A stretch of 64,000 nt of DNA. Source: an uncultured Methylococcaceae bacterium (GTDB lineage Bacteria; Pseudomonadota; Gammaproteobacteria; Methylococcales; Methylococcaceae). The stretch lies in NCBI GenBank assembly GCA_903859815.1, contig CAIOOA010000299.1:1-64000 (forward strand), given 5' to 3'. The notes beneath the pieces are model-generated. The model ran no database searches and had not been told where the DNA came from. It was given only the letters and a program-made list of their open reading frames with translations. A program made the position numbers and the translations under genes. Of the stretch, positions 1 through 64,000 are shown piece after piece (position 1 is the first letter of the stretch; every line of letters starts with the position of its first letter).

Positions 1-104
1 AGGATCAGGCCAGCGTGGGAAGTGATGTGGCGCGTCGATTGCTTCAGTTCAAATCGGGGCATGGCGGGTTGGGTGAACGGAATATGAAGATTTACGCTAT
101 TATA

Positions 105-290
105 TCAATAAGCTACATAAAGTGCGGCACGGATACAGGAATCCTTTCCAAGATTGTTTGCATCTTCAAAGCAATAATAAGCAACAAGGCCGTCATTTAT
201 CCCAGCTTGAACATTCCATTCGATCATCGAAAGTGTGACTAACCATATAAAGGCTAACCAAACTTTAATATTAATTTTTTTATGTATCAT
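105..290 (-). pseudogene. Truncated start of a secreted LamG-type protein
   Basis: The frame begins with a well-placed AAGGATG Shine-Dalgarno sequence 8 bases before the ATG at 290. It encodes a signal peptide (basic MIHKKINIK, hydrophobic core, cleavage near VQA-G) and then DGLVAYYCFEDANN, which resembles the first strand of LamG/concanavalin-like domains. It stops after 61 residues, whereas such proteins are usually several hundred residues long. The normal 5' signals with an abrupt stop suggest a broken gene. The rest could lie beyond the window start in another frame, but I do not see it. Family assignment rests on a short motif and is tentative. Confidence 0.4.
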
Positions 291-346
291 AATGTTTCAT
301 CCTTCATACAAACCAAAGCTTTGGAATCAGCTTACAATTCGCTCGC

Positions 347-838
347 TTAACCGCCCTCGTTGGCCCACTCAAGCACATATTCTAAAGTTTGCGGATCAAT
401 GCGAAAGCCATTTTGCACCAATTGTTCGACCAGTGGCGCAAGCAAGGTAATTTGGTTATGTTTCTTTGCTCGCATGAGTATGCCGAGCGTACCTGTCATC
501 GGGATGCCAAGCGTTTGTGCACATCTTCGTGCCGCACCATCGTCTAATATGGCTTCAAAGCCGGGGTTCGACAAGCACCAAGAAAGAACTTGGGTTTCCC
601 CCGCGCCTAAATCCCATGCAGAGATAATATTCGCTGTTGGAACATCTAGGCGGATAAAATCCCGCCCCGCTGAAGCCAGCCAAAGCTTTGCAGGATCATG
701 GGCAGGGCCATCCTTAATTTCGGCGGCAACGGATTGGGGAATCACGAGCTGCGTACACAAAGCCGAAAGTAAATTAAGCTGCTGAATTTTACCAAGCAGA
801 ATAGTGGGCGATGAATTGACGACCCAGGTTTTAGTCAC
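347..838 (-). CDS. DUF3368-type PIN-domain toxin
   Basis: The product is 163 residues. It starts with WVVNSSPTILL, the first strand of DUF3368 PIN ribonucleases, where N and S surround the metal site. It continues with AWDLGAGETQVLSW (the conserved GE helix) and ends with the ILDDGAARR and TGTLGILMRAKK motifs of this family. I chose the GTG at 838 because it overlaps the end of the upstream antitoxin gene by 8 bases, the same arrangement as in the neighbouring pair. A 17-residue upstream extension in this frame would lie inside the antitoxin gene and lacks homology. Predicted activity is RNA cleavage when not bound by the partner; this is inferred from the family. Confidence 0.85.
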   Translation of the reverse strand: MTKTWVVNSSPTILLGKIQQLNLLSALCTQLVIPQSVAAEIKDGPAHDPAKLWLASAGRDFIRLDVPTANIISAWDLGAGETQVLSWCLSNPGFEAILDDGAARRCAQTLGIPMTGTLGILMRAKKHNQITLLAPLVEQLVQNGFRIDPQTLEYVLEWANEGG

Positions 839-1085
839 GCTCGATTTCCTTTTGCAATTCCTCCGGTGTGGTTTGAAATGGCGAGGCATTGAACCGACTT
901 AACGCCAACAAAAAGTCATGACGGCTCAAACCAGCAATTTCAGCAGCCTTGGCTTGGGAAATCAATTGCATTTCATACCATTTTACCGCTGCCGTGACCC
1001 GCATTTCAGAAACAAATTCGTCAGGGGTTTTGCGCAACGCGGAGAAAACAGTATCAGGGAGTTGTAAATTAACTTGAATATTCAT
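831..1085 (-). CDS. UPF0175 family antitoxin
   Basis: The product is 84 residues and begins MNIQVNLQLPDTV. It carries the UPF0175 core AVKWYEMQLISQAKAAEIAG, a helix-turn-helix-like segment in which low-identity members share 'A..LY....IS...AA..AG'. UPF0175 proteins are the usual antitoxins of DUF3368 PIN toxins. The gene precedes and overlaps the toxin by 8 bases, the standard antitoxin-first order. A GAGAGA element before the ATG at 1085 supports this start over a longer frame beginning at 1100. Confidence 0.85.
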   Translation of the reverse strand: MNIQVNLQLPDTVFSALRKTPDEFVSEMRVTAAVKWYEMQLISQAKAAEIAGLSRHDFLLALSRFNASPFQTTPEELQKEIERD

Positions 1086-1173
1086 GTCGTAATCTCTCAA
1101 CTTTGGAAATCACCGCTTTACAGTGCCGTAGGGTGCGGTGAGGTGCGAACCCCATCAAAAATATATTTTGGGC

Positions 1174-1668
1174 TTACTCACCTGCCTCACGCAAGGCGAA
1201 TTCGACCACTTTGGCGCTAAGCCAGATGCCGCGCTGCCGCATTCGCCGGATAGCTTCCGTAATGGACAAGGGATAGCCCAGGGTCTTGGCACGTAACAGT
1301 ATGCCGATTGAACCCGTGACCGTCAGACCGGACAAACGCGCAAAGCGCCGTCCAACGGTTTCGTCGATAGCCACCAAGGGGAGACCCTGCTGCAAAGCCA
1401 ACTGGATCACGGCGGCTTCGCCAAGATCAAGGGAATTCTGCAACAGCGAAGAAAGAGTGACAGGATGGGTTTGCTTATGCAGCCAGCCCGCACGCTCAAA
1501 CTCCGGGATGGCAAAACCATCAGAGCCGCCCGCGTGGATTTCCCGGCAAACTTCCCACGGCACCCAAACGCGGCAGTACAAGATCGGTAGGATATCCAAT
1601 GAACCCACCGCTGCGATCAACGCGAGAATCGGCGTGGTGTTGATAACCAATTCCTTACTATTAGGCAT
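1174..1668 (-). CDS. DUF3368-type PIN-domain toxin, second copy
   Basis: The product is 164 residues. It has the PIN/DUF3368 landmarks ELVINTTPILALIA at the N-terminus, DLGEAAVIQLAL in the middle, VAIDETVGRR, and TGSIGILLRAK near the C-terminus. It is clearly related to the toxin at 347-838 but divergent, so it is not a recent duplicate. Its ATG overlaps the 3' end of the antitoxin gene by 8 bases. Predicted role: endoribonuclease toxin of a VapC-like type II module, by family. Confidence 0.85.
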   Translation of the reverse strand: MPNSKELVINTTPILALIAAVGSLDILPILYCRVWVPWEVCREIHAGGSDGFAIPEFERAGWLHKQTHPVTLSSLLQNSLDLGEAAVIQLALQQGLPLVAIDETVGRRFARLSGLTVTGSIGILLRAKTLGYPLSITEAIRRMRQRGIWLSAKVVEFALREAGE

Positions 1669-1909
1669 TGTTTAAATCAGCCAGCAATTCCTCGGCGGTC
1701 AAGTCAATCGCCGCGACGCCATAGCGATGCAGATCGAGCAGAAATTCGACCCGTTCGACACCAACTAAAGCCGCAGCCGTGCCGCTGGAAATCCGTTTCA
1801 TCTCATACAGTTTCACTGCCATCGCCATGACTGCCTCACGCTCAAATTGCTCTGGTGATTGTTGCAGGGCATCTGGGAGTTTTTCGGGATAATTTAAGAT
1901 CAACTGCAT
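1661..1909 (-). CDS. UPF0175 family antitoxin, second copy
   Basis: The product is 82 residues from MQLILNYPEKLPDAL, with the UPF0175 core AVKLYEMKRISSGTAAALVG. An AGAGAAA element precedes the ATG at 1909. The frame is open further upstream to 1987, but those extra codons encode a remnant of a PIN toxin N-terminus, not an antitoxin, so I reject the longer start. The gene is paired with the overlapping toxin at 1174-1668. Confidence 0.85.
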   Translation of the reverse strand: MQLILNYPEKLPDALQQSPEQFEREAVMAMAVKLYEMKRISSGTAAALVGVERVEFLLDLHRYGVAAIDLTAEELLADLNNA

Positions 1910-1987
1910 AGGGTTTCTCTGGTTAAGCTGTTGTTTTTTGACAAGCAGAATGGTGGGCGATGAATTGACAACCCAGGTTTTAGTCAA
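1910..1987 (-). pseudogene. 5' remnant of a third DUF3368 PIN toxin gene
   Basis: Read on the minus strand, this encodes TKTWVVNSSPTILLVKKQQL, nearly identical to the start of the toxin at 347-838 (TKTWVVNSSPTILLGKIQQL). The nucleotide match to 779-842 is also close. It then runs straight into the second antitoxin gene in the same frame. This looks like a toxin gene whose body was replaced by another toxin-antitoxin pair, or a recombination scar. Confidence 0.75.
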
Positions 1988-2055
1988 GCTGGATTATAAC
2001 TTAACAAAGGTTCCCAAACTTAAGTTTGGGAACCCGCTAAGAGACAATTTCAAAA

Positions 2056-3471
2056 CTATTGTGGACTGCGCGTGACCGACACTTTTGGAAATACGTCCAA
2101 TATTGAGGGCAGGGAATTTCCCCCGCTCATCAACGGTACACCGTAACCGGCAGGCACTAAATAGGCCGCTATTTCCGTTGCCGATGCATCGGAGCCGCCT
2201 GTCGTGATGTTGGCCGAAAATGTACCGTCGGATTTGATCGAGGTTAATGGCGAGGCAAAGGTCGGTTTGGTCCACCACCCCGCCCCCACTTTAATATAGA
2301 GGGCGACATGATAAGCATTAGTGGATACGTTAGCCACTTTACCGACCAAAGGATTGGTGGAACCATAAGCCGGCACTGAGGTAAATTGCAGGGAGGCTGA
2401 ATCGGCCCCCGAGCAACCCGTCACCGGCAACCAGGTTGACAAAGCACCGGCATCTTGCATAGCCCCGTCAGGGCCTATGTAATAGACATGGTTGTCAGCC
2501 GATGAAACCCCCAAATAGGTGTTAGTCTTTGCATAATATCGATAGGTATATACCGACCATACCAATGTAGGGGAGTTTGCCGGGCTAAAGAAGAAACCGT
2601 AGCTTTTTTCCGCCCAATCGAAAAAACAGGTGGTTTGGGGCGACACGTCAAATATGGCGCGAACCCAGTCTACATCGAAGGTATAAGACTGGTTATCTTC
2701 CGCTTTGGACGCTGGCAGTAAATTGGCATCACAGGCACTGACCCAATCACAAGAGGGGGCATAAAAATTGAGATAAAGTGCCAAAGCTTGTTGTGGAATG
2801 AATGTCGTATTTTCCCGTATCAGTTGGTTGTTGACATACCAACGCACCCGATCAGGCCACCATTCAATTCGATAATTGTTAAACTGTGTCACATCAAACG
2901 GGGAAAGGCTGCCAAACTCAGGATGCCCCTCGCCCAATGGTTCGAGATGATAAATGTTGGTTTGAACCTTATTAGGCAAATTGCTAAGCAGTTCGAAATC
3001 GATTTCGCTATGGGTTTGCGTAGCCGGGAAAAAACTATAAAGAAAGGCCCCGCCCACTAAGCCCTTGACGGGAGCGACCATACGCGCTCGTATTTCCGCG
3101 ATCAAGCCAGTCCCATGCTCGGCAGCGCCTCGCGTGTGAATTTCCGACCCATAAAATGATTGACCAACCGGGTTGCCCGTCGGATTGTAAGTGTCCAATT
3201 GCAGATGAAGCAATCCGTTGGATACGTTAGGGTAACCCGCCCTCATTTGAGTTCGGCCATTAAAGGAAGCGTCACCGATTGGATAAGCCCATATTGTTTC
3301 ATCAACCGAACTGCCGGTAAAATCTTCAAAAAACTGGGATTCGGCTTGAGCGTAAGGAATGCTTAGAAATAGCAGCAATAAGGCGCTGGTTAGACAAAAG
3401 ACAGCTTTATGAGTAGAAGCAGCTAATAATGCGAAATTCCGAGTTACTAAATAACGGTACATAGCGAACAC
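2056..3471 (-). CDS. Secreted GH16 family glycoside hydrolase with two C-terminal modules
   Basis: The product is 471 residues. A Sec signal peptide ends near AQA (residue ~43). The catalytic domain (about 45-275) carries the GH16 motif EIDFE with its two catalytic glutamates, so it should hydrolyse or transglycosylate a beta-1,3/1,4-glucan or related polysaccharide outside the cell; the exact substrate cannot be read. Residues ~280-354 form a module (C-FDWAE ... YRYYAKTNTYLGVS ... DGAMQD ... WL-GC) that recurs in the amidohydrolase at 11653-13197. Residues ~355-471 form another module with YGS, YIKVGAGWWTKP and ITTGG motifs. An AGGGGTG ribosome site precedes the ATG. The leader contains a predicted c-di-GMP riboswitch, so expression is probably tied to surface or biofilm signalling. 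Confidence 0.85.
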   Translation of the reverse strand: MFAMYRYLVTRNFALLAASTHKAVFCLTSALLLLFLSIPYAQAESQFFEDFTGSSVDETIWAYPIGDASFNGRTQMRAGYPNVSNGLLHLQLDTYNPTGNPVGQSFYGSEIHTRGAAEHGTGLIAEIRARMVAPVKGLVGGAFLYSFFPATQTHSEIDFELLSNLPNKVQTNIYHLEPLGEGHPEFGSLSPFDVTQFNNYRIEWWPDRVRWYVNNQLIRENTTFIPQQALALYLNFYAPSCDWVSACDANLLPASKAEDNQSYTFDVDWVRAIFDVSPQTTCFFDWAEKSYGFFFSPANSPTLVWSVYTYRYYAKTNTYLGVSSADNHVYYIGPDGAMQDAGALSTWLPVTGCSGADSASLQFTSVPAYGSTNPLVGKVANVSTNAYHVALYIKVGAGWWTKPTFASPLTSIKSDGTFSANITTGGSDASATEIAAYLVPAGYGVPLMSGGNSLPSILDVFPKVSVTRSPQ

Positions 3472-3495
3472 CCCTGCAAGTGATTCCTCTAGGCC

Positions 3496-3553
3496 AAAAA
3501 AAACCGGATTGACATAAGTTACCCCTGCAACAGAGGCACTCTTGGCAATCCGG
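3496..3553 (-). terminator. Riboswitch-controlled intrinsic terminator
   Basis: On the minus strand CCGGATTG (3553-3546) is complementary to CAATCCGG (3511-3504), which is followed at once by eight T (3503-3496). An inner hairpin CCTCTG/CAGGGG lies in the loop. The 5' arm is the 3' strand of aptamer helix P1, so the two structures exclude each other: ligand-stabilised P1 would block the terminator. This predicts an ON switch for the GH16 gene. Confidence 0.75.
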
Positions 3554-3630
3554 CTTTCCCTTGGTCTAATCTGGCCTGCTCAGGGACCCGTGACTTTCCG
3601 TCCCCGCCTTACGAACGGGTTTGGCTTTAG
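3544..3630 (-). promoter_or_regulatory. Cyclic-di-GMP-I (GEMM-I) riboswitch aptamer
   Basis: On the minus strand this reads like the GEMM-I consensus. In order there are GCCAAACC, a GUAA tetraloop hairpin (CCCGUUC...GGCGGGG), GGGGACGGAAAGUCACGGGUC, a variable P3 arm, and GCCGGAUUGCC closing P1. The position aligned to ligand-contacting G20 of the Vibrio Vc2 aptamer is G, which fits c-di-GMP rather than cGAMP selectivity. One core base differs from consensus (CGCAAAG to CGGAAAG). It sits about 70 bases upstream of the GH16 gene in the same orientation. Confidence 0.8.
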
Positions 3631-3636
3631 GCTCAA

Positions 3637-3666
3637 ACTGTAGACCCGGTTTCCATGAATTGTCAA
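3637..3666 (-). promoter_or_regulatory. Putative sigma-70 promoter of the riboswitch/GH16 unit
   Basis: A perfect -35 box TTGACA (3666-3661) is followed after 18 bases by TACAGT (3642-3637, four of six matches to the -10 consensus). Transcription would start near 3630, just where the aptamer begins. The remaining part of the 3472-3839 intergenic stretch is AT-rich with no further recognisable element. Confidence 0.55.
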
Positions 3667-3839
3667 CAAAATATAATTTTCCGCACTTATTAAACAATAT
3701 TATATAGGGTATGCTATTGATTAAAATAAAAACTTACTATTAAAACCAAGTAAATTCATCTAGCTTATTTCACTGAATCCCAAGCTCCTAATTCGTAGGT
3801 GATCTATGGACTAAATTGGTCAGTTTTTTAGCAGGTGTG

Positions 3840-4166
3840 TCAAGCAATTTGTGGCCCCCTTTCGCCTGTGTTGATTCGACCACCTTCCAAAACTTCAATC
3901 ACGTAGACCTTGCCAGCGCCGTGTTGGTGAGTGCAAGCATGTTTCATGACTGTGTCGAATATCACTTCAACCATGGCATCTGTAGCAAAAATCTCGACCC
4001 TCTTTTTCGCCAAGAAAGGGGTGTAATCTTGGTTTCCTGTCACTTTCTCACGTCCAAACCCTTCGCAATTCGAAACGCTCATACCGGGGAAGTTAGGTAT
4101 CTCCAACAGCGCCTGCGTGAGCTTAGGCAGCATGAACGGTTGGATGTATGCGCGAATTTCTTTCAT
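3840..4166 (-). CDS. PII-like signal-transduction protein linked to metal efflux
   Basis: The product is 108 residues. It has the PII fold signatures MKEIRAYIQPFML at strand 1, a T-loop region GFGREKVTGNQDY shorter than in GlnB/GlnK, VEIFATDAMVEVIFDTV, and the C-terminal VYVIEVLEGGRINTGERG, equivalent to the PII RxxTGE segment. It lies 8 bases downstream of the RND pump gene in the same operon. A group of PII paralogues without the GlnB uridylylated tyrosine is known to sit beside heavy-metal RND pumps (called PII-NG in the literature). I infer a role in sensing or gating of efflux rather than nitrogen control. Confidence 0.8.
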   Translation of the reverse strand: MKEIRAYIQPFMLPKLTQALLEIPNFPGMSVSNCEGFGREKVTGNQDYTPFLAKKRVEIFATDAMVEVIFDTVMKHACTHQHGAGKVYVIEVLEGGRINTGERGPQIA

Positions 4167-4174
4167 GGTTGCAC

Positions 4175-7100
4175 CTAAGCAGTTGGGTTGTCCTCAAAGT
4201 TCCTGTACAAAGCTGGCAGCATGGTCAAGGTCAGCAGGGTGGCGCTGATTAGACCCCCTATAATGACCACCGCAAAGGGTTTGGCGGTTTCCGATCCGAC
4301 ACTGGTGGAAACAGCCGCCGGGATCAAACCCAGCATGGCCATCAATGCCGTCATGACCACTGGGCGTAGTCGACTCACTGAGCCATTGATAATAGCCGCA
4401 TTAAGGGTTTGCCCTTCGCGGCGAAACTGATTGATCTGCGATATCAAGATAACACCATTCTGCACCGCTATGCCGAAAAGTGCAATAAAACCAACGGCGG
4501 CGGAAACGCTAAGATGGATTCCGGTCACCAGCAATGCCACTAAACCGCCAATCAAGGCAAACGGAACGTTCATGACAATCAGCGTGGCGTTTTTCATGGA
4601 ATGGAAAGCCCAAAACAATAGCACAAAGATTAATGCCAAACTGATAGGCACGATGACAAAAAGCCGTTTCATGGCGCGTTGCTGATTTTCAAATTGACCA
4701 CTCCAAAAAATGCGATAGCCAGGAGGCAAAACCACTTGACTGGCCACTTTTTCTTGGGCTTCTGCGACAAAGCTGCCTTGGTCACGGTCTATCAAGTTGC
4801 ACTTAATGGCGATTCTTCGCATATTGTCTTCACGGCTAATGCGAGAAGCACCCTGATCTACCTTGATCTCCGCCAGTTGTGCCAAGGGAATTCGGCTACC
4901 ATCGGGGGCAGGAACCAACAGGTCCTCAATCACGCCCAAGGAATCACGGGCATCCTCCCTAAGCCGTACATTGATGTCAAACCGCCGTTCACCTTCCAGC
5001 ATGTGTGAGGCTGGCTTGCCGCCAATCGCAGTTTCGATAATATCTTCCACATCCTTTACGTTGATGCCGTGACGAGCAATCCTCGCCCGGTCAATGTCGA
5101 TCACCACTTGGGCTAAGCCGGACTGCTGTTCGGCCGCCACGTCGGTGGCTCCCCGGGTATTCTTTAAGATGCGGGTGATTTGATTGGCTTTTTCTTGCAG
5201 CACTTTCAAGTCTTCGCCAAAGATTTTTATTGCGATTTCACCTTTTACACCTGAAATGGCTTCCTCAACGTTGTCTTGGATGACTTGGGAAAAGTTGAAT
5301 TGCAAACCGGGGAAAACGGCCAACTTTTCTTGCATGGCTTCGACCATTTTATCTTTGCTGGGATAGCGCCAAGTGCTTTTGTCCTTCAGGTCAATCAATA
5401 CTTCCAAGTTGTTGAAGCCTTTGGGATCGGTGCCATCTTCCGGTCGCCCTAATTGAGTCAAAACCGACTTGGCTTCTGGGAATTTGGTCAGCCTACCCCG
5501 GATATCGCGTTCAAGTTCCTTGGCTTTAGTGAGTGATACCGGCGTGGGTAACGTAATGGTGAGCCAAATATTGCCTTCGTCCAACTTGGGCATGAATTCG
5601 GTGCCGATGAAGTGGGCCGAGCCAATCGATAGCGCCAAGGCAGCGACCGCGCCAGCAAACATTTTCATTGGGTTTCTTAAGATGACTACCAAAACCGACT
5701 TGTAGACCTTTTCCATCCAATGCACCAAGGGATTGTGTGCCTCGGTCAGCTTCGGTCCAAGCATATAGCTCAATAAAACAGGCACTAAAGTAAGGCTAAG
5801 AATTAGCGAGCCTAACAATGCGAAGCTTAGTGTGTAAGCCATTGGGGAAAAAATTTTGGCCTCCACCCGTTGGAAAGTAAAAATCGGCAAAAAGGCGGTG
5901 ATGATAATCGCCTTGGAAAACAGAATAGGACGGCCAAGCTCAGACGCGGTAATCAGCATGGATTGCCGCATGTGAGGGATACTGGCCTGCTGGCTCATAT
6001 CCAAAGTCACCTTGACCATGATTGCCTCGACTAGTACGACGGCACTATCGACAATGATGCCAAAGTCTATTGCGCCTAGGGAAATCAAATTGGCAGAGAT
6101 ATGCTGTATGTCGATCAATATGAAAGCAAAAAGCAACGACAAAGGGATGACGAGAATGACGACTAACGATGCCCACGCCCGGCGCAGAAATATCATCAAT
6201 ATCAACAGAATCAGGCCAGCCCCTTCAAGCATGTTATGCATGACGGTTTTGACCGTGTGATTCACCAACTCCGTCCGGTCATAAATAGGCACAATTTTCA
6301 CGCCAGGAGGTAGTCCAAAAGAATTCAAATCCTTGATTTTTTCTTTAACACCTCCCAAGACTTGCAAGGCATCGCGCCCTTTAACGAGCAGCACCACGCC
6401 TTCAACCACATCATCCATTTGATTGAAACCGACGATGCCACTGCGTGGTTGCGGGCCCACGCCAATATCGGCAATATTTTTGACGAACACTGGGGTTCCG
6501 TTGCGACTGGCAACGATGATGTCGCCAATTTCATCGGCGGTTTTAAGCAGTCCCGCACCACGCACCACCAGCGCTTCATAACCATGTTCGATGTAACCCC
6601 CGCCAATATTAGCGTTATTGTTTGCGATGGCTTGATACACATCTTGCAAACTGAGTCTGTAATTTTTTAGTTTGTTCGGGTCTATCTTGACTTGATATTG
6701 TTTGACCCCACCTCCAAATGCCACCACATCGGCCACACCTTGGACCGAGCGTAGGCGGCGTTCCACCACCCAGTCCTGCAAGGCGCGCTGTTCGACCAGT
6801 GGCATTGTTGGCGCTTCGATACGATAGCGGTAAATTTCACCGACACCCGTGGACAATGGGCCTAGAACCGGGTCTGTGTCTGATGGGAGGCTGACGGCAC
6901 GTAAGCGCTCCAACACCTGTTGACGGGAAAAATAATCTTCGGCATCGTCGTCAAAAATCAGGGTAACCACAGACAGCCCAAAAATAGACACGGATCGCAT
7001 GTTGGTTAAATGTGGCAAGCCATTCATTTCCTTTTCAATGGGAAGGGTGACCAGCTTCTCAACCTCCTCCGGGGCTTGTCCAGGGAACTGGGTGACTACT

Positions 7101-7243
7101 TGCACGAAGACATTTTGCACATCGGGAAATGCCTGAACGGGCATACGCTCGAATGAAACTATGCCCGCCACGGCGAGGAACACCGCCGCACCCATGATTA
7201 ACAATCTTTGTTGAAGACAGAAGGCAATGATTCGATGAATCAT
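4175..7243 (-). CDS. czcA: CzcA/CusA family heavy-metal efflux RND pump
   Basis: The product is 1022 residues, the normal size of HME-type RND inner-membrane proton antiporters. It has an N-terminal transmembrane helix, two large periplasmic loops and two blocks of transmembrane helices. The TM4 motif DFGIIVDSAVVLVE carries the two Asp and one Glu typical of Czc/Cnr-like (Zn, Co, Cd, Ni) pumps and unlike the Cu/Ag CusA signature. With the adaptor and outer-membrane genes it forms a tripartite pump. The start overlaps the adaptor stop as ATGA. The metal is inferred, not shown; the gene symbol denotes the family. Confidence 0.9.
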   Translation of the reverse strand: MIHRIIAFCLQQRLLIMGAAVFLAVAGIVSFERMPVQAFPDVQNVFVQVVTQFPGQAPEEVEKLVTLPIEKEMNGLPHLTNMRSVSIFGLSVVTLIFDDDAEDYFSRQQVLERLRAVSLPSDTDPVLGPLSTGVGEIYRYRIEAPTMPLVEQRALQDWVVERRLRSVQGVADVVAFGGGVKQYQVKIDPNKLKNYRLSLQDVYQAIANNNANIGGGYIEHGYEALVVRGAGLLKTADEIGDIIVASRNGTPVFVKNIADIGVGPQPRSGIVGFNQMDDVVEGVVLLVKGRDALQVLGGVKEKIKDLNSFGLPPGVKIVPIYDRTELVNHTVKTVMHNMLEGAGLILLILMIFLRRAWASLVVILVIPLSLLFAFILIDIQHISANLISLGAIDFGIIVDSAVVLVEAIMVKVTLDMSQQASIPHMRQSMLITASELGRPILFSKAIIITAFLPIFTFQRVEAKIFSPMAYTLSFALLGSLILSLTLVPVLLSYMLGPKLTEAHNPLVHWMEKVYKSVLVVILRNPMKMFAGAVAALALSIGSAHFIGTEFMPKLDEGNIWLTITLPTPVSLTKAKELERDIRGRLTKFPEAKSVLTQLGRPEDGTDPKGFNNLEVLIDLKDKSTWRYPSKDKMVEAMQEKLAVFPGLQFNFSQVIQDNVEEAISGVKGEIAIKIFGEDLKVLQEKANQITRILKNTRGATDVAAEQQSGLAQVVIDIDRARIARHGINVKDVEDIIETAIGGKPASHMLEGERRFDINVRLREDARDSLGVIEDLLVPAPDGSRIPLAQLAEIKVDQGASRISREDNMRRIAIKCNLIDRDQGSFVAEAQEKVASQVVLPPGYRIFWSGQFENQQRAMKRLFVIVPISLALIFVLLFWAFHSMKNATLIVMNVPFALIGGLVALLVTGIHLSVSAAVGFIALFGIAVQNGVILISQINQFRREGQTLNAAIINGSVSRLRPVVMTALMAMLGLIPAAVSTSVGSETAKPFAVVIIGGLISATLLTLTMLPALYRNFEDNPTA

Positions 7244-8400
7244 TGATTAGTCTCTCCATTGCCATCTTGTTCGGCGTCTTCCTCAGTACGCAAAAGCAAG
7301 GCCCCATGCACAACTAGGCGTTCGCCGGGCTTCAACCCATCGGTAATGACGGCTTTGTCTTTCAGGCGCAGGCCAACTTTAACCGGCCTTTTTAGATAGT
7401 GATAGTCGTCAAGGGCGACGAAAACCCAATCTGACTCCCCCTCGGTGAACAGCGAATTCAAGGGAATGACGATGCCTTGATCCTTAGGGCCACTCAGAAT
7501 TTCCACCATGGCGTACATTGCAGGCAATAACTTTTTTTGCGGATTGGGCAATACACACCTCACTTTTACTGTGCGTGTATTTTCGTCGACAACCCTGCTT
7601 ATGAAATCGACGGTTCCCGGAAAGTTTTGATCGGGATAGGCTTGAACCTTGACCGAGACTTGTTGGCCCAAGCGAATCAGCCCAATGTCTTTCTCGAAAA
7701 TATCCATCAATACCCACAGATGGCTGAGATCGGACAATACAAACAAAGGGGCAGGCAGGTCGGGACGCACCTCCATGCCGGGATTGATATTGCGTTCGGT
7801 CACTTCACCTGAAATGGGTGCCAGTAAGGCAAATTGGTTACCCGAATTTATCCCCTTCACTCCAAGGTTGGCGAGTTTTAAACGTGCGCGCTCGGTCTCG
7901 CCTTTGGCCCGTTGCAAATCATCTTGGGCTTGGTCGAAGTCTTTGCGGGCAGCCACCCCGTGTTCAAACAGTTCTTGTTGGCGTTTGAAAGTGCGTTCGG
8001 CTAAATTCTGGTCGGCTAATGCTTTAACATAGTCCGATTGTGCCTGGCCCAAGTCGGGGCTATCCAGTATTGCCAAGGCTTGTCCGGCTTTGTAATAAGA
8101 GCCTAGGCGCGCAATTTGTCCGGTTACGCGACCACTAATCGGCGAGGATACTCTGACCGTTCGAGTTTCGTCATAGACGACATTACCCGTCACTGGGTCC
8201 AGCAATGGCCTGACGCTCAACTCGACTATAGCCTCCTGTATGTAACTACGTTTGGGTGAATTGGGGCTGAGCAACACTTCATCTTTTGGAATGGAGGGAT
8301 GGGTAGGTTTTTTTTCCTCTGTTTGCTGCTGGCAAGCCAACATCATCAGACAAACCAATACCATGGCTAGGTGCTTAGTATGGGGGTTAGCGAACAACAT
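7240..8400 (-). CDS. czcB: RND efflux periplasmic adaptor (membrane fusion protein)
   Basis: The product is 386 residues from the ATG at 8400, which overlaps the stop of the outer-membrane gene by one base and follows a GGGAGAAGAAA ribosome site. The N-terminus ends in a lipobox (LMMLAC), so it is probably a lipoprotein anchored in the inner membrane. Barrel-sandwich (ISGRVTGQIARLGSYYKAGQ), helical hairpin and beta-barrel domains follow in the order expected of CzcB-like adaptors. No His-rich N-terminal metal domain is visible. Confidence 0.88.
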   Translation of the reverse strand: MLFANPHTKHLAMVLVCLMMLACQQQTEEKKPTHPSIPKDEVLLSPNSPKRSYIQEAIVELSVRPLLDPVTGNVVYDETRTVRVSSPISGRVTGQIARLGSYYKAGQALAILDSPDLGQAQSDYVKALADQNLAERTFKRQQELFEHGVAARKDFDQAQDDLQRAKGETERARLKLANLGVKGINSGNQFALLAPISGEVTERNINPGMEVRPDLPAPLFVLSDLSHLWVLMDIFEKDIGLIRLGQQVSVKVQAYPDQNFPGTVDFISRVVDENTRTVKVRCVLPNPQKKLLPAMYAMVEILSGPKDQGIVIPLNSLFTEGESDWVFVALDDYHYLKRPVKVGLRLKDKAVITDGLKPGERLVVHGALLLRTEEDAEQDGNGETNQ

Positions 8401-9671
8401 TATTTTTCTTCTCCCAGTGCCATGAGCAAATCCGCCCAAGCATTGCTGCGATTGGCTAAGGCTGTGTAATAGTCAAGCATCATTGCTTTGTAATTGCGCT
8501 CGGCATCAATCAAGTCGAGTAAGCCGACTGCCCCTTTCTGATAGGCAAACTCTTGGGCACTGCGCATTTTCTCGATGCGCTCCAATACTGATTGTTCAAA
8601 ACGCCTGGCAATAGCATCGGCACTTTTCCAAGACGAAAGGGCTTTGGTGATATCGGCCCTGATGTTTTGTTCGGTCTGGCGTAGATTTATCTCAGCGTTA
8701 TTCAAAGTGACATTGGCCTTGGCTATTTCGCCCTCTTGTCGATAAAAGATGGGCAAGGGTACGCTAAAACCAATTTGGCCTGTATTGCTAAAATAGTTTC
8801 CCGGGTCGCGGAGAAAAGCTGCATTGACTGTCACATCGGGATAAACCAATCGACGAGCCAATTCTAAGAATTTACCGGCTTGATCGATGCGTATTTTTGC
8901 GGCTCGGAAATCGGGTCGGTTTTCCAATGCCTTTTGTGTCAAGCTTTCTTCTTTTGAAGATTCATCGTTTAGATTTGCCTTAGGCCATGCATCGACCGCA
9001 GTCAATGTATAACTATTCTCAGGCCAGCCCAGCAATAGCAACAAGTCGGTGCGGGCTTGTTTCATCGCGGTTTCGGCACGGTCCAAGTCGGCTTGGGCCT
9101 TCAAGCTTTCCACTTCAATTCGGGTGAAATCAGTTTCAGAAATATCCCCCACTCGGAGGCGGATGGCGTTGGCATCCTTGATTTGATCGTATCGTTCTAG
9201 GTTGTCCTTAGCCACCTCTAAAGTTTTTTGCGTCAACAATAACCCATAAAAGGCATGTCTGACAGCATTGGATAATGTGCGAGTGACATCCAGCAAGTCG
9301 AACTCCGAGGCTTCCGTGCCCAGTTCTGCGCCCTCCATGCGCAATCCTCGTTTACCGGCGGTTTCAATCAACTGTTGAATCATCGGAGAAAATGCAGGAA
9401 GAAAACGGGTGTTTCCGTTTTTGCTCATCTGATTGCTAAGCTCGTAAACAGATAAGCTAAACACCGGATTCGGAATTGCCGATGCAATGATTTCTTCAGC
9501 GCGTGACTGATCCACATTAAACTTAGCCGCGATCAAGCCAAGGTTACGTTGGAAAAACAGTGCAATGGCTTGCTCCTCAGTTAAGTTTATAGCATCTGTA
9601 TTGAGTGGTTGAGCCAATGCAGTAAAGCTCAGGAGCGCCATACTCAAGCAAATAGCTTTAACTTTCATCAT
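8400..9671 (-). CDS. czcC: TolC-family outer-membrane efflux protein
   Basis: The product is 423 residues with a signal peptide (cleaved near ALA-QP) and two coiled-coil OEP repeats (residues ~30-215 and ~240-420). It is the outer-membrane channel of the metal RND system and the first intact gene of the leftward operon czcC-czcB-czcA-PII. Motifs such as RPDFRAAKIRIDQA and NAEINLRQTEQNIRADI match CzcC-like proteins. No metal-responsive regulator gene is visible nearby. Confidence 0.88.
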   Translation of the reverse strand: MMKVKAICLSMALLSFTALAQPLNTDAINLTEEQAIALFFQRNLGLIAAKFNVDQSRAEEIIASAIPNPVFSLSVYELSNQMSKNGNTRFLPAFSPMIQQLIETAGKRGLRMEGAELGTEASEFDLLDVTRTLSNAVRHAFYGLLLTQKTLEVAKDNLERYDQIKDANAIRLRVGDISETDFTRIEVESLKAQADLDRAETAMKQARTDLLLLLGWPENSYTLTAVDAWPKANLNDESSKEESLTQKALENRPDFRAAKIRIDQAGKFLELARRLVYPDVTVNAAFLRDPGNYFSNTGQIGFSVPLPIFYRQEGEIAKANVTLNNAEINLRQTEQNIRADITKALSSWKSADAIARRFEQSVLERIEKMRSAQEFAYQKGAVGLLDLIDAERNYKAMMLDYYTALANRSNAWADLLMALGEEK

Positions 9672-9707
9672 CTTTGTAAGTTTTCTGGAATTGGCTTAAG
9701 TGGATTA

Positions 9708-10179
9708 TCAGAATATCTGTCTAATATACGCCCTTGAAAAATAGACACGAGGGTCTTTTGACCCATTTTTCTGTAATTCAAAATTTTGTATGGCCCCGCC
9801 TAAACCTAATAAACCTGATAGAGGTTCTGCAGCTATGAGTTCAGGAACCACATAAATTTCAGTGCCATGCCAAGGTTTAACTGCCAAAAATAAAGTGACG
9901 GTTCCCGTATAACTACGCTCAGCCAATGGCAATAATGAATTAGTACTCCCATTCAAATTAGTATATAAAACAGGAAAGGTTTCTTTCCAGCTAGCAATAT
10001 AAGTAGTGTCCATAAGCATTCCAAAATTCTTCTTTTAGGTCGTGCAAGCCTTGGTGAGCGAGCCAATTCATGACATCGCTTTCGTCTTCTTCTCGTGGGG
10101 CAGATTCTGCCACGTTGGCATTCAGGTTGAATGATGCGATCGAGGTGATAAATAAAGTAATGAATAGCAAAAAACGCAT
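9708..10179 (-). pseudogene. Broken carbohydrate-selective porin (OprB-like), frameshifted and truncated
   Basis: The first 62 codons give a signal peptide and WLAHQGLHDLKEEFWNAYG. A second frame then continues with TTYIASWKETFPVLY, RSYTGTVTLFLAVKPWHGTE, VVPELIAAEPLSGLLGLGG and DPRVYFSRAYIRQ, all N-terminal landmarks of OprB-type porins. Loss of one base near 10003 (GGACACTACT, where GQTTY would be expected) explains the shift. The reading then ends after about 165 residues, while the family is ~450. It is therefore a remnant directly ahead of czcC; its promoter may still drive the efflux operon. Confidence 0.7.
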
Positions 10180-10735
10180 AAAATCCTAGAGTTTGGCATC
10201 TTTGCAAACATTAATACTGGTTTTAATATGTCCTTAGCTTATAATATGTGAACCAACATGCAAGCCAGCTTAATTACTAGTTTGTTTCTCGATTGTGATA
10301 TTGACAAAATCCAATCATATAGACATACTAATGAAAGTAAGATACATTATTTTATTTCAGTGATATGATAACTAAGTGAAGCTTTGGCCAAAGATTGCTT
10401 TTTATGCTGGCGACAATTAGCTGTTTGTTCAGTGTTGCATTTACTTATCTGATCTTGATTGAGTGGTCTTTACAAGCAATGCACATGCCACATCAAACAC
10501 ATTATGGCTTTGCTTTAAAACCGCATAGCATTATGAAATATAAGAATAAAATTTCTTTGTACGACTTGGCTTAATTTGAGCTTCCGTCAGCTCAAGGAAG
10601 AAGGTTGATTGGAACCACAGCAAGTGGTTGAAATGCACCATGACTTAGATGTAAAAACAAACTAAACACGGGGTTGACGTTAAAATTTGATAATGTCACC
10701 CGTATTTTCACTTGAATGTCTTTTCGGAAAACTTT
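10180..10735. other. Intergenic region without a recognisable gene
   Basis: This 556-base AT-rich region lies between the divergent porin remnant and uppP. It must contain the promoters of both units, but I see no convincing -35/-10 pair, RNA or repeat. Short frames here lack ribosome sites and family features. Confidence 0.5.
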
Positions 10736-11557
10736 ATGGATCACACTTTTTTAGATGCGCTCATCCTTGGCATTGTCGAGGGGCTTACTGAATTTCTCCC
10801 TGTTTCAAGCACAGGCCACTTGATCTTGGTGGGTGATTTGCTTGGGTTTAACAGCGAAAAAGGCAAGTTGTTTGAGATAGTCATCCAGTCGGGTGCTATT
10901 TTGGCAATATGCTGGGAATATAGGGCCAAAATTATGAGCGTGTTGTCTGGGTTGCCCAGAGAAAAAAAGGCTCAGCGGTTTGCAATTAATTTGTTGATTG
11001 CGTTTGCCCCTCTAGCCGTCTTGGGGTTGATTTTTGGTAAGATACTGAAGGCTCATTTATTCGCTCCCATCCCAGTGGCGTTGGCCTTCATTGTGGGTGC
11101 CTTCTTCATTATCTGGGCGGAAAGGCGTGATCACGTCGTCCGCATTCATGATGTGGATGATCTCACTTGGCAAGATGCACTGAAGTTAGGGTTTGCGCAA
11201 GCCTTCGCTCTTATTCCCGGGACATCGCGCTCCGGTGCCACTATTATTGGCGGTTTGTTTTTTGGATTGTCCCGCAAAGCAGCGACCGAGTTTTCGTTTT
11301 TCCTTGCCATCCCCACCTTGTTCGCGGCCACTTTTTATGATTTATATAAACACCGTGATATGCTTTCCTCCAATGACTTGGGGATGATAGCGGTGGGCTT
11401 TCTGGCGGCTTTCGTGAGTGCTTTAATCGCAGTTAAAGGTTTGTTGCGTTATATTGCCAGCCATGACTTCACATTTTTTGCCTATTATCGAATAGTCTTC
11501 GGTATTCTCGTATTAATAACCGCTTATTCGGGTTTGGTGAACTGGACGGCGCAATAG
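10736..11557 (+). CDS. uppP: Undecaprenyl-diphosphatase
   Basis: The product is 273 residues. It is an integral membrane enzyme that dephosphorylates undecaprenyl diphosphate to recycle the lipid carrier of peptidoglycan synthesis; overexpression gives bacitracin resistance in relatives. The two signature segments are present: [17 protein letters not shown] near the N-terminus and [12 protein letters not shown] near residue 165. Hydrophobic segments span most of the protein. I start at the ATG at 10736 ([12 protein letters not shown]), preceded by GGAAAA, rather than at a TTG 24 bases upstream. Confidence 0.93.
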
Positions 11558-11578
11558 TCAGGGAGCTTTGCAATGGAA

Positions 11579-11615
11579 TGAGGTAACGGGGTTGCGCTCG
11601 CTCACCGTCACCTCA
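11579..11615. terminator. Hairpin between convergent genes, possible bidirectional terminator
   Basis: TGAGGTAACGG pairs with CCGTCACCTCA with one A-C mismatch and a 15-base loop. It lies between the convergent uppP and amidohydrolase genes. There is no T-run on either strand, so intrinsic termination is uncertain. Confidence 0.4.
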
Positions 11616-11652
11616 GCCATATCAGTTACTTAAATGCGCAACCTTCGGTCGT

Positions 11653-13197
11653 TTATTGGCATCCTGACTTGGTTAGCCAATTGGCAAACGTGCCCTGATC
11701 TTGCAATATCCCGTCAGAACTCATGGAGTAGATATGATGATCCGACATGGACACGCCCAAATAACTTTTTGTTGAAGGATAGAAACGATAGGTAAAGCCA
11801 GCACCCACTTTCGTGAAAGATCCGACTGGGGCGAAAGCCTTGGAGTAATTTCCTTCAGCCCAATTGAAGAGGCATTCAGTATTGGGGTAGTTTTTGAAGT
11901 TGTTGACAATGGTCCGTCCTCCCGAAATCACCAAATCGGGATATTCTAACAGTTTGAATTTCTCAAAAGGATTACCCCGCACGGCGATTATGTCTGCCGG
12001 TGCGCCAGGTGTCAAAGTACCTAGGCCAGTAATGCCTAGTCGCTCGCCAGCCTTGGATGTTGCCGATTTAATGACGTTGACAACGTCGTTAAAATCGATG
12101 GAAGCCCCGCTAGTCAAATGCAGTATCATATGCAATTCCTCGCCGTTTATTCCCCAAGGCACATTGTCGTGGCCTATTTCAGAGCCATAGATGAATTGTG
12201 ATTTTGAATTGGGGTTTTGCGCCATTATTTCTGTCAGCTTATGGGTGTTGGAATGGATGCCCAATCCGTTTCCATTGACGCAAGAGCCAAGCGTATCAAT
12301 CGTCGTTACGAAAGTGACCCCTTGCTGAACCGCTTGCTGCAATAAAGAATCGTCAATGGCTGCGCAAGGCATATGGGCGAATTCATCAATGCCCCCAGCC
12401 AAAGCGCGTTTAAAGCCTTCATTCTCGCCGACATGAGCGATGACCCGCTTGCCAAGGGAATGGGCTTTGGTCACAATCGCGTTCACTATGTCCTGAGGCA
12501 GCAATTTCCACGGTGCTGCTGGAACGGGTTGGTCGCCATGCGGTTGCATCCATGGTGCGCCCGGTTCGCCGCCAGGTTCCAATGCAATCTTGATGGCCGT
12601 CGCCCCGCCCTGGACTATGTCACTCACAACTTTTTCCGCCTCTGCGGCTGAGGAAACCGGAATGCCAATCTTATCGTACCCGCCGACTCCTCCGCCAAAC
12701 ACGTTAAGCGGGTATCCGCCGGGGGCTTGGATAATCGGTCCCGCACTCAATAATCGCAAAGTGCCTTGGCCTCCTTCCACTTCCATCAACGGACCGCCAG
12801 TGTCTTGTACGGTTGTGATGCCATGCTCAAGTACTTTGTCCTTGCGGACGTTTTGGAATGTGACATGAGCATGCGATTCGATAAATCCAGGCATTAGGGT
12901 CGCTTCACCCAAATCGTAACGATTACCGCAGAGAAGGCTCAGATTAGCGGGCGAGTCAACTTTGCTAATTTTGTTGCCTTCGATCAATACGGCCAAGTTC
13001 TCTTGGGGAAAGTTGATACCGTCGAATAATCTTGCAGCGGTCAGGATGAGGCAACTTGGAGGGTTGGGTATCGGAGTTCCCGACAGATCCGTATGTGTTT
13101 CGCCCTCATGAGCGAATGTCTCAAAGGCCGCCCCCTGGCTCAATAGCATGGATAGCACCAACAAGTGGGGGTTTCGCCAGAAACTTCGTTTTTTCAT
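11653..13197 (-). CDS. Secreted amidohydrolase with WAE/LGVS C-terminal module
   Basis: The product is 514 residues. A signal peptide is followed by an amidohydrolase-superfamily TIM barrel (about 50-430). Metal-site residues are visible as ESHAHV (HxH), AIKIALEP (Lys), VIAHVGE, DEFAHM and GSEIGHDN (Asp region). GTLTPGAPADIIAVRGNPF is the usual C-terminal beta-sandwich return of imidazolonepropionase/prolidase-type enzymes. Residues ~440-514 repeat the module of the GH16 protein (C-FNWAE ... YRFYPSTKSYLGVS ... DGILQDQG ... WL-GC). The substrate is unknown; secretion suggests a peptide or small extracellular amide. Confidence 0.85.
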   Translation of the reverse strand: MKKRSFWRNPHLLVLSMLLSQGAAFETFAHEGETHTDLSGTPIPNPPSCLILTAARLFDGINFPQENLAVLIEGNKISKVDSPANLSLLCGNRYDLGEATLMPGFIESHAHVTFQNVRKDKVLEHGITTVQDTGGPLMEVEGGQGTLRLLSAGPIIQAPGGYPLNVFGGGVGGYDKIGIPVSSAAEAEKVVSDIVQGGATAIKIALEPGGEPGAPWMQPHGDQPVPAAPWKLLPQDIVNAIVTKAHSLGKRVIAHVGENEGFKRALAGGIDEFAHMPCAAIDDSLLQQAVQQGVTFVTTIDTLGSCVNGNGLGIHSNTHKLTEIMAQNPNSKSQFIYGSEIGHDNVPWGINGEELHMILHLTSGASIDFNDVVNVIKSATSKAGERLGITGLGTLTPGAPADIIAVRGNPFEKFKLLEYPDLVISGGRTIVNNFKNYPNTECLFNWAEGNYSKAFAPVGSFTKVGAGFTYRFYPSTKSYLGVSMSDHHIYSMSSDGILQDQGTFANWLTKSGCQ

Positions 13198-13510
13198 TAT
13201 TTCTCTCTTTTTCCTAAGTTTTGATTTAAGTTGTCACTGTGAGTGACAATAACTGAACCATCAACAGTTCAGTGACCTTGTCGGACAGTGGGTAGTTTGC
13301 CCGAATGATCCTTTACGTCAAAATTCGTGCCAAGAGTGAAAAATCAGAGTGTAAGGGGATGATATCCCCAAATTAGAAGGTGTGGAGCCAAAGTTATTTG
13401 TTAAATGTGTGTGATATGACAAAGCTTTAAGAGTCATATGACACATTCCCTAAGAAGGTGGAAAATTCGGCAAGGCTATTGCTTATAACTATCGCCCACA
13501 GGGCTTTTCC
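13198..13510. other. Intergenic region, nothing recognised
   Basis: This 313-base AT-rich spacer lies between the start of the amidohydrolase and the end of the CoA-binding protein gene, both on the minus strand. I see no gene or RNA. GTGTGATATGACAAA and GAGTCATATGACACA (13412-13445) are an imperfect repeat of unknown meaning. Confidence 0.4.
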
Positions 13511-13909
13511 TTACTTTGCCCTGCGTGTCTTTACCATGACGCAAGCCCCGGCAACATAGTTGAGACCATTGTCTTGCAGGAACTCCAATACTTCAGGGCT
13601 TTCCGCGCCGGGTTGTAGCCAAAGATGCGTGATGCCAAGTTTAAGGCATTCCAGAGCCACGGTTAATGTCACTTCAGGGGGCACGACCAGATTGACAATG
13701 TCAGGGGTTTCTGGAAGGGATTGGAGATTGGGGTAGGACGGGTCGCCATCAATGGTTTTTCTGTTGGGATTGACGGGAAAAACACGATAACCCTTCCGTT
13801 TCAAGTCACGGAAAATATCATGGCCAAATTTCTCTGGGTTATCGGATGCTCCGACGACGGCAATAATGATGCCCGGCTCGCTCAATAATTCGAGGGTTGT
13901 GAGTGTCAT
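13511..13909 (-). CDS. CoA-binding domain protein (YccU-like)
   Basis: The product is 132 residues, a single Rossmann-type CoA_binding domain. The N-terminus has IIAVVGASDNPEKFGHDI (nucleotide-binding loop), then GYRVFPVNPN, DIVNLVVPPE and LWLQPGAESPE, a pattern shared with YccU and the N-terminus of succinyl-CoA synthetase alpha subunits. It lies 26 bases downstream of the PEP-mutase-family gene, probably in one operon. Precise function in this family is unknown. Confidence 0.85.
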   Translation of the reverse strand: MTLTTLELLSEPGIIIAVVGASDNPEKFGHDIFRDLKRKGYRVFPVNPNRKTIDGDPSYPNLQSLPETPDIVNLVVPPEVTLTVALECLKLGITHLWLQPGAESPEVLEFLQDNGLNYVAGACVMVKTRRAK

Positions 13910-13935
13910 AGGATTGATGCTTGCTTAAATTGCGA

Positions 13936-14796
13936 TTATTCCATTGTATAACGCTTTTCTTCTGCATAATATTCGGGAAACCCCACAGCCGCCTTCAATT
14001 CTTCAAAGTCAAGCCCATGGCGGGGTTGCAGCCCGTTTTTCAAGTCGCTCAACGCTTCCCGCATGGCATGAATGGATGCGCTGAGCAAGGTCAGGGGGTA
14101 GACCGCTATTTTATATCCCATCGCCTCCAGTTCTGGGATTGGCAGCAATGGCGTCTTACCGTGTTCAATCAAATTCGCCATTTTGGGTCCTTTGACCGAC
14201 TGGCAGTACAATCGCATTTCAGCTAGGCTCAACGGGGCCTCTAAAAAACTGATGTCCGCACCGATGTCGCGGAAAAGCTGGCAGCGCTCGATGGCTTCTT
14301 GTAAACCATGGGTGGCGCGGGCATCCGTGCGGGCCATAATCAGAATGTCGACACCGGCATTACGGGCATCGACGGCGGACTGAATGCGGGTGATTGCTTC
14401 GTCGCGCCCGACCACAGCTTTGCCTTGAGTATGGCCGCAACGCTTCGGGCTAATTTGGTCTTCAATCATAATGCAGGCAAACCCGGCTTGGGCATAGCCT
14501 TGGACGGTGCGCCTGACATTAATGGCATTGCCGAAGCCAGTGTCGCCGTCGCCAAACACCGGGATATTCACAGCTTGGCAAATGTTGCGCCCCTGCTCGA
14601 CCAATTCCCCATAAGAAATCAAACCCGTGTCGGGCAATCCCAAGCGGGCGGCTGAAACGGCAAAACCGCTCATGAATGTGGATGCAAAGCCCATCCATTC
14701 GGCTTGCTTCGCTGAAATCGCGTCATGACATCCAGCCATCAGTAAAATGCCAGGTTGCGCCAACAGTCTCCTCAGCTTTTCTGCGGATGAAGTCAT
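13936..14796 (-). CDS. Isocitrate lyase/PEP mutase family protein
   Basis: The product is 286 residues, the length of 2-methylisocitrate lyase (PrpB) and oxaloacetate decarboxylase relatives. It has GDGDTGFGNAINV (Mg-binding Asp residues), EDQISPKRCGH with the lyase-type catalytic Cys in KRCGH, ARTDAR and EAPLSLAEM. The KRCGH box favours a C-C lyase (methylisocitrate lyase-like) over a phosphonomutase. No prpC or prpD genes are near, so I leave it at family level. A possible operon partner is the downstream CoA-binding protein. Confidence 0.82.
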   Translation of the reverse strand: MTSSAEKLRRLLAQPGILLMAGCHDAISAKQAEWMGFASTFMSGFAVSAARLGLPDTGLISYGELVEQGRNICQAVNIPVFGDGDTGFGNAINVRRTVQGYAQAGFACIMIEDQISPKRCGHTQGKAVVGRDEAITRIQSAVDARNAGVDILIMARTDARATHGLQEAIERCQLFRDIGADISFLEAPLSLAEMRLYCQSVKGPKMANLIEHGKTPLLPIPELEAMGYKIAVYPLTLLSASIHAMREALSDLKNGLQPRHGLDFEELKAAVGFPEYYAEEKRYTME

Positions 14797-15197
14797 GGGT
14801 TTGGCTCAGAGGTGCGGGTCAACATAAGCTGGCTATGTGGAGGTCATGGTGTATTGCGTCAAGGAGGGCAATGCAGGTAAAAAATAGTGGTTTGCATCCC
14901 AGTGCTGAACAATGTGCCCAGAGCATGGATATGACAGCCCTTGGCAGATTTATAGTACTTCGTTCAGTTGCATTTTGCAAAGATTTTACTTGTGTATTCA
15001 TCATTTTTCCTGTAGTGTTTGTATCGGTGTATAGATGTCCGCGCCAAGCATGCCAGTGTGGTTTCTGTTTATCATTTGAAACATTCTTGCTCCAACTGCC
15101 CGCTTTCCATTCGATACTCCATGTTACTCCAACCGTTTATTTCGTAGGCGAGTTGGATTGTTTAGCGCATAGCGCGTACTTTTTTTAGAGATTCAAT
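14797..15197. other. Divergent intergenic region with long cold-shock leader
   Basis: The 401 bases lie between the lyase gene and the cold-shock gene. A GCGC-ATA-GCGC mini-hairpin followed by TACTTTTTTT (about 15158-15187) sits just before the cold-shock ATG. It could be a leader structure or weak terminator, as csp genes often have long structured leaders. I see no supported coding sequence. Confidence 0.4.
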
Positions 15198-15410
15198 ATG
15201 TCGTCACAGGTACAAAAAGGAACCGTAAAATGGTTCAACGAGAGCAAAGGATTTGGTTTTATTCAGCGGGATAATGGCAGCGATTTGTTTGTGCATTTTC
15301 GCTCCATTCAAGGTAAAGGATTCAAGACCTTGGCTGAAGGACAAGCGGTAAGCTTTAACGAAGTGAGTGGTCAAAAAGGTCCTCAGGCGGAAAACGTCGT
15401 TATCCTGTGA
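15198..15410 (+). CDS. Cold-shock domain RNA chaperone (CspA family)
   Basis: The product is 70 residues, the standard length. It has [15 protein letters not shown] with RNP1 (KGFGFI), LFVHF as RNP2, and the C-terminal [10 protein letters not shown]. It is a single-strand nucleic-acid binder that melts RNA structure. The neighbouring RRM gene may be part of the same cold-responsive RNA-handling unit. Confidence 0.95.
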
Positions 15411-15434
15411 TCCAAGCAGGTCTGCGTGCGTAAT

Positions 15435-15466
15435 TTAAGCCAAGCCGTCCAAACGGCTTGGCTTAA
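15435..15466 (+). terminator. 14-bp perfect hairpin after the cold-shock gene
   Basis: TTAAGCCAAGCCGT and ACGGCTTGGCTTAA form a perfect 14-bp stem with a CCAA loop, 24 bases after the csp stop. It lacks a clear T-tract (AACCCTTCG follows), so it may be a weak terminator or an mRNA-stabilising hairpin between csp and the RRM gene. Confidence 0.6.
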
Positions 15467-15537
15467 CCCTTCGTCCAGTGCGCCTCGGCGCATCATTCTC
15501 ACCAACCCAGTCACTATCTTTTAAGGAGTGCCAACCT

Positions 15538-15804
15538 ATGTTGACGCTTTTTGTTCGTGGTTTGCCCCCAAGCACAACCGAAGCTAGTCTAAACGAGTTG
15601 TTTGGCGGCTATGGTAAAGTTTTTGATCTTAAGTTAAGCCGGGATCTATTCACCGGCAAGGCGCGTGGCATTGCCACTGTCAATATGGAGGGTCATGAGG
15701 CCCGTTCTGCAATCTCTGGCTTGGATGGCAGTGATTTTCAAGGCAACACGATTTATGTTGCTTTGGACAAAGGCAGCAGCAAAAATGGGCGTGGTCGCCG
15801 TTAA
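15538..15804 (+). CDS. RRM-domain RNA-binding protein
   Basis: The product is 88 residues with one RNA recognition motif: LTLFVRGLP (RNP2), ARGIATVNM (RNP1) and a basic tail ending NGRGRR. This is the small bacterial/cyanobacterial Rbp type. I start at the ATG at 15538 because AAGGAG lies 9 bases upstream; the open frame extends to 15478 without a ribosome site. It likely binds mRNA, perhaps under cold stress given the csp neighbour. Confidence 0.9.
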   Translation: MLTLFVRGLPPSTTEASLNELFGGYGKVFDLKLSRDLFTGKARGIATVNMEGHEARSAISGLDGSDFQGNTIYVALDKGSSKNGRGRR

Positions 15805-15837
15805 TTCAGACTCCATTCCCACCATGAAACGGAATCT

Positions 15838-15945
15838 ATGAATACGGAAGTGATGCTAGCAAGTTTTCGGGATGCCTTGGAATGTTTTTTGCCTATAAAG
15901 AGTTTCCAAGGCAATACCTTAAACTGGCTGGCAGACAAAATCTAA
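15838..15945 (+). CDS. Possible 35-codon leader ORF upstream of rho
   Basis: An open frame from the ATG at 15838 (MNTEVMLASF...) ends at TAA 15945, 100 bases before rho. It encloses an inverted repeat TGCCTTGGAA/TTCCAAGGCA (15873-15882 and 15904-15913). Escherichia coli rho is preceded by a short leader ORF and is autoregulated, so a leader role is conceivable. No good ribosome site is visible and there is no sequence family, so this is weak. Confidence 0.25.
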   Translation: MNTEVMLASFRDALECFLPIKSFQGNTLNWLADKI

Positions 15946-16045
15946 GGGCGATGTCATTAAATACAACCAACCATCACCCACTCACCCTCAAGCCACCACC
16001 TGCAATTGGTGAAAGGCGCATCCTACGCATACCTCCCAAAATAAT

Positions 16046-17302
16046 ATGAATCTTACCGATCTCAAGCGCAAACCCGTTTCCGAGCTCGTCGACATTGCCG
16101 AATCCTTAAAAATCGAGGGCGTGGCTCGTAGCCGCAAGCAAGAATTGATTTTTTCCATCCTCAAAAAACAGGCAAAAAGTGGCGAAGACATTTTTGGCGA
16201 TGGGGTGTTGGAAATTCTGCCGGATGGCTTTGGATTTTTACGCTCGGCTGACTGGTCTTATTTGGCTGGACCTGACGACATTTATGTATCGCCCAGCCAG
16301 ATACGCCGGTTTAGTTTACATTCCGGCGACACCATCTCGGGCAAAATCAGTCCGCCGAAGGAAGGGGACCGCTATTTTTCCCTGCTCAAGGTTGAGCAAA
16401 TCAATTACGAACCTCCCGAGAATTCCAAGCACAAAATACTTTTTTCCAACCTGACCCCCTTATTTCCGCATGAGCGTTTTGTGCTTGAGCTGAGTAACGG
16501 TACGACGGAAGATTTGACCGGGCGCATGATCGATCTGGTCGCCCCCATCGGCAAAGGCCAGCGTGGCTTGATCGTATCCCCGCCGAAAGCGGGCAAGACT
16601 ATGATCTTGCAAAATATCGCCCATTGCATTTCGGAAAAATACCCCGAATGTTATCTGATTGTGCTGCTGATCGACGAACGGCCCGAAGAAGTCACTGAAA
16701 TGCAACGCAGCGTGAAAGGGGAGGTGGTGTCCAGCACCTTCGACGAACCGCCAACCCGCCATGTGCAAGTGGCAGAAATGGCGATAGAAAAAGCCAAGCA
16801 TTTGGTTGAACATAAACATGATGTCGTCGTATTGCTAGATTCGATCACCCGCCTAGCCCGTGCTTATAACACTATCGTTCCGTCTTCCGGCAAGATATTG
16901 ACCGGCGGTGTCGATGCGAATGCACTGGAACGCCCGAAACGATTCTTCGGGGCGGCCCGCAACATTGAAGAAGGTGGCAGCCTGACCATCCTCGCGACGG
17001 CACTCGTCGACACGGGTTCGCGCATGGACGAAGTGATTTATGAAGAATTCAAAGGAACTGGTAACATGGAATTGCATCTGGAGAGAAAGATTGCCGAACG
17101 CCGGGTTTACCCTGCCATCAACATTAACCGCTCAGGCACGCGCCGCGAAGAATACATCGTGCCCAAGGAAGAATTGCAAATGTCCTGGATACTACGGCGC
17201 ATACTGCAACCCATGGACGAAGTGGCAGCGAGCGAATTTCTTTTGGGTAAACTAAAGGACAGCAAATCCAATGCAGAGTTTTTTGCGAATATGAAGCGAT
17301 AA
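16046..17302 (+). CDS. rho: Transcription termination factor Rho
   Basis: The product is 418 residues, one shorter than E. coli Rho. The N-terminal helical bundle starts [19 protein letters not shown]. The RNA-binding OSB domain has GFGFLRS and [14 protein letters not shown]. The ATPase core has Walker A in SPPKAGKTM (about 178-186), [14 protein letters not shown] and [13 protein letters not shown]. It forms a hexameric RNA helicase that ends transcription and limits antisense RNA. It is monocistronic here. Confidence 0.98.
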
Positions 17303-17633
17303 GCCAACAATGCATTGGAACAGCAAACAAGCTTGAAACAGTTTGCCGAATCTTTGGCCTTAGTTTGGAATGTCAAGGTTTACCTTGTCTCGATGCGATA
17401 TAAAGTGGCTTTGGAGTGCAAGGCTTGCCTTGCAAGGGCATGTTCAGGCAAGCTTACACACCCGACATAATTTCAAATCTATTAAGAGTTCGTATGCGTT
17501 TCTTTTCATCACACCCCTTGACTTGCCAAGCCAGCTTTGACATTCTAAAAATGTCTGACATCAGTATAGATGAGATTCATAATTAAACCAAAAAGTTAAA
17601 AGGTTATTTTTCAGCCCATTTCAGAGTCCTCCA
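17303..17633. other. Intergenic region with palindromic repeat fragments
   Basis: The 331 bases after rho hold no supported gene. Around 17366-17457 there are GTCAAGGTTTACCTTG and GGAGTGCAAGGCTTGCCTTG. They resemble a degenerate copy of the hairpin at 23333-23379 (GGAGCGTCAAAGCTTGCTTTG) and may be members of one small repeat family. Confidence 0.4.
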
Positions 17634-18038
17634 ATGCTAATCATACCCAAAGCTAAACGGCATTCTATGGTTCTGGACAATCGCAAGTTGCTGATCCATG
17701 AAATCGAAAGGCATCTTGCCGAGTTTCGCCCTGATATCTTGCCCCTTTATTCCCGGTCTTATCTGCGTTGGCTTATCAATGACAGCATAGAACTTGCCCG
17801 ACCCTTCAACATTGACGACGCCCAAATGATGCGCCTGTTTGTCCGCTTGCGTTGGGAAATTGCCCCCGGCTTTTTCAAACAACCACAAATTGCCCAAGTC
17901 CTTTCTCAAACCAACCGTCCCTCGGAGCAACGCTTCGCAGAACTGGCCAGCCCAGCTTATGCCAGTGCTTGGGAAGATGCACGAAAATTCAATGGGGCGA
18001 GGGAATGGCGTGAACATTTTTGGATATTGGAAGCATGA
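17634..18038 (+). CDS. Conserved-looking hypothetical protein, function unknown
   Basis: The product is 134 residues, soluble, basic at the N-terminus, with no signal peptide or membrane segment. Recognisable stretches are FRPDILPLYSRSYLRWLIND, MRLFVRLRWEIAPGFFK and FAELASPAYASAWEDARKF. The even amphipathic pattern and codon use suggest a real gene, but no family is assigned. The ribosome site is poor; an internal start at the Met of MVLDNRK is possible. It converges with the STAND gene. Confidence 0.6.
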   Translation: MLIIPKAKRHSMVLDNRKLLIHEIERHLAEFRPDILPLYSRSYLRWLINDSIELARPFNIDDAQMMRLFVRLRWEIAPGFFKQPQIAQVLSQTNRPSEQRFAELASPAYASAWEDARKFNGAREWREHFWILEA

Positions 18039-18158
18039 CAGACACTTACATCATGAAACCCTAGCTTTTGCCGTATTGGTGTCACTTGAAACTGCCCGGT
18101 CAAGGGTTGCAACGGATATCAAGAATGTGTGTTTTTACATCCAGCTTGGTCACTGCTT

Positions 18159-20657
18159 TCACAGCCCAACCCGCTTGCGCAAGCGGCGGAAGCTAAGTTG
18201 GTCAAAACCCGCCTCAGGGCCCAAATCCGCAAGAAGCTGGTCGTATTGGTGTTTGCCCATGGGGATAGTTTTCAACATATTCAGATAATTGCCAATGGCG
18301 AGTTTCAGGGTGGGATGGTCATGCCCGGACTCGCGGGTAAGCTTGAGGAAGATGACCAGTTGGCGGCGCATGAGTGCGATAGCCTCGTCCTGCCGCTTTA
18401 GGCTTTCCACTAATTGGGACAGGTTGTTCAGCACGACAGCGACTTCTTCAGAGTCGGGACCCAAATTGTGTTCGTTGATGGCCAAGGCCCGTCGCATCAA
18501 GGGTTCCGCCTCTTCCAGCCGGTTGGTGTCGGCCAGCACAAGGGCGAGATTGTTAAGCGCAATGGCGATTTTTCCGTCATCTGGCCCGAAGCATTTTTCC
18601 TCAATAGCCAATGCCCGCCACATCAAAGGCTCCGCTTCTGCAAAACGCTTATCGGATTGATAATAATAAGCGACGCTGTGCAGGTCACGCGCCACATTCG
18701 GATGTTCCGGGCCTAGGGTTTTCTCGTCAATGTACAATGCGCGACGCATGACCATTTCGGCTTCGGCGGGCCGGTTAGTGTTCTGCAATAAAATGGCGAG
18801 GTTGTTCAGGTGGTCGGAAACTTTGGGATGTTCCAGCCCATGATAGGATTCCTCGATGCTGATTAACGTGCGCAATAATGGCTCAGCTTCAGCGAGCCTA
18901 GGTACATTGAACAACATGGCGACAAGGTCGGTCAAGACAGGGGCCAATAGAGGGTCATTCGGTGGCAAAATTTCCCCGGCAACCGCCAGTGCCCTTTTTA
19001 CTAAGGCTTCGCCTTCTTCCCTGCGTCCGAGTTCGTAAATCAACTTGCCCAGCAGACTCAGCCCGTGGAATAAAAATCGACGATGTTTTCCATCTTGGCC
19101 TTCAACGATGCCGAGCAATCGCCATAGCAAGGGTTCCGCTTCGGCTCCCTTGCCGGCAACTATCATGACATTGGCAAGATTATACAGGCGGGGGGCTAAT
19201 TCTGGATGGTCTGGCCCTAGGTCTTTTTCGGTGATCTTCAATGCCCTGTTCATAATACCTTCGGCTCCGACCAACTCCCCTTTGACCAGCATCAATTGAC
19301 CTACATTATTCGATAAATGCGCAGTGGGATTGGCAATCTCAGCATACCAGGCATATCCTAGGATTTGGGTGGCGTGGTCTACCATAGGTTCCCAAATCGA
19401 CCAGGATTGTTGGATCTGTGGATTGACGAAGGTTGCGCCATACACCAAATCCAAAGCAGCCTGCAAGCTATCTAAACGGCTTTCCAAAGGTTGCCGCTGC
19501 CGGGTGATTAATAACACCGACGGGTGTAGCTTGCCTTCATTCGGAAACAGGCTTTCCCCTGCGGGTTGCAGCAAACCATAGCCACGCAATTCGGCAAGGG
19601 CCATGCCCATGTCCGCCTGCCCGTCGCCGGACAATAGCTGAAGAATTTCATTCGGAGTGGGGAAATCGGCGGTGTTGCGCTGCAACATCTCGGTTCCCGC
19701 TTGCCTGTTGAATAGAAAACGGGGAAAGGGATCTACATCCAACCAGGAAAGCATGTAAAGCAATGCTTGGGCGGCTGGCGTTAAGATGTCAAAACTCAGT
19801 TTCCAAGCGACGGCCACTTGGCGGTAGTATTCCAAATCATAACCGTCGACCCAATCCGCCACCTCTGGCTCCTCCCTCTGCCATCGGTCTATATATTCGC
19901 CGAACGACAAACCGTGGATGCCTATGCAAGCCGTCGCCAATTCTAGCGCCAAGGGGATGGTGTTTGTCGCTTTGGCTAGTATCTCTGCTTTTTCAATGTC
20001 ATCGGCATAGGTTTTGCGTTTTCCTTCCGTGCGTTCCATCAGATAGTCCACGGCCTGAGCGATTTCGGGCTGCTGTATACGGGCGAAACTGAAAAATTTG
20101 TCTCGCCAATCGTAATCATAAGTGGTGACGATCATGTGGCCGCCCCACAGGCTGGTCAGGCATTCCTTGACAATTTTCTTGGATTCATCACAGTCCGAGC
20201 CATCGACAATCAATAGCCAGCCAGCGTGAGCCGGATCAACCAACCAACGCAATACCTGTTGGAAGCGGGAGTATTCATCGGTTGATTCCGGGGTTATGCC
20301 GAGCAGAGGACAAAGATAGGCCATTTTGTCAATAAAACCCCACACAGATTCCGCGGTGACGAAAAGCAAGGCGGTGTAGCGGTCGGCCCTACTCCAAGCA
20401 TACTCAACAACCGCCCGCGTTTTTCCTATCCCCCTTCCCCCAAAAACGGTAAGGCGGGTGCAGGGAGCGGGCGGTTCCCCTAAGGTCTGCTGGAAATAGT
20501 AATCGACCATGTCACAGAATATTTCCGGCTCTTTGAAAGTCTCGCCCAAAGACGGGTAAGGCAAGTTAATTGGCTTGCCGACAAGTACTGAAGCTTGTTC
20601 ATTGTCTTTATTCGACCCGTAGGTATTGGGCGAAAAATCATTTTCATCAGCGTTCAT
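18159..20657 (-). CDS. STAND-type NTPase with C-terminal kinesin-light-chain-like TPRs
   Basis: The product is 832 residues from the ATG at 20657 (MNADENDFSP); a TTG at 20732 would overlap cysS. A short N-terminal part (1-60) has no recognisable effector domain. A P-loop VFGGRGIGKT (71-80) and Walker B LLIVDGSD (148-155), followed by IPLALELATACIG, are NB-ARC/STAND features. From about 440 to 810 there are serial TPRs of the type 'AEPL..RAL.I.E...G..HP'. Such NLR-like proteins act as signal switches, and some are anti-phage sensors. Without an effector domain the role here is open. Confidence 0.82.
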   Translation of the reverse strand: MNADENDFSPNTYGSNKDNEQASVLVGKPINLPYPSLGETFKEPEIFCDMVDYYFQQTLGEPPAPCTRLTVFGGRGIGKTRAVVEYAWSRADRYTALLFVTAESVWGFIDKMAYLCPLLGITPESTDEYSRFQQVLRWLVDPAHAGWLLIVDGSDCDESKKIVKECLTSLWGGHMIVTTYDYDWRDKFFSFARIQQPEIAQAVDYLMERTEGKRKTYADDIEKAEILAKATNTIPLALELATACIGIHGLSFGEYIDRWQREEPEVADWVDGYDLEYYRQVAVAWKLSFDILTPAAQALLYMLSWLDVDPFPRFLFNRQAGTEMLQRNTADFPTPNEILQLLSGDGQADMGMALAELRGYGLLQPAGESLFPNEGKLHPSVLLITRQRQPLESRLDSLQAALDLVYGATFVNPQIQQSWSIWEPMVDHATQILGYAWYAEIANPTAHLSNNVGQLMLVKGELVGAEGIMNRALKITEKDLGPDHPELAPRLYNLANVMIVAGKGAEAEPLLWRLLGIVEGQDGKHRRFLFHGLSLLGKLIYELGRREEGEALVKRALAVAGEILPPNDPLLAPVLTDLVAMLFNVPRLAEAEPLLRTLISIEESYHGLEHPKVSDHLNNLAILLQNTNRPAEAEMVMRRALYIDEKTLGPEHPNVARDLHSVAYYYQSDKRFAEAEPLMWRALAIEEKCFGPDDGKIAIALNNLALVLADTNRLEEAEPLMRRALAINEHNLGPDSEEVAVVLNNLSQLVESLKRQDEAIALMRRQLVIFLKLTRESGHDHPTLKLAIGNYLNMLKTIPMGKHQYDQLLADLGPEAGFDQLSFRRLRKRVGL

Positions 20658-20716
20658 CACTATTCTCAAGGAATCTATAGTTTGCAAAATGTTAAGTGTT
20701 TGCCGACCTTGCCTAC

Positions 20717-22132
20717 TTAATCCCTCCGCCAAGTCGTCCCTTGCTTGGAATCTTCCAAGATTATGCCATTTGATTTTAATTCGTCGCGTATCCGGTCAGA
20801 TTCGGCCCAGTTTTTCGCTTTTCGGGCTTCCAGTCTTTGTTGAATCAAGGCTTCAATGGCTTCTGCGCTCAATCCGTCATCAGTGGACCCACGTAGAAAA
20901 TCTTCTGGGTTTTCTTCCAACAGGCCAATCACCGATGCCAATGATTTTAACAATCTTGCCAAATCCAAAGCAGCCGCTTCATCGGTGGTTTTTTGGCGGT
21001 TGATTTCACGAGCTAAGTCAAACAATACCGAAATGGCTTGCGGGGTATTGAAGTCGTCTTGCATGGCTTCTTCAAATCGGGATTGAAAACCTTTCGCCAC
21101 ATGGGTAAGGGCGGGTTCTGAACCCGACTCTACAGGAAGCACATTAGAAATGTCCAAACCCCTCAATGCCGTATAAAGTCTCGTCAATGCCGCATGGGCT
21201 TCGTCCAAATTCTCGTCGCAATAATTCAACGGACTGCGATAATGGCTGTTGAGGATGAAAAAGCGCACAGCTTCGGGACGGTATCGGGCAAGGATTTCGC
21301 GAACGGTGAAGAAATTGCCCAATGACTTGGACATTTTTTCCTCGTTGACGCGGACAAAGCCATTGTGCATCCACAAATTGACAAATTTCTCGCCCGTGGC
21401 CCCTTCGGATTGGGCTATTTCATTTTCATGATGGGGGAATTGCAAATCCATGCCACCGCCATGAATGTCGAAATGATTGCCTAGGCAGCCAGTGGACATA
21501 GCCGAGCATTCGATATGCCAGCCGGGGCGACCGTTTCCCCAAGGGGAAGGCCAGAATGGTTCACCGGGTTTTACCATTTTCCACAACACAAAATCCAGCG
21601 GGTCACGCTTGGCCTCGTCCACGTCCACCCGTTCGCCTGAGCGAAGTTCGTCTATGTTTTTGCCGGACAACTGACCATAACCGACAAATTTACCGACGGC
21701 ATAAAACACGTCGCCATTGCCGCCGATGTAGGCATAGCCGCGTTCGATCAAAGTTTCAATCATGTGGATGATTTCGGCAATGTTGGCGGTGGCGCGGGGT
21801 TCGTGATCCGGTGGCAACACTCCCAAGGCTTGTTCGTCTTCATGCATGGCATCAATGAAGCGGTTGGTCAAGCTTGCTGTGGATTCGCCGTTGTCATTGG
21901 CCCGTTTGATGATCTTGTCGTCTATATCGGTAATGTTGCGCACATAAGTCACGTCATAACCCGAATGCCGCAGATAACGCACCACGGTGTCGAAAGCGAC
22001 CATGACCCGTGCATGGCCTAGATGGCAGTAGTCATAAACTGTCATGCCACAGACGTAGAGGCGGACTTTGCCGGGTTCCAAGGGTAAGAATTCTTCTTTT
22101 TGGCGGGTGAGGGTGTTGTAAATTTTCAACAT
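20717..22132 (-). CDS. cysS: Cysteinyl-tRNA synthetase
   Basis: The product is 471 residues from the ATG at 22132 ([15 protein letters not shown]). Class I signatures are [18 protein letters not shown], where HLGH is the HIGH box and the Cys belongs to the zinc site, [24 protein letters not shown], and KMSKSLGN as KMSKS. It charges tRNA-Cys. Upstream it is divergent from the radical SAM gene. A longer start at TTG 22147 is possible but less likely. Confidence 0.97.
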
Positions 22133-22228
22133 AGTCCGAATTTGCAAAGGGGGATTATGGTTGACAGTTTAACATTTAAGCGATTTTGCCGGTATGATTT
22201 GACTCAGACAATTTTATAAGCTTAAGCA

Positions 22229-23311
22229 ATGCGCCTATCTAGCAAAACCCCGTTATCTAGCCATGGAGCCATCTCCAATCCCGATTCTAGATTTCTGAAG
22301 CAAACCCGCTCTGCCGATGAATCGGCGGAAGACTGGGCTTGGGAAAATGAAGAGACCACTCTCAAGACGGAAGTGACTTATGAACGGGCAAAAACCATCA
22401 TCAGCTATAACCAATCACCGGACATTCCCTTTGACCGTTCGGTCAATGCCTATCGCGGCTGCCAGCATGGGTGCAGTTATTGCTATGCCCGTCCGACCCA
22501 TGAATATCTGGGACTTTCCGCCGGTTTGGATTTTGAGACCAAGATTGTGGTCAAGGAAAATGCCGTCGAGTTGCTTCGCCATGAATTGTCCAAGCCAAAT
22601 TATCGACCCGCGCCCTTGGCCTTGGGCGCGAACACCGACCCTTATCAACCTCTTGAGAAAACACAACTTGTCACCCGGCAAGTCTTGGAAGTGCTGGCCG
22701 AGTTCAATCACCCGGTCATGATTACGACCAAAGGATCATTGATTGCACGCGATATTGACTTGCTAGACTCCATGGCGGCGAAGAACCTAGTGAGCGTAAT
22801 GATTTCGATAGGCACACTGGAACCGGAAATCGCCCGACGCATGGAGCCAAAAGCGGCCGCGCCCCACCGACGCTTGACCATCATCCGCCAACTCAGCGAG
22901 GCGGGCATACCGGTTGGGGTGATCGTCGCGCCCATCATCCCGGCATTAACCAACCAAGACCTTGAAAAGATAATGCAACTTGCCAAGCAATCGGGGGCAT
23001 GCATGGCATCCTATATATTTCTGCGCTTGCCGCTGACGGTCAAAGAAGTGTTTGTGGAATGGTTGGAAAACCATTACCCCGACCGTGCCAAGCATGTGAT
23101 GAGTTTGATCCGCCAGTCACGCGGCGGGCGGGAGAATGTGTCGAATTTCGGCGAGCGCATGGAAGGCGAAGGCGTGTTTGCCGATTTGATTAAACAGCGA
23201 TTTAATAGAGCGCATAAGCGATTGGATTTTGTGGATTATTTTCCACTGGACACAAGCCTGTTCAGACCGCCAAAGCCGGAAAATCGACAGATGGATTTGT
23301 TTGATGAATGA
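22229..23311 (+). CDS. PA0069-family radical SAM protein
   Basis: The product is 360 residues. CQHGCSYCYARPTHEYLG contains the CX3CX2C iron-sulfur motif, and GANTDPYQPLEK and GVIVAPIIPALT match the SplB-like PA0069 family. The family's substrate is unknown; it is sometimes compared with spore photoproduct lyase. The long N-terminus before the cluster motif (about 85 residues) is typical of this family. Confidence 0.9.
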   Translation: MRLSSKTPLSSHGAISNPDSRFLKQTRSADESAEDWAWENEETTLKTEVTYERAKTIISYNQSPDIPFDRSVNAYRGCQHGCSYCYARPTHEYLGLSAGLDFETKIVVKENAVELLRHELSKPNYRPAPLALGANTDPYQPLEKTQLVTRQVLEVLAEFNHPVMITTKGSLIARDIDLLDSMAAKNLVSVMISIGTLEPEIARRMEPKAAAPHRRLTIIRQLSEAGIPVGVIVAPIIPALTNQDLEKIMQLAKQSGACMASYIFLRLPLTVKEVFVEWLENHYPDRAKHVMSLIRQSRGGRENVSNFGERMEGEGVFADLIKQRFNRAHKRLDFVDYFPLDTSLFRPPKPENRQMDLFDE

Positions 23312-23332
23312 TCTTGTGGAGCGTTTAGGTGT

Positions 23333-23379
23333 GGAGCGTCAAAGCTTGCTTTGACAGGCAAAGCAAGCTTTGACGCTCC
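23333..23379. repeat. 21-bp perfect hairpin between convergent genes
   Basis: GGAGCGTCAAAGCTTGCTTT (plus a final G) and its exact complement flank an ACAGG loop. It lies in the 85-base gap between the radical SAM and Nudix genes. It may serve as a bidirectional terminator or a REP-like repeat; a related degenerate sequence occurs after rho. Confidence 0.75.
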
Positions 23380-23396
23380 TGCGATAATCCAATAGA

Positions 23397-23876
23397 TCAA
23401 ACTACATTGGGTATGAAATCCGTCGCCAATCCCTCAATATCAGCCAAGCCAAGCTTTTCCCCACGATAAGCCAAACGCGCCCTTGCTAATATCGGCAACA
23501 ATCCTTCGGCAATATGGTAATGGCTCAACTCATTTTCAGCCACCCAAGCAGCGGCGCTGGCATCGTCGGCAGGTGTTATATTGGTATTAGTAGATTCGAT
23601 TAGGTAGGCTATAAAATCAATGATGACATAATGGAAACCCTCCTGCCTGCGCTCGACCACCGCCATGATCGGGCCTATAGCCACGTCCAAGCCGGTTTCC
23701 TCTTTCACTTCACGCCTGACGCCTTCCACTAAACTTTCCCCAGCTTCCAACTTGCCGCCAGGGACATGCCAATACCCCACCGCCGGGGGTTTGCCGCGTT
23801 GAATCAGTAATACACGCTCGTGTTGGTCAAAGATGATGGCACTGACGCCAATGGCGGGGCGGGGGAAATTGGTCAT
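23397..23876 (-). CDS. Nudix hydrolase
   Basis: The product is 159 residues with a complete Nudix box, GGKLEAGESLVEGV followed by RREVKEETGL (GX5EX7REUXEEXGU), at about 41-64. The C-terminal part WVAENELSHYHIAEGLLPIL resembles ADP-ribose pyrophosphatase/MutT-like members. It would hydrolyse a nucleoside diphosphate linked to another moiety; the substrate is not readable. A G13 tract lies 53 bases upstream of its start. Confidence 0.9.
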   Translation of the reverse strand: MTNFPRPAIGVSAIIFDQHERVLLIQRGKPPAVGYWHVPGGKLEAGESLVEGVRREVKEETGLDVAIGPIMAVVERRQEGFHYVIIDFIAYLIESTNTNITPADDASAAAWVAENELSHYHIAEGLLPILARARLAYRGEKLGLADIEGLATDFIPNVV

Positions 23877-23928
23877 GATAGTTGGCTGCTAACGAGGATT
23901 TTCAATCTTAAAAAGTATGGACAGTTTC

Positions 23929-23941
23929 GGGGGGGGGGGGG
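23929..23941 (+). repeat. Homopolymer tract of 13 G
   Basis: Thirteen consecutive G lie in the divergent promoter region, 52 bases before the Nudix start on one side and 94 bases before the PEP-CTERM start on the other. Such tracts are prone to slipped-strand length change. Confidence 0.85.
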
Positions 23942-24035
23942 TAGAATAATTACGTTTTTTTCCGTTGTTATTAGCTGAATTTGGCGGGAAAGAACCCCAA
24001 CCCTATTTTTCATCTTTCACTGGGAAGATCATTCA

Positions 24036-24691
24036 ATGAAGCTTAATCAACACATGTTCTTTGCATTACTCGGCTTGATGGCGGTGTTCTCGACCGGCAC
24101 TACCCAAGCATCCATCATCACTTACACTAACCGCGCCGCTTTCATCAGCCAGTTGCAACCGGGCTATTTCGAGGATACGTTCGCCGGTGTTGCCTTTGGA
24201 GACATTTCAGGTGCTTCCGCCACCCGCTCTCCGGCAATGGCTATTCCGTGACGTATACCGCATCACCTGATGAAGTGTATTCGGTGGATGCCGCAATGTC
24301 GAACAATGCCGCCTCCTCTAATTTGATTGCGTCCTTGAGCGCGAACAGCTATGCGGTCGGCGGCCACTTCTATCTGTCAAATGATTTTGGAAATTATGAA
24401 GACTTTCCCGGTCTCAACATTTCTGCCGTTGCCGCCAATGGCATCGACCCTAACTCGTCACTGTCGGCGGTGAATTCCGCCACGAATTTTTTTGGCTGGA
24501 TATCGACCACGCCCATCACCTCGGTGACTGTAAGCGGTGGAGGAGACCCCCTCCGCTACAATACTGTGACGGATGTGATTGTGGGCGCGGGTTCGACCTC
24601 CTCGATCCCTGAGCCGGGTACGCTGTCGTTATTGCTGTTGGGCAGCGCCATCGGGTTTGCCAAACCGCGCAAAACCGCTAAATCCCAGTAG
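24036..24691 (+). pseudogene. PEP-CTERM secreted protein gene with internal frameshift
   Basis: The first frame (24036-24251) gives a signal peptide ending TTQA and then SIITYTNRAAFISQL, a common start of PEP-CTERM exported proteins. Near 24225-24232 the reading shifts by one base; the continuation SGNGYSVTYTASPDEVY runs in the frame ending at 24691. The C-terminus IPEPGTLSLLLLGSAIGFAK-PRK is a full PEP-CTERM sorting signal (PEP motif, hydrophobic helix, basic tail), recognised by an exosortase not in this window. The shift may be a mutation, an assembly error or, less likely, a programmed event. Without it the protein would be about 217 residues. Confidence 0.8.
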
Positions 24692-24706
24692 CTTCAATAC
24701 TGCAAC

Positions 24707-24753
24707 AAACCGACTCGGTTTTCAAAACCGAGCCGGTTTGGTTTGGGTTTTTT
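24707..24753 (+). terminator. Intrinsic terminator after the PEP-CTERM gene
   Basis: AAACCGACTCGGTTTT pairs with AAAACCGAGCCGGTTT (one A-C mismatch, tiny loop), followed by GGTTTGGGTTTTTT. It is a strong GC-rich stem with a T-run. Confidence 0.8.
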
Positions 24754-24769
24754 AACCCTGCCGGAAGTT

Positions 24770-25672
24770 TCAAGCATTCGGCGGGGTTGTTAAGGTTTGA
24801 ACTTCTGCCACCGTCAAGTCAGTCAGTGCAGCCACTTGGCTAATCTCCATGCCCTTGTCCAGCAGGCGCTTGGCTATCTCCACAGCTTGGGCATGTGCGC
24901 CTTCCAGCTTGCCTTCTTGCTTACCTTCTTGCTTGCCTTTCTCAATACCTTTTTCGATGCCTCTCTCGATGCCTCTCTCGATGCCTCTCTCGATGCCTCT
25001 CTCGATGCCTTTCTCCATGCCCATTTGGTAAGTCGGCAGTTTTTCAAAATCAATCGTTAACATATCTAGTTGCTCCCGAATATTTACACTAAAATCGCGG
25101 TTAGTCGCCAATATTTCCAACATGCTTACATACTCACGCAATCGCGGTGGTTCCTCATTCAGTCGTTGGACCAGCCTCGCTAATATCTGATTGACAAACT
25201 CATCCGCCGGACTATCCTTGAAATCCCCCAAAACAGCCAAAACCCATGCATCCGGGGAGTCTTGGCTCAATAATGTTTGAGCATCGACGGTATGCATGTC
25301 GATGGTCTGGTAATGATAGGACAATTGCAACAAGTTTAAACCACTTGGCATACGCAATCCGTCCTTACCAATATACACCAAGTATTGCCGAACCGGCATG
25401 TCGAGGTAGGCCAAAAGCAAGTCGGCAAGATAGCGCAACATGCGCTTTGGCATTAGTGGATCATTAGCGTTTTGGATTTCGATATGCAAAATGAATATCT
25501 GACCTGAAGTGTCTTTGACCCGTGCCACAAGATCGGCACGGCGGTCTTCGATTCTCTGCTTTTCTGTATCCAGCAACTCCACCTCTTCTATAGGTAAATC
25601 GAATAAATAAATCGCGAAATCGCGCACTAAACGCTGAAAAATACTCTTCGAAATGATGTCCTTGCTACCCAT
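24770..25672 (-). CDS. Rpn/YhgA-like PD-(D/E)XK nuclease-family protein
   Basis: The product is 300 residues from the ATG at 25672. The N-terminal part DIISKSIFQRLVRDFAIYLF and the core RRADLVARVKDTSG with FILHIEIQ form the D...E-x-Q of a PD-(D/E)XK fold, as in Rpn recombination-promoting nucleases and transposase-like (PDDEXK_2) proteins. The C-terminal third carries GMEKGIERGIERGIERGIER and KGKQEGKQEGKLEG, an expandable charged repeat often seen in this family. It abuts gltX, whose stop lies 15 bases before its start. The role is probably mobile or genome-rearranging, by family only. Confidence 0.82.
   Translation of the reverse strand: MGSKDIISKSIFQRLVRDFAIYLFDLPIEEVELLDTEKQRIEDRRADLVARVKDTSGQIFILHIEIQNANDPLMPKRMLRYLADLLLAYLDMPVRQYLVYIGKDGLRMPSGLNLLQLSYHYQTIDMHTVDAQTLLSQDSPDAWVLAVLGDFKDSPADEFVNQILARLVQRLNEEPPRLREYVSMLEILATNRDFSVNIREQLDMLTIDFEKLPTYQMGMEKGIERGIERGIERGIERGIEKGIEKGKQEGKQEGKLEGAHAQAVEIAKRLLDKGMEISQVAALTDLTVAEVQTLTTPPNA
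24955..25014 (+). repeat. 12-bp in-frame tandem repeat inside the Rpn-family gene
   Basis: The unit CGATGCCTCTCT occurs four times without change (24955-25002), followed by one variant unit. It encodes GIER repeats on the minus strand. Because the unit is a multiple of three, copy-number change alters length but not frame. Confidence 0.9.
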
Positions 25673-25687
25673 AGCCAATAAATCCAA

Positions 25688-27088
25688 CTACTCCGCCACC
25701 CCGGCATATTCCGCCAAGCGCTTGCGCAATATGGAAGATTCTAAGGCTTGGTAGAGTTTCACCAGTTCCGGACCGTCAGTCCGTCCACTCAAAGCAGCGC
25801 GAAGAGGCATGAACAAGGCTTTGCCTTTAGCCCCGGACGTAGTTTTCAACTGGGACATGAAGGCATTGAAATCCTGCCCTGCGGCAATGGCTGCATCCAA
25901 TGCAGCGAGAAAGAAAGGCTCACCCGCCTGTTTTGCCATGTCTGCCAATTCAGTCGATAATGTCAACTCGTCGGCGAATAAAATTTTGGCCCATTCCTCC
26001 GCATGGCTGGGGAATACACAGTTGCTTCTGACAATATCAATGAATAGTTCTTTTTTTTGCATCGGCACCAAGGCACGGGTTTCTTTGTTTAACCAGTTCC
26101 ATAAGGTTTCTTCATCGGCAGATCGCACCACTTCTTCCTGCCAATGCTGCAAATGCTCGATATCGAAACGTGAAGGGGATTTACCCAGATGACTGATATC
26201 GAAATGCTGCTTGAGTGCTTCCCAATTCATCAAGCCCTCATTCTCGTAATGATGACCGACCCGCGAGAGCATGTTTAGCAGGGCCAAAGGAAAATAACCT
26301 TCCTCCCGTAGTTGGTTCAAACTGCGGCTGCCATTGCGCTTGGACAAGGGTGCGCCATCATCACCCAACACCAGTGAGATGTGGGCGTATTCGGGCGGGG
26401 GCAAGCCCAGTGCCTTTAGTATCAATAACTGCCGAGGGGTGTTGCTGAGATGATCCTCGCCCCTCACGACATGGGTCACACCCATCAGTGAGTCGTCAAT
26501 GGCATTGCAGAAGAAAAATGCCGGCGAATTGTCGGCGCGGCGGATGATGAAATCGCCAATGTCGTCGGTATTGAACTTTTGCGGCCCACGAACTAGGTCG
26601 TTAAATTCAACCGTCTCGTTGCGGGGTACGCGAAAGCGTAGGGTGGCTTGCAAACCTTTTTGCAGTCGGCGTTCGATATCCTCAGGGTTCAGGCGTCCAC
26701 ATTTTCCGCTGTAGCGCGGCGGTTGACCGGAACTAAGCTGGACCTTACGCGAGACCTCCAATTCAGTGGCAGTGCAAAAGCAAGGATAAGCCAAACCTTC
26801 GCGCTCCAATTGGTCATAGTAACGGGCATAGATTCCGCCACGCTGGGATTGGAAGTAATCTGGAGTGGCTAATGCTGTTTGCGGCCCTTCATCCCAGTTC
26901 AACCTCATCCAGCGCATGTCTTCCATCAAATCGACAACGAATTCCTGGCGGCTGCGCTCTTGGTCGGTGTCCTCAATCCGCAGCAGGAAACACTCACCGA
27001 ACAATGCGCTAAAGAGCGCCGTGCGGGCGTTACCTAGGTGCAGTAGGCCAGTGGGGCTGGGTGCGAAGCGTGTCTTGGTTTGGTTCAT
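25688..27088 (-). CDS. gltX: Glutamyl-tRNA synthetase
   Basis: The product is 466 residues. Class I signatures: RFAPSPTGLLHLGNARTAL (HIGH box as HLGN), RIEDTDQERS, GVTHVVRGEDHLSNTPRQ, and SKRNGSRS as the KMSKS-equivalent. The CFCTATELE stretch resembles a zinc-binding region. It charges tRNA-Glu. The unusual KRNGS box is found in one subgroup of proteobacterial GltX proteins; discrimination against tRNA-Gln cannot be judged here. Confidence 0.95.
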   Translation of the reverse strand: MNQTKTRFAPSPTGLLHLGNARTALFSALFGECFLLRIEDTDQERSRQEFVVDLMEDMRWMRLNWDEGPQTALATPDYFQSQRGGIYARYYDQLEREGLAYPCFCTATELEVSRKVQLSSGQPPRYSGKCGRLNPEDIERRLQKGLQATLRFRVPRNETVEFNDLVRGPQKFNTDDIGDFIIRRADNSPAFFFCNAIDDSLMGVTHVVRGEDHLSNTPRQLLILKALGLPPPEYAHISLVLGDDGAPLSKRNGSRSLNQLREEGYFPLALLNMLSRVGHHYENEGLMNWEALKQHFDISHLGKSPSRFDIEHLQHWQEEVVRSADEETLWNWLNKETRALVPMQKKELFIDIVRSNCVFPSHAEEWAKILFADELTLSTELADMAKQAGEPFFLAALDAAIAAGQDFNAFMSQLKTTSGAKGKALFMPLRAALSGRTDGPELVKLYQALESSILRKRLAEYAGVAE

Positions 27089-27259
27089 GGGTTATTTTCT
27101 GCGCTGACGGAAAGGCTAGGGGTTGCAAAGCGCGCACTTTACCAACAATACAGTATCAGCGGCAAGTAAACTCTTCGCGATATGTGAATATTTCCCTAAA
27201 TGACCTATAAGTTTAAGCTTGCACGATCATTAAAACGCAACGGAAATGAGAGGGTTCAA

Positions 27260-28111
27260 TCAAAGCGGTTTTTCAAATCCCAAAATGCCATACTTGATGA
27301 CCCCTGCCCTGCTGGCGCATTCAATAAACAAGGTCTGCACGATGGCTGAAAGGCTGCGAAACGGAATTTGACGTTGCAGATCGTGAATAAAATCATAAGT
27401 CGGCAAAGTATTACGGGTGATGTCACGTTCTAGGCAAATGGAAAATCCAGTTTCAGAGGCCAAGTCTCGATACTGTTGAAAAGTGAACTGTACGTCGCAC
27501 TCTCCGTAAAATCCAATCGAGGCGGGCCAAGCTTTGATTAACCGAGCGGCAGGTCGCAACAGCGGAGTGCTGATAAAATCGGAAAGCGCTAGTTTTCCTC
27601 CCGGTTTCAAGACACGGAACGCTTCACGAAAAAAGTCAAGACGGTAGGGGAAATGAAAGATACATTCCACCGCCAACACCGAGTCAAACGAGGCATCGGC
27701 GAAAGGCAGGGAACAGGCATTGGCATTGACCCACCCCACTTGATTGCTGGCAAGCGGCGCTACTAGGCGCTTTGCCCTATGCAGTTGTCGCAGTTCGATG
27801 TTCAGTCCCTGCAAATCCATATTGATGAAGTGCTCGTTGAGACTGGCAATGGTTCCGCCAAATCCACAACCCACATCCAGCACCCTTTGCCCATCGCCCA
27901 CTTTGGCCGCTTGATAGACTAGCTGCGTCAATTCTTCCGCAGCTTCGGCAAATTGATGCGGGGTAGGGCATTTGCTTGGAGGAGTTTCCCAGTATCCCCA
28001 ATGCACATGCCGTCCAAAAGTTTGTTCAAGCACGGGATGTTGGTCCAATAGGCTCAACAACACATCAAAATAGGGTAAAGGGCGGCTTGATGGATTCATG
28101 CTAACTGCCAT
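27260..28111 (-). CDS. Class I SAM-dependent methyltransferase
   Basis: The product is 283 residues. Motif I VLDVGCGFGGTIASL binds SAM, SVLAVECIFHFPYR is motif II/III, and FRVLKPGGKLALSDF is the post-core strand typical of UbiE/tocopherol/sterol-type small-molecule methyltransferases. The substrate is unknown. Two possible starts exist (28111 or 28099); neither has a strong ribosome site. Confidence 0.85.
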   Translation of the reverse strand: MAVSMNPSSRPLPYFDVLLSLLDQHPVLEQTFGRHVHWGYWETPPSKCPTPHQFAEAAEELTQLVYQAAKVGDGQRVLDVGCGFGGTIASLNEHFINMDLQGLNIELRQLHRAKRLVAPLASNQVGWVNANACSLPFADASFDSVLAVECIFHFPYRLDFFREAFRVLKPGGKLALSDFISTPLLRPAARLIKAWPASIGFYGECDVQFTFQQYRDLASETGFSICLERDITRNTLPTYDFIHDLQRQIPFRSLSAIVQTLFIECASRAGVIKYGILGFEKPL

Positions 28112-28145
28112 CGGAGGGGTTGGTTTCTTAAACTTGGGTAATCAT

Positions 28146-28715
28146 TCAATCCAGAAAGGCTTCAACCTGAATTTTTATCTTAACATCGTTACCAATCATC
28201 GGCAGAAGGGCGGTCATGCCAAAATCACTGCGTTTGATCTGGGTGGAGGCATCAGCACCACAGACTTGGCGCTTACTGATCGGATGAACCCCGCAATTGA
28301 AATGTTCGATGGTCAACAGTACTGTTTTGCTCGTGCCGAGAAGAGTCAGGCTGCCTTCAGCGGCAATGGGTTCATCACCGCCGAATTTGATTTTGTTGGA
28401 ATTGAATGTAATGGTAGGGAATTTGGCGGTATTGAAGAACTCGGCCCCACGGAGTTTTTCCTCCAGTTCGGGCAATCCGGTGTCAATGGAATTCGCATCA
28501 ATAGTGATTTGGATGGAACCGGTTTCGTTTTTCGCATCTAAATTGATGATTCCATTGGTTAGGTCAAATCGTCCACGTTGGGTGGAAAACCCAATGTGGC
28601 TAATTTCAAAACTGGGAAACGTATGCTTGGAGTCTATGGTATAGCGTTCCGCCATAGAGTTCCCGGCAAAAGACATAAATACCACGGCGGCGACTAGGGA
28701 ATTCAGGGTTTTCAT
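28146..28715 (-). CDS. YceI-family periplasmic lipocalin-like protein
   Basis: The product is 189 residues with a signal peptide (cleaved near SMA-ERYTI). It has the YceI pattern YTIDSKHTFPSFEISHIGFS, GRFDLTNGIINLD, and FGMTALLPMIGNDVKIKIQ at the C-terminus. Family members bind isoprenoid-like lipids in the periplasm. A GGAG ribosome site lies upstream of the ATG. Confidence 0.92.
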   Translation of the reverse strand: MKTLNSLVAAVVFMSFAGNSMAERYTIDSKHTFPSFEISHIGFSTQRGRFDLTNGIINLDAKNETGSIQITIDANSIDTGLPELEEKLRGAEFFNTAKFPTITFNSNKIKFGGDEPIAAEGSLTLLGTSKTVLLTIEHFNCGVHPISKRQVCGADASTQIKRSDFGMTALLPMIGNDVKIKIQVEAFLD

Positions 28716-28832
28716 GGAAATTCTCCAAAAGTAAGACTTACACTATACGGTAGCGGTTTAATCGAAACAATCGATATAAAAGAAATTAGGCTATTGATTA
28801 ATAGTATCTTGGCCTGTCCAGCCCACTCGAAA

Positions 28833-29540
28833 CTATTTTGACATCAGTTGCAACTCGTTGTTTTCGTCATCCAAAGAGAAGCGAAATCGATTCAGAAAGC
28901 TCATGCCCAACAATCGTGTGCCATTGAGTTTTTGGTCGTTGATAAAACTGACAGTGACATTTTCCGCCGAAATATCACCGATGCGCACCGATTTGAGGAC
29001 TCCAGTTTTGACTGGGACTTGACCGGCAGCGGTTTGACTGACGCTGTTTCGCAGATTTTCCAAACTAAACCCCAAGCTTTGGATCATTGACTCTGGCAGA
29101 ACCAAGGTTGATGCCCCGGTGTCAACCATCAGGTTAGTGCTGATTTCAACATCGTTAGGACCGTAAAGTAAGGCTCTAACCTGGTGATGGGCTCCCATGC
29201 GTCGGGTTTTCACCGCACCGCTGCTTTTAGGTTTAGGGGCAACGTTTTTCTGGCTGGTGATTGACACGCGCTCGATTTTGACACCGCCGCCCACAATCAT
29301 AAAATTGTAATCAGCAAGCAATGAACTGATTTGCTGCCGAATGTCTCCTTCAGTTTGCTTGGAGGGTTCACTGCCGAGTTGTTCGAGTCCATCAATGTGA
29401 AATCTGTTTTCCTTGGCAAGGTTTTCCAGTTGTGTGCGCAGCGTGTCTGCCGAAGTTGCCGATGTGGGTGCAAACAGGCTCGCCACTGCAAGCGTAATGA
29501 CAATAAGCCAAGTTTTTTGGAAATTGCGATAATTAGCCAT
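28833..29540 (-). CDS. Retropepsin-like aspartic protease, exported
   Basis: The product is 235 residues from the ATG at 29540 (MANYRNFQKTW), beginning with a hydrophobic signal or anchor segment. The catalytic motif MVDTGASTLVLPESM lies near residue 144, and RLLGMSFLNRFRFSLDD closes the fold as in the bacterial clan-AA retropepsin family. One Asp per chain implies a homodimer. A middle segment (60-120) is of unknown role. It is divergent from gyrA. Confidence 0.85.
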   Translation of the reverse strand: MANYRNFQKTWLIVITLAVASLFAPTSATSADTLRTQLENLAKENRFHIDGLEQLGSEPSKQTEGDIRQQISSLLADYNFMIVGGGVKIERVSITSQKNVAPKPKSSGAVKTRRMGAHHQVRALLYGPNDVEISTNLMVDTGASTLVLPESMIQSLGFSLENLRNSVSQTAAGQVPVKTGVLKSVRIGDISAENVTVSFINDQKLNGTRLLGMSFLNRFRFSLDDENNELQLMSK

Positions 29541-29717
29541 TCTGAAGCCGATTTTGATGAAGAGCGAGCGCCAAATGATACTCCTAATGTTGAATGCGAC
29601 AAGCCTTCCATGGGCAGGTTGGGGCATGGAGGCAAACTAAAGCGAAAAGCAACAGGCAACCATTTAGATGATCTTTTGAGAATTGAGTTGCTAAAATCGC
29701 CGTCGGCTGTTTGCATT

Positions 29718-29726
29718 TGATATAAT
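29718..29726 (+). promoter_or_regulatory. Putative extended -10 promoter upstream of gyrA
   Basis: TGATATAAT is an exact extended -10 element, about 113 bases before the gyrA ATG. No matching -35 at 16-18 bases is visible, which is tolerated by extended -10 promoters. Confidence 0.45.
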
Positions 29727-29838
29727 TAGTGGAGTTGGCGCTTGCGCCATGGAGGGTTATGGAAAAAACAGCCACTCCGCCAAAAAAGGAAAGCGTTACC
29801 ACCGCTTTATTGCTCTGAATCGCAAAGTAACAGACCTG

Positions 29839-32442
29839 ATGTCCTCATTCGCCAAAGAAATCATCCCGGTAAATTTAGAAGATGAAATGAAGCAGTCCTA
29901 CTTGGATTACGCCATGAGTGTAATCGTAGGGCGTGCCCTTCCCGATGCCCGCGACGGCTTGAAGCCGGTGCATCGTCGGGTTCTATTCGCCATGCAAGAG
30001 TTGGGAAACGACTGGAACAAGCCCTATAAAAAATCCGCCCGCGTCGTCGGTGATGTGATCGGTAAATACCATCCCCACGGCGACTCTGCGGTTTACGACA
30101 CCATAGTCCGCATGGCCCAACCCTTTTCCTTGCGTTACATGCTAGTGGACGGGCAAGGCAACTTTGGTTCGGTGGATGGCGACCCGCCAGCCGCCATGCG
30201 TTACACCGAAGTGCGCATGTCTCGCATTGCCCATGACTTGCTGGCAGACCTTGACAAGGAAACCGTTGATTTTGTTCCCAACTACGATGAATCCGAGCGG
30301 GAACCTTCGGTGCTGCCCACAAGGATTCCGAATTTGCTGATTAATGGCTCGGCCGGTATCGCGGTCGGCATGGCGACTAATATACCGCCGCACAATCTGA
30401 CCGAAGTGATTGGAGCCTGTCTGGCGCTGATTGAAGACCCCGAAGTCAGCATCCATGATCTGATGAAACATATTCCCGGCCCGGACTTCCCCACTTATGG
30501 CGTCATCAACGGGGCCAGCGGCATACGCGAGGCTTACCTCACTGGACGTGGTCGCATTTATTTAAGAGCCCGTTGCCAGTTTGAAGGCGAGGAAGGCGGT
30601 AGGCAGAGCATCATCGTCAACGAATTGCCTTATCAGGTCAACAAAGCCCGTTTGTTGGAAAAAATTGCCGAATTGGTGAAAGACGGCAAACTAGAAGGAA
30701 TTTCAGGATTGCGTGACGAGTCAGACAAGGACGGCATGAGGATGGTGATCGAGTTACGCCGTAACGAAGTGCCTGAAGTGGTGCTGAACAATTTGTTCCA
30801 GCAAACCCAAATGGGGACGGTGTTCGGCATCAACATGGTGGCTTTGCTGGATGGCCGTCCGCGATGCATGAATCTGAAGGAATTATTGGAAGCCTTCATC
30901 GATCATCGCCGCGAAGTGGTCACCCGCCGCACCGTATTTGAATTGCGCAAGGCAAGGGATCGCGCCCATATCTTGGAAGGCCAAGCGGTGGCGCTGGCCA
31001 ACATTGATGAAATCATCGAACTCATCAAATCCTCGCCGACCCCGGCGGAAGCTAAGGAACGGATGTTGGCACGGGTTTGGCAGCCGGGAGTCGTATCGGA
31101 ATTATTGGAACGGGCCGATGAAGCTTCGCGTTCCCGTCCTGAGAATTTAGATGCCATCTTTGGGCTGAACGAGGGCAGCTATCGGCTTTCGCCGGTACAA
31201 GCCCAAGCCATTCTTGACCTGCGCTTGCATCGTCTGACCGGCTTGGAGCAGGACAAGATCATTGATGAATACAAGGTCTTGCTCGGGCAAATCGACGAAT
31301 TGTTGCGGATTCTGGGCGATGACAATAGGCTGATGGAAGTGATACGCGAAGAATTGGAAGCAGTACGCGACCAGTTTGGCGACAAACGCCGCACTGAGAT
31401 TGTACAAGACCGTTTGGACTTGTCTGCTGCCGATCTCATCACCGAAGAAGACATGGTGGTAACAGTCTCACACGAAGGATACGTCAAGTCGCAACCATTG
31501 ACCGACTACCGCTCGCAGCGTCGTGGCGGGCGTGGCAAGCAAGCCGCACCAACCAAAGAAGAAGATTATATTGAAAAGCTGATCGTTGCCAACACCCATG
31601 ACACGATTCTATGCTTCTCCAGCACCGGCAAAGTATACTGGCTCAAGGTCTATGATTTGCCGGTTGCCAGCCGCACCGCACGGGGTAGGCCGTTTGTCAA
31701 TTTGCTGCCGTTGGCGGAAGGCGAGCGCATCAACGCCATATTGCCGGTGCGCGAGTTTGACGACAAACATTACATCTTCATGGCGACGACTTCGGCCACG
31801 GTCAAGAAAGTACCACTCAATGAATTCGAACGGCAGAGACAGACCGGCAAGATAGCCATCGAACTGCGCGAAGACGATCATCTGGTCAATGTCGCCATCA
31901 CCAACGGCGAGCAAGATGTGTTGCTATTCAGCAGTGACGGCAAAGTGGTTTGCTTTAAAGAAACCGATGTCCGTTCCATGGGTCGCACAGCCACGGGTGT
32001 GCGCGGCATGACTTTGAAGGAAGGCCAAAAAGTCATCGCTCTGATTATTTCCACCAGTGGCACGGTGCTGAACATCACCGAAAATGGCTATGGCAAGCGC
32101 ACGGCTTTGGAAGAATTCCCCCGTCACAATCGCGGAGGCCAAGGCGTTATTTCGATTCAAACCTCCGCCCGTAATGGCGCACTCGTCGGTGCGACCTTGG
32201 TTGAAGACACCGATGAAATCATGATTATCACCGATGCAGGTACGCTGGTACGCACTCGAGTCGATGAAATATCGGTTGTGGGGAGAAATACCCAAGGCGT
32301 GACCGTCATCAAACTGAACCAAGGTGAAAAAGTCGTCGGCGTAGACAGGATTGCCAATTTGCCAGAGGGAGAAGAAGAAAGTGTTGAGACAGATGAATCT
32401 TCCAGCGTTGAAATTGATGAACCGCCTACTGACGGAGAATAG
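29839..32442 (+). CDS. gyrA: DNA gyrase subunit A
   Basis: The product is 867 residues from the ATG at 29839 (MSSFAKEI), giving exact E. coli numbering. It has [18 protein letters not shown] with Ser83 and Asp87 (quinolone-sensitive residues), catalytic Tyr122 in AMRYTE, and the GyrA-box-type RRGGRGKQA (about 560) starting the DNA-wrapping C-terminal domain, which has several pinwheel repeats and ends in an acidic tail. The open frame extends 30 codons upstream but without homology. The usual downstream neighbour serC is displaced by the 5.8 kb island. Confidence 0.97.
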
Positions 32443-32527
32443 TTTTTGCTGGTTCCCAAACTCTTGATTGGCAACCTAGGTCTAAGAAGTCTGCGCCTCT
32501 GAAACATTAACTATATGGGTATCCGCC

Positions 32528-32788
32528 ATGGCAGATAACATAGAATATTTGATACTTGAACAATTTCGAGCGATGCGAAATCAAATCGAAGGATTGCAGA
32601 CGGAAATGCGCAACGAGTTCAGTGATGTCAAACACCGGATTAACCGTTTAGAATCCGCAGTAGCCGGGATTCGGCGTGATGAAGCAGGAACTAGCGAAGA
32701 TATTGCACGGCAGCAATCCAGTATTGACAGGCTCAAAGAACGCATAGACAAGATAGAACGCCGGCTGGAAATATCTGCACTAGAATAA
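32528..32788 (+). CDS. Small coiled-coil protein
   Basis: The product is 86 residues, almost entirely heptad-patterned (LILEQFRAMRNQIEGLQTEM ... IDRLKERIDKIERRLEI) and therefore a predicted coiled coil. Similar short proteins are frequent near toxin-antitoxin genes, but no function is assigned. It is the first gene of the island after gyrA. Confidence 0.6.
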   Translation: MADNIEYLILEQFRAMRNQIEGLQTEMRNEFSDVKHRINRLESAVAGIRRDEAGTSEDIARQQSSIDRLKERIDKIERRLEISALE

Positions 32789-32800
32789 TGATTAGGCTCC

Positions 32801-33028
32801 ATGAACGAATATCATGTTTTTGCCGTTTGGGACGAAGAAGCCAAGGTTTGGGCTGCCACTAGCGATGATGTGCCGGAGCTTGCCACGGAAGCAAAAACAG
32901 TGGAATTATTATTGGGTAAACTTCGTATCATGATCCCGGAGTTATTGCTGCTAAGTGGGTATAAAACACAGTCAGAGATACGCTTTCACCTGCATACCGA
33001 TTGCGTTGTTGTAACGGGGCCAGTCTGA
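32801..33028 (+). CDS. DUF1902 antitoxin-like protein (HicB-type fold)
   Basis: The product is 75 residues with the pattern YHVFAVWDEEAKVWAATSDD and the partial HicB-like fold of DUF1902. Its stop is one base before the start of the HicA-like gene, so the two are likely translated together. DUF1902 proteins commonly precede HicA toxins and are presumed antitoxins. Confidence 0.8.
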   Translation: MNEYHVFAVWDEEAKVWAATSDDVPELATEAKTVELLLGKLRIMIPELLLLSGYKTQSEIRFHLHTDCVVVTGPV

Positions 33029-33029
33029 A

Positions 33030-33224
33030 GTGAAGAGTTTCACACACGAACTCAAGGCGATTTTGAGAAGATCGGGTTGCCATTTCATTTGCGTCGGGAA
33101 GTTAGACCATTCGATATGGTTTAGCCCAATCAATGGCATTCCGTTTGTGGTGGACAATACCATCAAATCCCGTAATACCGCTAATGCGGTTTTGAAGCAG
33201 GCGGGGTTGGGGAAGGCATTCTGA
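33030..33224 (+). CDS. HicA-family mRNA interferase toxin
   Basis: The product is 64 residues starting with GTG directly after the antitoxin stop. KSFTHELKAILRRSGCHFIC, GKLDHSIWFSPINGIPF and KSRNTANAVLKQAGL follow the HicA dsRBD-like fold. The usual catalytic His (in GSHH of other HicA proteins) is represented by the His of KLDHSIW. Predicted to cleave mRNA when free. Confidence 0.78.
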   Translation: MKSFTHELKAILRRSGCHFICVGKLDHSIWFSPINGIPFVVDNTIKSRNTANAVLKQAGLGKAF

Positions 33225-33247
33225 CTAATCCATTTAAAATGCGCGAA

Positions 33248-33442
33248 ATGAATATTCATTTTCAGTATAAAGGTTATTTCGGGTCGGCAGAAGTCAATCT
33301 CGTAGACAATATTCTATATGGTAAATTATTATTTATTAATGATATTGTCACCTACGTTGCCGAAACTCCAAAAAAACTGGAAGTTGCATTTCGAGAAGCG
33401 GTTGATGACTACCTACAAACCTGTGCAGAGTTGGGTGACTAA
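33248..33442 (+). CDS. HicB-family antitoxin without adjacent cognate toxin
   Basis: The product is 64 residues: MNIHFQYKGYFGSAEVNLVD, YGKLLFINDIVTYVAETP and FREAVDDYLQTCAELG match the short HicB partial RNase H fold. A typical HicB of this type follows its own HicA. Here the upstream HicA already has a DUF1902 partner, so this one may be an orphan or may replace that function. Confidence 0.82.
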   Translation: MNIHFQYKGYFGSAEVNLVDNILYGKLLFINDIVTYVAETPKKLEVAFREAVDDYLQTCAELGD

Positions 33443-33543
33443 CCTAATGTACCCTACTCAACCACATCTTCATTATCCAATAAGGTTATAATCCCTAGCG
33501 GAAGAAATGCGGCAGAGATGAGCCAGAGGGCACATAAAATTTG

Positions 33544-33648
33544 ATGCGTAATGAATGGAATAATTCGTTGGAATACGCTAAATCGCTATTTTGCCCTGCG
33601 CGGGATGAACTTCAAGCAGAATTATTCGAGGCGTGGAATGCGTACTTC
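33544..33648 (+). pseudogene. 3' remnant of a DUF4160-type gene
   Basis: A 34-codon frame ends RDELQAELFEAWNAYFTD, close to the usual C-terminus of DUF4160 proteins ('..L.EAWNEYF'), which normally precede DUF2442. Its first half instead overlaps a 30-base sequence also found near 60112. It overlaps the DUF2442 start by 11 bases, as an intact pair would. I read it as a truncated partner; the family call rests on about 18 residues. Confidence 0.45.
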
Positions 33649-33940
33649 ACCGATTGAACTAGAAATCCCAAATGCCGAAAATATTATTGTGACCGATGAC
33701 ACCTTATCAGTGGATTTGAGTGACGGTCGCACTATTTCTGTTCCCCTTATCTGGTATCCCCGCCTTGCTCATGCTTCGTCTGTTGAGCGAAATAACTGGC
33801 GTTTGATTGGTAAAGGGATAGGCATCCATTGGGAAGATGTTGATGAGGATATTAGTGTTGAAGGCTTGTTATTGAGTCGAGCATCGGGGGAGAGTCAGAG
33901 GTCGCTGGCTAGGTGGTTAGAAAGTCGTGCCCAACAATAA
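33638..33940 (+). CDS. DUF2442 protein (toxin-antitoxin associated)
   Basis: The product is 100 residues from the ATG at 33638 (MRTSPIELEIPNAEN), after an AGGCGTGGA ribosome-like site. ISVPLIWYPRLAHASSVERN and WEDVDEDISVEGLLLSRASG are the DUF2442 core. Family members usually pair with DUF4160, here only a remnant. It overlaps the possible GTG start of the following HigA gene. Confidence 0.85.
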   Translation: MRTSPIELEIPNAENIIVTDDTLSVDLSDGRTISVPLIWYPRLAHASSVERNNWRLIGKGIGIHWEDVDEDISVEGLLLSRASGESQRSLARWLESRAQQ

Positions 33941-33941
33941 T

Positions 33942-34232
33942 ATGCGTCCTATCCATCCCGGAGAAATTTTAAGAGAAGAATTTTTGATACCTCTTACCGT
34001 GAGTTCCGAAAACTTGGCCAAATCTTTGAAAATTCCTGTGTCATCAGTGGACGGCATCATAAGCGAGACATGCCCAATCTTACCAGATCTTGCATTACGT
34101 CTTGCCCGATATTTTGGCTCAAGTCCTGAGCTTTGGATGGATTTGCAGACATCCTATGACTTACGCAAAACCCGGCAACAAATATCGTCTACCATTGAAC
34201 ATGAGGTTTTTCCAAGGGATAGGGCGGCGTAG
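33942..34232 (+). CDS. HigA-family antitoxin, apparently orphan
   Basis: The product is 96 residues from the ATG (a GTG at 33927 is possible). MRPIHPGEILREEFLIPL and an XRE-type helix-turn-helix (ENLAKSLKIPVSSVDGIISE) followed by LALRLARYFGSSPELWMDLQ identify it as a HigA/VapI-type antitoxin. A HigB-type toxin is normally just upstream; here DUF2442 occupies that place. Confidence 0.85.
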   Translation: MRPIHPGEILREEFLIPLTVSSENLAKSLKIPVSSVDGIISETCPILPDLALRLARYFGSSPELWMDLQTSYDLRKTRQQISSTIEHEVFPRDRAA

Positions 34233-34384
34233 CCAGCGTAGTCTAAGGCTCAATCGGATAAGAGTAACACCAACCCCGGATTCTACTTTGTTTTATTCGA
34301 GGTACTTGCTAAATATAATAAAACCTTTTTAGTCTAGAAAGATAATTTTGATACAGAATATTAGACATTTTTTGGAGATTTGTT

Positions 34385-35836
34385 ATGGGAAAAGCAATAA
34401 TTGAACCATCTGTAGATGAATTATATTCACAAATGATAAAGTTAAATGAATTGGCGGTAATAAAAATTGTTAATAAAGGTACTAAATTTGATTTGTGTGA
34501 AAATGCAATTTATATTCCGTTGGCTGGTTACAGTCATGTATTAACGTGTCAAAATGATATGGTTGAGCATGATAACTATGCCCAAGCTATCATTAATAAT
34601 CTGTCGTTTGCCGGTTTTGTAGCCAATTTTTTAAACTCAGATTATGGTAAAAAGTTACGTTACTCATACAAGGACGGAGTAATCAATAGCAAACCTAATA
34701 TTAAAGACTTATCAGAAATACCCATATCTATTCCATCATTGGTTGATCAGAAATTATTATTGGGTATTGATACAAATATTTCTGAAAAAAAAACAAATCT
34801 ACTCGTAATTTTAAATGAGCTAGAGGAAATGCGTCGAAAAGTTTGGGCCGAACCTTCGACAATACTAGATGAAGCAAAAAAATTAGATGATCTAGAATTA
34901 AATTCAAATACCAAACACAGTGATGAGTCAATTGAGAAATGGATTGAACGTTTACCTTTTCCGCTTGCATCAATTCTTCGAAAATGGTTTGCTACAAATG
35001 AAAAAGACTTAAAAAATAGGCATGACCATTTACTTCATTTTTTTGAAGCCACTGCTGAGTTTATAGGGGTAATTTTCTTGAGTGCATACAGTAATTTTGA
35101 TCGTTTTGACGATTGTAAAAAAGGACTAAAAAATGCCATGAAAAACCAGAATCTTGTATTCGAGAGGGCGACATTTGGTACATGGAAATGCGTAGTTGAA
35201 TATTTTGGAAAACAAACTCGGATTTTACTTTCAGAAAATGGTAAAGATCAAGCAAAAATCGATCGAGACAAGGAAACTCTTAGAGTTCTATTTTCAGACA
35301 TTAAATTGGCCAAAGTTTTAAGTCACACAAAAATAACCGATATATTATCAGCTACTAATAAAATGCGGAATGACTGGACTGGACATGGTGGTGTAGTAGG
35401 GGATGAAGAAGTAATAAACAGAAATCAACAGTTAAATCTAAAATTACAAGAATTACGTACCGAATTTGAAGATATATGGGAAAAGTTTGAATTAATACAA
35501 TGCAAAGGATCTCAAAAGAAAAAACATGATTACCATAATGATGTTGATATCCTAAACGGAAGTAATAGTACATTTATTAATTCTAGCAAAACAATGGATG
35601 ATTGTTTAGATGTGGAAGAGCTTTATATTGTCGGCAAAAATTCAAGGTCTGCGCTTAAGTTATTACCATTTTTGAAATTAGGCAGTTCTCCTTCAACTGT
35701 AAAAAATGCATTTTATTTTTTTAATAAAATTGAAAAAAATGGTGCAAGGTATATTTCTTATCATTTTGAAAATGCTTCGGAGCTTATAATAAGTTCTACT
35801 GATATTGAAGAAACAATCAAACTATTGACGGAATAG
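34385..35836 (+). CDS. AT-rich protein: HsdS-like N-terminal part and HEPN-like Rx5H domain
   Basis: The product is 483 residues with base composition far richer in A/T than the flanking genes. Residues ~70-155 resemble the C-terminal half of a type I specificity target-recognition domain with its helix (NLSFAGFVANFLNSDYGKKL, IPISIPSLVDQKLLL). Residues ~205-365 are helical and contain RHDHLLHFFEATAEF and MRNDWTGHGG; R328 and H334 form an Rx5H motif typical of HEPN ribonucleases. The end (LPFLKLGSSPSTVKNAFYFF) resembles tails of some N-6 methylase-fused restriction proteins. No methylase or translocase gene is next to it. I infer a defence-related, possibly decayed or stand-alone system. Confidence 0.65.
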   Translation: MGKAIIEPSVDELYSQMIKLNELAVIKIVNKGTKFDLCENAIYIPLAGYSHVLTCQNDMVEHDNYAQAIINNLSFAGFVANFLNSDYGKKLRYSYKDGVINSKPNIKDLSEIPISIPSLVDQKLLLGIDTNISEKKTNLLVILNELEEMRRKVWAEPSTILDEAKKLDDLELNSNTKHSDESIEKWIERLPFPLASILRKWFATNEKDLKNRHDHLLHFFEATAEFIGVIFLSAYSNFDRFDDCKKGLKNAMKNQNLVFERATFGTWKCVVEYFGKQTRILLSENGKDQAKIDRDKETLRVLFSDIKLAKVLSHTKITDILSATNKMRNDWTGHGGVVGDEEVINRNQQLNLKLQELRTEFEDIWEKFELIQCKGSQKKKHDYHNDVDILNGSNSTFINSSKTMDDCLDVEELYIVGKNSRSALKLLPFLKLGSSPSTVKNAFYFFNKIEKNGARYISYHFENASELIISSTDIEETIKLLTE

Positions 35837-36065
35837 TTTAAGGCCGTAAGGCGAAACCATGGATGGGTTCTGCTGAATGGGAAATATGTATGAATTTCGT
35901 CAAGCTGGGCAGATGCGTCCACTTTTCGGCGGATCACATCTCTGTATCCGCCCTACAATAAACCACTATGAAACACCGCATAGATACCAAGATGGTACGG
36001 TAGAGTGGGTAAACGGCTTAATCATTCGTCCATGCGCTATATTGTAAAAATACGGCAATAATAAC

Positions 36066-36374
36066 ATGCGGGTCATCGCAAAAAGCACATTGAAGAAGTT
36101 CTGGACTCAAGCCGATTATCGAGATGCCCAAGGCCCGCTTGAAAGTTGGTATGAAGAAACACTTAAAGCCGATTGGAAATCTCCGCAAGCGATAAAAGCA
36201 CAATACCGTAACGCAAGCATCTGTGGAAATAATCGAGTAGTGTTTAATATCGGTGGAAATAAATACCGACTGGTGGTTGAAATGCAATATCAAGCCAGCA
36301 TAGCTTGGGTGAAGTTCATCGGAACTCATAAACAGTATGATAAAATAGATGTGGAGAATGTCAATGAATATTAA
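36066..36374 (+). CDS. higB: HigB-family toxin
   Basis: The product is 102 residues. RVIAKSTLKKFWTQADYRDA, NNRVVFNIGGNKYRLVVEM and VKFIGTHKQYDKID match the RelE-like HigB group whose partner follows the toxin. It is predicted to cleave ribosome-bound mRNA. The toxin-first order is usual for higBA. Start and overlap with higA are clear. Confidence 0.9.
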   Translation: MRVIAKSTLKKFWTQADYRDAQGPLESWYEETLKADWKSPQAIKAQYRNASICGNNRVVFNIGGNKYRLVVEMQYQASIAWVKFIGTHKQYDKIDVENVNEY

Positions 36375-36723
36375 ACCTATCCGAAATGATGATGATTTAG
36401 CCGCCGCCTTCAGTCAACTTGAAGCCGTATTTCAATCCGAGGCAGGAACTCCTGAATCCGATGAGAGAGATATTATCGTGACATTAATTGAGGCTTATGA
36501 AAATATCCATTATGCGATTGCCCCACCCGACCCCATAGAAGCCATTAAGTTTAGGATGGAACAACAGGGTTTAACCATCCGCGACTTGGAGGCTTATATC
36601 GGTAGCAGTAGGCGAGTTTCCGACGTACTGAACCGTAAGCGTCCTTTGAGTCTTACGATGGTTAAACGTTTGCACGACGGATTGCGAATTCCTTATGAAA
36701 GTTTGCTGAATAGCCCCAACTGA
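36364..36723 (+). CDS. higA: HigA-family antitoxin
   Basis: The product is 119 residues from the ATG at 36364 (GGAG 9 bases upstream), overlapping higB by 11 bases. The N-terminal part is acidic; the C-terminal helix-turn-helix is IKFRMEQQGLTIRDLEAYIG with SSRRVSDVLNRKRPLSLTM. It is the COG5499-type HigA that binds HigB and represses the operon. Confidence 0.9.
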   Translation: MNIKPIRNDDDLAAAFSQLEAVFQSEAGTPESDERDIIVTLIEAYENIHYAIAPPDPIEAIKFRMEQQGLTIRDLEAYIGSSRRVSDVLNRKRPLSLTMVKRLHDGLRIPYESLLNSPN

Positions 36724-36967
36724 AGACAGCCTTCCTTTCCTAAGAGCCACAGGATGGGCTGAACTTACGAAGCCCCCTTAATTCGCAAACCTCCAAGCAA
36801 AGAAAGCACAGAAAATGACTCAAGTTTAGATTAACCAATAACCCAATTAAACCGAAATAGCCTCCCTGCAAATACAAGAATTCTTAAAACTCAAAGAATG
36901 GATTAGGAATATTGGGACAGGCAAATCGCACCAAAATTGAAAAATATTTGTCTATGAGGATATATTG

Positions 36968-37192
36968 ATGTCATCTCAAACCATAGCCACTGTTATTAAA
37001 ATGTTGGAGTCCTTACCCGATTCTGCACAAAATGAAGTTGCAGAGCATTTAAGGAATTACATTGCTGAAATACAAGATGATATTCGTTGGGATGGACTTT
37101 TTAAATCATCTGAATCTAAGTTGACTGCAATGGTGAGACAAGCTATAAAAGACATTGCTCAAGGTAAAGCACATCCCACGGATTCCTTATGA
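36968..37192 (+). CDS. Small antitoxin-like protein, 3' end altered
   Basis: The product is 74 residues with a GAGGA ribosome site before the ATG. The sequence TIATVIKMLESLPDSAQNEV followed by AEHLRNYIAEIQDD resembles short helical antitoxins that precede RelE toxins. No toxin follows. The last codons (from about 37179) match the 3' end of higA (ATTCCTTATGAAAGYTTGCT), suggesting that the end was formed by recombination with a higA remnant. Confidence 0.55.
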   Translation: MSSQTIATVIKMLESLPDSAQNEVAEHLRNYIAEIQDDIRWDGLFKSSESKLTAMVRQAIKDIAQGKAHPTDSL

Positions 37193-37287
37193 AAGCTTGC
37201 TAATTAGTCCCATCCCGTTTTGGGCTGAACCATGAGCGGATTCCGCCTATATTTTATTGTACGGATCGTTCTTATAAATTATATACC

Positions 37288-37761
37288 ATGAAAGAGAAAG
37301 TTTATCTCGACTCTACTATACCTAGTTATTACTTCGATCAGCGTGAATCACTCAATGCCTTTGCCGAGATAACCAGAAGATGGTGGGAAGAAATGACAGA
37401 CGACTATGAACTATACCTATCTGATGCTGTACTACAAGAATTAAATAGCGGGAACTATCCACGCAAGAATGAAATCATAGAATTAGTTTCGACAATCCCT
37501 TTGCTACCACTAATTCCTGATTTAGAACAAGTTGTCGAATTTTATATAGCCAACTATGTCATGCCTAGGTCACTTGTCGGCGATGCAGTGCATTTGGCCT
37601 ATGCAAGTTACTATGATATACAATATCTTCTTACTTGGAATTGCAACCATCTGGCAAATGCCAACAAACGCAAGCATATTCGGGTAATCAATGGTCGCCT
37701 TGGCTTGTCAACCCCTGAAATCGTAACGCCACTTGAACTGTTTAAAGAGGAAGACGCATGA
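37288..37761 (+). CDS. PIN-domain (VapC-like) toxin
   Basis: The product is 157 residues. VYLDSTIPSYYFDQRES is the PIN strand with its first Asp, SLVGDAVHLAYASYYDI carries the central acidic residue, and YLLTWNCNHLANANK is the C-terminal acidic/Asn site of the COG2402-like PIN group. Toxin first, partner second, with an ATGA overlap. Confidence 0.82.
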   Translation: MKEKVYLDSTIPSYYFDQRESLNAFAEITRRWWEEMTDDYELYLSDAVLQELNSGNYPRKNEIIELVSTIPLLPLIPDLEQVVEFYIANYVMPRSLVGDAVHLAYASYYDIQYLLTWNCNHLANANKRKHIRVINGRLGLSTPEIVTPLELFKEEDA

Positions 37762-37955
37762 TTCAATCAGAAATTTTAAAAGAAAAGGATAGAATTCAAG
37801 CGAAGCTATCAGAAGAAAGCAAATCCATTCATGAGTATCTTGCACGTACACATCTTGCAGCCGAGGAAATTGCAAAATCTTATGGATTCCGCCTCCGATA
37901 TGCTGAAATGCCTAAAAATGCGCTACGGAGGATTGACATGTCTAATAATTCTTAG
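37758..37955 (+). CDS. Putative antitoxin partner of the PIN protein
   Basis: The product is 65 residues, highly charged and helical (SEILKEKDRIQAKLSEESKS, EEIAKSYGFRLRYAEMP). It overlaps the PIN gene stop by four bases, and such small proteins usually follow this PIN subgroup. The antitoxin role is inferred from position. Confidence 0.65.
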   Translation: MIQSEILKEKDRIQAKLSEESKSIHEYLARTHLAAEEIAKSYGFRLRYAEMPKNALRRIDMSNNS

Positions 37956-38297
37956 AGTTGAATTTTTGATGAGCCATTGCTTGATGATTTCAGCAAGCTT
38001 AGACCTGATGAAGCGGAGCGGAATCCCTGAAGCGTTAACCCGAAAACCCGGATTCCACTTTTTTTTTCCGGTTTACTTGAAAATAATTCACTATGAAACA
38101 CTGACCAAATCCAAAATGGGCCGCGTAATCAAGGCATTGCTAGGTTCGGTGGAAAACCGCAATCTGTCATTATATTTTTGAAATTCAAAGCTGACCCATC
38201 GGCAATTGCTGGAAGCGATGGTTTACACATATTTTCTTGACACCATGCACAGCATGGTATCAAGAAAATATTATCAACACTAACCTAAGAGGTTTAT
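37956..38297 (+). other. Gene-free stretch before serC with a coding remnant
   Basis: A start-less frame at about 37966-38029 reads FDEPLLDDFSKLRPDEAER and then stops; it may be a fragment of a lost gene. GGAATCC...GGATTCC followed by ACTTTTTTTTT (38020-38070) may end upstream transcription. The large dyad at 38229-38271 is listed separately. No full gene is supported. Confidence 0.4.
38229..38271. promoter_or_regulatory. 20-bp near-perfect inverted repeat upstream of serC
   Basis: ATATTTTCTTGACACCATGC and GCATGGTATCAAGAAAATAT flank ACA, with a single mismatch. It ends 27 bases before the serC ATG. It could be an operator dyad, a leader hairpin occluding or protecting the serC message, or a junction of the island. 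The left arm includes TTGACA, but no -10 follows at normal distance. Confidence 0.6.
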
Positions 38298-39380
38298 ATG
38301 TCCAGAGTCTATAACTTTAGTGCCGGTCCTTCGACGATGCCGGAGGCAGTATTGCAACGCGCCCAAGCCGAAATGCTGGAATGGGGCAAGTCGGGTATGT
38401 CGGTGATGGAAATGAGCCATCGCGGCAAGGAATATGTCAGCATCGCCGAAAAAGCCGAGGCGGATTTCAAGGAAATTTTGGGTGTGCCGGAAAATTACAA
38501 GGTGCTGTTTGTATCCGGTGGTGCGACTGGTCAATTTGCCGCGATTCCGATGAATTTGTTGGCGGGTAAAACCGTTGCCAATTATGTCAACACCGGCATT
38601 TGGTCAGGCAAGGCCATCAGCGAAGCCAAAAAATATGGCGAGGTAAAGGTTGCCGCCAGTTCCAAAGAAAATGGCTTCAAGAACATTCCCGCACGGGCGG
38701 ATTGGAAGATCGACCCGGAAGCCGCTTATCTGCATTACACGTCCAATGAAACCATCAACGGGGTGGAGTTCCAGGAAATCCCCGATGCAGGTGGTTTGCC
38801 TTTAGTGTGCGACATGTCGTCCAATATCCTGTCGCGTCCGGTGGACGTAAGCCAATTTGGCTTGATCTATGCCGGGGCGCAGAAGAACATGGGTCCAGCG
38901 GGTATTGCCGTTGTCATCGTGCGTGACGACTTGATCGGTCATGCCTTGCCGATTACACCTTCAATTTTCGATTACAAAGTCATGGCCGAAAATGGTTCCA
39001 TGCTCAACACCCCGCCGACGTATAATTGGTACTTGTTGGGCTTGGTGTTGGAATGGGTGAAGGAGCAAGGCGGTTTGACGGCGATGGAAGCGCATAATAA
39101 GGCCAAGGCAGCCAAGCTCTATGCAGCCATTGATGCATCGCCGTTTTATGGCAATCCGGTGGAACCGGCTTTCCGCTCGCGGATGAATGTGCCGTTCACC
39201 TTGGCAAAGCCTGATTTGGAAAAGGAGTTCACCACGCAAGCCAAAGCGGCGGGTCTGGTGTCTTTGGGAGGACATCGCTCGGTTGGCGGAATGCGCGCCA
39301 GCATTTACAATGCCATGCCTATGGCGGGTGTGGATGCGCTGATCGAATTCATGGCTGAATTTGAACGCAAAAACGGATAA
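38298..39380 (+). CDS. serC: Phosphoserine aminotransferase
   Basis: The product is 360 residues. YNFSAGPSTMPEAVL, VLFVSGGATGQFAAIPMN and IYAGAQKNMGPAGIAVVIV (with the PLP-binding Lys in AQKN) are family signatures. It converts 3-phosphohydroxypyruvate to phosphoserine and also acts in pyridoxine synthesis. It is the first gene of the serC-serA-pheA-hisC-tyrA operon-like cluster. Confidence 0.97.
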   Translation: MSRVYNFSAGPSTMPEAVLQRAQAEMLEWGKSGMSVMEMSHRGKEYVSIAEKAEADFKEILGVPENYKVLFVSGGATGQFAAIPMNLLAGKTVANYVNTGIWSGKAISEAKKYGEVKVAASSKENGFKNIPARADWKIDPEAAYLHYTSNETINGVEFQEIPDAGGLPLVCDMSSNILSRPVDVSQFGLIYAGAQKNMGPAGIAVVIVRDDLIGHALPITPSIFDYKVMAENGSMLNTPPTYNWYLLGLVLEWVKEQGGLTAMEAHNKAKAAKLYAAIDASPFYGNPVEPAFRSRMNVPFTLAKPDLEKEFTTQAKAAGLVSLGGHRSVGGMRASIYNAMPMAGVDALIEFMAEFERKNG

Positions 39381-39393
39381 GTAATGTCCGTCT

Positions 39394-39421
39394 GGGCGGG
39401 TAAGTGATAATTCACCCGCCC
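39394..39421 (+). terminator. Hairpin after serC
   Basis: GGGCGGGT and ACCCGCCC form an 8-bp GC-rich stem with a 12-base loop, followed by AAAATCG. The lack of a T-run suggests attenuation or mRNA stabilisation rather than full termination, since serA follows in the same direction. Confidence 0.5.
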
Positions 39422-39506
39422 AAAATCGATTCCGGGACGAACTCACTCAATCACTCGATAATGAAAAAAACATATTGCGCAAGATGCGCAAAGGAATCCA
39501 ACGAAT

Positions 39507-40679
39507 ATGTATAAAATCTTAACCTACAATAACATTTCCCCTGTCGGATTGAACCGGCTTCCCCGTGACAAGTATGAGGTTGCCTCGGAAATCCAACATC
39601 CCGATGCCATCATGCTGCGTTCATTCAAACTGCATGGTATTGCCATTCCTGAAACCGTCAAATGCGTCGGTAGGGCTGGTGCGGGGGTTAACAATATTCC
39701 AGTGGCTGAGTATTCGCAACGCGGCATTCCGGTGTTCAATGCCCCCGGAGCCAATTCCAATGCCGTCAAAGAATTGGCTATTGCCGGCATGTTGTTGGCC
39801 AGCCGCCATATTTGCGAAGCTTGGGATTTTGCCAATAAACTGCAAGGCACGGATGATGAGGCGATTAACCAAACAGTGGAAAAGGGCAAGAAAAATTTCG
39901 CAGGCACAGAGCTGGCTGGCAAGACCTTGGGCGTGATCGGTTTGGGTGCCATTGGGGTCAAGGTTGCCAATGCCGCGCTTGCCTTGGGGATGAAGGTGAT
40001 CGGTTTTGATCCGTCCATGACGGTGGATAGCGCTTGGCAGTTGTCCTCCACCGTGGAAAAGGCTTTGGGTGTCGATGATTTAGTGGGCAAGTCTGATTTT
40101 GTCAGTTTGCACGTACCCCTGAACGACCATACCCGCAATCTGATCAACCCGTCTCGCATCGACTTATTGAAAAGCACTGCGGTGCTGCTCAACTTTTCCC
40201 GGGCTGGCATAGTCGATGAGTCGGCAATTTTGGCTGCCTTGGAAGCAGGAAAGCTTCGCAACTACGTTTGTGATTTTCCTTCGTCGGCTCTGTTAGGGCG
40301 TAAGGGGGTCATTTTGCTGCCACATCTTGGCGCATCCACAGAAGAGGCTGAAGACAATTGCGCGGTCATGGTGGCTGATCAAATTCGTGATTTTTTGGAA
40401 AATGGCAATATCCGCAATGCCGTTAATTTCCCGGAAGTGGTTTCTCCCCGCGCGGAAGAAGCGGTTTGCCGGTTATGTGTTGCCAACAAGAACGTACCTA
40501 ACATGGTCAGTCAAATTTCCAGCGCTTTAGGTGAAGCAAATTTGAATATAGTCGATTTGCTTAACAAGTCGCGAGGTGATTACGCTTATACTATGGTAGA
40601 CCTGAGCAATCAGGTTCCCGCGGAGACCTTGGAAAAGATCAGCGCCATTAATGGCGTGCTTGCCGCTCGGGTGATTTAA
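39507..40679 (+). CDS. serA: D-3-phosphoglycerate dehydrogenase with ACT domain
   Basis: The product is 390 residues. The substrate-binding part has AGAGVNNIPVAEYSQRGIPV, the NAD fold has TLGVIGLGAIGVKVANAALA, and the catalytic Arg and His are in NFSRAGIVDE and LPHLGASTEEAE. The C-terminal ACT domain (about 320-390) suggests serine feedback. It provides the substrate for SerC, and its position between serC and pheA is functionally sensible. Confidence 0.95.
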   Translation: MYKILTYNNISPVGLNRLPRDKYEVASEIQHPDAIMLRSFKLHGIAIPETVKCVGRAGAGVNNIPVAEYSQRGIPVFNAPGANSNAVKELAIAGMLLASRHICEAWDFANKLQGTDDEAINQTVEKGKKNFAGTELAGKTLGVIGLGAIGVKVANAALALGMKVIGFDPSMTVDSAWQLSSTVEKALGVDDLVGKSDFVSLHVPLNDHTRNLINPSRIDLLKSTAVLLNFSRAGIVDESAILAALEAGKLRNYVCDFPSSALLGRKGVILLPHLGASTEEAEDNCAVMVADQIRDFLENGNIRNAVNFPEVVSPRAEEAVCRLCVANKNVPNMVSQISSALGEANLNIVDLLNKSRGDYAYTMVDLSNQVPAETLEKISAINGVLAARVI

Positions 40680-40706
40680 CACCAACAGAAAAACTCGGGT
40701 TACATT

Positions 40707-41810
40707 GTGGAGCAAAACAATCACAGCCAACAGTCCGATCCACTTGCGGAAATCCGCAAGCGGATCGACGCAATCGACGATCATATTCTAGAACTTCTCA
40801 ACCAACGTGCGGTTTGTGCGCAACAGGTTGCGGAGACCAAACAAGCCCGCGGGGAGTTGGATTCGTTCTATCGCCCCGAACGGGAAGCCGAGATTTTGCG
40901 CCGAATGGCAGCCAATAATGCCGGCCCGTTCGCCAGTGAAAATGTGGTGCGTTTTTTTCGCGAGGTGATGTCGGCTTGCCTTGCGCTGGAAAAACCGCTT
41001 ACAGTGGCTTTTCTTGGACCTGAAGGCACATTTTCCCAACAGGCTGCCTATAAGCATTTTGGCCATGCCATAACGACGCGCCCCTACCCTGCCATCGACG
41101 AAATTTTTCGGGCGGTGGAGAGTGGAGCTTGCCAATTTGGCGTGGTTCCCGTGGAAAATTCAACGGAGGGTGTCGTAAACCATACTCTTGATAGTTTTCT
41201 GCGTTCGCCACTGCTCATTGCTGGCGAGGTGGCTTTGCGCATACACCATAACTTAATGAGTAAGGCCCAACGCACTGAAGACATAAAACGGGTGTATTCG
41301 CACCAACAGTCGTTGGCGCAATGCCGCCAATGGCTGAACACTTCTTTACCAACAGTTGAGCGAATCAGTGTCAGCAGCAATGCCGAGGCTGCCCGCTTGG
41401 CTGACTCTGAGGAAGGCTGTGCGGCCATCGCCGGTGAAGTGGCTGCGGAGTTATACGGGCTTAACCTACTGGAACGCAACATAGAAGACGAGCCAGACAA
41501 TACGACTCGCTTTTTGGTGATAGGTCGGCAAGCAGTGGGGCCAACCGGCATTGATAAAACGTCTTTGCTGATTTCCACCCACAATTGCCCCGGAGCTTTG
41601 TACAATACGCTGGAACCTTTCGCCCGCTATTCGATCAGTATGACTAAAATCGAATCCCGCCCATCCCGCCGTGGTGCTTGGGATTATGTGTTTTTCATCG
41701 ATGTCGAGGGACATCAACAAGACGAACCTTTGGCAAATGCTCTCGACGCTTTGGAAAAAAACGTCCTGATGCTAAAGCTACTCGGTTCTTATCCTAAGGG
41801 TGTGGGTTAA
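40707..41810 (+). CDS. pheA: Chorismate mutase / prephenate dehydratase (P-protein)
   Basis: The product is 367 residues from a GTG. The N-terminal chorismate mutase (AEIRKRIDAIDDHILELLNQ, to ~90) is fused to prephenate dehydratase (FLGPEGTFSQQAAYKHFG, VPVENSTEGVV) and a C-terminal ACT domain with the phenylalanine-site motifs GALYNTL and KIESRPSR. It commits chorismate to phenylalanine and is probably feedback-inhibited. Confidence 0.97.
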   Translation: MEQNNHSQQSDPLAEIRKRIDAIDDHILELLNQRAVCAQQVAETKQARGELDSFYRPEREAEILRRMAANNAGPFASENVVRFFREVMSACLALEKPLTVAFLGPEGTFSQQAAYKHFGHAITTRPYPAIDEIFRAVESGACQFGVVPVENSTEGVVNHTLDSFLRSPLLIAGEVALRIHHNLMSKAQRTEDIKRVYSHQQSLAQCRQWLNTSLPTVERISVSSNAEAARLADSEEGCAAIAGEVAAELYGLNLLERNIEDEPDNTTRFLVIGRQAVGPTGIDKTSLLISTHNCPGALYNTLEPFARYSISMTKIESRPSRRGAWDYVFFIDVEGHQQDEPLANALDALEKNVLMLKLLGSYPKGVG

Positions 41811-41836
41811 TCTTTACCTCAATAACAAGAATTATC

Positions 41837-42952
41837 ATGAATCCCGAACAACTCGCCACCCAAGGCGTTCGCAAGCTCACCCCTTATTTGCCCGGCAAGC
41901 CGATTGGGGAATTGGAACGGGAATTGGGCATCTCCAATATTGTTAAACTGGCTTCCAATGAGAATCCATTGGGACCTAGCCCAAAAGCCTTGGCTGCCAT
42001 ACAGTCGGCCTTAAATGAGTTGCAGCTTTATCCTGATGGCGGCGGTTTCGATTTGAAAGCGGCTTTGGCAGCAAAGTTGAATGTTGGAGTTGGGCAAATC
42101 ACCTTGGGGAACGGTTCCAACGATGTTTTGGAATTGGTGGCCCGTGCTTTTTTGTCGGTCGAAACCTCGGCCTTATTTTCCCAACATGCCTTTGCGGTTT
42201 ACCCTATTGTCACGCAAGCCATCGGTGCCACCGCCTGTGTTGCAAAAGCCCATGACGGAACGCGAGGAATTCGCTATGGGCATGATTTGGAAGCCATGGC
42301 GAGCTTGATTGATGGCAAAACAAGGGTTATATTTATCGCCAACCCCAATAACCCTACGGGAACTTTTTTAACTAGGCAAGAATTGGGTGGATTTCTTCGA
42401 ATTGTCCCCGACACTGCATTGGTTGTTGTCGACGAAGCCTATTTTGAATATGTCAACGAACCGAATTACCCCAATGCGCTTGAATGGCTGGATGAATATC
42501 CCAACCTGATCGTGACTAGGACGTTTTCCAAAGCGTATGGATTGGCTGGCTTACGAGTCGGTTACGCAATCAGCAGTCCGGGTATAGCCGATTTGCTCAA
42601 TCGGGTTCGACAACCGTTCAATGTCAACTCCTTGGCCCTAGTCGCTGCTGCGGAGGCGTTGTCCGATGACGAACACCTAAAACGCACTATCGAACTTAAT
42701 CTCAAAGGGCTTGCCATGCTAGAAGAGGCGATGGGAAAACGCGGTTTGGGTTATATTCCTTCCTTGGGCAATTTTCTGACGATTGATGTTGGGCGCAATG
42801 CTTCCCCCGTGTACGAAGCCCTACTGCGAGAAGGTGTGATTGTTCGGCCGATAGCCAATTATGGCCTTCCCAACCATCTGCGCGTGACTGTCGGGACAGA
42901 AAGTCAAAATCAAACCGTCCTTGCCGCTTTGGATCGAGTGCTGGGTCTATGA
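41837..42952 (+). CDS. hisC: Histidinol-phosphate/aromatic aminotransferase
   Basis: The product is 371 residues, fold type I. It has KLASNENPLGPSPKAL, FIANPNNPTGTF, VDEAYFEY and TFSKAYGLAGLRVGY with the PLP Lys. Placed between pheA and tyrA, this HisC paralogue type probably also transaminates aromatic keto acids, as inferred in Pseudomonas. Its stop overlaps tyrA as ATGA. Confidence 0.93.
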   Translation: MNPEQLATQGVRKLTPYLPGKPIGELERELGISNIVKLASNENPLGPSPKALAAIQSALNELQLYPDGGGFDLKAALAAKLNVGVGQITLGNGSNDVLELVARAFLSVETSALFSQHAFAVYPIVTQAIGATACVAKAHDGTRGIRYGHDLEAMASLIDGKTRVIFIANPNNPTGTFLTRQELGGFLRIVPDTALVVVDEAYFEYVNEPNYPNALEWLDEYPNLIVTRTFSKAYGLAGLRVGYAISSPGIADLLNRVRQPFNVNSLALVAAAEALSDDEHLKRTIELNLKGLAMLEEAMGKRGLGYIPSLGNFLTIDVGRNASPVYEALLREGVIVRPIANYGLPNHLRVTVGTESQNQTVLAALDRVLGL

Positions 42953-43857
42953 TCCAACGGCTTTGTGTGATTGGTGTCGGCTTGATTGGCGGTTCGATGG
43001 CAAAAGCTGCCCGCAGTCGTGGATTATGCCGTGAGATTGTTGGTTTGGATACCGACCCTGACAATTTGGCAAGGGCTTTGGCCTTGGGTGTCATTGACGA
43101 AGGCTATGATATTCAGGAAAACGGCACAGTCGGAAAACTGGCAACAGGCGCGGATTGGGTGGTCATTGCAACACCACCGGGTGCATCCCTGAAAATATTC
43201 CGAGATTTGCAGCCAGCTTGGTCGCAGGATACGATTTATACCGATGTTGGCAGTATCAAGGGAAAAGTGATTGCTGCGGCTGAGAGTGTATTCGGAGAGA
43301 TTCCAGTCAATTTTATACCTGGCCATCCCATCGCCGGAGCCGAGCGTAGTGGAGTGGAAGCTGCTTGCACCGACCTCTATCAGGATAAAAGAGTGATTCT
43401 GACACCTGTTGCCACGACCCATCCCGATGCTGTCCGGGCAGTTGAGAGTTTCTGGACATCGCTGGGCGCTTTGGTTTCGTTGATGGAACCCCTGCATCAC
43501 GACCAAGTTTTCGCCGCGACCAGCCACTTGCCGCATGTATTGGCTTACGCCCTAGTTCACATGCTAGGCAGGAAAGACGAGCAGGAAGAAATTTTCCAAT
43601 ATGCCGGGGCGGGCTTTCGTGATTTTACCCGGATTGCATCTAGCAATCCTGAAATGTGGAGGGATATTTGCCTGTTGAATGGCGAACAAATCATCCCGTT
43701 ATTGAGTGGCATGGGCGATGAATTAAAAAAAGTGTCGAGTCTTATGGAAAACAGCACCGCTGAATCCGCCAAAAACTTACTTCTGTACTTCGCCGAGGCC
43801 CGTGATGCCCGACAACGTTTTCTTAATCAGTCATCTTCCGACATTGGGTCAAGCTAA
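42949..43857 (+). CDS. tyrA: Prephenate/arogenate dehydrogenase
   Basis: The product is 302 residues. VIGVGLIGGSMAKAAR is the nucleotide-binding loop; DVGSIKGKVI, PGHPIAGAERSGVEAA and AATSHLPHVLAYAL hold the active-site His and Ser residues. It makes the tyrosine precursor. Unlike in pseudomonads it is not fused to AroA; a gap of 225 bases separates them. Confidence 0.95.
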   Translation: MIQRLCVIGVGLIGGSMAKAARSRGLCREIVGLDTDPDNLARALALGVIDEGYDIQENGTVGKLATGADWVVIATPPGASLKIFRDLQPAWSQDTIYTDVGSIKGKVIAAAESVFGEIPVNFIPGHPIAGAERSGVEAACTDLYQDKRVILTPVATTHPDAVRAVESFWTSLGALVSLMEPLHHDQVFAATSHLPHVLAYALVHMLGRKDEQEEIFQYAGAGFRDFTRIASSNPEMWRDICLLNGEQIIPLLSGMGDELKKVSSLMENSTAESAKNLLLYFAEARDARQRFLNQSSSDIGSS

Positions 43858-43868
43858 GCTCATCGATC

Positions 43869-44027
43869 ATGACTGAGATTTATAGGTTACAAAATATACC
43901 GAGTAATGCCGATTATATAAAAGGGCTTACGGCACTTGGGCCACACGTTAAGGATATGTATCTTAGGGTATCTGCTTATAGTATTAAAGACGTAAAGGCA
44001 TTACTATTGGAAAAAAATTGCACCTGA
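43869..44027 (+). CDS. Possible 52-residue ORF between tyrA and aroA
   Basis: The frame from the ATG at 43869 reads MTEIYRLQNIPSNADYIKGL and ends in LLLEKNCT. Composition is more A/T-rich than in the neighbours, and no clear ribosome site or family is seen. It could be a small gene, a leftover or chance. Confidence 0.3.
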   Translation: MTEIYRLQNIPSNADYIKGLTALGPHVKDMYLRVSAYSIKDVKALLLEKNCT

Positions 44028-44082
44028 GTCCTTGTTAAGAATTGTATGAAATGGGTACTAAACCGAATATGTGGTATTTTTA

Positions 44083-45402
44083 ATGAAAAATAACAATGTT
44101 AATTTCCGTGTCTTTCCAGGCGGAACCTTGCGTGGAGTGGCCCGAGTCCCAGGTGACAAGTCCATCTCCCATCGCTCCATCATGTTGGGGTCGATTGCCG
44201 AGGGTGTGACCCATATCACGGGCTTTTTAGATGCCGAGGATTGCTTGGCCACCATGAATGCGTTTCGCGCCATGGGGGTTCACATCCTAGGGCCGGAAAA
44301 TGGCGCAGTCACTGTGCAGGGTGTTGGATTGCACGGTTTGAAAGGGCCGCAGGAATCTTTGTATCTTGGCAATTCTGGCACTTCAATGCGATTGCTGAGC
44401 GGTTTGCTGGCGGGGCAATCCTTCGATACGGTATTGACTGGCGACCCTTCGCTGAGCCGCCGCCCCATGAAAAGGGTGACCGAGCCATTGCGACAAATGG
44501 GGGCCGTCATCAAAACCTCGCCGACTGGCACTGCACCGATCAAAATTAGGGGCAGCGGGCCATTGGAAGCCATCCATTACGATATGCCCATTGCCAGTGC
44601 GCAAGTTAAATCCTGTCTATTGCTTGCAGGGCTTTATGCGGATGGTGAAACGAGTGTCACCGAACCCGCACCGACCCGCGACCACACTGAACGCATGTTG
44701 GAAGGTTTCGGCTACCCTGTTTGCAGGGATGGCAATTGCGTCGCCATAAGACCCGGCGGCAGGCTGGTCGCCATGGACATTGATGTTCCCAGCGATATTT
44801 CGTCGGCTGCATTTTTCATGGTGGGTGCAGCGATTGCGCCGGATTCTGACGTGACTTTAAAGCATGTCGGTGTCAACCCAACCCGCACCGGTGTCATTGA
44901 TATTCTTCGCTTGATGGGCGCTAACATCGAAATTGGGAATCATCGGATGGTCGGTGGCGAGCCAGTCGCAGACATACGCATCCGTTCCAGCAGACTCAGA
45001 GGGGTGCAAATCCCTGAAAAACTAGTTCCTCTGGCTATCGACGAATTTCCAGTGATATTCATCGCCGCTGCTTGTGCAGTGGGTGAAACTCGGCTGAGTG
45101 GCGCTGCAGAATTGAGGGTCAAGGAAAGCGACCGTATCCAAGTCATGGCTGATGGCTTGCAGGCTTTGGGTGTCCATGCCATCGCAACACCTGATGGCAT
45201 GGTGATTCAGCCTAGGCCCATCAAGGGTGGAAAAGTGGATTCGCATGGCGATCACCGTATTGCCATGGCCTTTTCGATAGCAGCCTTGCGTGCCAGTGGG
45301 CCGATTTATATAGGCGATTGTGCCAATGTCAATACGTCATTTCCAAGTTTTGTGAAACTTTCCAATGCGTTGGGACTGAATGTCAATGTTAGTGAGGATT
45401 GA
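44083..45402 (+). CDS. aroA: 3-phosphoshikimate 1-carboxyvinyltransferase (EPSP synthase)
   Basis: The product is 439 residues from the ATG at 44083; an in-frame GTG lies at 44071. VPGDKSISHRSIML, LYLGNSGTSMRLLSGLLAG (class-determining loop) and DSHGDHRIAMAF are signatures. It joins shikimate-3-phosphate and PEP. The NSGTSMRL loop with Gly-Asn-Ser-Gly-Thr and Ser/Met rather than Ala is a detail that sets glyphosate response in this enzyme; no prediction is made. Confidence 0.96.
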   Translation: MKNNNVNFRVFPGGTLRGVARVPGDKSISHRSIMLGSIAEGVTHITGFLDAEDCLATMNAFRAMGVHILGPENGAVTVQGVGLHGLKGPQESLYLGNSGTSMRLLSGLLAGQSFDTVLTGDPSLSRRPMKRVTEPLRQMGAVIKTSPTGTAPIKIRGSGPLEAIHYDMPIASAQVKSCLLLAGLYADGETSVTEPAPTRDHTERMLEGFGYPVCRDGNCVAIRPGGRLVAMDIDVPSDISSAAFFMVGAAIAPDSDVTLKHVGVNPTRTGVIDILRLMGANIEIGNHRMVGGEPVADIRIRSSRLRGVQIPEKLVPLAIDEFPVIFIAAACAVGETRLSGAAELRVKESDRIQVMADGLQALGVHAIATPDGMVIQPRPIKGGKVDSHGDHRIAMAFSIAALRASGPIYIGDCANVNTSFPSFVKLSNALGLNVNVSED

Positions 45403-45408
45403 TGAAAA

Positions 45409-46074
45409 ATGGGCGATAACATTCCAGTTATGACTTTGGACGGCCCGGCCGGTGCCGGCAAGGGAACTGTCAGTCGGGCAATTGCCAAAGCCTTGGGTTG
45501 GCATTATCTCGATAGTGGGGCGATTTATCGGGCGCTTGCCGTTACCGTACAAGATGCTAATGTTTCATTGGAAGATGTTGATGGCATCGTTGAATTAGCC
45601 AAACAAATGAATCTGTCCTTCGAAGCGGGAGATGTGCCAGCCGTTATATTGGATGGGAAAAACATCAGTGAGCGCATCACCACCGAAATTTGCGGCAATA
45701 TCACTTCTAAAATAGCCGCTTATGGGCCTGTTCGGCAGGCTTTGCTACAAAAGCAGCGCGAGTTTCGCAAACCTCCGGGATTGGTCGCTGACGGGCGTGA
45801 TATGGGCACTGTAGTGTTTGCAGACGCCCAATTTAAGGTCTTTTTGACCGCCACCGCAGAAGAACGTGCAAGACGTCGGTATAAGCAGTTGAAAGAAATA
45901 GGGATAGATGTTAGCCTTACTGGTCTGGCAAAAGAGATTGAGGAAAGGGACCGGCGCGACATCGAACGTAGCGTGGCGCCGTTGAAAATGGCTGAAGATG
46001 CGGTGCTGGTGGATTCCTCCGATATGAGTATCGAGGAAGTCATTAGTCGTTGTCTGGCCTTGCTTGATTCCTGA
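45409..46074 (+). CDS. cmk: Cytidylate kinase
   Basis: The product is 221 residues. The P-loop is LDGPAGAGKGTVSRAIA; WHYLDSGAIYRALA, VADGRDMGTVVFADA and ERDRRDIERSVAPL follow the Cmk pattern. It phosphorylates CMP/dCMP. It is six bases downstream of aroA, as in many gammaproteobacteria. Confidence 0.97.
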   Translation: MGDNIPVMTLDGPAGAGKGTVSRAIAKALGWHYLDSGAIYRALAVTVQDANVSLEDVDGIVELAKQMNLSFEAGDVPAVILDGKNISERITTEICGNITSKIAAYGPVRQALLQKQREFRKPPGLVADGRDMGTVVFADAQFKVFLTATAEERARRRYKQLKEIGIDVSLTGLAKEIEERDRRDIERSVAPLKMAEDAVLVDSSDMSIEEVISRCLALLDS

Positions 46075-46181
46075 ATCGACTGAAAGTCAGTTTGGCCGCC
46101 GTCATTAAACGGCGAAATGTTTAACCTAACCCAAATCCTTACGGATGTACCCCCTTCCGTGCGGAGTTAAAGAAGATTGTC

Positions 46182-47846
46182 ATGAGCGAAAGCTTTGAAG
46201 ATTTATTAAATGAAAGTTTTGCCAAGTCCGAAATGCGTCCTGGCAGCGTATTGTCGGCCACGGTACTGGAAATTACCCAAGAATATGTCGTCGTCAACGC
46301 CGGGCTTAAATCCGAAGGCGTGGTTCCGAAATGGCAGTTCCTAAGCCCTGAAGGCGAATTGGAAGTCCAAATTGGCGACGAAGTGGAAGTCACCCTCGAC
46401 ATGCTGGAAGACGGCATGGGCAACACCTTGCTCAACCGTGACAAGGCCAAGAAGCAAAAAGCTTGGGGTGATTTGGAAAAAGCCAACGAGATCAACGAGA
46501 CCGTCGTTGGACGCATCACTGGCAAGGTGCGCGGCGGATTTACCGTTTCGATTGGCGCCCTGCGTGCGTTCCTGCCGGGTTCCTTGGTGGATGTCCGTCC
46601 AGTGCGTGACACTGCCTTCTTGGAAAACAGGGATCTTGAATTCAAGGTCATCAAGATCGACCAGAAGCGCAACAATGTCGTTTTGTCCCGCCGTGCCGTT
46701 GTGGAATCTGAATACAGTGCGGAAAAAGAAGCCTTGCTGGAAAGTTTGCAAGAAGGTGCGATTGTGACGGGCGTGGTCAAGAACCTAACCGATTACGGCG
46801 CATTCATTGATTTGGGCGGCATCGACGGATTGTTGCATATTACTGACATGGCTTGGAAGCGTGTGCGCCATCCTTCTGAAACGGTACAAATCGGTCAAGA
46901 AATTCAAGTCAAGGTTCTCAAATACGACCAAGAAAAGAACCGCGTATCATTGGGACTGAAGCAATTGGGCGAAGACCCATGGCTGAACATTGCCCGCCGT
47001 TACCCCGCCAACACTCGTTTGTTCGGCAAGGTCAGCAACCTGACCGACTACGGCTGCTTTGTAGAACTCGAAGAAGGCGTGGAAGGCTTGGTGCATGTGT
47101 CAGAAATGGATTGGACCAACAAGAACGTCAACCCCGCCAAAGTCGTGCAATTGGGCGAGGAAGTCGAAGTCATGGTTTTGGACATCGACGAAGATCGCCG
47201 CCGCATCTCCTTGGGCATGAAGCAGTGCAAACCCAATCCTTGGGAAGAATTTGCCTCCTTGCATAAGAAGGGCGATAAAATATCGGGCAACATCAAATCA
47301 ATCACCGATTTCGGCATTTTCATCGGCTTGGAAGGCGGCATTGACGGCTTGGTGCATTTGTCCGACATTTCGTGGACGACCACCGGAGAAGATTCAATCC
47401 GCAACTACAAGAAGGGCGATGAAGTCGAAACCGTCATCTTGGCGATTGATCCTGAACGTGAGCGGATTTCCTTGGGGGTCAAACAACTCGAACAAGACCC
47501 GTTCCAGAACTGGTTGGCAGGACACGACAAGGGTGCCATCATCAAGGGCGTGGTCAAAGAAGTCGATGCCAAAGGCGCTGTCATTCTGCTTGCCGACAGC
47601 GTGGAAGGATATTTGCGGGCTTCGGAAATTTCCCGCGACCGTCTGGAAGATGCCCGCACTCAATTGAGTGTTGGTGACGAAGTGGAAGCCAAGTTCATTG
47701 GCGTGGACAAAAAGAGCAAATCCATTTCGCTTTCAATCAAGGCGAAAGACCAAGAAGAAGAGCATGCGGCAATTAAGGATTATGCCCATCAGCAACCGAG
47801 CACCCCGACATTGGGTGATCTGTTCAAGGAACAGATGGAGAAATAA
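46182..47846 (+). CDS. rpsA: 30S ribosomal protein S1
   Basis: The product is 554 residues with six S1 (OB-fold) repeats; the repeated cores such as [40 protein letters not shown] and [20 protein letters not shown] are plain. It binds mRNA leaders and the 30S subunit through domains 1-2. The 107-base leader upstream may hold the autoregulatory site known in E. coli, but I cannot define it. Confidence 0.98.
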
Positions 47847-47862
47847 ACTTCTGTGTGGCCTA

Positions 47863-47898
47863 AGACGGGGGGCTTCGCCGCCCTCCGGCTTTTTTTTA
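47863..47898 (+). terminator. Intrinsic terminator/attenuator between rpsA and ihfB
   Basis: GGGGGGCTTCGCCGCCCTCC folds into a GC-rich hairpin (GGC-TTC-GCC tip), followed by GGCTTTTTTTT. It ends only two bases before the ihfB ATG, so ihfB and lapB are read mainly by readthrough or from another promoter. Confidence 0.65.
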
Positions 47899-47900
47899 AG

Positions 47901-48215
47901 ATGGATGTAAAGGTGACTAAGTCTGAATTAATCGAAATACTATCAAAAAGGTTCCACTATCTACCGCAAGGTGATGTGGAGGCGGCAGTCAAATCTGTGC
48001 TTGAGCAAATGAGCAATGCACTCTCTGGCGGCGAAAGAATTGAGATACGTGGGTTTGGAAGTTTTTCCTTGCATTATCGACCCCCAAGGGTTGGGCGCAA
48101 CCCCAAAACGGGTGATGCGGTGGAACTGACTTCCAAATATGTGCCTCATTTCAAGCCAGGCAAAGAACTCAGGGACAGGGTCAATCCTTCAGGCGATAAC
48201 GCTTTCGACGACTGA
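47901..48215 (+). CDS. ihfB: Integration host factor subunit beta
   Basis: The product is 104 residues from the ATG at 47901 ([17 protein letters not shown]). [20 protein letters not shown] and [20 protein letters not shown] are the DNA-bending beta-arm and flanks; GKELRDRVN follows. It pairs with IhfA to bend DNA. A 16-codon upstream extension would read through the terminator and is rejected. Confidence 0.96.
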
Positions 48216-49372
48216 TGGAGGATTGGTTATTTCTGTTGCTGCCTGTCGCCGCTGCATCCGGATGGTTCGCCGCCAAACGGCACTATGCTCGGAAATACCT
48301 AATAGAACACACCCATTCACTCAGGAAAGCCTATTGCCGGGGTCTGAATTATCTGCTCAGTGAAAAAACCGACAAGGCAATTGAGGCATTTGTCGATTTA
48401 TTGACCAATGACTTCGAAACCGTGGAAACTCACATCGCTTTGGGTAATTTGTTCCGGCGGCGAGGTGAAATCGAAAAAGCCATTGAAATTCATGAGAATC
48501 TAATTGGCAGGGTCGATTTAAACCAACAGCAACAGGAAAGTGCGCAATTTGAATTGGGCACTGATTACATGCGGGCGGGCTTGTTCGACCGGGCGGAGAG
48601 CATATTCCAAAATTTGGTTGACCATGAAAACTCCCGCCTAGGTGCCTTGCAACAGTTGCTGGATATTTATCAACACGAGCAGGAATGGGCCAAGGCGATG
48701 GTTTGCACCCGTAAATTGCATAATTTGGGCAAACCACCTAAACGGGGGGAAACGGCTGCACATTTCCTCTGTGAATTGGCCGAGGAAACCCTTTCCACTG
48801 ACGATGATAGGACCGCCCGGCATTGGTTGGAAGAAGCTTTGCGGGATGATCCCCGCTGCGCGAGGGCAAGCTTGTTAATGGCAAAGTTGGAAATGCGCGA
48901 AGGCCGGTTTGAGGAGGCACTGCAATTCCTGAAGCGTGTGGAGTCGCAAAACGTCGGCATCGTCCAAGAAATCATCGAACCCTTACGCATTTGTCATGAT
49001 CGATTGGAGAAGCCTTCAGGTGAGTTGATTGGCTATCTAGGCTATTTGTACGAAACTTATGGCATAGAATCTGCCGCATTGGCTTTGGCTGAAAGAATCC
49101 GGTCAGAGCAAGGGCCGATCAAGGCAATCGAACACATGTTACGGGTTTTGGAAAGCCTACCCACACCCAAGTCGCTTAACACGCTGACAGGATTTCTGTT
49201 GGAGGAAGGAGTGGAAACGCAAAGGGAAGCATTGATACGCTTAGATAGGGCTTTGGATCGCATGAATTCCAACGCTCCTCGCTATACTTGCGCACATTGT
49301 GGATTCAGCGGTAGCGAATTACACTGGCGTTGCCCTTCTTGCCGTCACTGGGAATCAATCAAGCCATCATGA
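48215..49372 (+). CDS. lapB: Lipopolysaccharide assembly protein B (YciM)
   Basis: The product is 385 residues. An N-terminal membrane anchor (WLFLLLPVAAASGWFAAKR) is followed by TPR repeats (about 45-340) and a C-terminal rubredoxin-like knuckle CAHCGFSGSELHWRCPSC with two CxxC pairs. LapB guides FtsH-dependent LpxC turnover. The ATG overlaps the ihfB stop (TGATG). The small partner gene lapA, usual between ihfB and lapB, is absent. Confidence 0.94.
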   Translation: MEDWLFLLLPVAAASGWFAAKRHYARKYLIEHTHSLRKAYCRGLNYLLSEKTDKAIEAFVDLLTNDFETVETHIALGNLFRRRGEIEKAIEIHENLIGRVDLNQQQQESAQFELGTDYMRAGLFDRAESIFQNLVDHENSRLGALQQLLDIYQHEQEWAKAMVCTRKLHNLGKPPKRGETAAHFLCELAEETLSTDDDRTARHWLEEALRDDPRCARASLLMAKLEMREGRFEEALQFLKRVESQNVGIVQEIIEPLRICHDRLEKPSGELIGYLGYLYETYGIESAALALAERIRSEQGPIKAIEHMLRVLESLPTPKSLNTLTGFLLEEGVETQREALIRLDRALDRMNSNAPRYTCAHCGFSGSELHWRCPSCRHWESIKPS

Positions 49373-49815
49373 CCGACACTCAGCATTTACTAAATCGATT
49401 GGAAAGCCTGTTGGCGGAAGGGATGTCCGCCGAGGGTGAAAATCTGGAGGCAAAGCTCCGCAAGCTTGGCAATGATGATTTGCCTGACGATTTGCGTGAG
49501 TTGCTGCAAAATCTAATTCAAGGACATGCCGGGGGCGATGCGAATGAAAAAGATCCATTGGAGTTCGCGTTTCAATGTGGGCAAGCCTACGAGCGCCTCG
49601 AAAGCCTAGTGCATAGTCGGCTGGCAGCCAATATCGCCTACCATTCGCCTGACGGAACCCCGCCGATGGAATTGGAAAGAAAGGATTTTGACACGCTGGC
49701 CCGTTTTATCACCCTTCGAAACCAAGTGCTAAAGACCATTGCAGATTACACCTTAAAATTTTTGTTGGTTTCGGTTGTTTTACTTGCCATTGGCTTGGCG
49801 CTAGGCTTGATATAG
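49369..49815 (+). CDS. Hypothetical tail-anchored membrane protein
   Basis: The product is 148 residues from the ATG at 49369, which overlaps the lapB stop by four bases, so it is likely co-translated. It has an acidic helical N-terminal part (HLLNRLESLLAEGMSAEGE) and one C-terminal transmembrane helix (FLLVSVVLLAIGLALGLI). No family recognised; coupling to lapB suggests an envelope function. Confidence 0.7.
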   Translation: MTDTQHLLNRLESLLAEGMSAEGENLEAKLRKLGNDDLPDDLRELLQNLIQGHAGGDANEKDPLEFAFQCGQAYERLESLVHSRLAANIAYHSPDGTPPMELERKDFDTLARFITLRNQVLKTIADYTLKFLLVSVVLLAIGLALGLI

Positions 49816-49924
49816 TTGGCCGATACTTGCTTAGTTGAATGCTTCGAAGGCAAAATCAACTCCCTTCACTATTCTGCATAGTTTCAGTTCAATGAATATG
49901 TTATGCGCAACTGTCGAATTTAGG

Positions 49925-50251
49925 ATGAAATACCTCATTGTTTTTGCGCTTCCTTTGGCTTTGTTGCTCACAGGTTGTGCCGATTTGCCAACTTACACTG
50001 ATCCTTCGACCGACCCAAAACAACGTCCGATGGCGTTTCATGACACCCGCCTCCAATATGCATTGGTGACCGGCGAAGATCAAACCCTAGTGGAGAATTT
50101 CGACATGAGGTTGCCGCCTTCCATGGCTGAACGCATTGTAGCAGGCGTGGCCTTACCGTTCACCGCCGCGCTCGAAACGATCTATTGGCCGGTTTCCACT
50201 GGCATTAAAGCTTTGGCTCCGGTTGCGGATTACCCTAAATCAGCCAAGTAA
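49925..50251 (+). CDS. Small lipoprotein of unknown function
   Basis: The product is 108 residues from the ATG at 49925 (MKYLIVFALPLALLLTGC) with a clear lipobox LLTGC. The mature part has no repeat or known motif apart from PSMAERIVAGVALPFTAALE, possibly amphipathic. The last 12 bases overlap the convergent glutathione peroxidase gene. Confidence 0.7.
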   Translation: MKYLIVFALPLALLLTGCADLPTYTDPSTDPKQRPMAFHDTRLQYALVTGEDQTLVENFDMRLPPSMAERIVAGVALPFTAALETIYWPVSTGIKALAPVADYPKSAK

Positions 50252-50728
50252 GCTTTTAATCACCTGTTCAATTTTTTCGGGTTTTTCATTGGAACCAAAT
50301 CGACGGACAGGCTGACCTTGCTGATCGATCAAAAATTTTGTGAAATTCCATTTGATGGATCGGGTTCCCAAAATGCCTGGCAAAGACTGGGTCAGATAGG
50401 CAAACAAAGGATGCGCGCCGGGCCCATTGACTTCCACCTTTTCCGACAGAGGAAAGCTTACGCCAAAATTTTTCCTGCAAAATGCACCGATTTGCTCCGC
50501 ATCCCCCGGTTCCTGTCCGCCAAACTGGTTACAGGGAAAACCAAGCACCACCAAACCCCTTTCCCGATAAGCTTGATAAAGCCTTTCCAGTCCTTCATAT
50601 TGGGGGGTAAACCCACATTGGCTGGCGGTATTGACAATCAACAGCAGTTTGCCTTTGAATTGTGATAAATCCATTTCTTTGCCATCTAATGTCTTGGTTT
50701 TGAATGAGTAAATATTAAGCTGGGTCAT
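50240..50728 (-). CDS. Glutathione peroxidase family protein (Cys type)
   Basis: The product is 162 residues. NTASQCGFTPQYEGLERLY has the peroxidatic Cys in place of selenocysteine; FPCNQFGGQEPG supplies the Gln and a second Cys, and IKWNFTKFLID the Trp/Asn of the catalytic tetrad. It reduces hydroperoxides using glutathione or, more often in bacteria, thioredoxin. Confidence 0.94.
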   Translation of the reverse strand: MTQLNIYSFKTKTLDGKEMDLSQFKGKLLLIVNTASQCGFTPQYEGLERLYQAYRERGLVVLGFPCNQFGGQEPGDAEQIGAFCRKNFGVSFPLSEKVEVNGPGAHPLFAYLTQSLPGILGTRSIKWNFTKFLIDQQGQPVRRFGSNEKPEKIEQVIKSLLG

Positions 50729-50810
50729 AGTGAGTTCGCAGAATGTTGAAAATCAAAAATTTAAGTTCTCTTGCCTATACACATCGCACTTTCATCAATT
50801 GGTTTAGACA

Positions 50811-52589
50811 ATGATTATATCCGACACTCCACTGGATCGTCAGTTCGCCAACTTCATGCGTCGCTTTGACCCCGGCATGGAGGTCGCCGTGGAATGGGCT
50901 GCCTACTTGGTCAGTCATGCAGTCGGTGATGGCCATGTATGCCTAGAAATACGCCATTGGGCGGGGCGGGAAATTGAACCGGGACAACGATTGCCAACCG
51001 AAAAAGTGTGGACGGAAATGTTGCTTGCCAGTGCCGTCGTGGGTGGGCCTCATGAATTCAAGCCCATGATTATAGAGGGTGGAAGGCTTTATCTGGCACG
51101 TTATTGGCAATATGAAAAGCAACTGGCTCAAGGACTGTTGGCTAGGGCGGGTCAAATTTGCGAAGACATTGATTTGGCAAAGCTGACTGCCGATTTGAAT
51201 CGTTTGTTTGCCCATAATGCGAATTTAAAGCCTGACTGGCAGAAGACTGCGGCGGCAGTGGCCCTGCTAAGGCGGTTCTGCGTGATATCAGGCGGACCCG
51301 GAACCGGGAAAACCTCCACGGTGGTTCGCATCCTGGCCGCATTGCAATCACAAGCCAATGGAACTTTGCGGATAGCATTGGCTGCCCCCACTGGCAAAGC
51401 CGCTGCCAGAATGCAGGATGCCATACGCATGCAAAAGCGGCAGTTGAATATGCCGGATGAAATTATCCAGACGATACCCGAAACCGCTTCCACCTTGCAT
51501 AGGTTGTTGGGAAGCAAGCCGGATTCGGTAAATTTTCGCCATAACCGCGAAAACCCATTAATGGCTGATGTCGTCGTCGTGGACGAGGCATCCATGATTG
51601 ATTTGGCACTATTGGCAAAATTGGTGGACGCATTGCCGAGCCATTCGCGATTGATTTTATTGGGTGACAAAGACCAGCTCGCAGCCGTCGAAGCTGGTTC
51701 AGTGTTTGGTGACATTTGCCTCGGGCAGGGATACAGCCGGTCATTTTGTGAACGATTGAGTGAAGTCGCGGGTGTCAATTTGCAAGATAGTGGCGATTCG
51801 ATTCCTGATCTCAGTAATTGCATCGCCCTGTTACACCATAGCCATCGATTTGGCGGAAATAGTGGCATCGGCGAATTGGCGCGGCGTATCAACGCAGCAG
51901 GCGAGGCTTTGCCAGTCATCGAACTGTTGAAGAATGGAAATTTTGACGACATTGCCTGGCGATCTCAGTTTGGCGAGGCTGATGTGTTGGAAAGGATGGA
52001 CCAAGGCTATCAGCCTTTTTTTACAAAGGTGTCGGAGGGTGCAAGCGGGCAGGATGTGCTGTCGGCATTCAACCAATTTCGCATACTCGTCGCGCATCAT
52101 CAAGGCACGACAGGCGCGTTTTCGGTCAATCAAGCCTTTGAAACTTTGTTGCGAGAGCGCCAACGTGTTCCTAGGCATGAACGGTGGTTTCCCGGCAGGG
52201 CGGTGATGGTCACTCGCAATGATTATGGCATGAAGCTATTCAACGGCGATATTGGCATTTGCTTGAGAGTGGATGGGGAATTGCGTGTTTGTTTCGAGGA
52301 TGCCGACAGTCAGTTGCGCACCATTGCCCCTGCCCGCTTGCCAGAGTACGTGCTTAGTTTTGCCATGACGGTTCACAAAAGCCAAGGTTCGGAGTTCGAT
52401 CAAGCGGTATTTCTGCTACCGGAAGCCGTCTCACCGGTGTTAAACCGTCCTTTGGTCTATACCGCCATCACCCGCGCCAAGCATCGCGTCGAAATTTGGG
52501 GTGGGCAAGACGTTTTAACCGATGCAGTTAGTCAATTCCCTGAACGCAGTTCGGGATTGAGAGGGAGGCTGTGGGGGCGATTCAGTTGA
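50811..52589 (+). CDS. recD: Exodeoxyribonuclease V alpha subunit, stand-alone
   Basis: The product is 592 residues (E. coli RecD is 608). Walker A is GGPGTGKTSTVVRI at about 163-176, Walker B VVVDEASMID, motif III LILLGDKDQLAAVE, and the C-terminal VHKSQGSEFDQAVFLLP and YTAITRAKH belong to SF1B RecD. It is the 5'-3' helicase of RecBCD. No recB or recC lies beside it in this window; its upstream neighbour is a divergent gpx gene. Confidence 0.93.
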   Translation: MIISDTPLDRQFANFMRRFDPGMEVAVEWAAYLVSHAVGDGHVCLEIRHWAGREIEPGQRLPTEKVWTEMLLASAVVGGPHEFKPMIIEGGRLYLARYWQYEKQLAQGLLARAGQICEDIDLAKLTADLNRLFAHNANLKPDWQKTAAAVALLRRFCVISGGPGTGKTSTVVRILAALQSQANGTLRIALAAPTGKAAARMQDAIRMQKRQLNMPDEIIQTIPETASTLHRLLGSKPDSVNFRHNRENPLMADVVVVDEASMIDLALLAKLVDALPSHSRLILLGDKDQLAAVEAGSVFGDICLGQGYSRSFCERLSEVAGVNLQDSGDSIPDLSNCIALLHHSHRFGGNSGIGELARRINAAGEALPVIELLKNGNFDDIAWRSQFGEADVLERMDQGYQPFFTKVSEGASGQDVLSAFNQFRILVAHHQGTTGAFSVNQAFETLLRERQRVPRHERWFPGRAVMVTRNDYGMKLFNGDIGICLRVDGELRVCFEDADSQLRTIAPARLPEYVLSFAMTVHKSQGSEFDQAVFLLPEAVSPVLNRPLVYTAITRAKHRVEIWGGQDVLTDAVSQFPERSSGLRGRLWGRFS

Positions 52590-52762
52590 TTTTGGCTCGA
52601 TTGTGTCATATATTTGTAACAAATATTCATATAGATGTTAATTGTTGTCAAAAAGGAAATATATCAACCAAAGAATTTTAGTCGAAACTAGGAGTCATAG
52701 CTATAGATTGAATTGTGAATACCGAAAGACGGAAGTTACATCTTGAATAGGAGGATATCCTT

Positions 52763-53776
52763 ATGCTGATCTTGACACATACTACGCTGGCATCCATCGC
52801 TCACACCGCATGGCTTGGTTTAAGCGCCTCCGAGGTGCGTAGTCTCGCCATTTTATTGGTTTTCGCCCTGTTGTTTGCTTTAGAAGCCTTGGGCGGATGT
52901 CGAAACAATCCACCGAAACAATCAAGGCAGTCTTATCTGACTAACCTAGGCACATTCCTGATGAACGACACTTTAATGTCGTTAATGTCTGTTTCGGCCC
53001 TACTTCTAGTGGCCGAGAACTATGGACATTGGGGCCTTTTGCACGGAATGAAAAATCCTGTGTTAAAAGAAGTGTTAACCTTTCTGGGCTTGGATTTAAC
53101 TTTGTACCTTTGGCATCGGCTAAACCATAGCCGCGATAGCCTGTGGATGTTTCACAAAGTGCATCACAGCGACCCTAGCATGAATGTCAGTACGGCATTC
53201 CGCTTGCATTTTGTTGAAGTCGTGTTGACCGCGATGGTCAAAGCTGGCTTTATCATCCTCATGGGGGTGGACTCGACGGTGGTATTAGCCAATGAGGCAC
53301 TCATTACATTGATGGTGATGTTCCACCATGCCAACATCCGTTTCTCGGGTGAACATTGGTTGGCTAAGCTGATTGTCGTGCCTTACTTGCATCGGGTTCA
53401 CCACTCGACCTTGCGAAAAGAACATGACAATAACTATGGGGCGGTGTTCTCCTTCTGGGATCGGTTTTTCGGTAGTTTTGCGGAAACCGAACCGAAGAAG
53501 ATAGGCATCGAATCGGTTCCCGGCCTTGGGATTTTGGAACTGGTTAGGTATGGCTTGAGCACTTCTTGGATGCCGCAATCCAAGCCCATTGCGGCGAATC
53601 CGCAGACGGTTGAGAAAATGATCGCCGAAGCGGCTTATTACCGCTCCAAAGCGCGGGGTTTCGCACCGGGATACGATTATTCCGATTGGCTGGAAGCGGA
53701 AAAGGAAATTACCCATCGCTTAGGGAAGGACAAGAAACGAAGGGCCAATTTCTCATTTTTCTGCTGTAGCCGTTAA
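52763..53776 (+). CDS. Sterol desaturase / fatty acid hydroxylase family protein
   Basis: The product is 337 residues with four or more hydrophobic helices and the diiron His clusters LWHRLNH, FHKVHHS, MVMFHHANIRFSGEHW and HRVHHSTLR. An AGGAGG ribosome site 9 bases upstream fixes the start. It is a membrane-bound lipid hydroxylase or desaturase; the substrate is not readable. Its 3' end overlaps cinA by 24 bases. Confidence 0.92.
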   Translation: MLILTHTTLASIAHTAWLGLSASEVRSLAILLVFALLFALEALGGCRNNPPKQSRQSYLTNLGTFLMNDTLMSLMSVSALLLVAENYGHWGLLHGMKNPVLKEVLTFLGLDLTLYLWHRLNHSRDSLWMFHKVHHSDPSMNVSTAFRLHFVEVVLTAMVKAGFIILMGVDSTVVLANEALITLMVMFHHANIRFSGEHWLAKLIVVPYLHRVHHSTLRKEHDNNYGAVFSFWDRFFGSFAETEPKKIGIESVPGLGILELVRYGLSTSWMPQSKPIAANPQTVEKMIAEAAYYRSKARGFAPGYDYSDWLEAEKEITHRLGKDKKRRANFSFFCCSR

Positions 53777-54919
53777 CGTCCTTTTCAAGGCATCCAAGGC
53801 CAAGTTGGCGGACCATTCCGGGGCAAGCGCGGAATGACCGCCGAAATCGCGTTGGAATTGCTCTTGATAATGAGTCTGCCACAAACCAATGCCGAGTTGA
53901 ATCTTGCTATTTTCTTGTCCAACCACGCAAGCCAAGCCCCAATCTGCTTGGGCTTGGTTTGCGGCCAAACGGGCCAATTCGATGCAATCATTTGTGTGAG
54001 GCACGGGGATGATCGTCCCCCCGACGAATGTTGCCTTGTTTTGTTCTGACGAAGCCAGTTTTCCAGATAAGCGTCCGCCCGTGCCGGCTTCCAACACCCC
54101 CAAGGTTTGCCCTCTTCGATGCAATTCAGCCAGCACCACGCCTTCCAAGGTGTCGGCATCGGCTCCAAAAATCAAGTTACCCAAGCGTTCACGAACCTTT
54201 AATTCTACCGGGGCAATCAATTCATCCGCTTCTGCTTCGCTGTTTGCCGTGGCCGTGATGCGAATTACGACCACACCGGAATGGGCATTCAAGCCGACCG
54301 CAGGGTTTTGCAGCGTTTCCAAATCACCCACCCTTGAATCGATCTGACTTTCTCCTGCCCCTGACACTTTGAGTGAACGGCTTTTGATGATGCCCGATAA
54401 CTTGAAACGTTGGCGTAAAAACGGCAATACCACATGGTCCATCAAATACTCCATCTCGCGGGGAACGCCCGGCAGACATATCGCCACTCGATTATTTTTT
54501 TCAACGATAAAACAAGGGGCAGTGCCTACCGGGTTGGGAATAGGGATTGAGTCTTCAGGGCGGTAGGCTTGTTTGCGATTGTTTTCGGTCATCGTCCGCC
54601 CCCAGCTTCGAAAGCGTTCTTCGATCTGCGCCAGCCATTCTTCGTCAAACATTAATTTTTGACCCGTCGCCAAAGCCATGGCTTCGCGGGTCATGTCATC
54701 CACGGTTGGGCCTAGCCCGCCGGTGGTGATGACGACATCCGAACGGGCCATCCCCTGCCGGATGATGTCGACCAACCTAGTCAAATCATCGCCGACTGTA
54801 GACGTGTAAAACAATGGCAAGCCAATGGTTTGCAGTTTTTTGGCGAGAGTTTTGGAATTGGTGTCGATGATTTCGCCGAGCAGGATTTCACTGCCTATGG
54901 TGATGATTTCGCTATGCAT
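53753..54919 (-). CDS. cinA: CinA-like protein with degenerate C-terminal amidase domain
   Basis: The product is 388 residues. The N-terminal MoaB/COG1058 domain (IITIGSEILLGEIIDTNSKT, TTGGLGPTVDDMTREA, PGVPREMEYLM) is intact and would act on ADP-ribose or molybdopterin-like ligands. The C-terminal PncC-type domain normally has ESCTGG and a YSNxxK segment for nicotinamide-nucleotide deamidation. Here the first box reads EAGTGG, and the second region reads IIPVPHTND, so the nucleophilic Ser and the Tyr/Lys are missing. It is probably catalytically dead there. Confidence 0.9.
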   Translation of the reverse strand: MHSEIITIGSEILLGEIIDTNSKTLAKKLQTIGLPLFYTSTVGDDLTRLVDIIRQGMARSDVVITTGGLGPTVDDMTREAMALATGQKLMFDEEWLAQIEERFRSWGRTMTENNRKQAYRPEDSIPIPNPVGTAPCFIVEKNNRVAICLPGVPREMEYLMDHVVLPFLRQRFKLSGIIKSRSLKVSGAGESQIDSRVGDLETLQNPAVGLNAHSGVVVIRITATANSEAEADELIAPVELKVRERLGNLIFGADADTLEGVVLAELHRRGQTLGVLEAGTGGRLSGKLASSEQNKATFVGGTIIPVPHTNDCIELARLAANQAQADWGLACVVGQENSKIQLGIGLWQTHYQEQFQRDFGGHSALAPEWSANLALDALKRTLTATAEK

Positions 54920-55339
54920 GAGCTTCTTAAATATTTAAATTGTCGATGATTATAAGCGATTTGAAAATTTACGTTTGTAGTGCCGCCTTTAGGCAGCAAT
55001 TCTCATTATGAGGTAAAGAGTTGACACGTAACCCGTCATTCCTGCCGGGAAGCAGGAATCCAGTCACATGGACGTGAAACTTGGGTTTACTCACAGCGCT
55101 TAATCAAACGCTTACGCAGCCGACACGATACCGTCCATGGCACTGGATTCCGGCAGTCCATGCCGGAATGACGGCTTCCACGCCAAAATGAGAATTGCTG
55201 CCTTCAGGCGGAAAAACTATAGAAGACCGGCTAAAGCCGGGACTACGAACAAATCTTTTCTCATAATGCATGAATTGCCAAAATGAGAATTCAGTCAATG
55301 GCTTAGGCTACTTTATTCCAGTCAAGGCTAGGAGTAAAA
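54920..55339. other. Intergenic region with repeat element
   Basis: It contains the 140-bp MITE-like element at 55034-55173. TGCCGCCTTTAGGCAGCAATTCTCATT (about 54980-55007) recurs inverted after the element as AATGAGAATTGCTGCCTTCAGGCGG (about 55187-55212), so the MITE-like element sits inside a larger inverted repeat. A minor inverted pair GACCGGCTAAAGCCGG follows. No gene is supported. Confidence 0.5.
55034..55173. mobile_element. MITE-like element with ~40-bp terminal inverted repeats
   Basis: Left end CGTCATTCCTGCCGGGAAGC then AGGAATCCAGTCACATGGAC; right end, read in reverse, CGTCATTCCGGCATGGACTG then CCGGAATCCAGTGCCATGGA. Each end is itself partly palindromic. There is no coding capacity over 140 bp. 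A second complete copy lies at 58244-58371 and half copies at 57746 and 59157. Confidence 0.75.
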
Positions 55340-57649
55340 TTGGTTCTTTTATCGATGGGAATGACTCTAATGGCAAAACTAGACAAATCTTCATGGCCCG
55401 TGCTGTTTGTATCGGACCAATTTGAAGGCCACCATGGCGTGACCGAATGGCTGAATGCAATCGTCAAAAATCTGAAGGAACAACAAGACATCACCGTTTT
55501 GTTTTCCTACACCTTAAGCGATGCGTCTGAAGTCATCCATTCTCGGGAAGACATGGGAACCATCGTCATAGACTGGGACATGCAGGCATTCGGCCATGAG
55601 CATGAAAAAATCCGCCATTTGAAGTTGCAGTTGCAAGACAAGTCCATCGCCACCTTGTTAGTCAAATATATCCGCAAAAGGAATAAAAACCTACCCATCT
55701 TGTTGCTCACCGAAAGGCGGTCCATCGAACTAATCCCCGACGAAGTATTGAAAATGGTCAACGGGGTCATTTGGAAATTGACGGAAACCCCCGAATTTTT
55801 GGCGGGGCGCATCGAAGAAAGCGTCGTCCAATATACCGACACGGTGTTGCCGGCATTTTTCAAGGAACTCGTGCATTATGTAAACCTATACAAATATGCT
55901 TGGCACACCCCCGGACACATGGGCGGGGAAGGCTTTTTGCGCAGCCCATCGGGGACCGGCTTTCATAAATTCTTCGGCGAAAATGTATTGCGTTCCGACC
56001 TGTCCATTTCAGTGCCTGAGCTTGGCTCTTTGCTGGATCATAGCGGTTTGACCGGAGACGCAGAAAATTTTTCCGCCCAAGTGTTCGGTGCTGACCAGAC
56101 CTATTATGTATTGAATGGCACCTCCACTGCCAACCAAATTGTCTGGCGCAGCCAGGTTTTGCCCGATGATCTCACCTTGGTTGACCGAAACTGCCACAAA
56201 TCACTGAATTACGCGATGATCATCACTTCAGCAAGGCCAGATTATATGATTCCTATGCGAAACAAGCTAGGTATCATTGGGCCGGTAGATTTCTCTAAAA
56301 TAGATCAAAACAAGAGTTATAAAATGTCGGCGCTTACCAACTCCACCTATGACGGAGTGTGCTATGACACGGTTTATGTGAAGAATAAACTGAAAAATGT
56401 CAATATTCTTCATTTTGACGAGGCTTGGTTTGCCTATGCAAAATTCCACCCTATTTATCGAAATCATTTTGGCATGGAAGTGGAAGATGTTAATAAATTG
56501 ACCTTTAGCACCCAATCTACACATAAGTTGCTGACGGCCTTTTCCCAAGCGGCCATGATTCATGTCAAGTTTCCTGATTGGGATGGTATGCCTTCAGACT
56601 ACGGCGAAAAATTCCGGGATTGCTTTAATGAATCCTACATGATGCACGGTTCGACCTCACCCCAATATTCCATGATTGCCTCGCTGGAAGTGGCGACCAA
56701 GATGATGAAGGACAACGGGACGACGGCATGGAACGACATCATCAAGGAAGCGATTGAATTAAGGAAGAAAGTGGCGGACATTAAGCAAAGCTGCAAGCCC
56801 GATGATTGGTTTTTCGGGCTTTGGCAACCGGAGTGCATTGCGGACCCAGACCTAGACATCAAAGAGCTTGCCAAAAACCAAGACTTTTGGCTCATCAAGC
56901 CGGGTGATGCTTGGCATGGCTTTGCGGTGAAAGACACTTATGTCATGTTAGACCCCATTAAATTGACGTTCACCTGCCCCGGACTCACGGTGCAAGGAAA
57001 TTATGAACAGAAAGGCATTCCGGCGGCTATTGTCACGAATTTCCTGATTAACCGGGGCATTGTCTGTGAAAAAACCGATTATTACTCGTGGTTGCTCCTC
57101 AATTCCTTAGGCACCAGCCGGGGCAAGCAGGGTACCTTGGTGGCGGAATTATTCAAATTCAAGGAGCTTTATGAAAACGAAGCCCTGTTGACGGAGGTAT
57201 TCCCCAGTTTAGCCAAATGCCCAAAATACAACGGTAAAACCTTGAAAGAACACTGTCAAGACATGCATGATTACATTCGGGAACATGATTTAGTCGACAA
57301 GATGATTAATGCCGCCAACCAAATCCCGCCACAATCCAAATTGCCTGTGCAAGCCTATCACAAGCTGGTGGAAAAGAAGGTTGATTCGATTCAATTGCGG
57401 GACATTCAAAAGGCTGGCAAAAATCGGATTGGTGCTGTGATGATTGTCCCTTATCCGCCGGGTATCCCGATCTTGATGGGGGGCGAAGCCATCCTAGCAG
57501 AAGGTGACCCGCGGCTTAAATATCTGCTATATCGGCAAGACTTTGAAAATGAATTTCCGGGCTATACTAGCGACATCCATGGGATAGAAAGAACCAAACC
57601 CGATAAGGATGGAAATGTTTATTTCGAAACCTTGATCATTAAAGAATGA
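55340..57649 (+). CDS. Orn/Lys/Arg decarboxylase class-I (PLP-dependent)
   Basis: The product is 769 residues from a TTG with an AGGAG site 5 bases upstream; ATGs at 55355, 55361 and 55370 are alternatives. An N-terminal response-regulator-like wing domain (1-130) precedes the PLP-binding core (YAWHTPGHMGGEGFLRSPSG; STHKLLTAFSQAAMIHVK with the Schiff-base Lys) and a C-terminal domain. Size and motifs match inducible amino-acid decarboxylases (AdiA, CadA, SpeF types) used for acid resistance or polyamines. The amino acid cannot be decided by eye. No antiporter gene is adjacent. Confidence 0.9.
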   Translation: MVLLSMGMTLMAKLDKSSWPVLFVSDQFEGHHGVTEWLNAIVKNLKEQQDITVLFSYTLSDASEVIHSREDMGTIVIDWDMQAFGHEHEKIRHLKLQLQDKSIATLLVKYIRKRNKNLPILLLTERRSIELIPDEVLKMVNGVIWKLTETPEFLAGRIEESVVQYTDTVLPAFFKELVHYVNLYKYAWHTPGHMGGEGFLRSPSGTGFHKFFGENVLRSDLSISVPELGSLLDHSGLTGDAENFSAQVFGADQTYYVLNGTSTANQIVWRSQVLPDDLTLVDRNCHKSLNYAMIITSARPDYMIPMRNKLGIIGPVDFSKIDQNKSYKMSALTNSTYDGVCYDTVYVKNKLKNVNILHFDEAWFAYAKFHPIYRNHFGMEVEDVNKLTFSTQSTHKLLTAFSQAAMIHVKFPDWDGMPSDYGEKFRDCFNESYMMHGSTSPQYSMIASLEVATKMMKDNGTTAWNDIIKEAIELRKKVADIKQSCKPDDWFFGLWQPECIADPDLDIKELAKNQDFWLIKPGDAWHGFAVKDTYVMLDPIKLTFTCPGLTVQGNYEQKGIPAAIVTNFLINRGIVCEKTDYYSWLLLNSLGTSRGKQGTLVAELFKFKELYENEALLTEVFPSLAKCPKYNGKTLKEHCQDMHDYIREHDLVDKMINAANQIPPQSKLPVQAYHKLVEKKVDSIQLRDIQKAGKNRIGAVMIVPYPPGIPILMGGEAILAEGDPRLKYLLYRQDFENEFPGYTSDIHGIERTKPDKDGNVYFETLIIKE

Positions 57650-57745
57650 ACTCTGGCTTTCGTGCTATTGTGTTTTAATAAAGCATTAGTATTTTTGATC
57701 GTTTCCACAGTCTCCGCTTATCGTTATACACAAGTGCTGGAAACT

Positions 57746-57793
57746 CGTCATTCCGGCATGGACTGCCGGAATCCAGTCACATGGATGTGAATC
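57746..57793 (+). repeat. Half copy of the MITE-like repeat
   Basis: CGTCATTCCGGCATGGACTG then CCGGAATCCAGTCACATGGA matches the end of the elements at 55034 and 58244. No opposite end follows. It is preceded by AAACT like the copy at 59157. Confidence 0.75.
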
Positions 57794-57825
57794 GGCGAGT
57801 TTGCAATTAGGCTAAATCAACATCC

Positions 57826-58200
57826 GGCATTAGGATCGAATTCAAAATGGAAATTTGAATTCAAAATTTGTCATAACAATTTAAAATTTCAATATCGAAT
57901 TCAAAAATCCTAAAAATCAGCAATAAAACGAATTATTCAATTCAAAATCAAAAAATCAAACTCGTATTTCAAAAATCAGGCTTGAAATCGAAAAATCAAA
58001 CTTGAAAATCCAAAAACAAATTTGAAATTTCAAAAACAAACATCAAAACAAGATTTCAAGTTTAGAAAATGGATTTTGAATTCAAAATCCAACTTTTGAA
58101 TTCATTGGCTGGATGATGAATTTGAAATCCTCAAAATGAATTCATAAGCCTGAAAATGAATTCGCTCAGTACATTTTCTTAAAATGAAAACACATTCAAT
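57826..58200. repeat. AT-rich low-complexity tract rich in GAATTCAAAA/AAAATC words
   Basis: About 375 bases built from variants of TTCAAAA, GAATTCAAAAT and AAAAATCAAAC with many GAATTC and AAATTTGAAATTT palindromes. All frames are interrupted and no motif fits a gene. The composition is unlike anything else in the window. Confidence 0.8.
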
Positions 58201-58243
58201 TCTGCTGCTAGATAGGCATTAGGTAAAAAGGAATTGGGTAACT

Positions 58244-58371
58244 CGTCATTTCGGCAGGGATGCCGAAATCCAGCGTCCATGGATGGCAAACCGGAAGTTG
58301 AAACGCTGCTTGAATGAGATAACATTTACCGTCCCTGGCACTAAATTCCGGCAGTCCATGCCGGAATGACG
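58244..58371. mobile_element. Second complete MITE-like element
   Basis: It begins CGTCATTTCGGCAGGGATGC and ends GGCAGTCCATGCCGGAATGA-CG, the inverted form of the same end. The 128-bp length is close to the 140 bp of the first copy. It lies between the AT-rich tract and the fibronectin-III gene. Confidence 0.72.
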
Positions 58372-58478
58372 ATAAATTAATTTCCTACTATTTCATTGGT
58401 GATTGCAAGCCAATTGTTCCTATGTTAGTCTAATTCCGAACTCGTGGAACAACAATTTAATGACTTAGGAGAGTTATT

Positions 58479-59096
58479 ATGCCCACTTTTCCCACTAAAC
58501 CTGCCGAATTGATTGCCCTGCTCAAAGCCATGGCCGAGGGCTTTCGCGACCATCCCGACATATACCCCAATCCACCCTATCCGACTGATGATGTTTTAAA
58601 CGATATAGAGCAACAACAAATTAATGAAAGAAACACGCTTGAATCCAAAGCCCGTTTCGAAGAATACAGAGAAATCGAAAAAGCGGGCATAGAGCGTCTC
58701 AGAGCCAAAGGCAAAGCCAACATCGCCTATGCCGTGCATACCACCCATGACGAACGCGAACTCAATTTCATTAATTGGTCTAATCGCAGCGCCCCCACGC
58801 CCACGCCTAAGCCCGACCAACCAATTGGATTAGATTCCCCTCGCCATGGTGACGGAACGGTTTATTTGACTTGGATTGCAGCCAGCACCGGCGGCAAAGT
58901 CCAAGCCTTCAATATCCAACGCCGAGAAATCCATACTGACGGGCCCGACACCGATTGGACCGATTGCGGCATGTCCGTGACTACCCAAGCCACATTAATC
59001 AATCAACCCAAAGGATTGATGTTGGAATATCGAGTCATCGCTGTCAATTTTGCCGGTTTCAGCAGTCCGAGTAATGTCGTGAGTTTGACGATGTAA
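58479..59096 (+). CDS. Fibronectin type III domain protein
   Basis: The product is 205 residues with an AGGAG site before the ATG. The N-terminal half is helical and charged (PAELIALLKAMAEGFRDHPD, ESKARFEEYREIEKAGIERL). After a TPTPKP linker, an FnIII domain follows (DGTVYLTWIAASTGGKVQAF ... LEYRVIAVNFAGFSSPSNVV). There is no signal peptide. Similar two-part proteins occur in environmental bacteria without known function. It is flanked by MITE-like repeats. Confidence 0.75.
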   Translation: MPTFPTKPAELIALLKAMAEGFRDHPDIYPNPPYPTDDVLNDIEQQQINERNTLESKARFEEYREIEKAGIERLRAKGKANIAYAVHTTHDERELNFINWSNRSAPTPTPKPDQPIGLDSPRHGDGTVYLTWIAASTGGKVQAFNIQRREIHTDGPDTDWTDCGMSVTTQATLINQPKGLMLEYRVIAVNFAGFSSPSNVVSLTM

Positions 59097-59156
59097 TGGT
59101 TTTTAGTGTCTGGTTTTCAAGCTCCATTCTCATCCTTAAACACAAATGATGAAACT

Positions 59157-59200
59157 CGTCATTTTGGCATGGATGCCAAAATCCAGACCATGGACGGTAA
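59157..59200 (+). repeat. Half copy of the MITE-like repeat
   Basis: CGTCATTTTGGCATGGATGC then CAAAATCCAGACCATGGACG. The two arms TTTTGGCAT and ATGCCAAAA keep base pairing despite changes from the other copies, so the structure is conserved rather than the sequence. Confidence 0.7.
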
Positions 59201-59309
59201 CTGGAGGATTACATAAATGCCTTTTGACCTCTCAAGTGTACAAATTGCCATCTTTTATGGATATTGCGAAGAAGATGAAACAAGTACGCCTATTTTAGGA
59301 TGATAAAAC

Positions 59310-59606
59310 ATGTTTAACAATGAAAAGGTGTCTGAAGCAAAATCTAAAGCGAGAGATTTTTTTGCGATAATTTTTGAGTTCGCTTTATTATTGCTGTTGT
59401 TGGGTTTAGCATATGAATTATTGGTCTACATTGCCAACATGTACGCGATTGAAGCGACATTAGTAAAAATATTGATATATATCGCTATTCTTCTTGCGCT
59501 TATTGTTATAAACACTCCTTTATGGATAATGTTAGATATGCGAGTGCTCATTATTGATATTCATAATCGGCTTGAAAATTTGGAAAAAGAAAGAGAAAAC
59601 AGGTAG
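59310..59606 (+). CDS. Small two-helix membrane protein
   Basis: The product is 98 residues. AGGATG precedes the ATG. Two hydrophobic helices (FEFALLLLLLGLAYELLVYI and ILIYIAILLALIVINTPLWI) are followed by a charged C-terminal coil. No family is recognised; it is A/T-rich like other genes of this accessory stretch. Confidence 0.6.
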   Translation: MFNNEKVSEAKSKARDFFAIIFEFALLLLLLGLAYELLVYIANMYAIEATLVKILIYIAILLALIVINTPLWIMLDMRVLIIDIHNRLENLEKERENR

Positions 59607-59761
59607 ATCGGGCAACAAATTTATAGTTGCCCGACATTCTCAATTAACATATTTTCCTAACAATATATTTTAGCGTATTAGGTTTCTTGGACGATTTGGT
59701 ACGAAAAACACGCACCGAATAATAAATGCAATTTTCAAAAAAACAAATAGAGGTGAGGAAA

Positions 59762-60019
59762 ATGGGCGCATCAATAAACCGCTGCTCTGGCTGCGAACAT
59801 TATGATGGATTCAACAATGATAACGTTCGGTGTTCTATCGGGGTTAAAGCAACTATTGATAGAGGTTGTAATAGATTTACCCCAGATACTACAGCTAATT
59901 GCTATGAATGTCATTACAATAAGAGTGGTGCAAAAGCATATGACATTGAATGTAGCAAATACGGATACATTAGTGGACAACGAGAAAAGTGCGAAGGTTA
60001 TGCTGAAAGATGGGGTTGA
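59762..60019 (+). CDS. Small cysteine-rich protein
   Basis: The product is 85 residues from the ATG at 59762, chosen because GAGGTGAGGAAA directly precedes it. Eight Cys occur, in CSGC, RCSIG, GCNRF, CYEC, ECSKYG and KCEGY, with spacing that suggests one or two metal knuckles. No signal peptide is visible. Function unknown. Confidence 0.65.
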   Translation: MGASINRCSGCEHYDGFNNDNVRCSIGVKATIDRGCNRFTPDTTANCYECHYNKSGAKAYDIECSKYGYISGQREKCEGYAERWG

Positions 60020-60291
60020 TGTGGTGCTTTAGTTTGGTTACAACGCGGTAAGGCGCATTCGTAGGGCGCGAGCGGCTCCGCCGTGTATTGCGTCGCATGG
60101 GTTGTTGAAACATTCGGCGGAATACGCTAAACCGCTATTCCTCCTTACCTGTTTTGCGCTTGTTATCAAGCTCTAGCATGGTAACGCTATACTAGAAGCT
60201 GATTTGAAGCGGAGCTTCGAATGTTAGATTCCCAAACCCTGTAGGGCGTTCAAACGGCTTTATCAGTTGCCCTCGCAGGAACAAACCATAG
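60020..60291. other. Gene-free spacer with short dispersed repeats
   Basis: It contains ATTCGGCGGAATACGCTAAA (about 60112), also found near 33560, and other short GC-rich palindromic remains (GAGCGGCTCCGCC). No coding sequence is supported. Confidence 0.4.
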
Positions 60292-60555
60292 CGACTAGTC
60301 AATTTAGCTCAATTAGGAGAAACACTCATCGAGCTAACCAAAGAACACATTGCCCAATCACGAATCATCGCAAAGGGTGAGCGTATTCGGGACGTTCAAA
60401 GGCTTATTGATAGCTATGGTGGAAAAAAGTCCAAATGGGTTAAGAAAAGTAGCCCGTTGTTCGAGAGCGAAGGCAAGTGTTGTGAATACCATTGGTATGA
60501 GCATTATGGCATTGGCAGATTTGAAATAAAATTGAAGGTGGTCAGAGAAAGATGA
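60292..60555 (+). pseudogene. Start-less polymorphic-toxin C-terminal domain fragment
   Basis: An open frame of 87 codons begins after a TAG and has no ATG, GTG or TTG near its beginning. It encodes LGETLIELTKEHIAQSR, RIRDVQRLIDSYGGKKSKWV, CEYHWYEHYGIGRFEIKLK. The YGGKxSxWxKK...HWYE..GxGRxExK pattern is that of toxin domains at the C-termini of Rhs/CdiA-like proteins (polymorphic toxin type 35-like). Its TGA overlaps the next ATG. Either the carrier is lost or this is a displaced silent cassette. Confidence 0.6.
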
Positions 60556-60878
60556 TTGTCAAACTCAAATCAAATACTTATAAGTATACCGATCTTTCCG
60601 AAAATCAACCTTATTTTGTCATAGGTATAGAAGCTGACGACTATAGGCTATTAAATGATGCCGGGAAACCCTATCTGTATCCCACTGAAATCTTCGATGT
60701 CATCGATTCAAGTCAGCCTATCGAATGGGTCACTGAATTTGGCGATGACGGCGAACAGTATTCCTACCCCGCACCGTTAAATGAGATTGGTTTTTTCGAG
60801 GATTTATTTGACCAACAACAAGAAAAAATATCGATATTTTGGCATGTTGTCAATCAGACATTATCAAAAGCGGCGTGA
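60552..60878 (+). CDS. Putative immunity protein for the polymorphic toxin
   Basis: The product is 108 residues. NQPYFVIGIEADDYRLLNDA, GKPYLYPTEIFDVIDSSQP and YPAPLNEIGFFEDLFDQQ match small proteins commonly found directly after contact-dependent or Rhs toxin tips. The ATGA overlap with the toxin fragment supports an original toxin-immunity cassette. The gene looks intact. Confidence 0.65.
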   Translation: MIVKLKSNTYKYTDLSENQPYFVIGIEADDYRLLNDAGKPYLYPTEIFDVIDSSQPIEWVTEFGDDGEQYSYPAPLNEIGFFEDLFDQQQEKISIFWHVVNQTLSKAA

Positions 60879-60892
60879 TTCGAATAGGGTTG

Positions 60893-62422
60893 TCACAATT
60901 CGTCCATGCGTCCCAGGCAAAACTCTGCCTGGGTTTGTATCCCGTTTAATTCCACCTCCGTCATCTTAGCCAGTTGGCGATAAGCCATGCCGATGCGCGG
61001 GTTCCTTTCCAACAGGCTGGCATGGCGGCGGTAAAAGTCCCAATACAAGGAATTGAACGGGCAAGCCCGCTCGCCTATCCGCGCCTTGCGATCATAGTGG
61101 CAACCCCGGCAACTGTCGCCCATGCGGTCGATGTAGGCGGCGGTGGAGACATAAGGCTTGGTCGCCATAAATCCGCCGTCGGCAAACTGGCTCATGCCTA
61201 GGGTGTTGGGCAATTCCACCCATTCAAACGCATCAATGTAAACGCCTAGATACCATTCATGCAAAGCTTGCGGGTCAATCCCCACCAGCAAGGCAAAATT
61301 GCCCGTCAGCATGAGCCGTTGGATGTGATGGGCATAGGCCATGTCCAAGGATTGGCCGATGGCAAAGGCCAAGCAGCGCATGTTGGTTTTCCCCGTCCAA
61401 TACCAAGTCGGCAATGGCCTCACTGCTTGAAAATAATTTGACCCGGCATAATCCGGCATCTTCGCCCAATACACCCCCCGCACATATTCCCGCCAGCCCA
61501 AGATTTGACGGATGAAACCCTCGACGGCGGCAAGCGGGGCTTTACCCGCACGGTAAGCGATCTCGGCGGCGGCAACGACTTCTTGCGGCGATAGCAGCTT
61601 GACATTCAGCGCGAAGGACAGCAGGGAATGGAACAACCTGGGAGCCTGTGTGCTGATGGCATCTTGGAACTGGCCGAAATAAGGCAGGGAATATTCAATA
61701 AATTCATTTAATTGAGCCAATGCCTCTGCCCGATTGACTGGCCAGCGCAACGCCTCGGCTTGCGGGTTGCCAAAGCTACGCACCCCCGCCGTTTTAATCT
61801 CCTCCCACAAGTTTCGGCAGTCGTGCGTGGGCCTGCGGTCAGGCGGCTGCGGCGGGATGCCGGGCCATGCCTTGCGGTTTTCTGCGTCATAATTCCAAAG
61901 CCCGCCGACGGGCTTGCCCCGCCCTTCCAGCAACACCCCATGCTTGACGCGCATGGTGCGGTAAAAACTCTCCATCAGCCAGCGCGATTTGCCTTGGAAC
62001 AAGCGCTGCGCCTCGTCACGGGCGGTGAAGAAATGTTCGCTATCAACGGCCGTGGCGGGGATCGGGAGGCTGCTGGCGTATTCGTACAATTGCCGATCTA
62101 AACGCCATTCGTCCGGCTGTTGCCATTGCAAGCCAGTGGCCTGATAACGGGCAATCAACCTGTCCAGATTGGCGGGGAAGTTGTGGCAGTTGTCTGCGTC
62201 ACCGATGCGGCAATAATCCACGCGATGCCCTGCCTGTTTGAGTTCTTCGGCAAACTGCCGCATGGCCGAGAAAATGGCGAGGATTTTTTGTGCATGATGC
62301 AGGACGTAATCGGTTTCCTGCCGCACCTCCATGAACACATAAACGACATCGGCGCGGTTTTCGGCAAACCAGGAATGACGTTGGTTCAGTTGATCGCCCA
62401 AGACAAGCCGCAACACGGTCAT
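60893..62422 (-). CDS. FeS-type cryptochrome/photolyase (PhrB-like)
   Basis: The product is 509 residues. The start LRLVLGDQLN is typical of the FeS-BCP class. The C-terminal half has four probable cluster Cys in NMRCLAF, SCRGCHYD and RACPFN. LTGNFALLVGIDPQALHEWYL and YIDAFEWVELPNTLGMSQFA are conserved. Members repair (6-4) photoproducts using light and FAD. The ATGA overlap with the DUF2256 gene suggests coexpression, a known pairing. Confidence 0.93.
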   Translation of the reverse strand: MTVLRLVLGDQLNQRHSWFAENRADVVYVFMEVRQETDYVLHHAQKILAIFSAMRQFAEELKQAGHRVDYCRIGDADNCHNFPANLDRLIARYQATGLQWQQPDEWRLDRQLYEYASSLPIPATAVDSEHFFTARDEAQRLFQGKSRWLMESFYRTMRVKHGVLLEGRGKPVGGLWNYDAENRKAWPGIPPQPPDRRPTHDCRNLWEEIKTAGVRSFGNPQAEALRWPVNRAEALAQLNEFIEYSLPYFGQFQDAISTQAPRLFHSLLSFALNVKLLSPQEVVAAAEIAYRAGKAPLAAVEGFIRQILGWREYVRGVYWAKMPDYAGSNYFQAVRPLPTWYWTGKTNMRCLAFAIGQSLDMAYAHHIQRLMLTGNFALLVGIDPQALHEWYLGVYIDAFEWVELPNTLGMSQFADGGFMATKPYVSTAAYIDRMGDSCRGCHYDRKARIGERACPFNSLYWDFYRRHASLLERNPRIGMAYRQLAKMTEVELNGIQTQAEFCLGRMDEL

Positions 62423-62560
62423 GGTTTACCCCGTTGATTGCGGCAGCGTTGCGAGCAGTATTTCACCTCGCCCCATACCTTTGCCCAACGCTTGCGCCAA
62501 ACCATTGGCAAGCCGCAGGCCGCACAATATTTGACTGGCAGTTCCGATTTTTTTTTGCAC
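62419..62560 (-). pseudogene. DUF2256 zinc-ribbon gene with a frameshift in a poly-A tract
   Basis: Minus-strand codons give KSELPVKYCAACGLPMVWRK and EVKYCSQRCRNQRGKP, the DUF2256 four-Cys protein of about 46 residues that often accompanies photolyases. The only candidate start, GTG at 62560, is one base out of frame because the tract has nine A (62548-62556); eight A would give VQKKSELP. The defect may be natural or an assembly error. Confidence 0.7.
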
Positions 62561-62689
62561 TTGAGAGAGTTAATCGCCAAACACAGGGAAAGGGAAGCAA
62601 TGGGTGAGTCAGCGTTCTTTACCTACGAAGTGGGCAAGAAAGCTGAAAAAAACTTCCGCCTGAAATAACGCCTTGATGGTAAACAGATT

Positions 62690-62725
62690 AAAAAAAGGCT
62701 TACATTCAGTAAACTGTAAGCCTTT
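62690..62725 (-). terminator. Intrinsic terminator of the tRNA gene
   Basis: On the minus strand GGCTTACAGTTTACTGAA then TGTAAGCC forms a stem with an inner CAG-TTTA-CTG tip, followed by seven T (62696-62690). It lies just after the CCA end of the tRNA. Confidence 0.8.
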
Positions 62726-62732
62726 TGAAATT

Positions 62733-62809
<77 letters not shown>

Positions 62810-62821
62810 TCGATGAAAGGA

Positions 62822-62850
62822 ATTATACGGATTAGGCGCGGGTTTTGCAA
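62822..62850 (-). promoter_or_regulatory. Sigma-70 promoter of the tRNA gene
   Basis: TTGCAA (62850-62845) and TATAAT (62827-62822) are separated by 17 bases, a near-consensus promoter ending 12 bases before the mature tRNA 5' end. Confidence 0.8.
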
Positions 62851-63048
62851 GCATTTTTATTCTCTTATTTTGATTGAACTCGATACGTAAAATATGTGTT
62901 TGCCAAATTGCCCATGTCAGCAAGGGTTCGCCGACCTACAATAGGCTTTTATAAGCGGGATGGCAGAGGATGCAATAACCTCCCACTGGCGTTGAAATTA
63001 ACTCTATCATTACAAGTCATTGCACTCTAGGCCAGCTTCCATTTGACC

Positions 63049-64000
63049 ATGTCTTCGTTGTCGCATTCCTATCATTTTGACCCCAGCTATGGGCATACTT
63101 TGGAGTCTTTGCTCGAAGTGCCTTTGCCAAATGAACCTGAGGATTTTCAAAATTTTTGGTTGGCCCGTTACCAAAAAGCCTTAAACATCCATCCCCAGAT
63201 TGCGCTTTCCGAAAACAATGCCCGCCATGCCCATTACCAAATCAGTGACATAGCTTATGAATCCACTGATGGATTCCGCATTGGCGGTTGGATGCTCATT
63301 CCCAAATCAGGCCAGTTGCGCAAGGGCATGGTCGTCGGACATGGTTACGGCGGCAGGGATGGCCCGGATTTTGATATGCCAATCAGCGATACGGTGTTTT
63401 TATTCCCCTGTTTCCGAGGCTTGTCGCGTAGCGCCTGTCATGGGGTTTCCAGCAACCCGGCCTACCACGTTTTGCATGACATCGACAAACCGAACCGTTA
63501 TCTCTTAGGCGGTTGCGTCGAAGATATTTGGGTCGGAGTGACGGCCTTGTTGCAACTCTTCCCGGAGCTTGAAGGGCATATCGGCTATCAAGGCACTAGT
63601 TTTGGTGGCGGCATTGGTTCCATGGCGGTCGCGTGGGACCCGCGCATTCAATTAGCGGCTTTCAATGTCCCCAGCTTTGGTCATCAAGCATTGCGCTTAG
63701 GGCTGGCGACGACGGGCAGCGGGGCAGCCGTGTCGATGTACCACCGGAGGCATGGTAACGTAATGGACACATTAAAGTATTATGATGCAGCTTTGTCCGC
63801 GCGGCATATTTCCATACCTGTGCATGTGGCGGCGGCCCTTTTCGATCCGGTGGTGGCGCCCCCCGGACAATTTGCCGTCTACAATGGGTTAAGCGGACCC
63901 AAGCAATTATTTGTCGCAACCGCCGGCCATTTCGACTTTCCAGGCCGTGAAGAACAGGAAAGCAAGCTACTGAATGAACTGAAAACCTTTTTCGATCCCT
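63049..64000 (+). CDS. Acetyl-xylan-esterase-family hydrolase (AXE1), partial at window end
   Basis: The open frame from the ATG at 63049 runs 317 codons to the window edge without a stop; the family length is about 320-330, so little is missing. It has VVGHGYGGRDGPD (oxyanion region), YQGTSFGGGIGS with the nucleophile Ser, FDPVVAPPGQF with Asp, and ATAGHFDFPG with His, the alpha/beta-hydrolase triad of AXE1/cephalosporin-C deacetylase proteins. No signal peptide, so it is cytoplasmic and probably deacetylates sugars or other esters. Confidence 0.85.
   Translation, partial: MSSLSHSYHFDPSYGHTLESLLEVPLPNEPEDFQNFWLARYQKALNIHPQIALSENNARHAHYQISDIAYESTDGFRIGGWMLIPKSGQLRKGMVVGHGYGGRDGPDFDMPISDTVFLFPCFRGLSRSACHGVSSNPAYHVLHDIDKPNRYLLGGCVEDIWVGVTALLQLFPELEGHIGYQGTSFGGGIGSMAVAWDPRIQLAAFNVPSFGHQALRLGLATTGSGAAVSMYHRRHGNVMDTLKYYDAALSARHISIPVHVAAALFDPVVAPPGQFAVYNGLSGPKQLFVATAGHFDFPGREEQESKLLNELKTFFDP

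Follow-up and report, generated by a model that had tools for sequence, protein, structure and literature searches.

A probable ON-type c-di-GMP-I riboswitch ahead of a GH16 glycosidase gene in an uncultured Methylococcaceae bacterium

We analysed a stretch of 64,000 nucleotides (the window) from the genome of an uncultured Methylococcaceae bacterium, which is assembled into 5.8 Mb in 315 contigs. On the minus strand, from 3666 to 3460, a promoter-like hexamer pair comes first, then an aptamer and a terminator hairpin, and finally a ribosome-binding-like site and a start codon. The original prediction had read a c-di-GMP-I riboswitch here, and the features it described are in their places on this strand. 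It had also named an Rfam covariance search with RF01051 as a check. That search returned a significant match at 3635-3541 (minus strand), with 51.9 bits against a gathering score of 35 and an E-value of 3e-7 over the whole window. Apart from this, Rfam matched only a tRNA at the cut-off in the 64 kb.

The gene behind the switch (2056-3462, minus strand) encodes a GH16 glycosidase of 468 aa when read from an ATG that lies 8 bases after a putative ribosome-binding-like site, AGGGG (3471-3475); the listed frame opens at a GTG at 3471. The protein matches PF00722 at 63 bits (cut-off 22) and carries EIDFE at residues 153-157 (2992-3006), invariant in five aligned homologues, so both the domain model and the ExDxE motif place it in the GH16 family. 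We take EIDFE to be the GH16 catalytic motif. Residues 1-40 (3343-3462), which end in AQA, look like a signal peptide by eye and also pass a crude signal-peptide rule. The target is thus a GH16 enzyme as predicted, and it is probably exported. Its nearest solved structures are beta-glucanases (best E 1.3e-9), the scores of the NCBIfam models BglS and ExoK stay far under their cut-offs, and the AlphaFold model is poor (mean pLDDT 48). A C-terminal domain of about 80 aa (2410-2646) recurs in other proteins of the genus according to sequence matches. The window genome has 18 matches to the GH16 protein, most of them over residues ~273-360 among the matches listed, and four other copies of the domain gave no Pfam match at the cut-off. 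The domain also ends an amidohydrolase-like frame in the window (11650-11895, minus strand). Downstream of the GH16 gene (347-1987, minus strand) are two UPF0175/DUF3368 pairs that resemble toxin-antitoxin systems. A DUF3368 protein, nearly identical by eye, adjoins the sister switch on contig C74 (L009 8277-8768).

For comparison we used related genomes of the order, in which RF01051 has matches at E 0.001 in 45 of 101 genomes, 44 of them over the cut-off. We analysed 131 aptamers from 42 genomes; among the matches listed, the others were mostly weak. In the window aptamer, the Rfam alignment and a constrained fold give a P2 hairpin (3603-3619) with a GUAA tetraloop at 3612-3609, and a GNRA loop is present in 128 of the 131 aptamers. 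The P3 hairpin (3547-3595), from the alignment and a fold from the predicted RNA start, has its 5' strand at 3595-3588 and its 3' strand, CCGGATT, at 3553-3547. We did not find the 11-base tetraloop receptor in the P3 of the window aptamer. Since its crude pattern is present in only 8 of the 131 aptamers, we do not regard it as required for membership in c-di-GMP-I. Across these aptamers the pattern goes solely with GAAA loops (8 of 23, and 0 of 108 other loops), and a GAAA loop paired with an 11-base receptor is known from other RNAs.

The bases G20, A47 and C92 of the Vc2 aptamer of V. cholerae presumably correspond to G3625, A3597 and C3545, and in the RF01051 alignment all three pocket-base equivalents are present. 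At the G20 place we take a G to be the base of c-di-GMP switches and an A that of the cGAMP members (GEMM-Ib); G3625 does not fit GEMM-Ib and, with the canonical A3597 and C3545, speaks against a cGAMP-type ligand. Another family of the same Rfam clan, RF03167 (c-di-GMP-I-GGC), scores 50.9 bits here, below its cut-off of 59, and we therefore filed the RNA under c-di-GMP-I. The RF03167 consensus has a G where the window RNA keeps an A at the A47 place. The two families overlap in the genus, where some aptamers pass both (for example G000:C297:1733-1828, with 57.7 and 61.1 bits). The evidence supports a real c-di-GMP-I aptamer upstream of the GH16 gene, in line with the original prediction, and by its sequence it should bind c-di-GMP. 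We think it unlikely that the same architecture serves another cyclic dinucleotide of the cGAMP type or has relaxed specificity. That possibility draws on the near-equal RF03167 score, on the close similarity of cGAMP aptamers and on the same ON logic in the pilM switch (PMC9262584, in excerpt), but it has the pocket bases and the sub-threshold RF03167 score against it.

The aptamer runs into an intrinsic terminator (3557-3496, minus strand), identified by its fold and by covariation over 17 loci. Its 5' arm consists of the P3 3' strand with the next bases, and its 3' arm is CAATCCGG at 3511-3504, followed by eight U (eight T at 3503-3496), as the original prediction had it. The hairpin has a folding energy of -33.1 kcal/mol (z -6.1), none of 200 shuffles folds as well, and 11 contiguous arm pairs are kept. 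A simple terminator pattern scan did not list this hairpin because the pattern permits only short loops and unbroken stems, so the evidence for it comes from the fold and from the comparative test described below. One part of the original prediction has to be corrected. It had the terminator overlapping the 3' strand of P1, but CCGGATTG (3553-3546) is the P3 3' strand plus the following G, and the Rfam structure line places its pairs within the right-hand hairpin. Judged by sequence and predicted fold, the terminator captures the P3 3' strand and the ligand-pairing C (C3545), not P1. We rejected competition through P1, the junction-closing helix that the Rfam model leaves out: the terminator builds its 5' arm from the P3 3' strand, P1 has 0 pairs in the register used, and retaining at least 20 upstream bases puts the P3 pairing probability at 0. 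The closest copies of the switch contain a short frame whose ATG lies within the terminator hairpin; by eye none was seen in divergent ones, and we took it as a by-product of the stem.

Under a strict criterion (at least 8 pairs to the P3 strand, at least 4 of them G-C), a P3-arm terminator is present in 17 of the 131 aptamers, whereas scrambled arms average 0.83 (maximum 4) and reversed arms give 4; this threshold was set after a first, looser result. That looser test (6 pairs) found 45 of 131 and was dropped, as it was not clearly above its arm-swap control (mean 35.8, maximum 45). Five of the 17 loci are copies of the cassette in the window. When the 17 are aligned, 89.3% of the cells pair. 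The arms covary, with 13 cells changed on both sides against a shuffled mean of 4.8 (0 of 500 as high) and at most 3 for slid partners, and two of the five covariation measures over these loci were not clearly above shuffles (39 and 313 of 500). The orthologue in G002, a genome of the window's genus, was retained in this alignment although a one-base deletion puts its arm out of register. Aptamer and terminator share a strand and are mutually exclusive, and therefore the arrangement reads as an ON switch. The logic of the original prediction, in which ligand binding prevents termination, is in this way supported by sequence, fold, comparative test and covariation. Two loci, G003:C277 (L083) and G006:C320 (L077), have by eye a separate downstream terminator after the aptamer, as in OFF switches, and the genus may hold switches of both signs.

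The original prediction also placed a TTGACA promoter just before the aptamer. The -35-like hexamer TTGACA is there (3661-3666), followed after a spacer of 18 by a -10-like TACAGT (3637-3642) that is weak (4/6), and we predict an RNA start at about 3628-3632. As a lone match the pair is not significant (2 promoter-like sites in 1900-4300, with 3.3 expected), so the support for it comes from the same position recurring in related loci. The -10-like hexamer ends 12 bases upstream of G3625. Of 12 genus loci, 10 have TTGAC and a -10-like hexamer 10-12 bases ahead of the pocket G (L009 and L073 at 10), and G000:C297a and G005:C10 are the two loci of the 12 that do not have this arrangement. Eight of the 10 promoter-bearing loci are copies linked to the window cassette by DNA search; the search did not return the other two, G000:C297b and G001:C145, which are therefore more independent. 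Over the order, 15 of 131 aptamers have the promoter in this position (shuffled mean 6.9, sd 2.4, maximum 14; neighbouring bin 13). This enrichment is only modest, and so we claim the promoter position solely for the genus cassettes.

A start about 7 bases past the -10 would likely give an RNA that has 3-7 bases ahead of the ligand pocket and lacks a P1 strand. By eye there is an alternative P1 of 4 pairs (UUUG/CAAG), but it overlaps the -10. Within the 17 loci of the strict terminator set, P1 has 0-1 contiguous pairs, except for 4 in L085. In the window RNA, the P3 3' strand has a mean pairing probability of 0.82 when the RNA begins at the predicted start, 0.73 when 10 bases before aptamer position 5 are kept, and 0.0 when 20, 35 or 60 are kept. 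The orthologue behaves like the window, as longer 5' ends abolish its aptamer fold. Among the relatives, L009, L078 and L085 tolerate longer 5' ends, and L072 and L073 only dip. We found no paper in the open-licence literature that treats a start site together with a P1 helix.

In folds of transcripts lengthening from 3632, the aptamer lies only 0.6-1.1 kcal/mol above the free minimum at lengths of 89 to 125 nt, and the terminator is favoured by 9.8 kcal/mol at 129 nt and by 15.5 at full length (136 nt), in an energy model without ligand or tertiary contacts. We propose that RNA polymerase would start a few bases before the ligand pocket, so that the RNA has no P1 helix. The aptamer would fold first, and about 37 bases of further synthesis would give the interval for capturing c-di-GMP. 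With the ligand bound, the P3 3' strand and the ligand-pairing C would be held in the aptamer, the terminator would be blocked and transcription would read through into the GH16 gene. With no ligand, CAATCCGG would pair with the P3 strand once made, and synthesis would halt at the U-run. High c-di-GMP would then mean more export of a beta-glucan-type glycosidase and, via the sister cassettes, of other exported proteins. With the aptamer, the terminator, their shared strand, the arm covariation and the GH16 domain each seen in the sequence or in a model, we hold it probable that a transcriptional ON riboswitch for c-di-GMP controls the GH16 gene; from these we infer ligand binding, the RNA start, the direction of the response in the cell, and the substrate and role of the enzyme.

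The absence of P1 may weaken ligand binding, and this bears on the idea that the riboswitch is decaying or non-responsive, with weak or no binding and a hairpin that merely attenuates transcription. Several relatives would fit such decay: in G000:C112 the 3' half of the aptamer seems lost, in G006:C89 (L174, L177) about 100 extra bases, partly palindromic, sit within the terminator hairpin of a sister switch, and the orthologue's terminator has lost one base from its 3' arm. There is also a precedent in Bc1 of Bacillus, which binds c-di-GMP, yet its genes do not respond (PMC11218506). However, the window keeps the three pocket bases, the GNRA loop and the run of 11 arm pairs, and its switch is 97% identical to that of the orthologous locus, where 9 arm pairs are left. 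We consider decay improbable here and retain the working ON switch as our reading. Switch direction is not to be assumed across species, but although class I switches are OFF in C. difficile and do not act via termination in V. cholerae (PMC6366702, in excerpt), an OFF switch or one that acts mainly on translation is highly improbable at this locus, where the shared strand makes aptamer and terminator exclusive and the ribosome-binding-like site lies downstream of the terminator, outside the aptamer.

ON-type members of class I have been published. Bc2 of Bacillus thuringiensis is an ON switch by antitermination that controls a collagen adhesion protein (excerpt of PMC4933901), and Bc3-5 of the same species, a triple tandem before cspABCDE, are also ON by antitermination (excerpt of PMC4759541). 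Like the window terminator, that of Bc4 recruits a portion of P3 together with the binding C, but it additionally takes P1, which is missing in the window RNA (same excerpt). The pilM switch of Geobacter metallireducens is ON as well, with the same aptamer fold, with aptamer and terminator exclusive and with a terminator that takes the ligand-pairing C; it differs in its ligand, cGAMP, and its target, a pilus gene (excerpt of PMC9262584). Class I switches before chitinase and gbpA genes in Aeromonas and Vibrio resemble ours in having an exported or polysaccharide-related target, although these targets belong to protein families other than GH16 (excerpt of PMC6366702). The original prediction overrated the novelty, since terminator-type ON switches of this class were already in print. 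We see the window switch as a further instance, made modestly more interesting by its lack of P1 and by how the cassette has spread. A search of the open-licence literature found no GH16 target of a class I switch, no paper that brings c-di-GMP-I riboswitches and glycoside hydrolases together, and no report under Methylococc-.

The genes behind these switches tend to look exported. We took as downstream gene the longest frame that starts no more than 400 bases away. By the crude signal-peptide rule, 95 of the 110 non-redundant proteins of at least 100 aa encoded there look exported, compared with 43 of 141 other non-redundant frames at the same loci. The window genome has six RF01051 matches, one of them below the cut-off. 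Besides the GH16 gene, they lie ahead of genes for a putative glucoamylase protein, for one BNR/sortilin-like and one FG-GAP protein and for a protein of 290 aa, and ahead of an open frame of 535 aa. The last two have no Pfam match, and the 535-aa frame has no signal-like start.

In G002, the switch regions before three genes are 82-88% identical. These genes are GH16, a BNR/sortilin-like gene (PF15902) and a gene with 231 visible aa, which match the N-terminal portion of the 2067-aa putative glucoamylase protein of the window genome. The three G002 downstream proteins have no mutual blastp match at 1e-3. In the window genome, the cassette before the 2067-aa protein (PF10091, 112 bits) is 81% identical to the one in the window over 109 bases. 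A DNA search with the window cassette found copies in four of the seven genus genomes. Global identities of about 65-72% are near the level of unrelated switch pairs, and the homology of the distant cassettes therefore rests on the DNA search instead. The simplest reading of these sequences is that promoter, aptamer and terminator were copied as one unit. We put forward, as a quite possible but tentative extension, that a P1-less switch whose RNA starts inside the aptamer region, with its 5' end bordering the pocket, has been copied as a cassette of about 170 bases before unrelated exported proteins, which would make these one c-di-GMP-controlled set in a Methylococcaceae genus.

The closest named relative of the GH16 gene, an orthologue in the record of an uncultured Methylococcaceae bacterium (L087), is 96% identical over residues 1-267 and also has the switch. 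Another Methylococcales record (L088) contains a relative with 68% identity, located 127 bases downstream of a GH3 glycosidase gene. At the Rfam cut-off this second relative has no riboswitch, and among the relatives L087-L090 only L087 has one. The L088 protein also has no long C-terminal extension. With both switch and extension missing from L088, the window lineage may have gained the two, or the L088 lineage may have lost them. The original prediction had linked the enzyme to matrix or food polysaccharide turnover. Such a role is plausible, and the beta-glucanase likeness, the GH3 neighbour of the relative and the cassette before a putative glucoamylase would all agree with it. If our reading is true, an exported GH16 enzyme joins the genes under c-di-GMP riboswitch control, and in a lake Methylococcaceae group a signal that likely marks attached life is tied to glycan cutting. 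The sister cassettes before unrelated genes would then offer a way to study how RNA switches are recruited and how an aptamer functions free of P1. At one diverged locus before an FG-GAP protein (G000:C297:3117-3196, L008), an A replaces the ligand-pairing C, and by eye the P3-strand terminator is kept.
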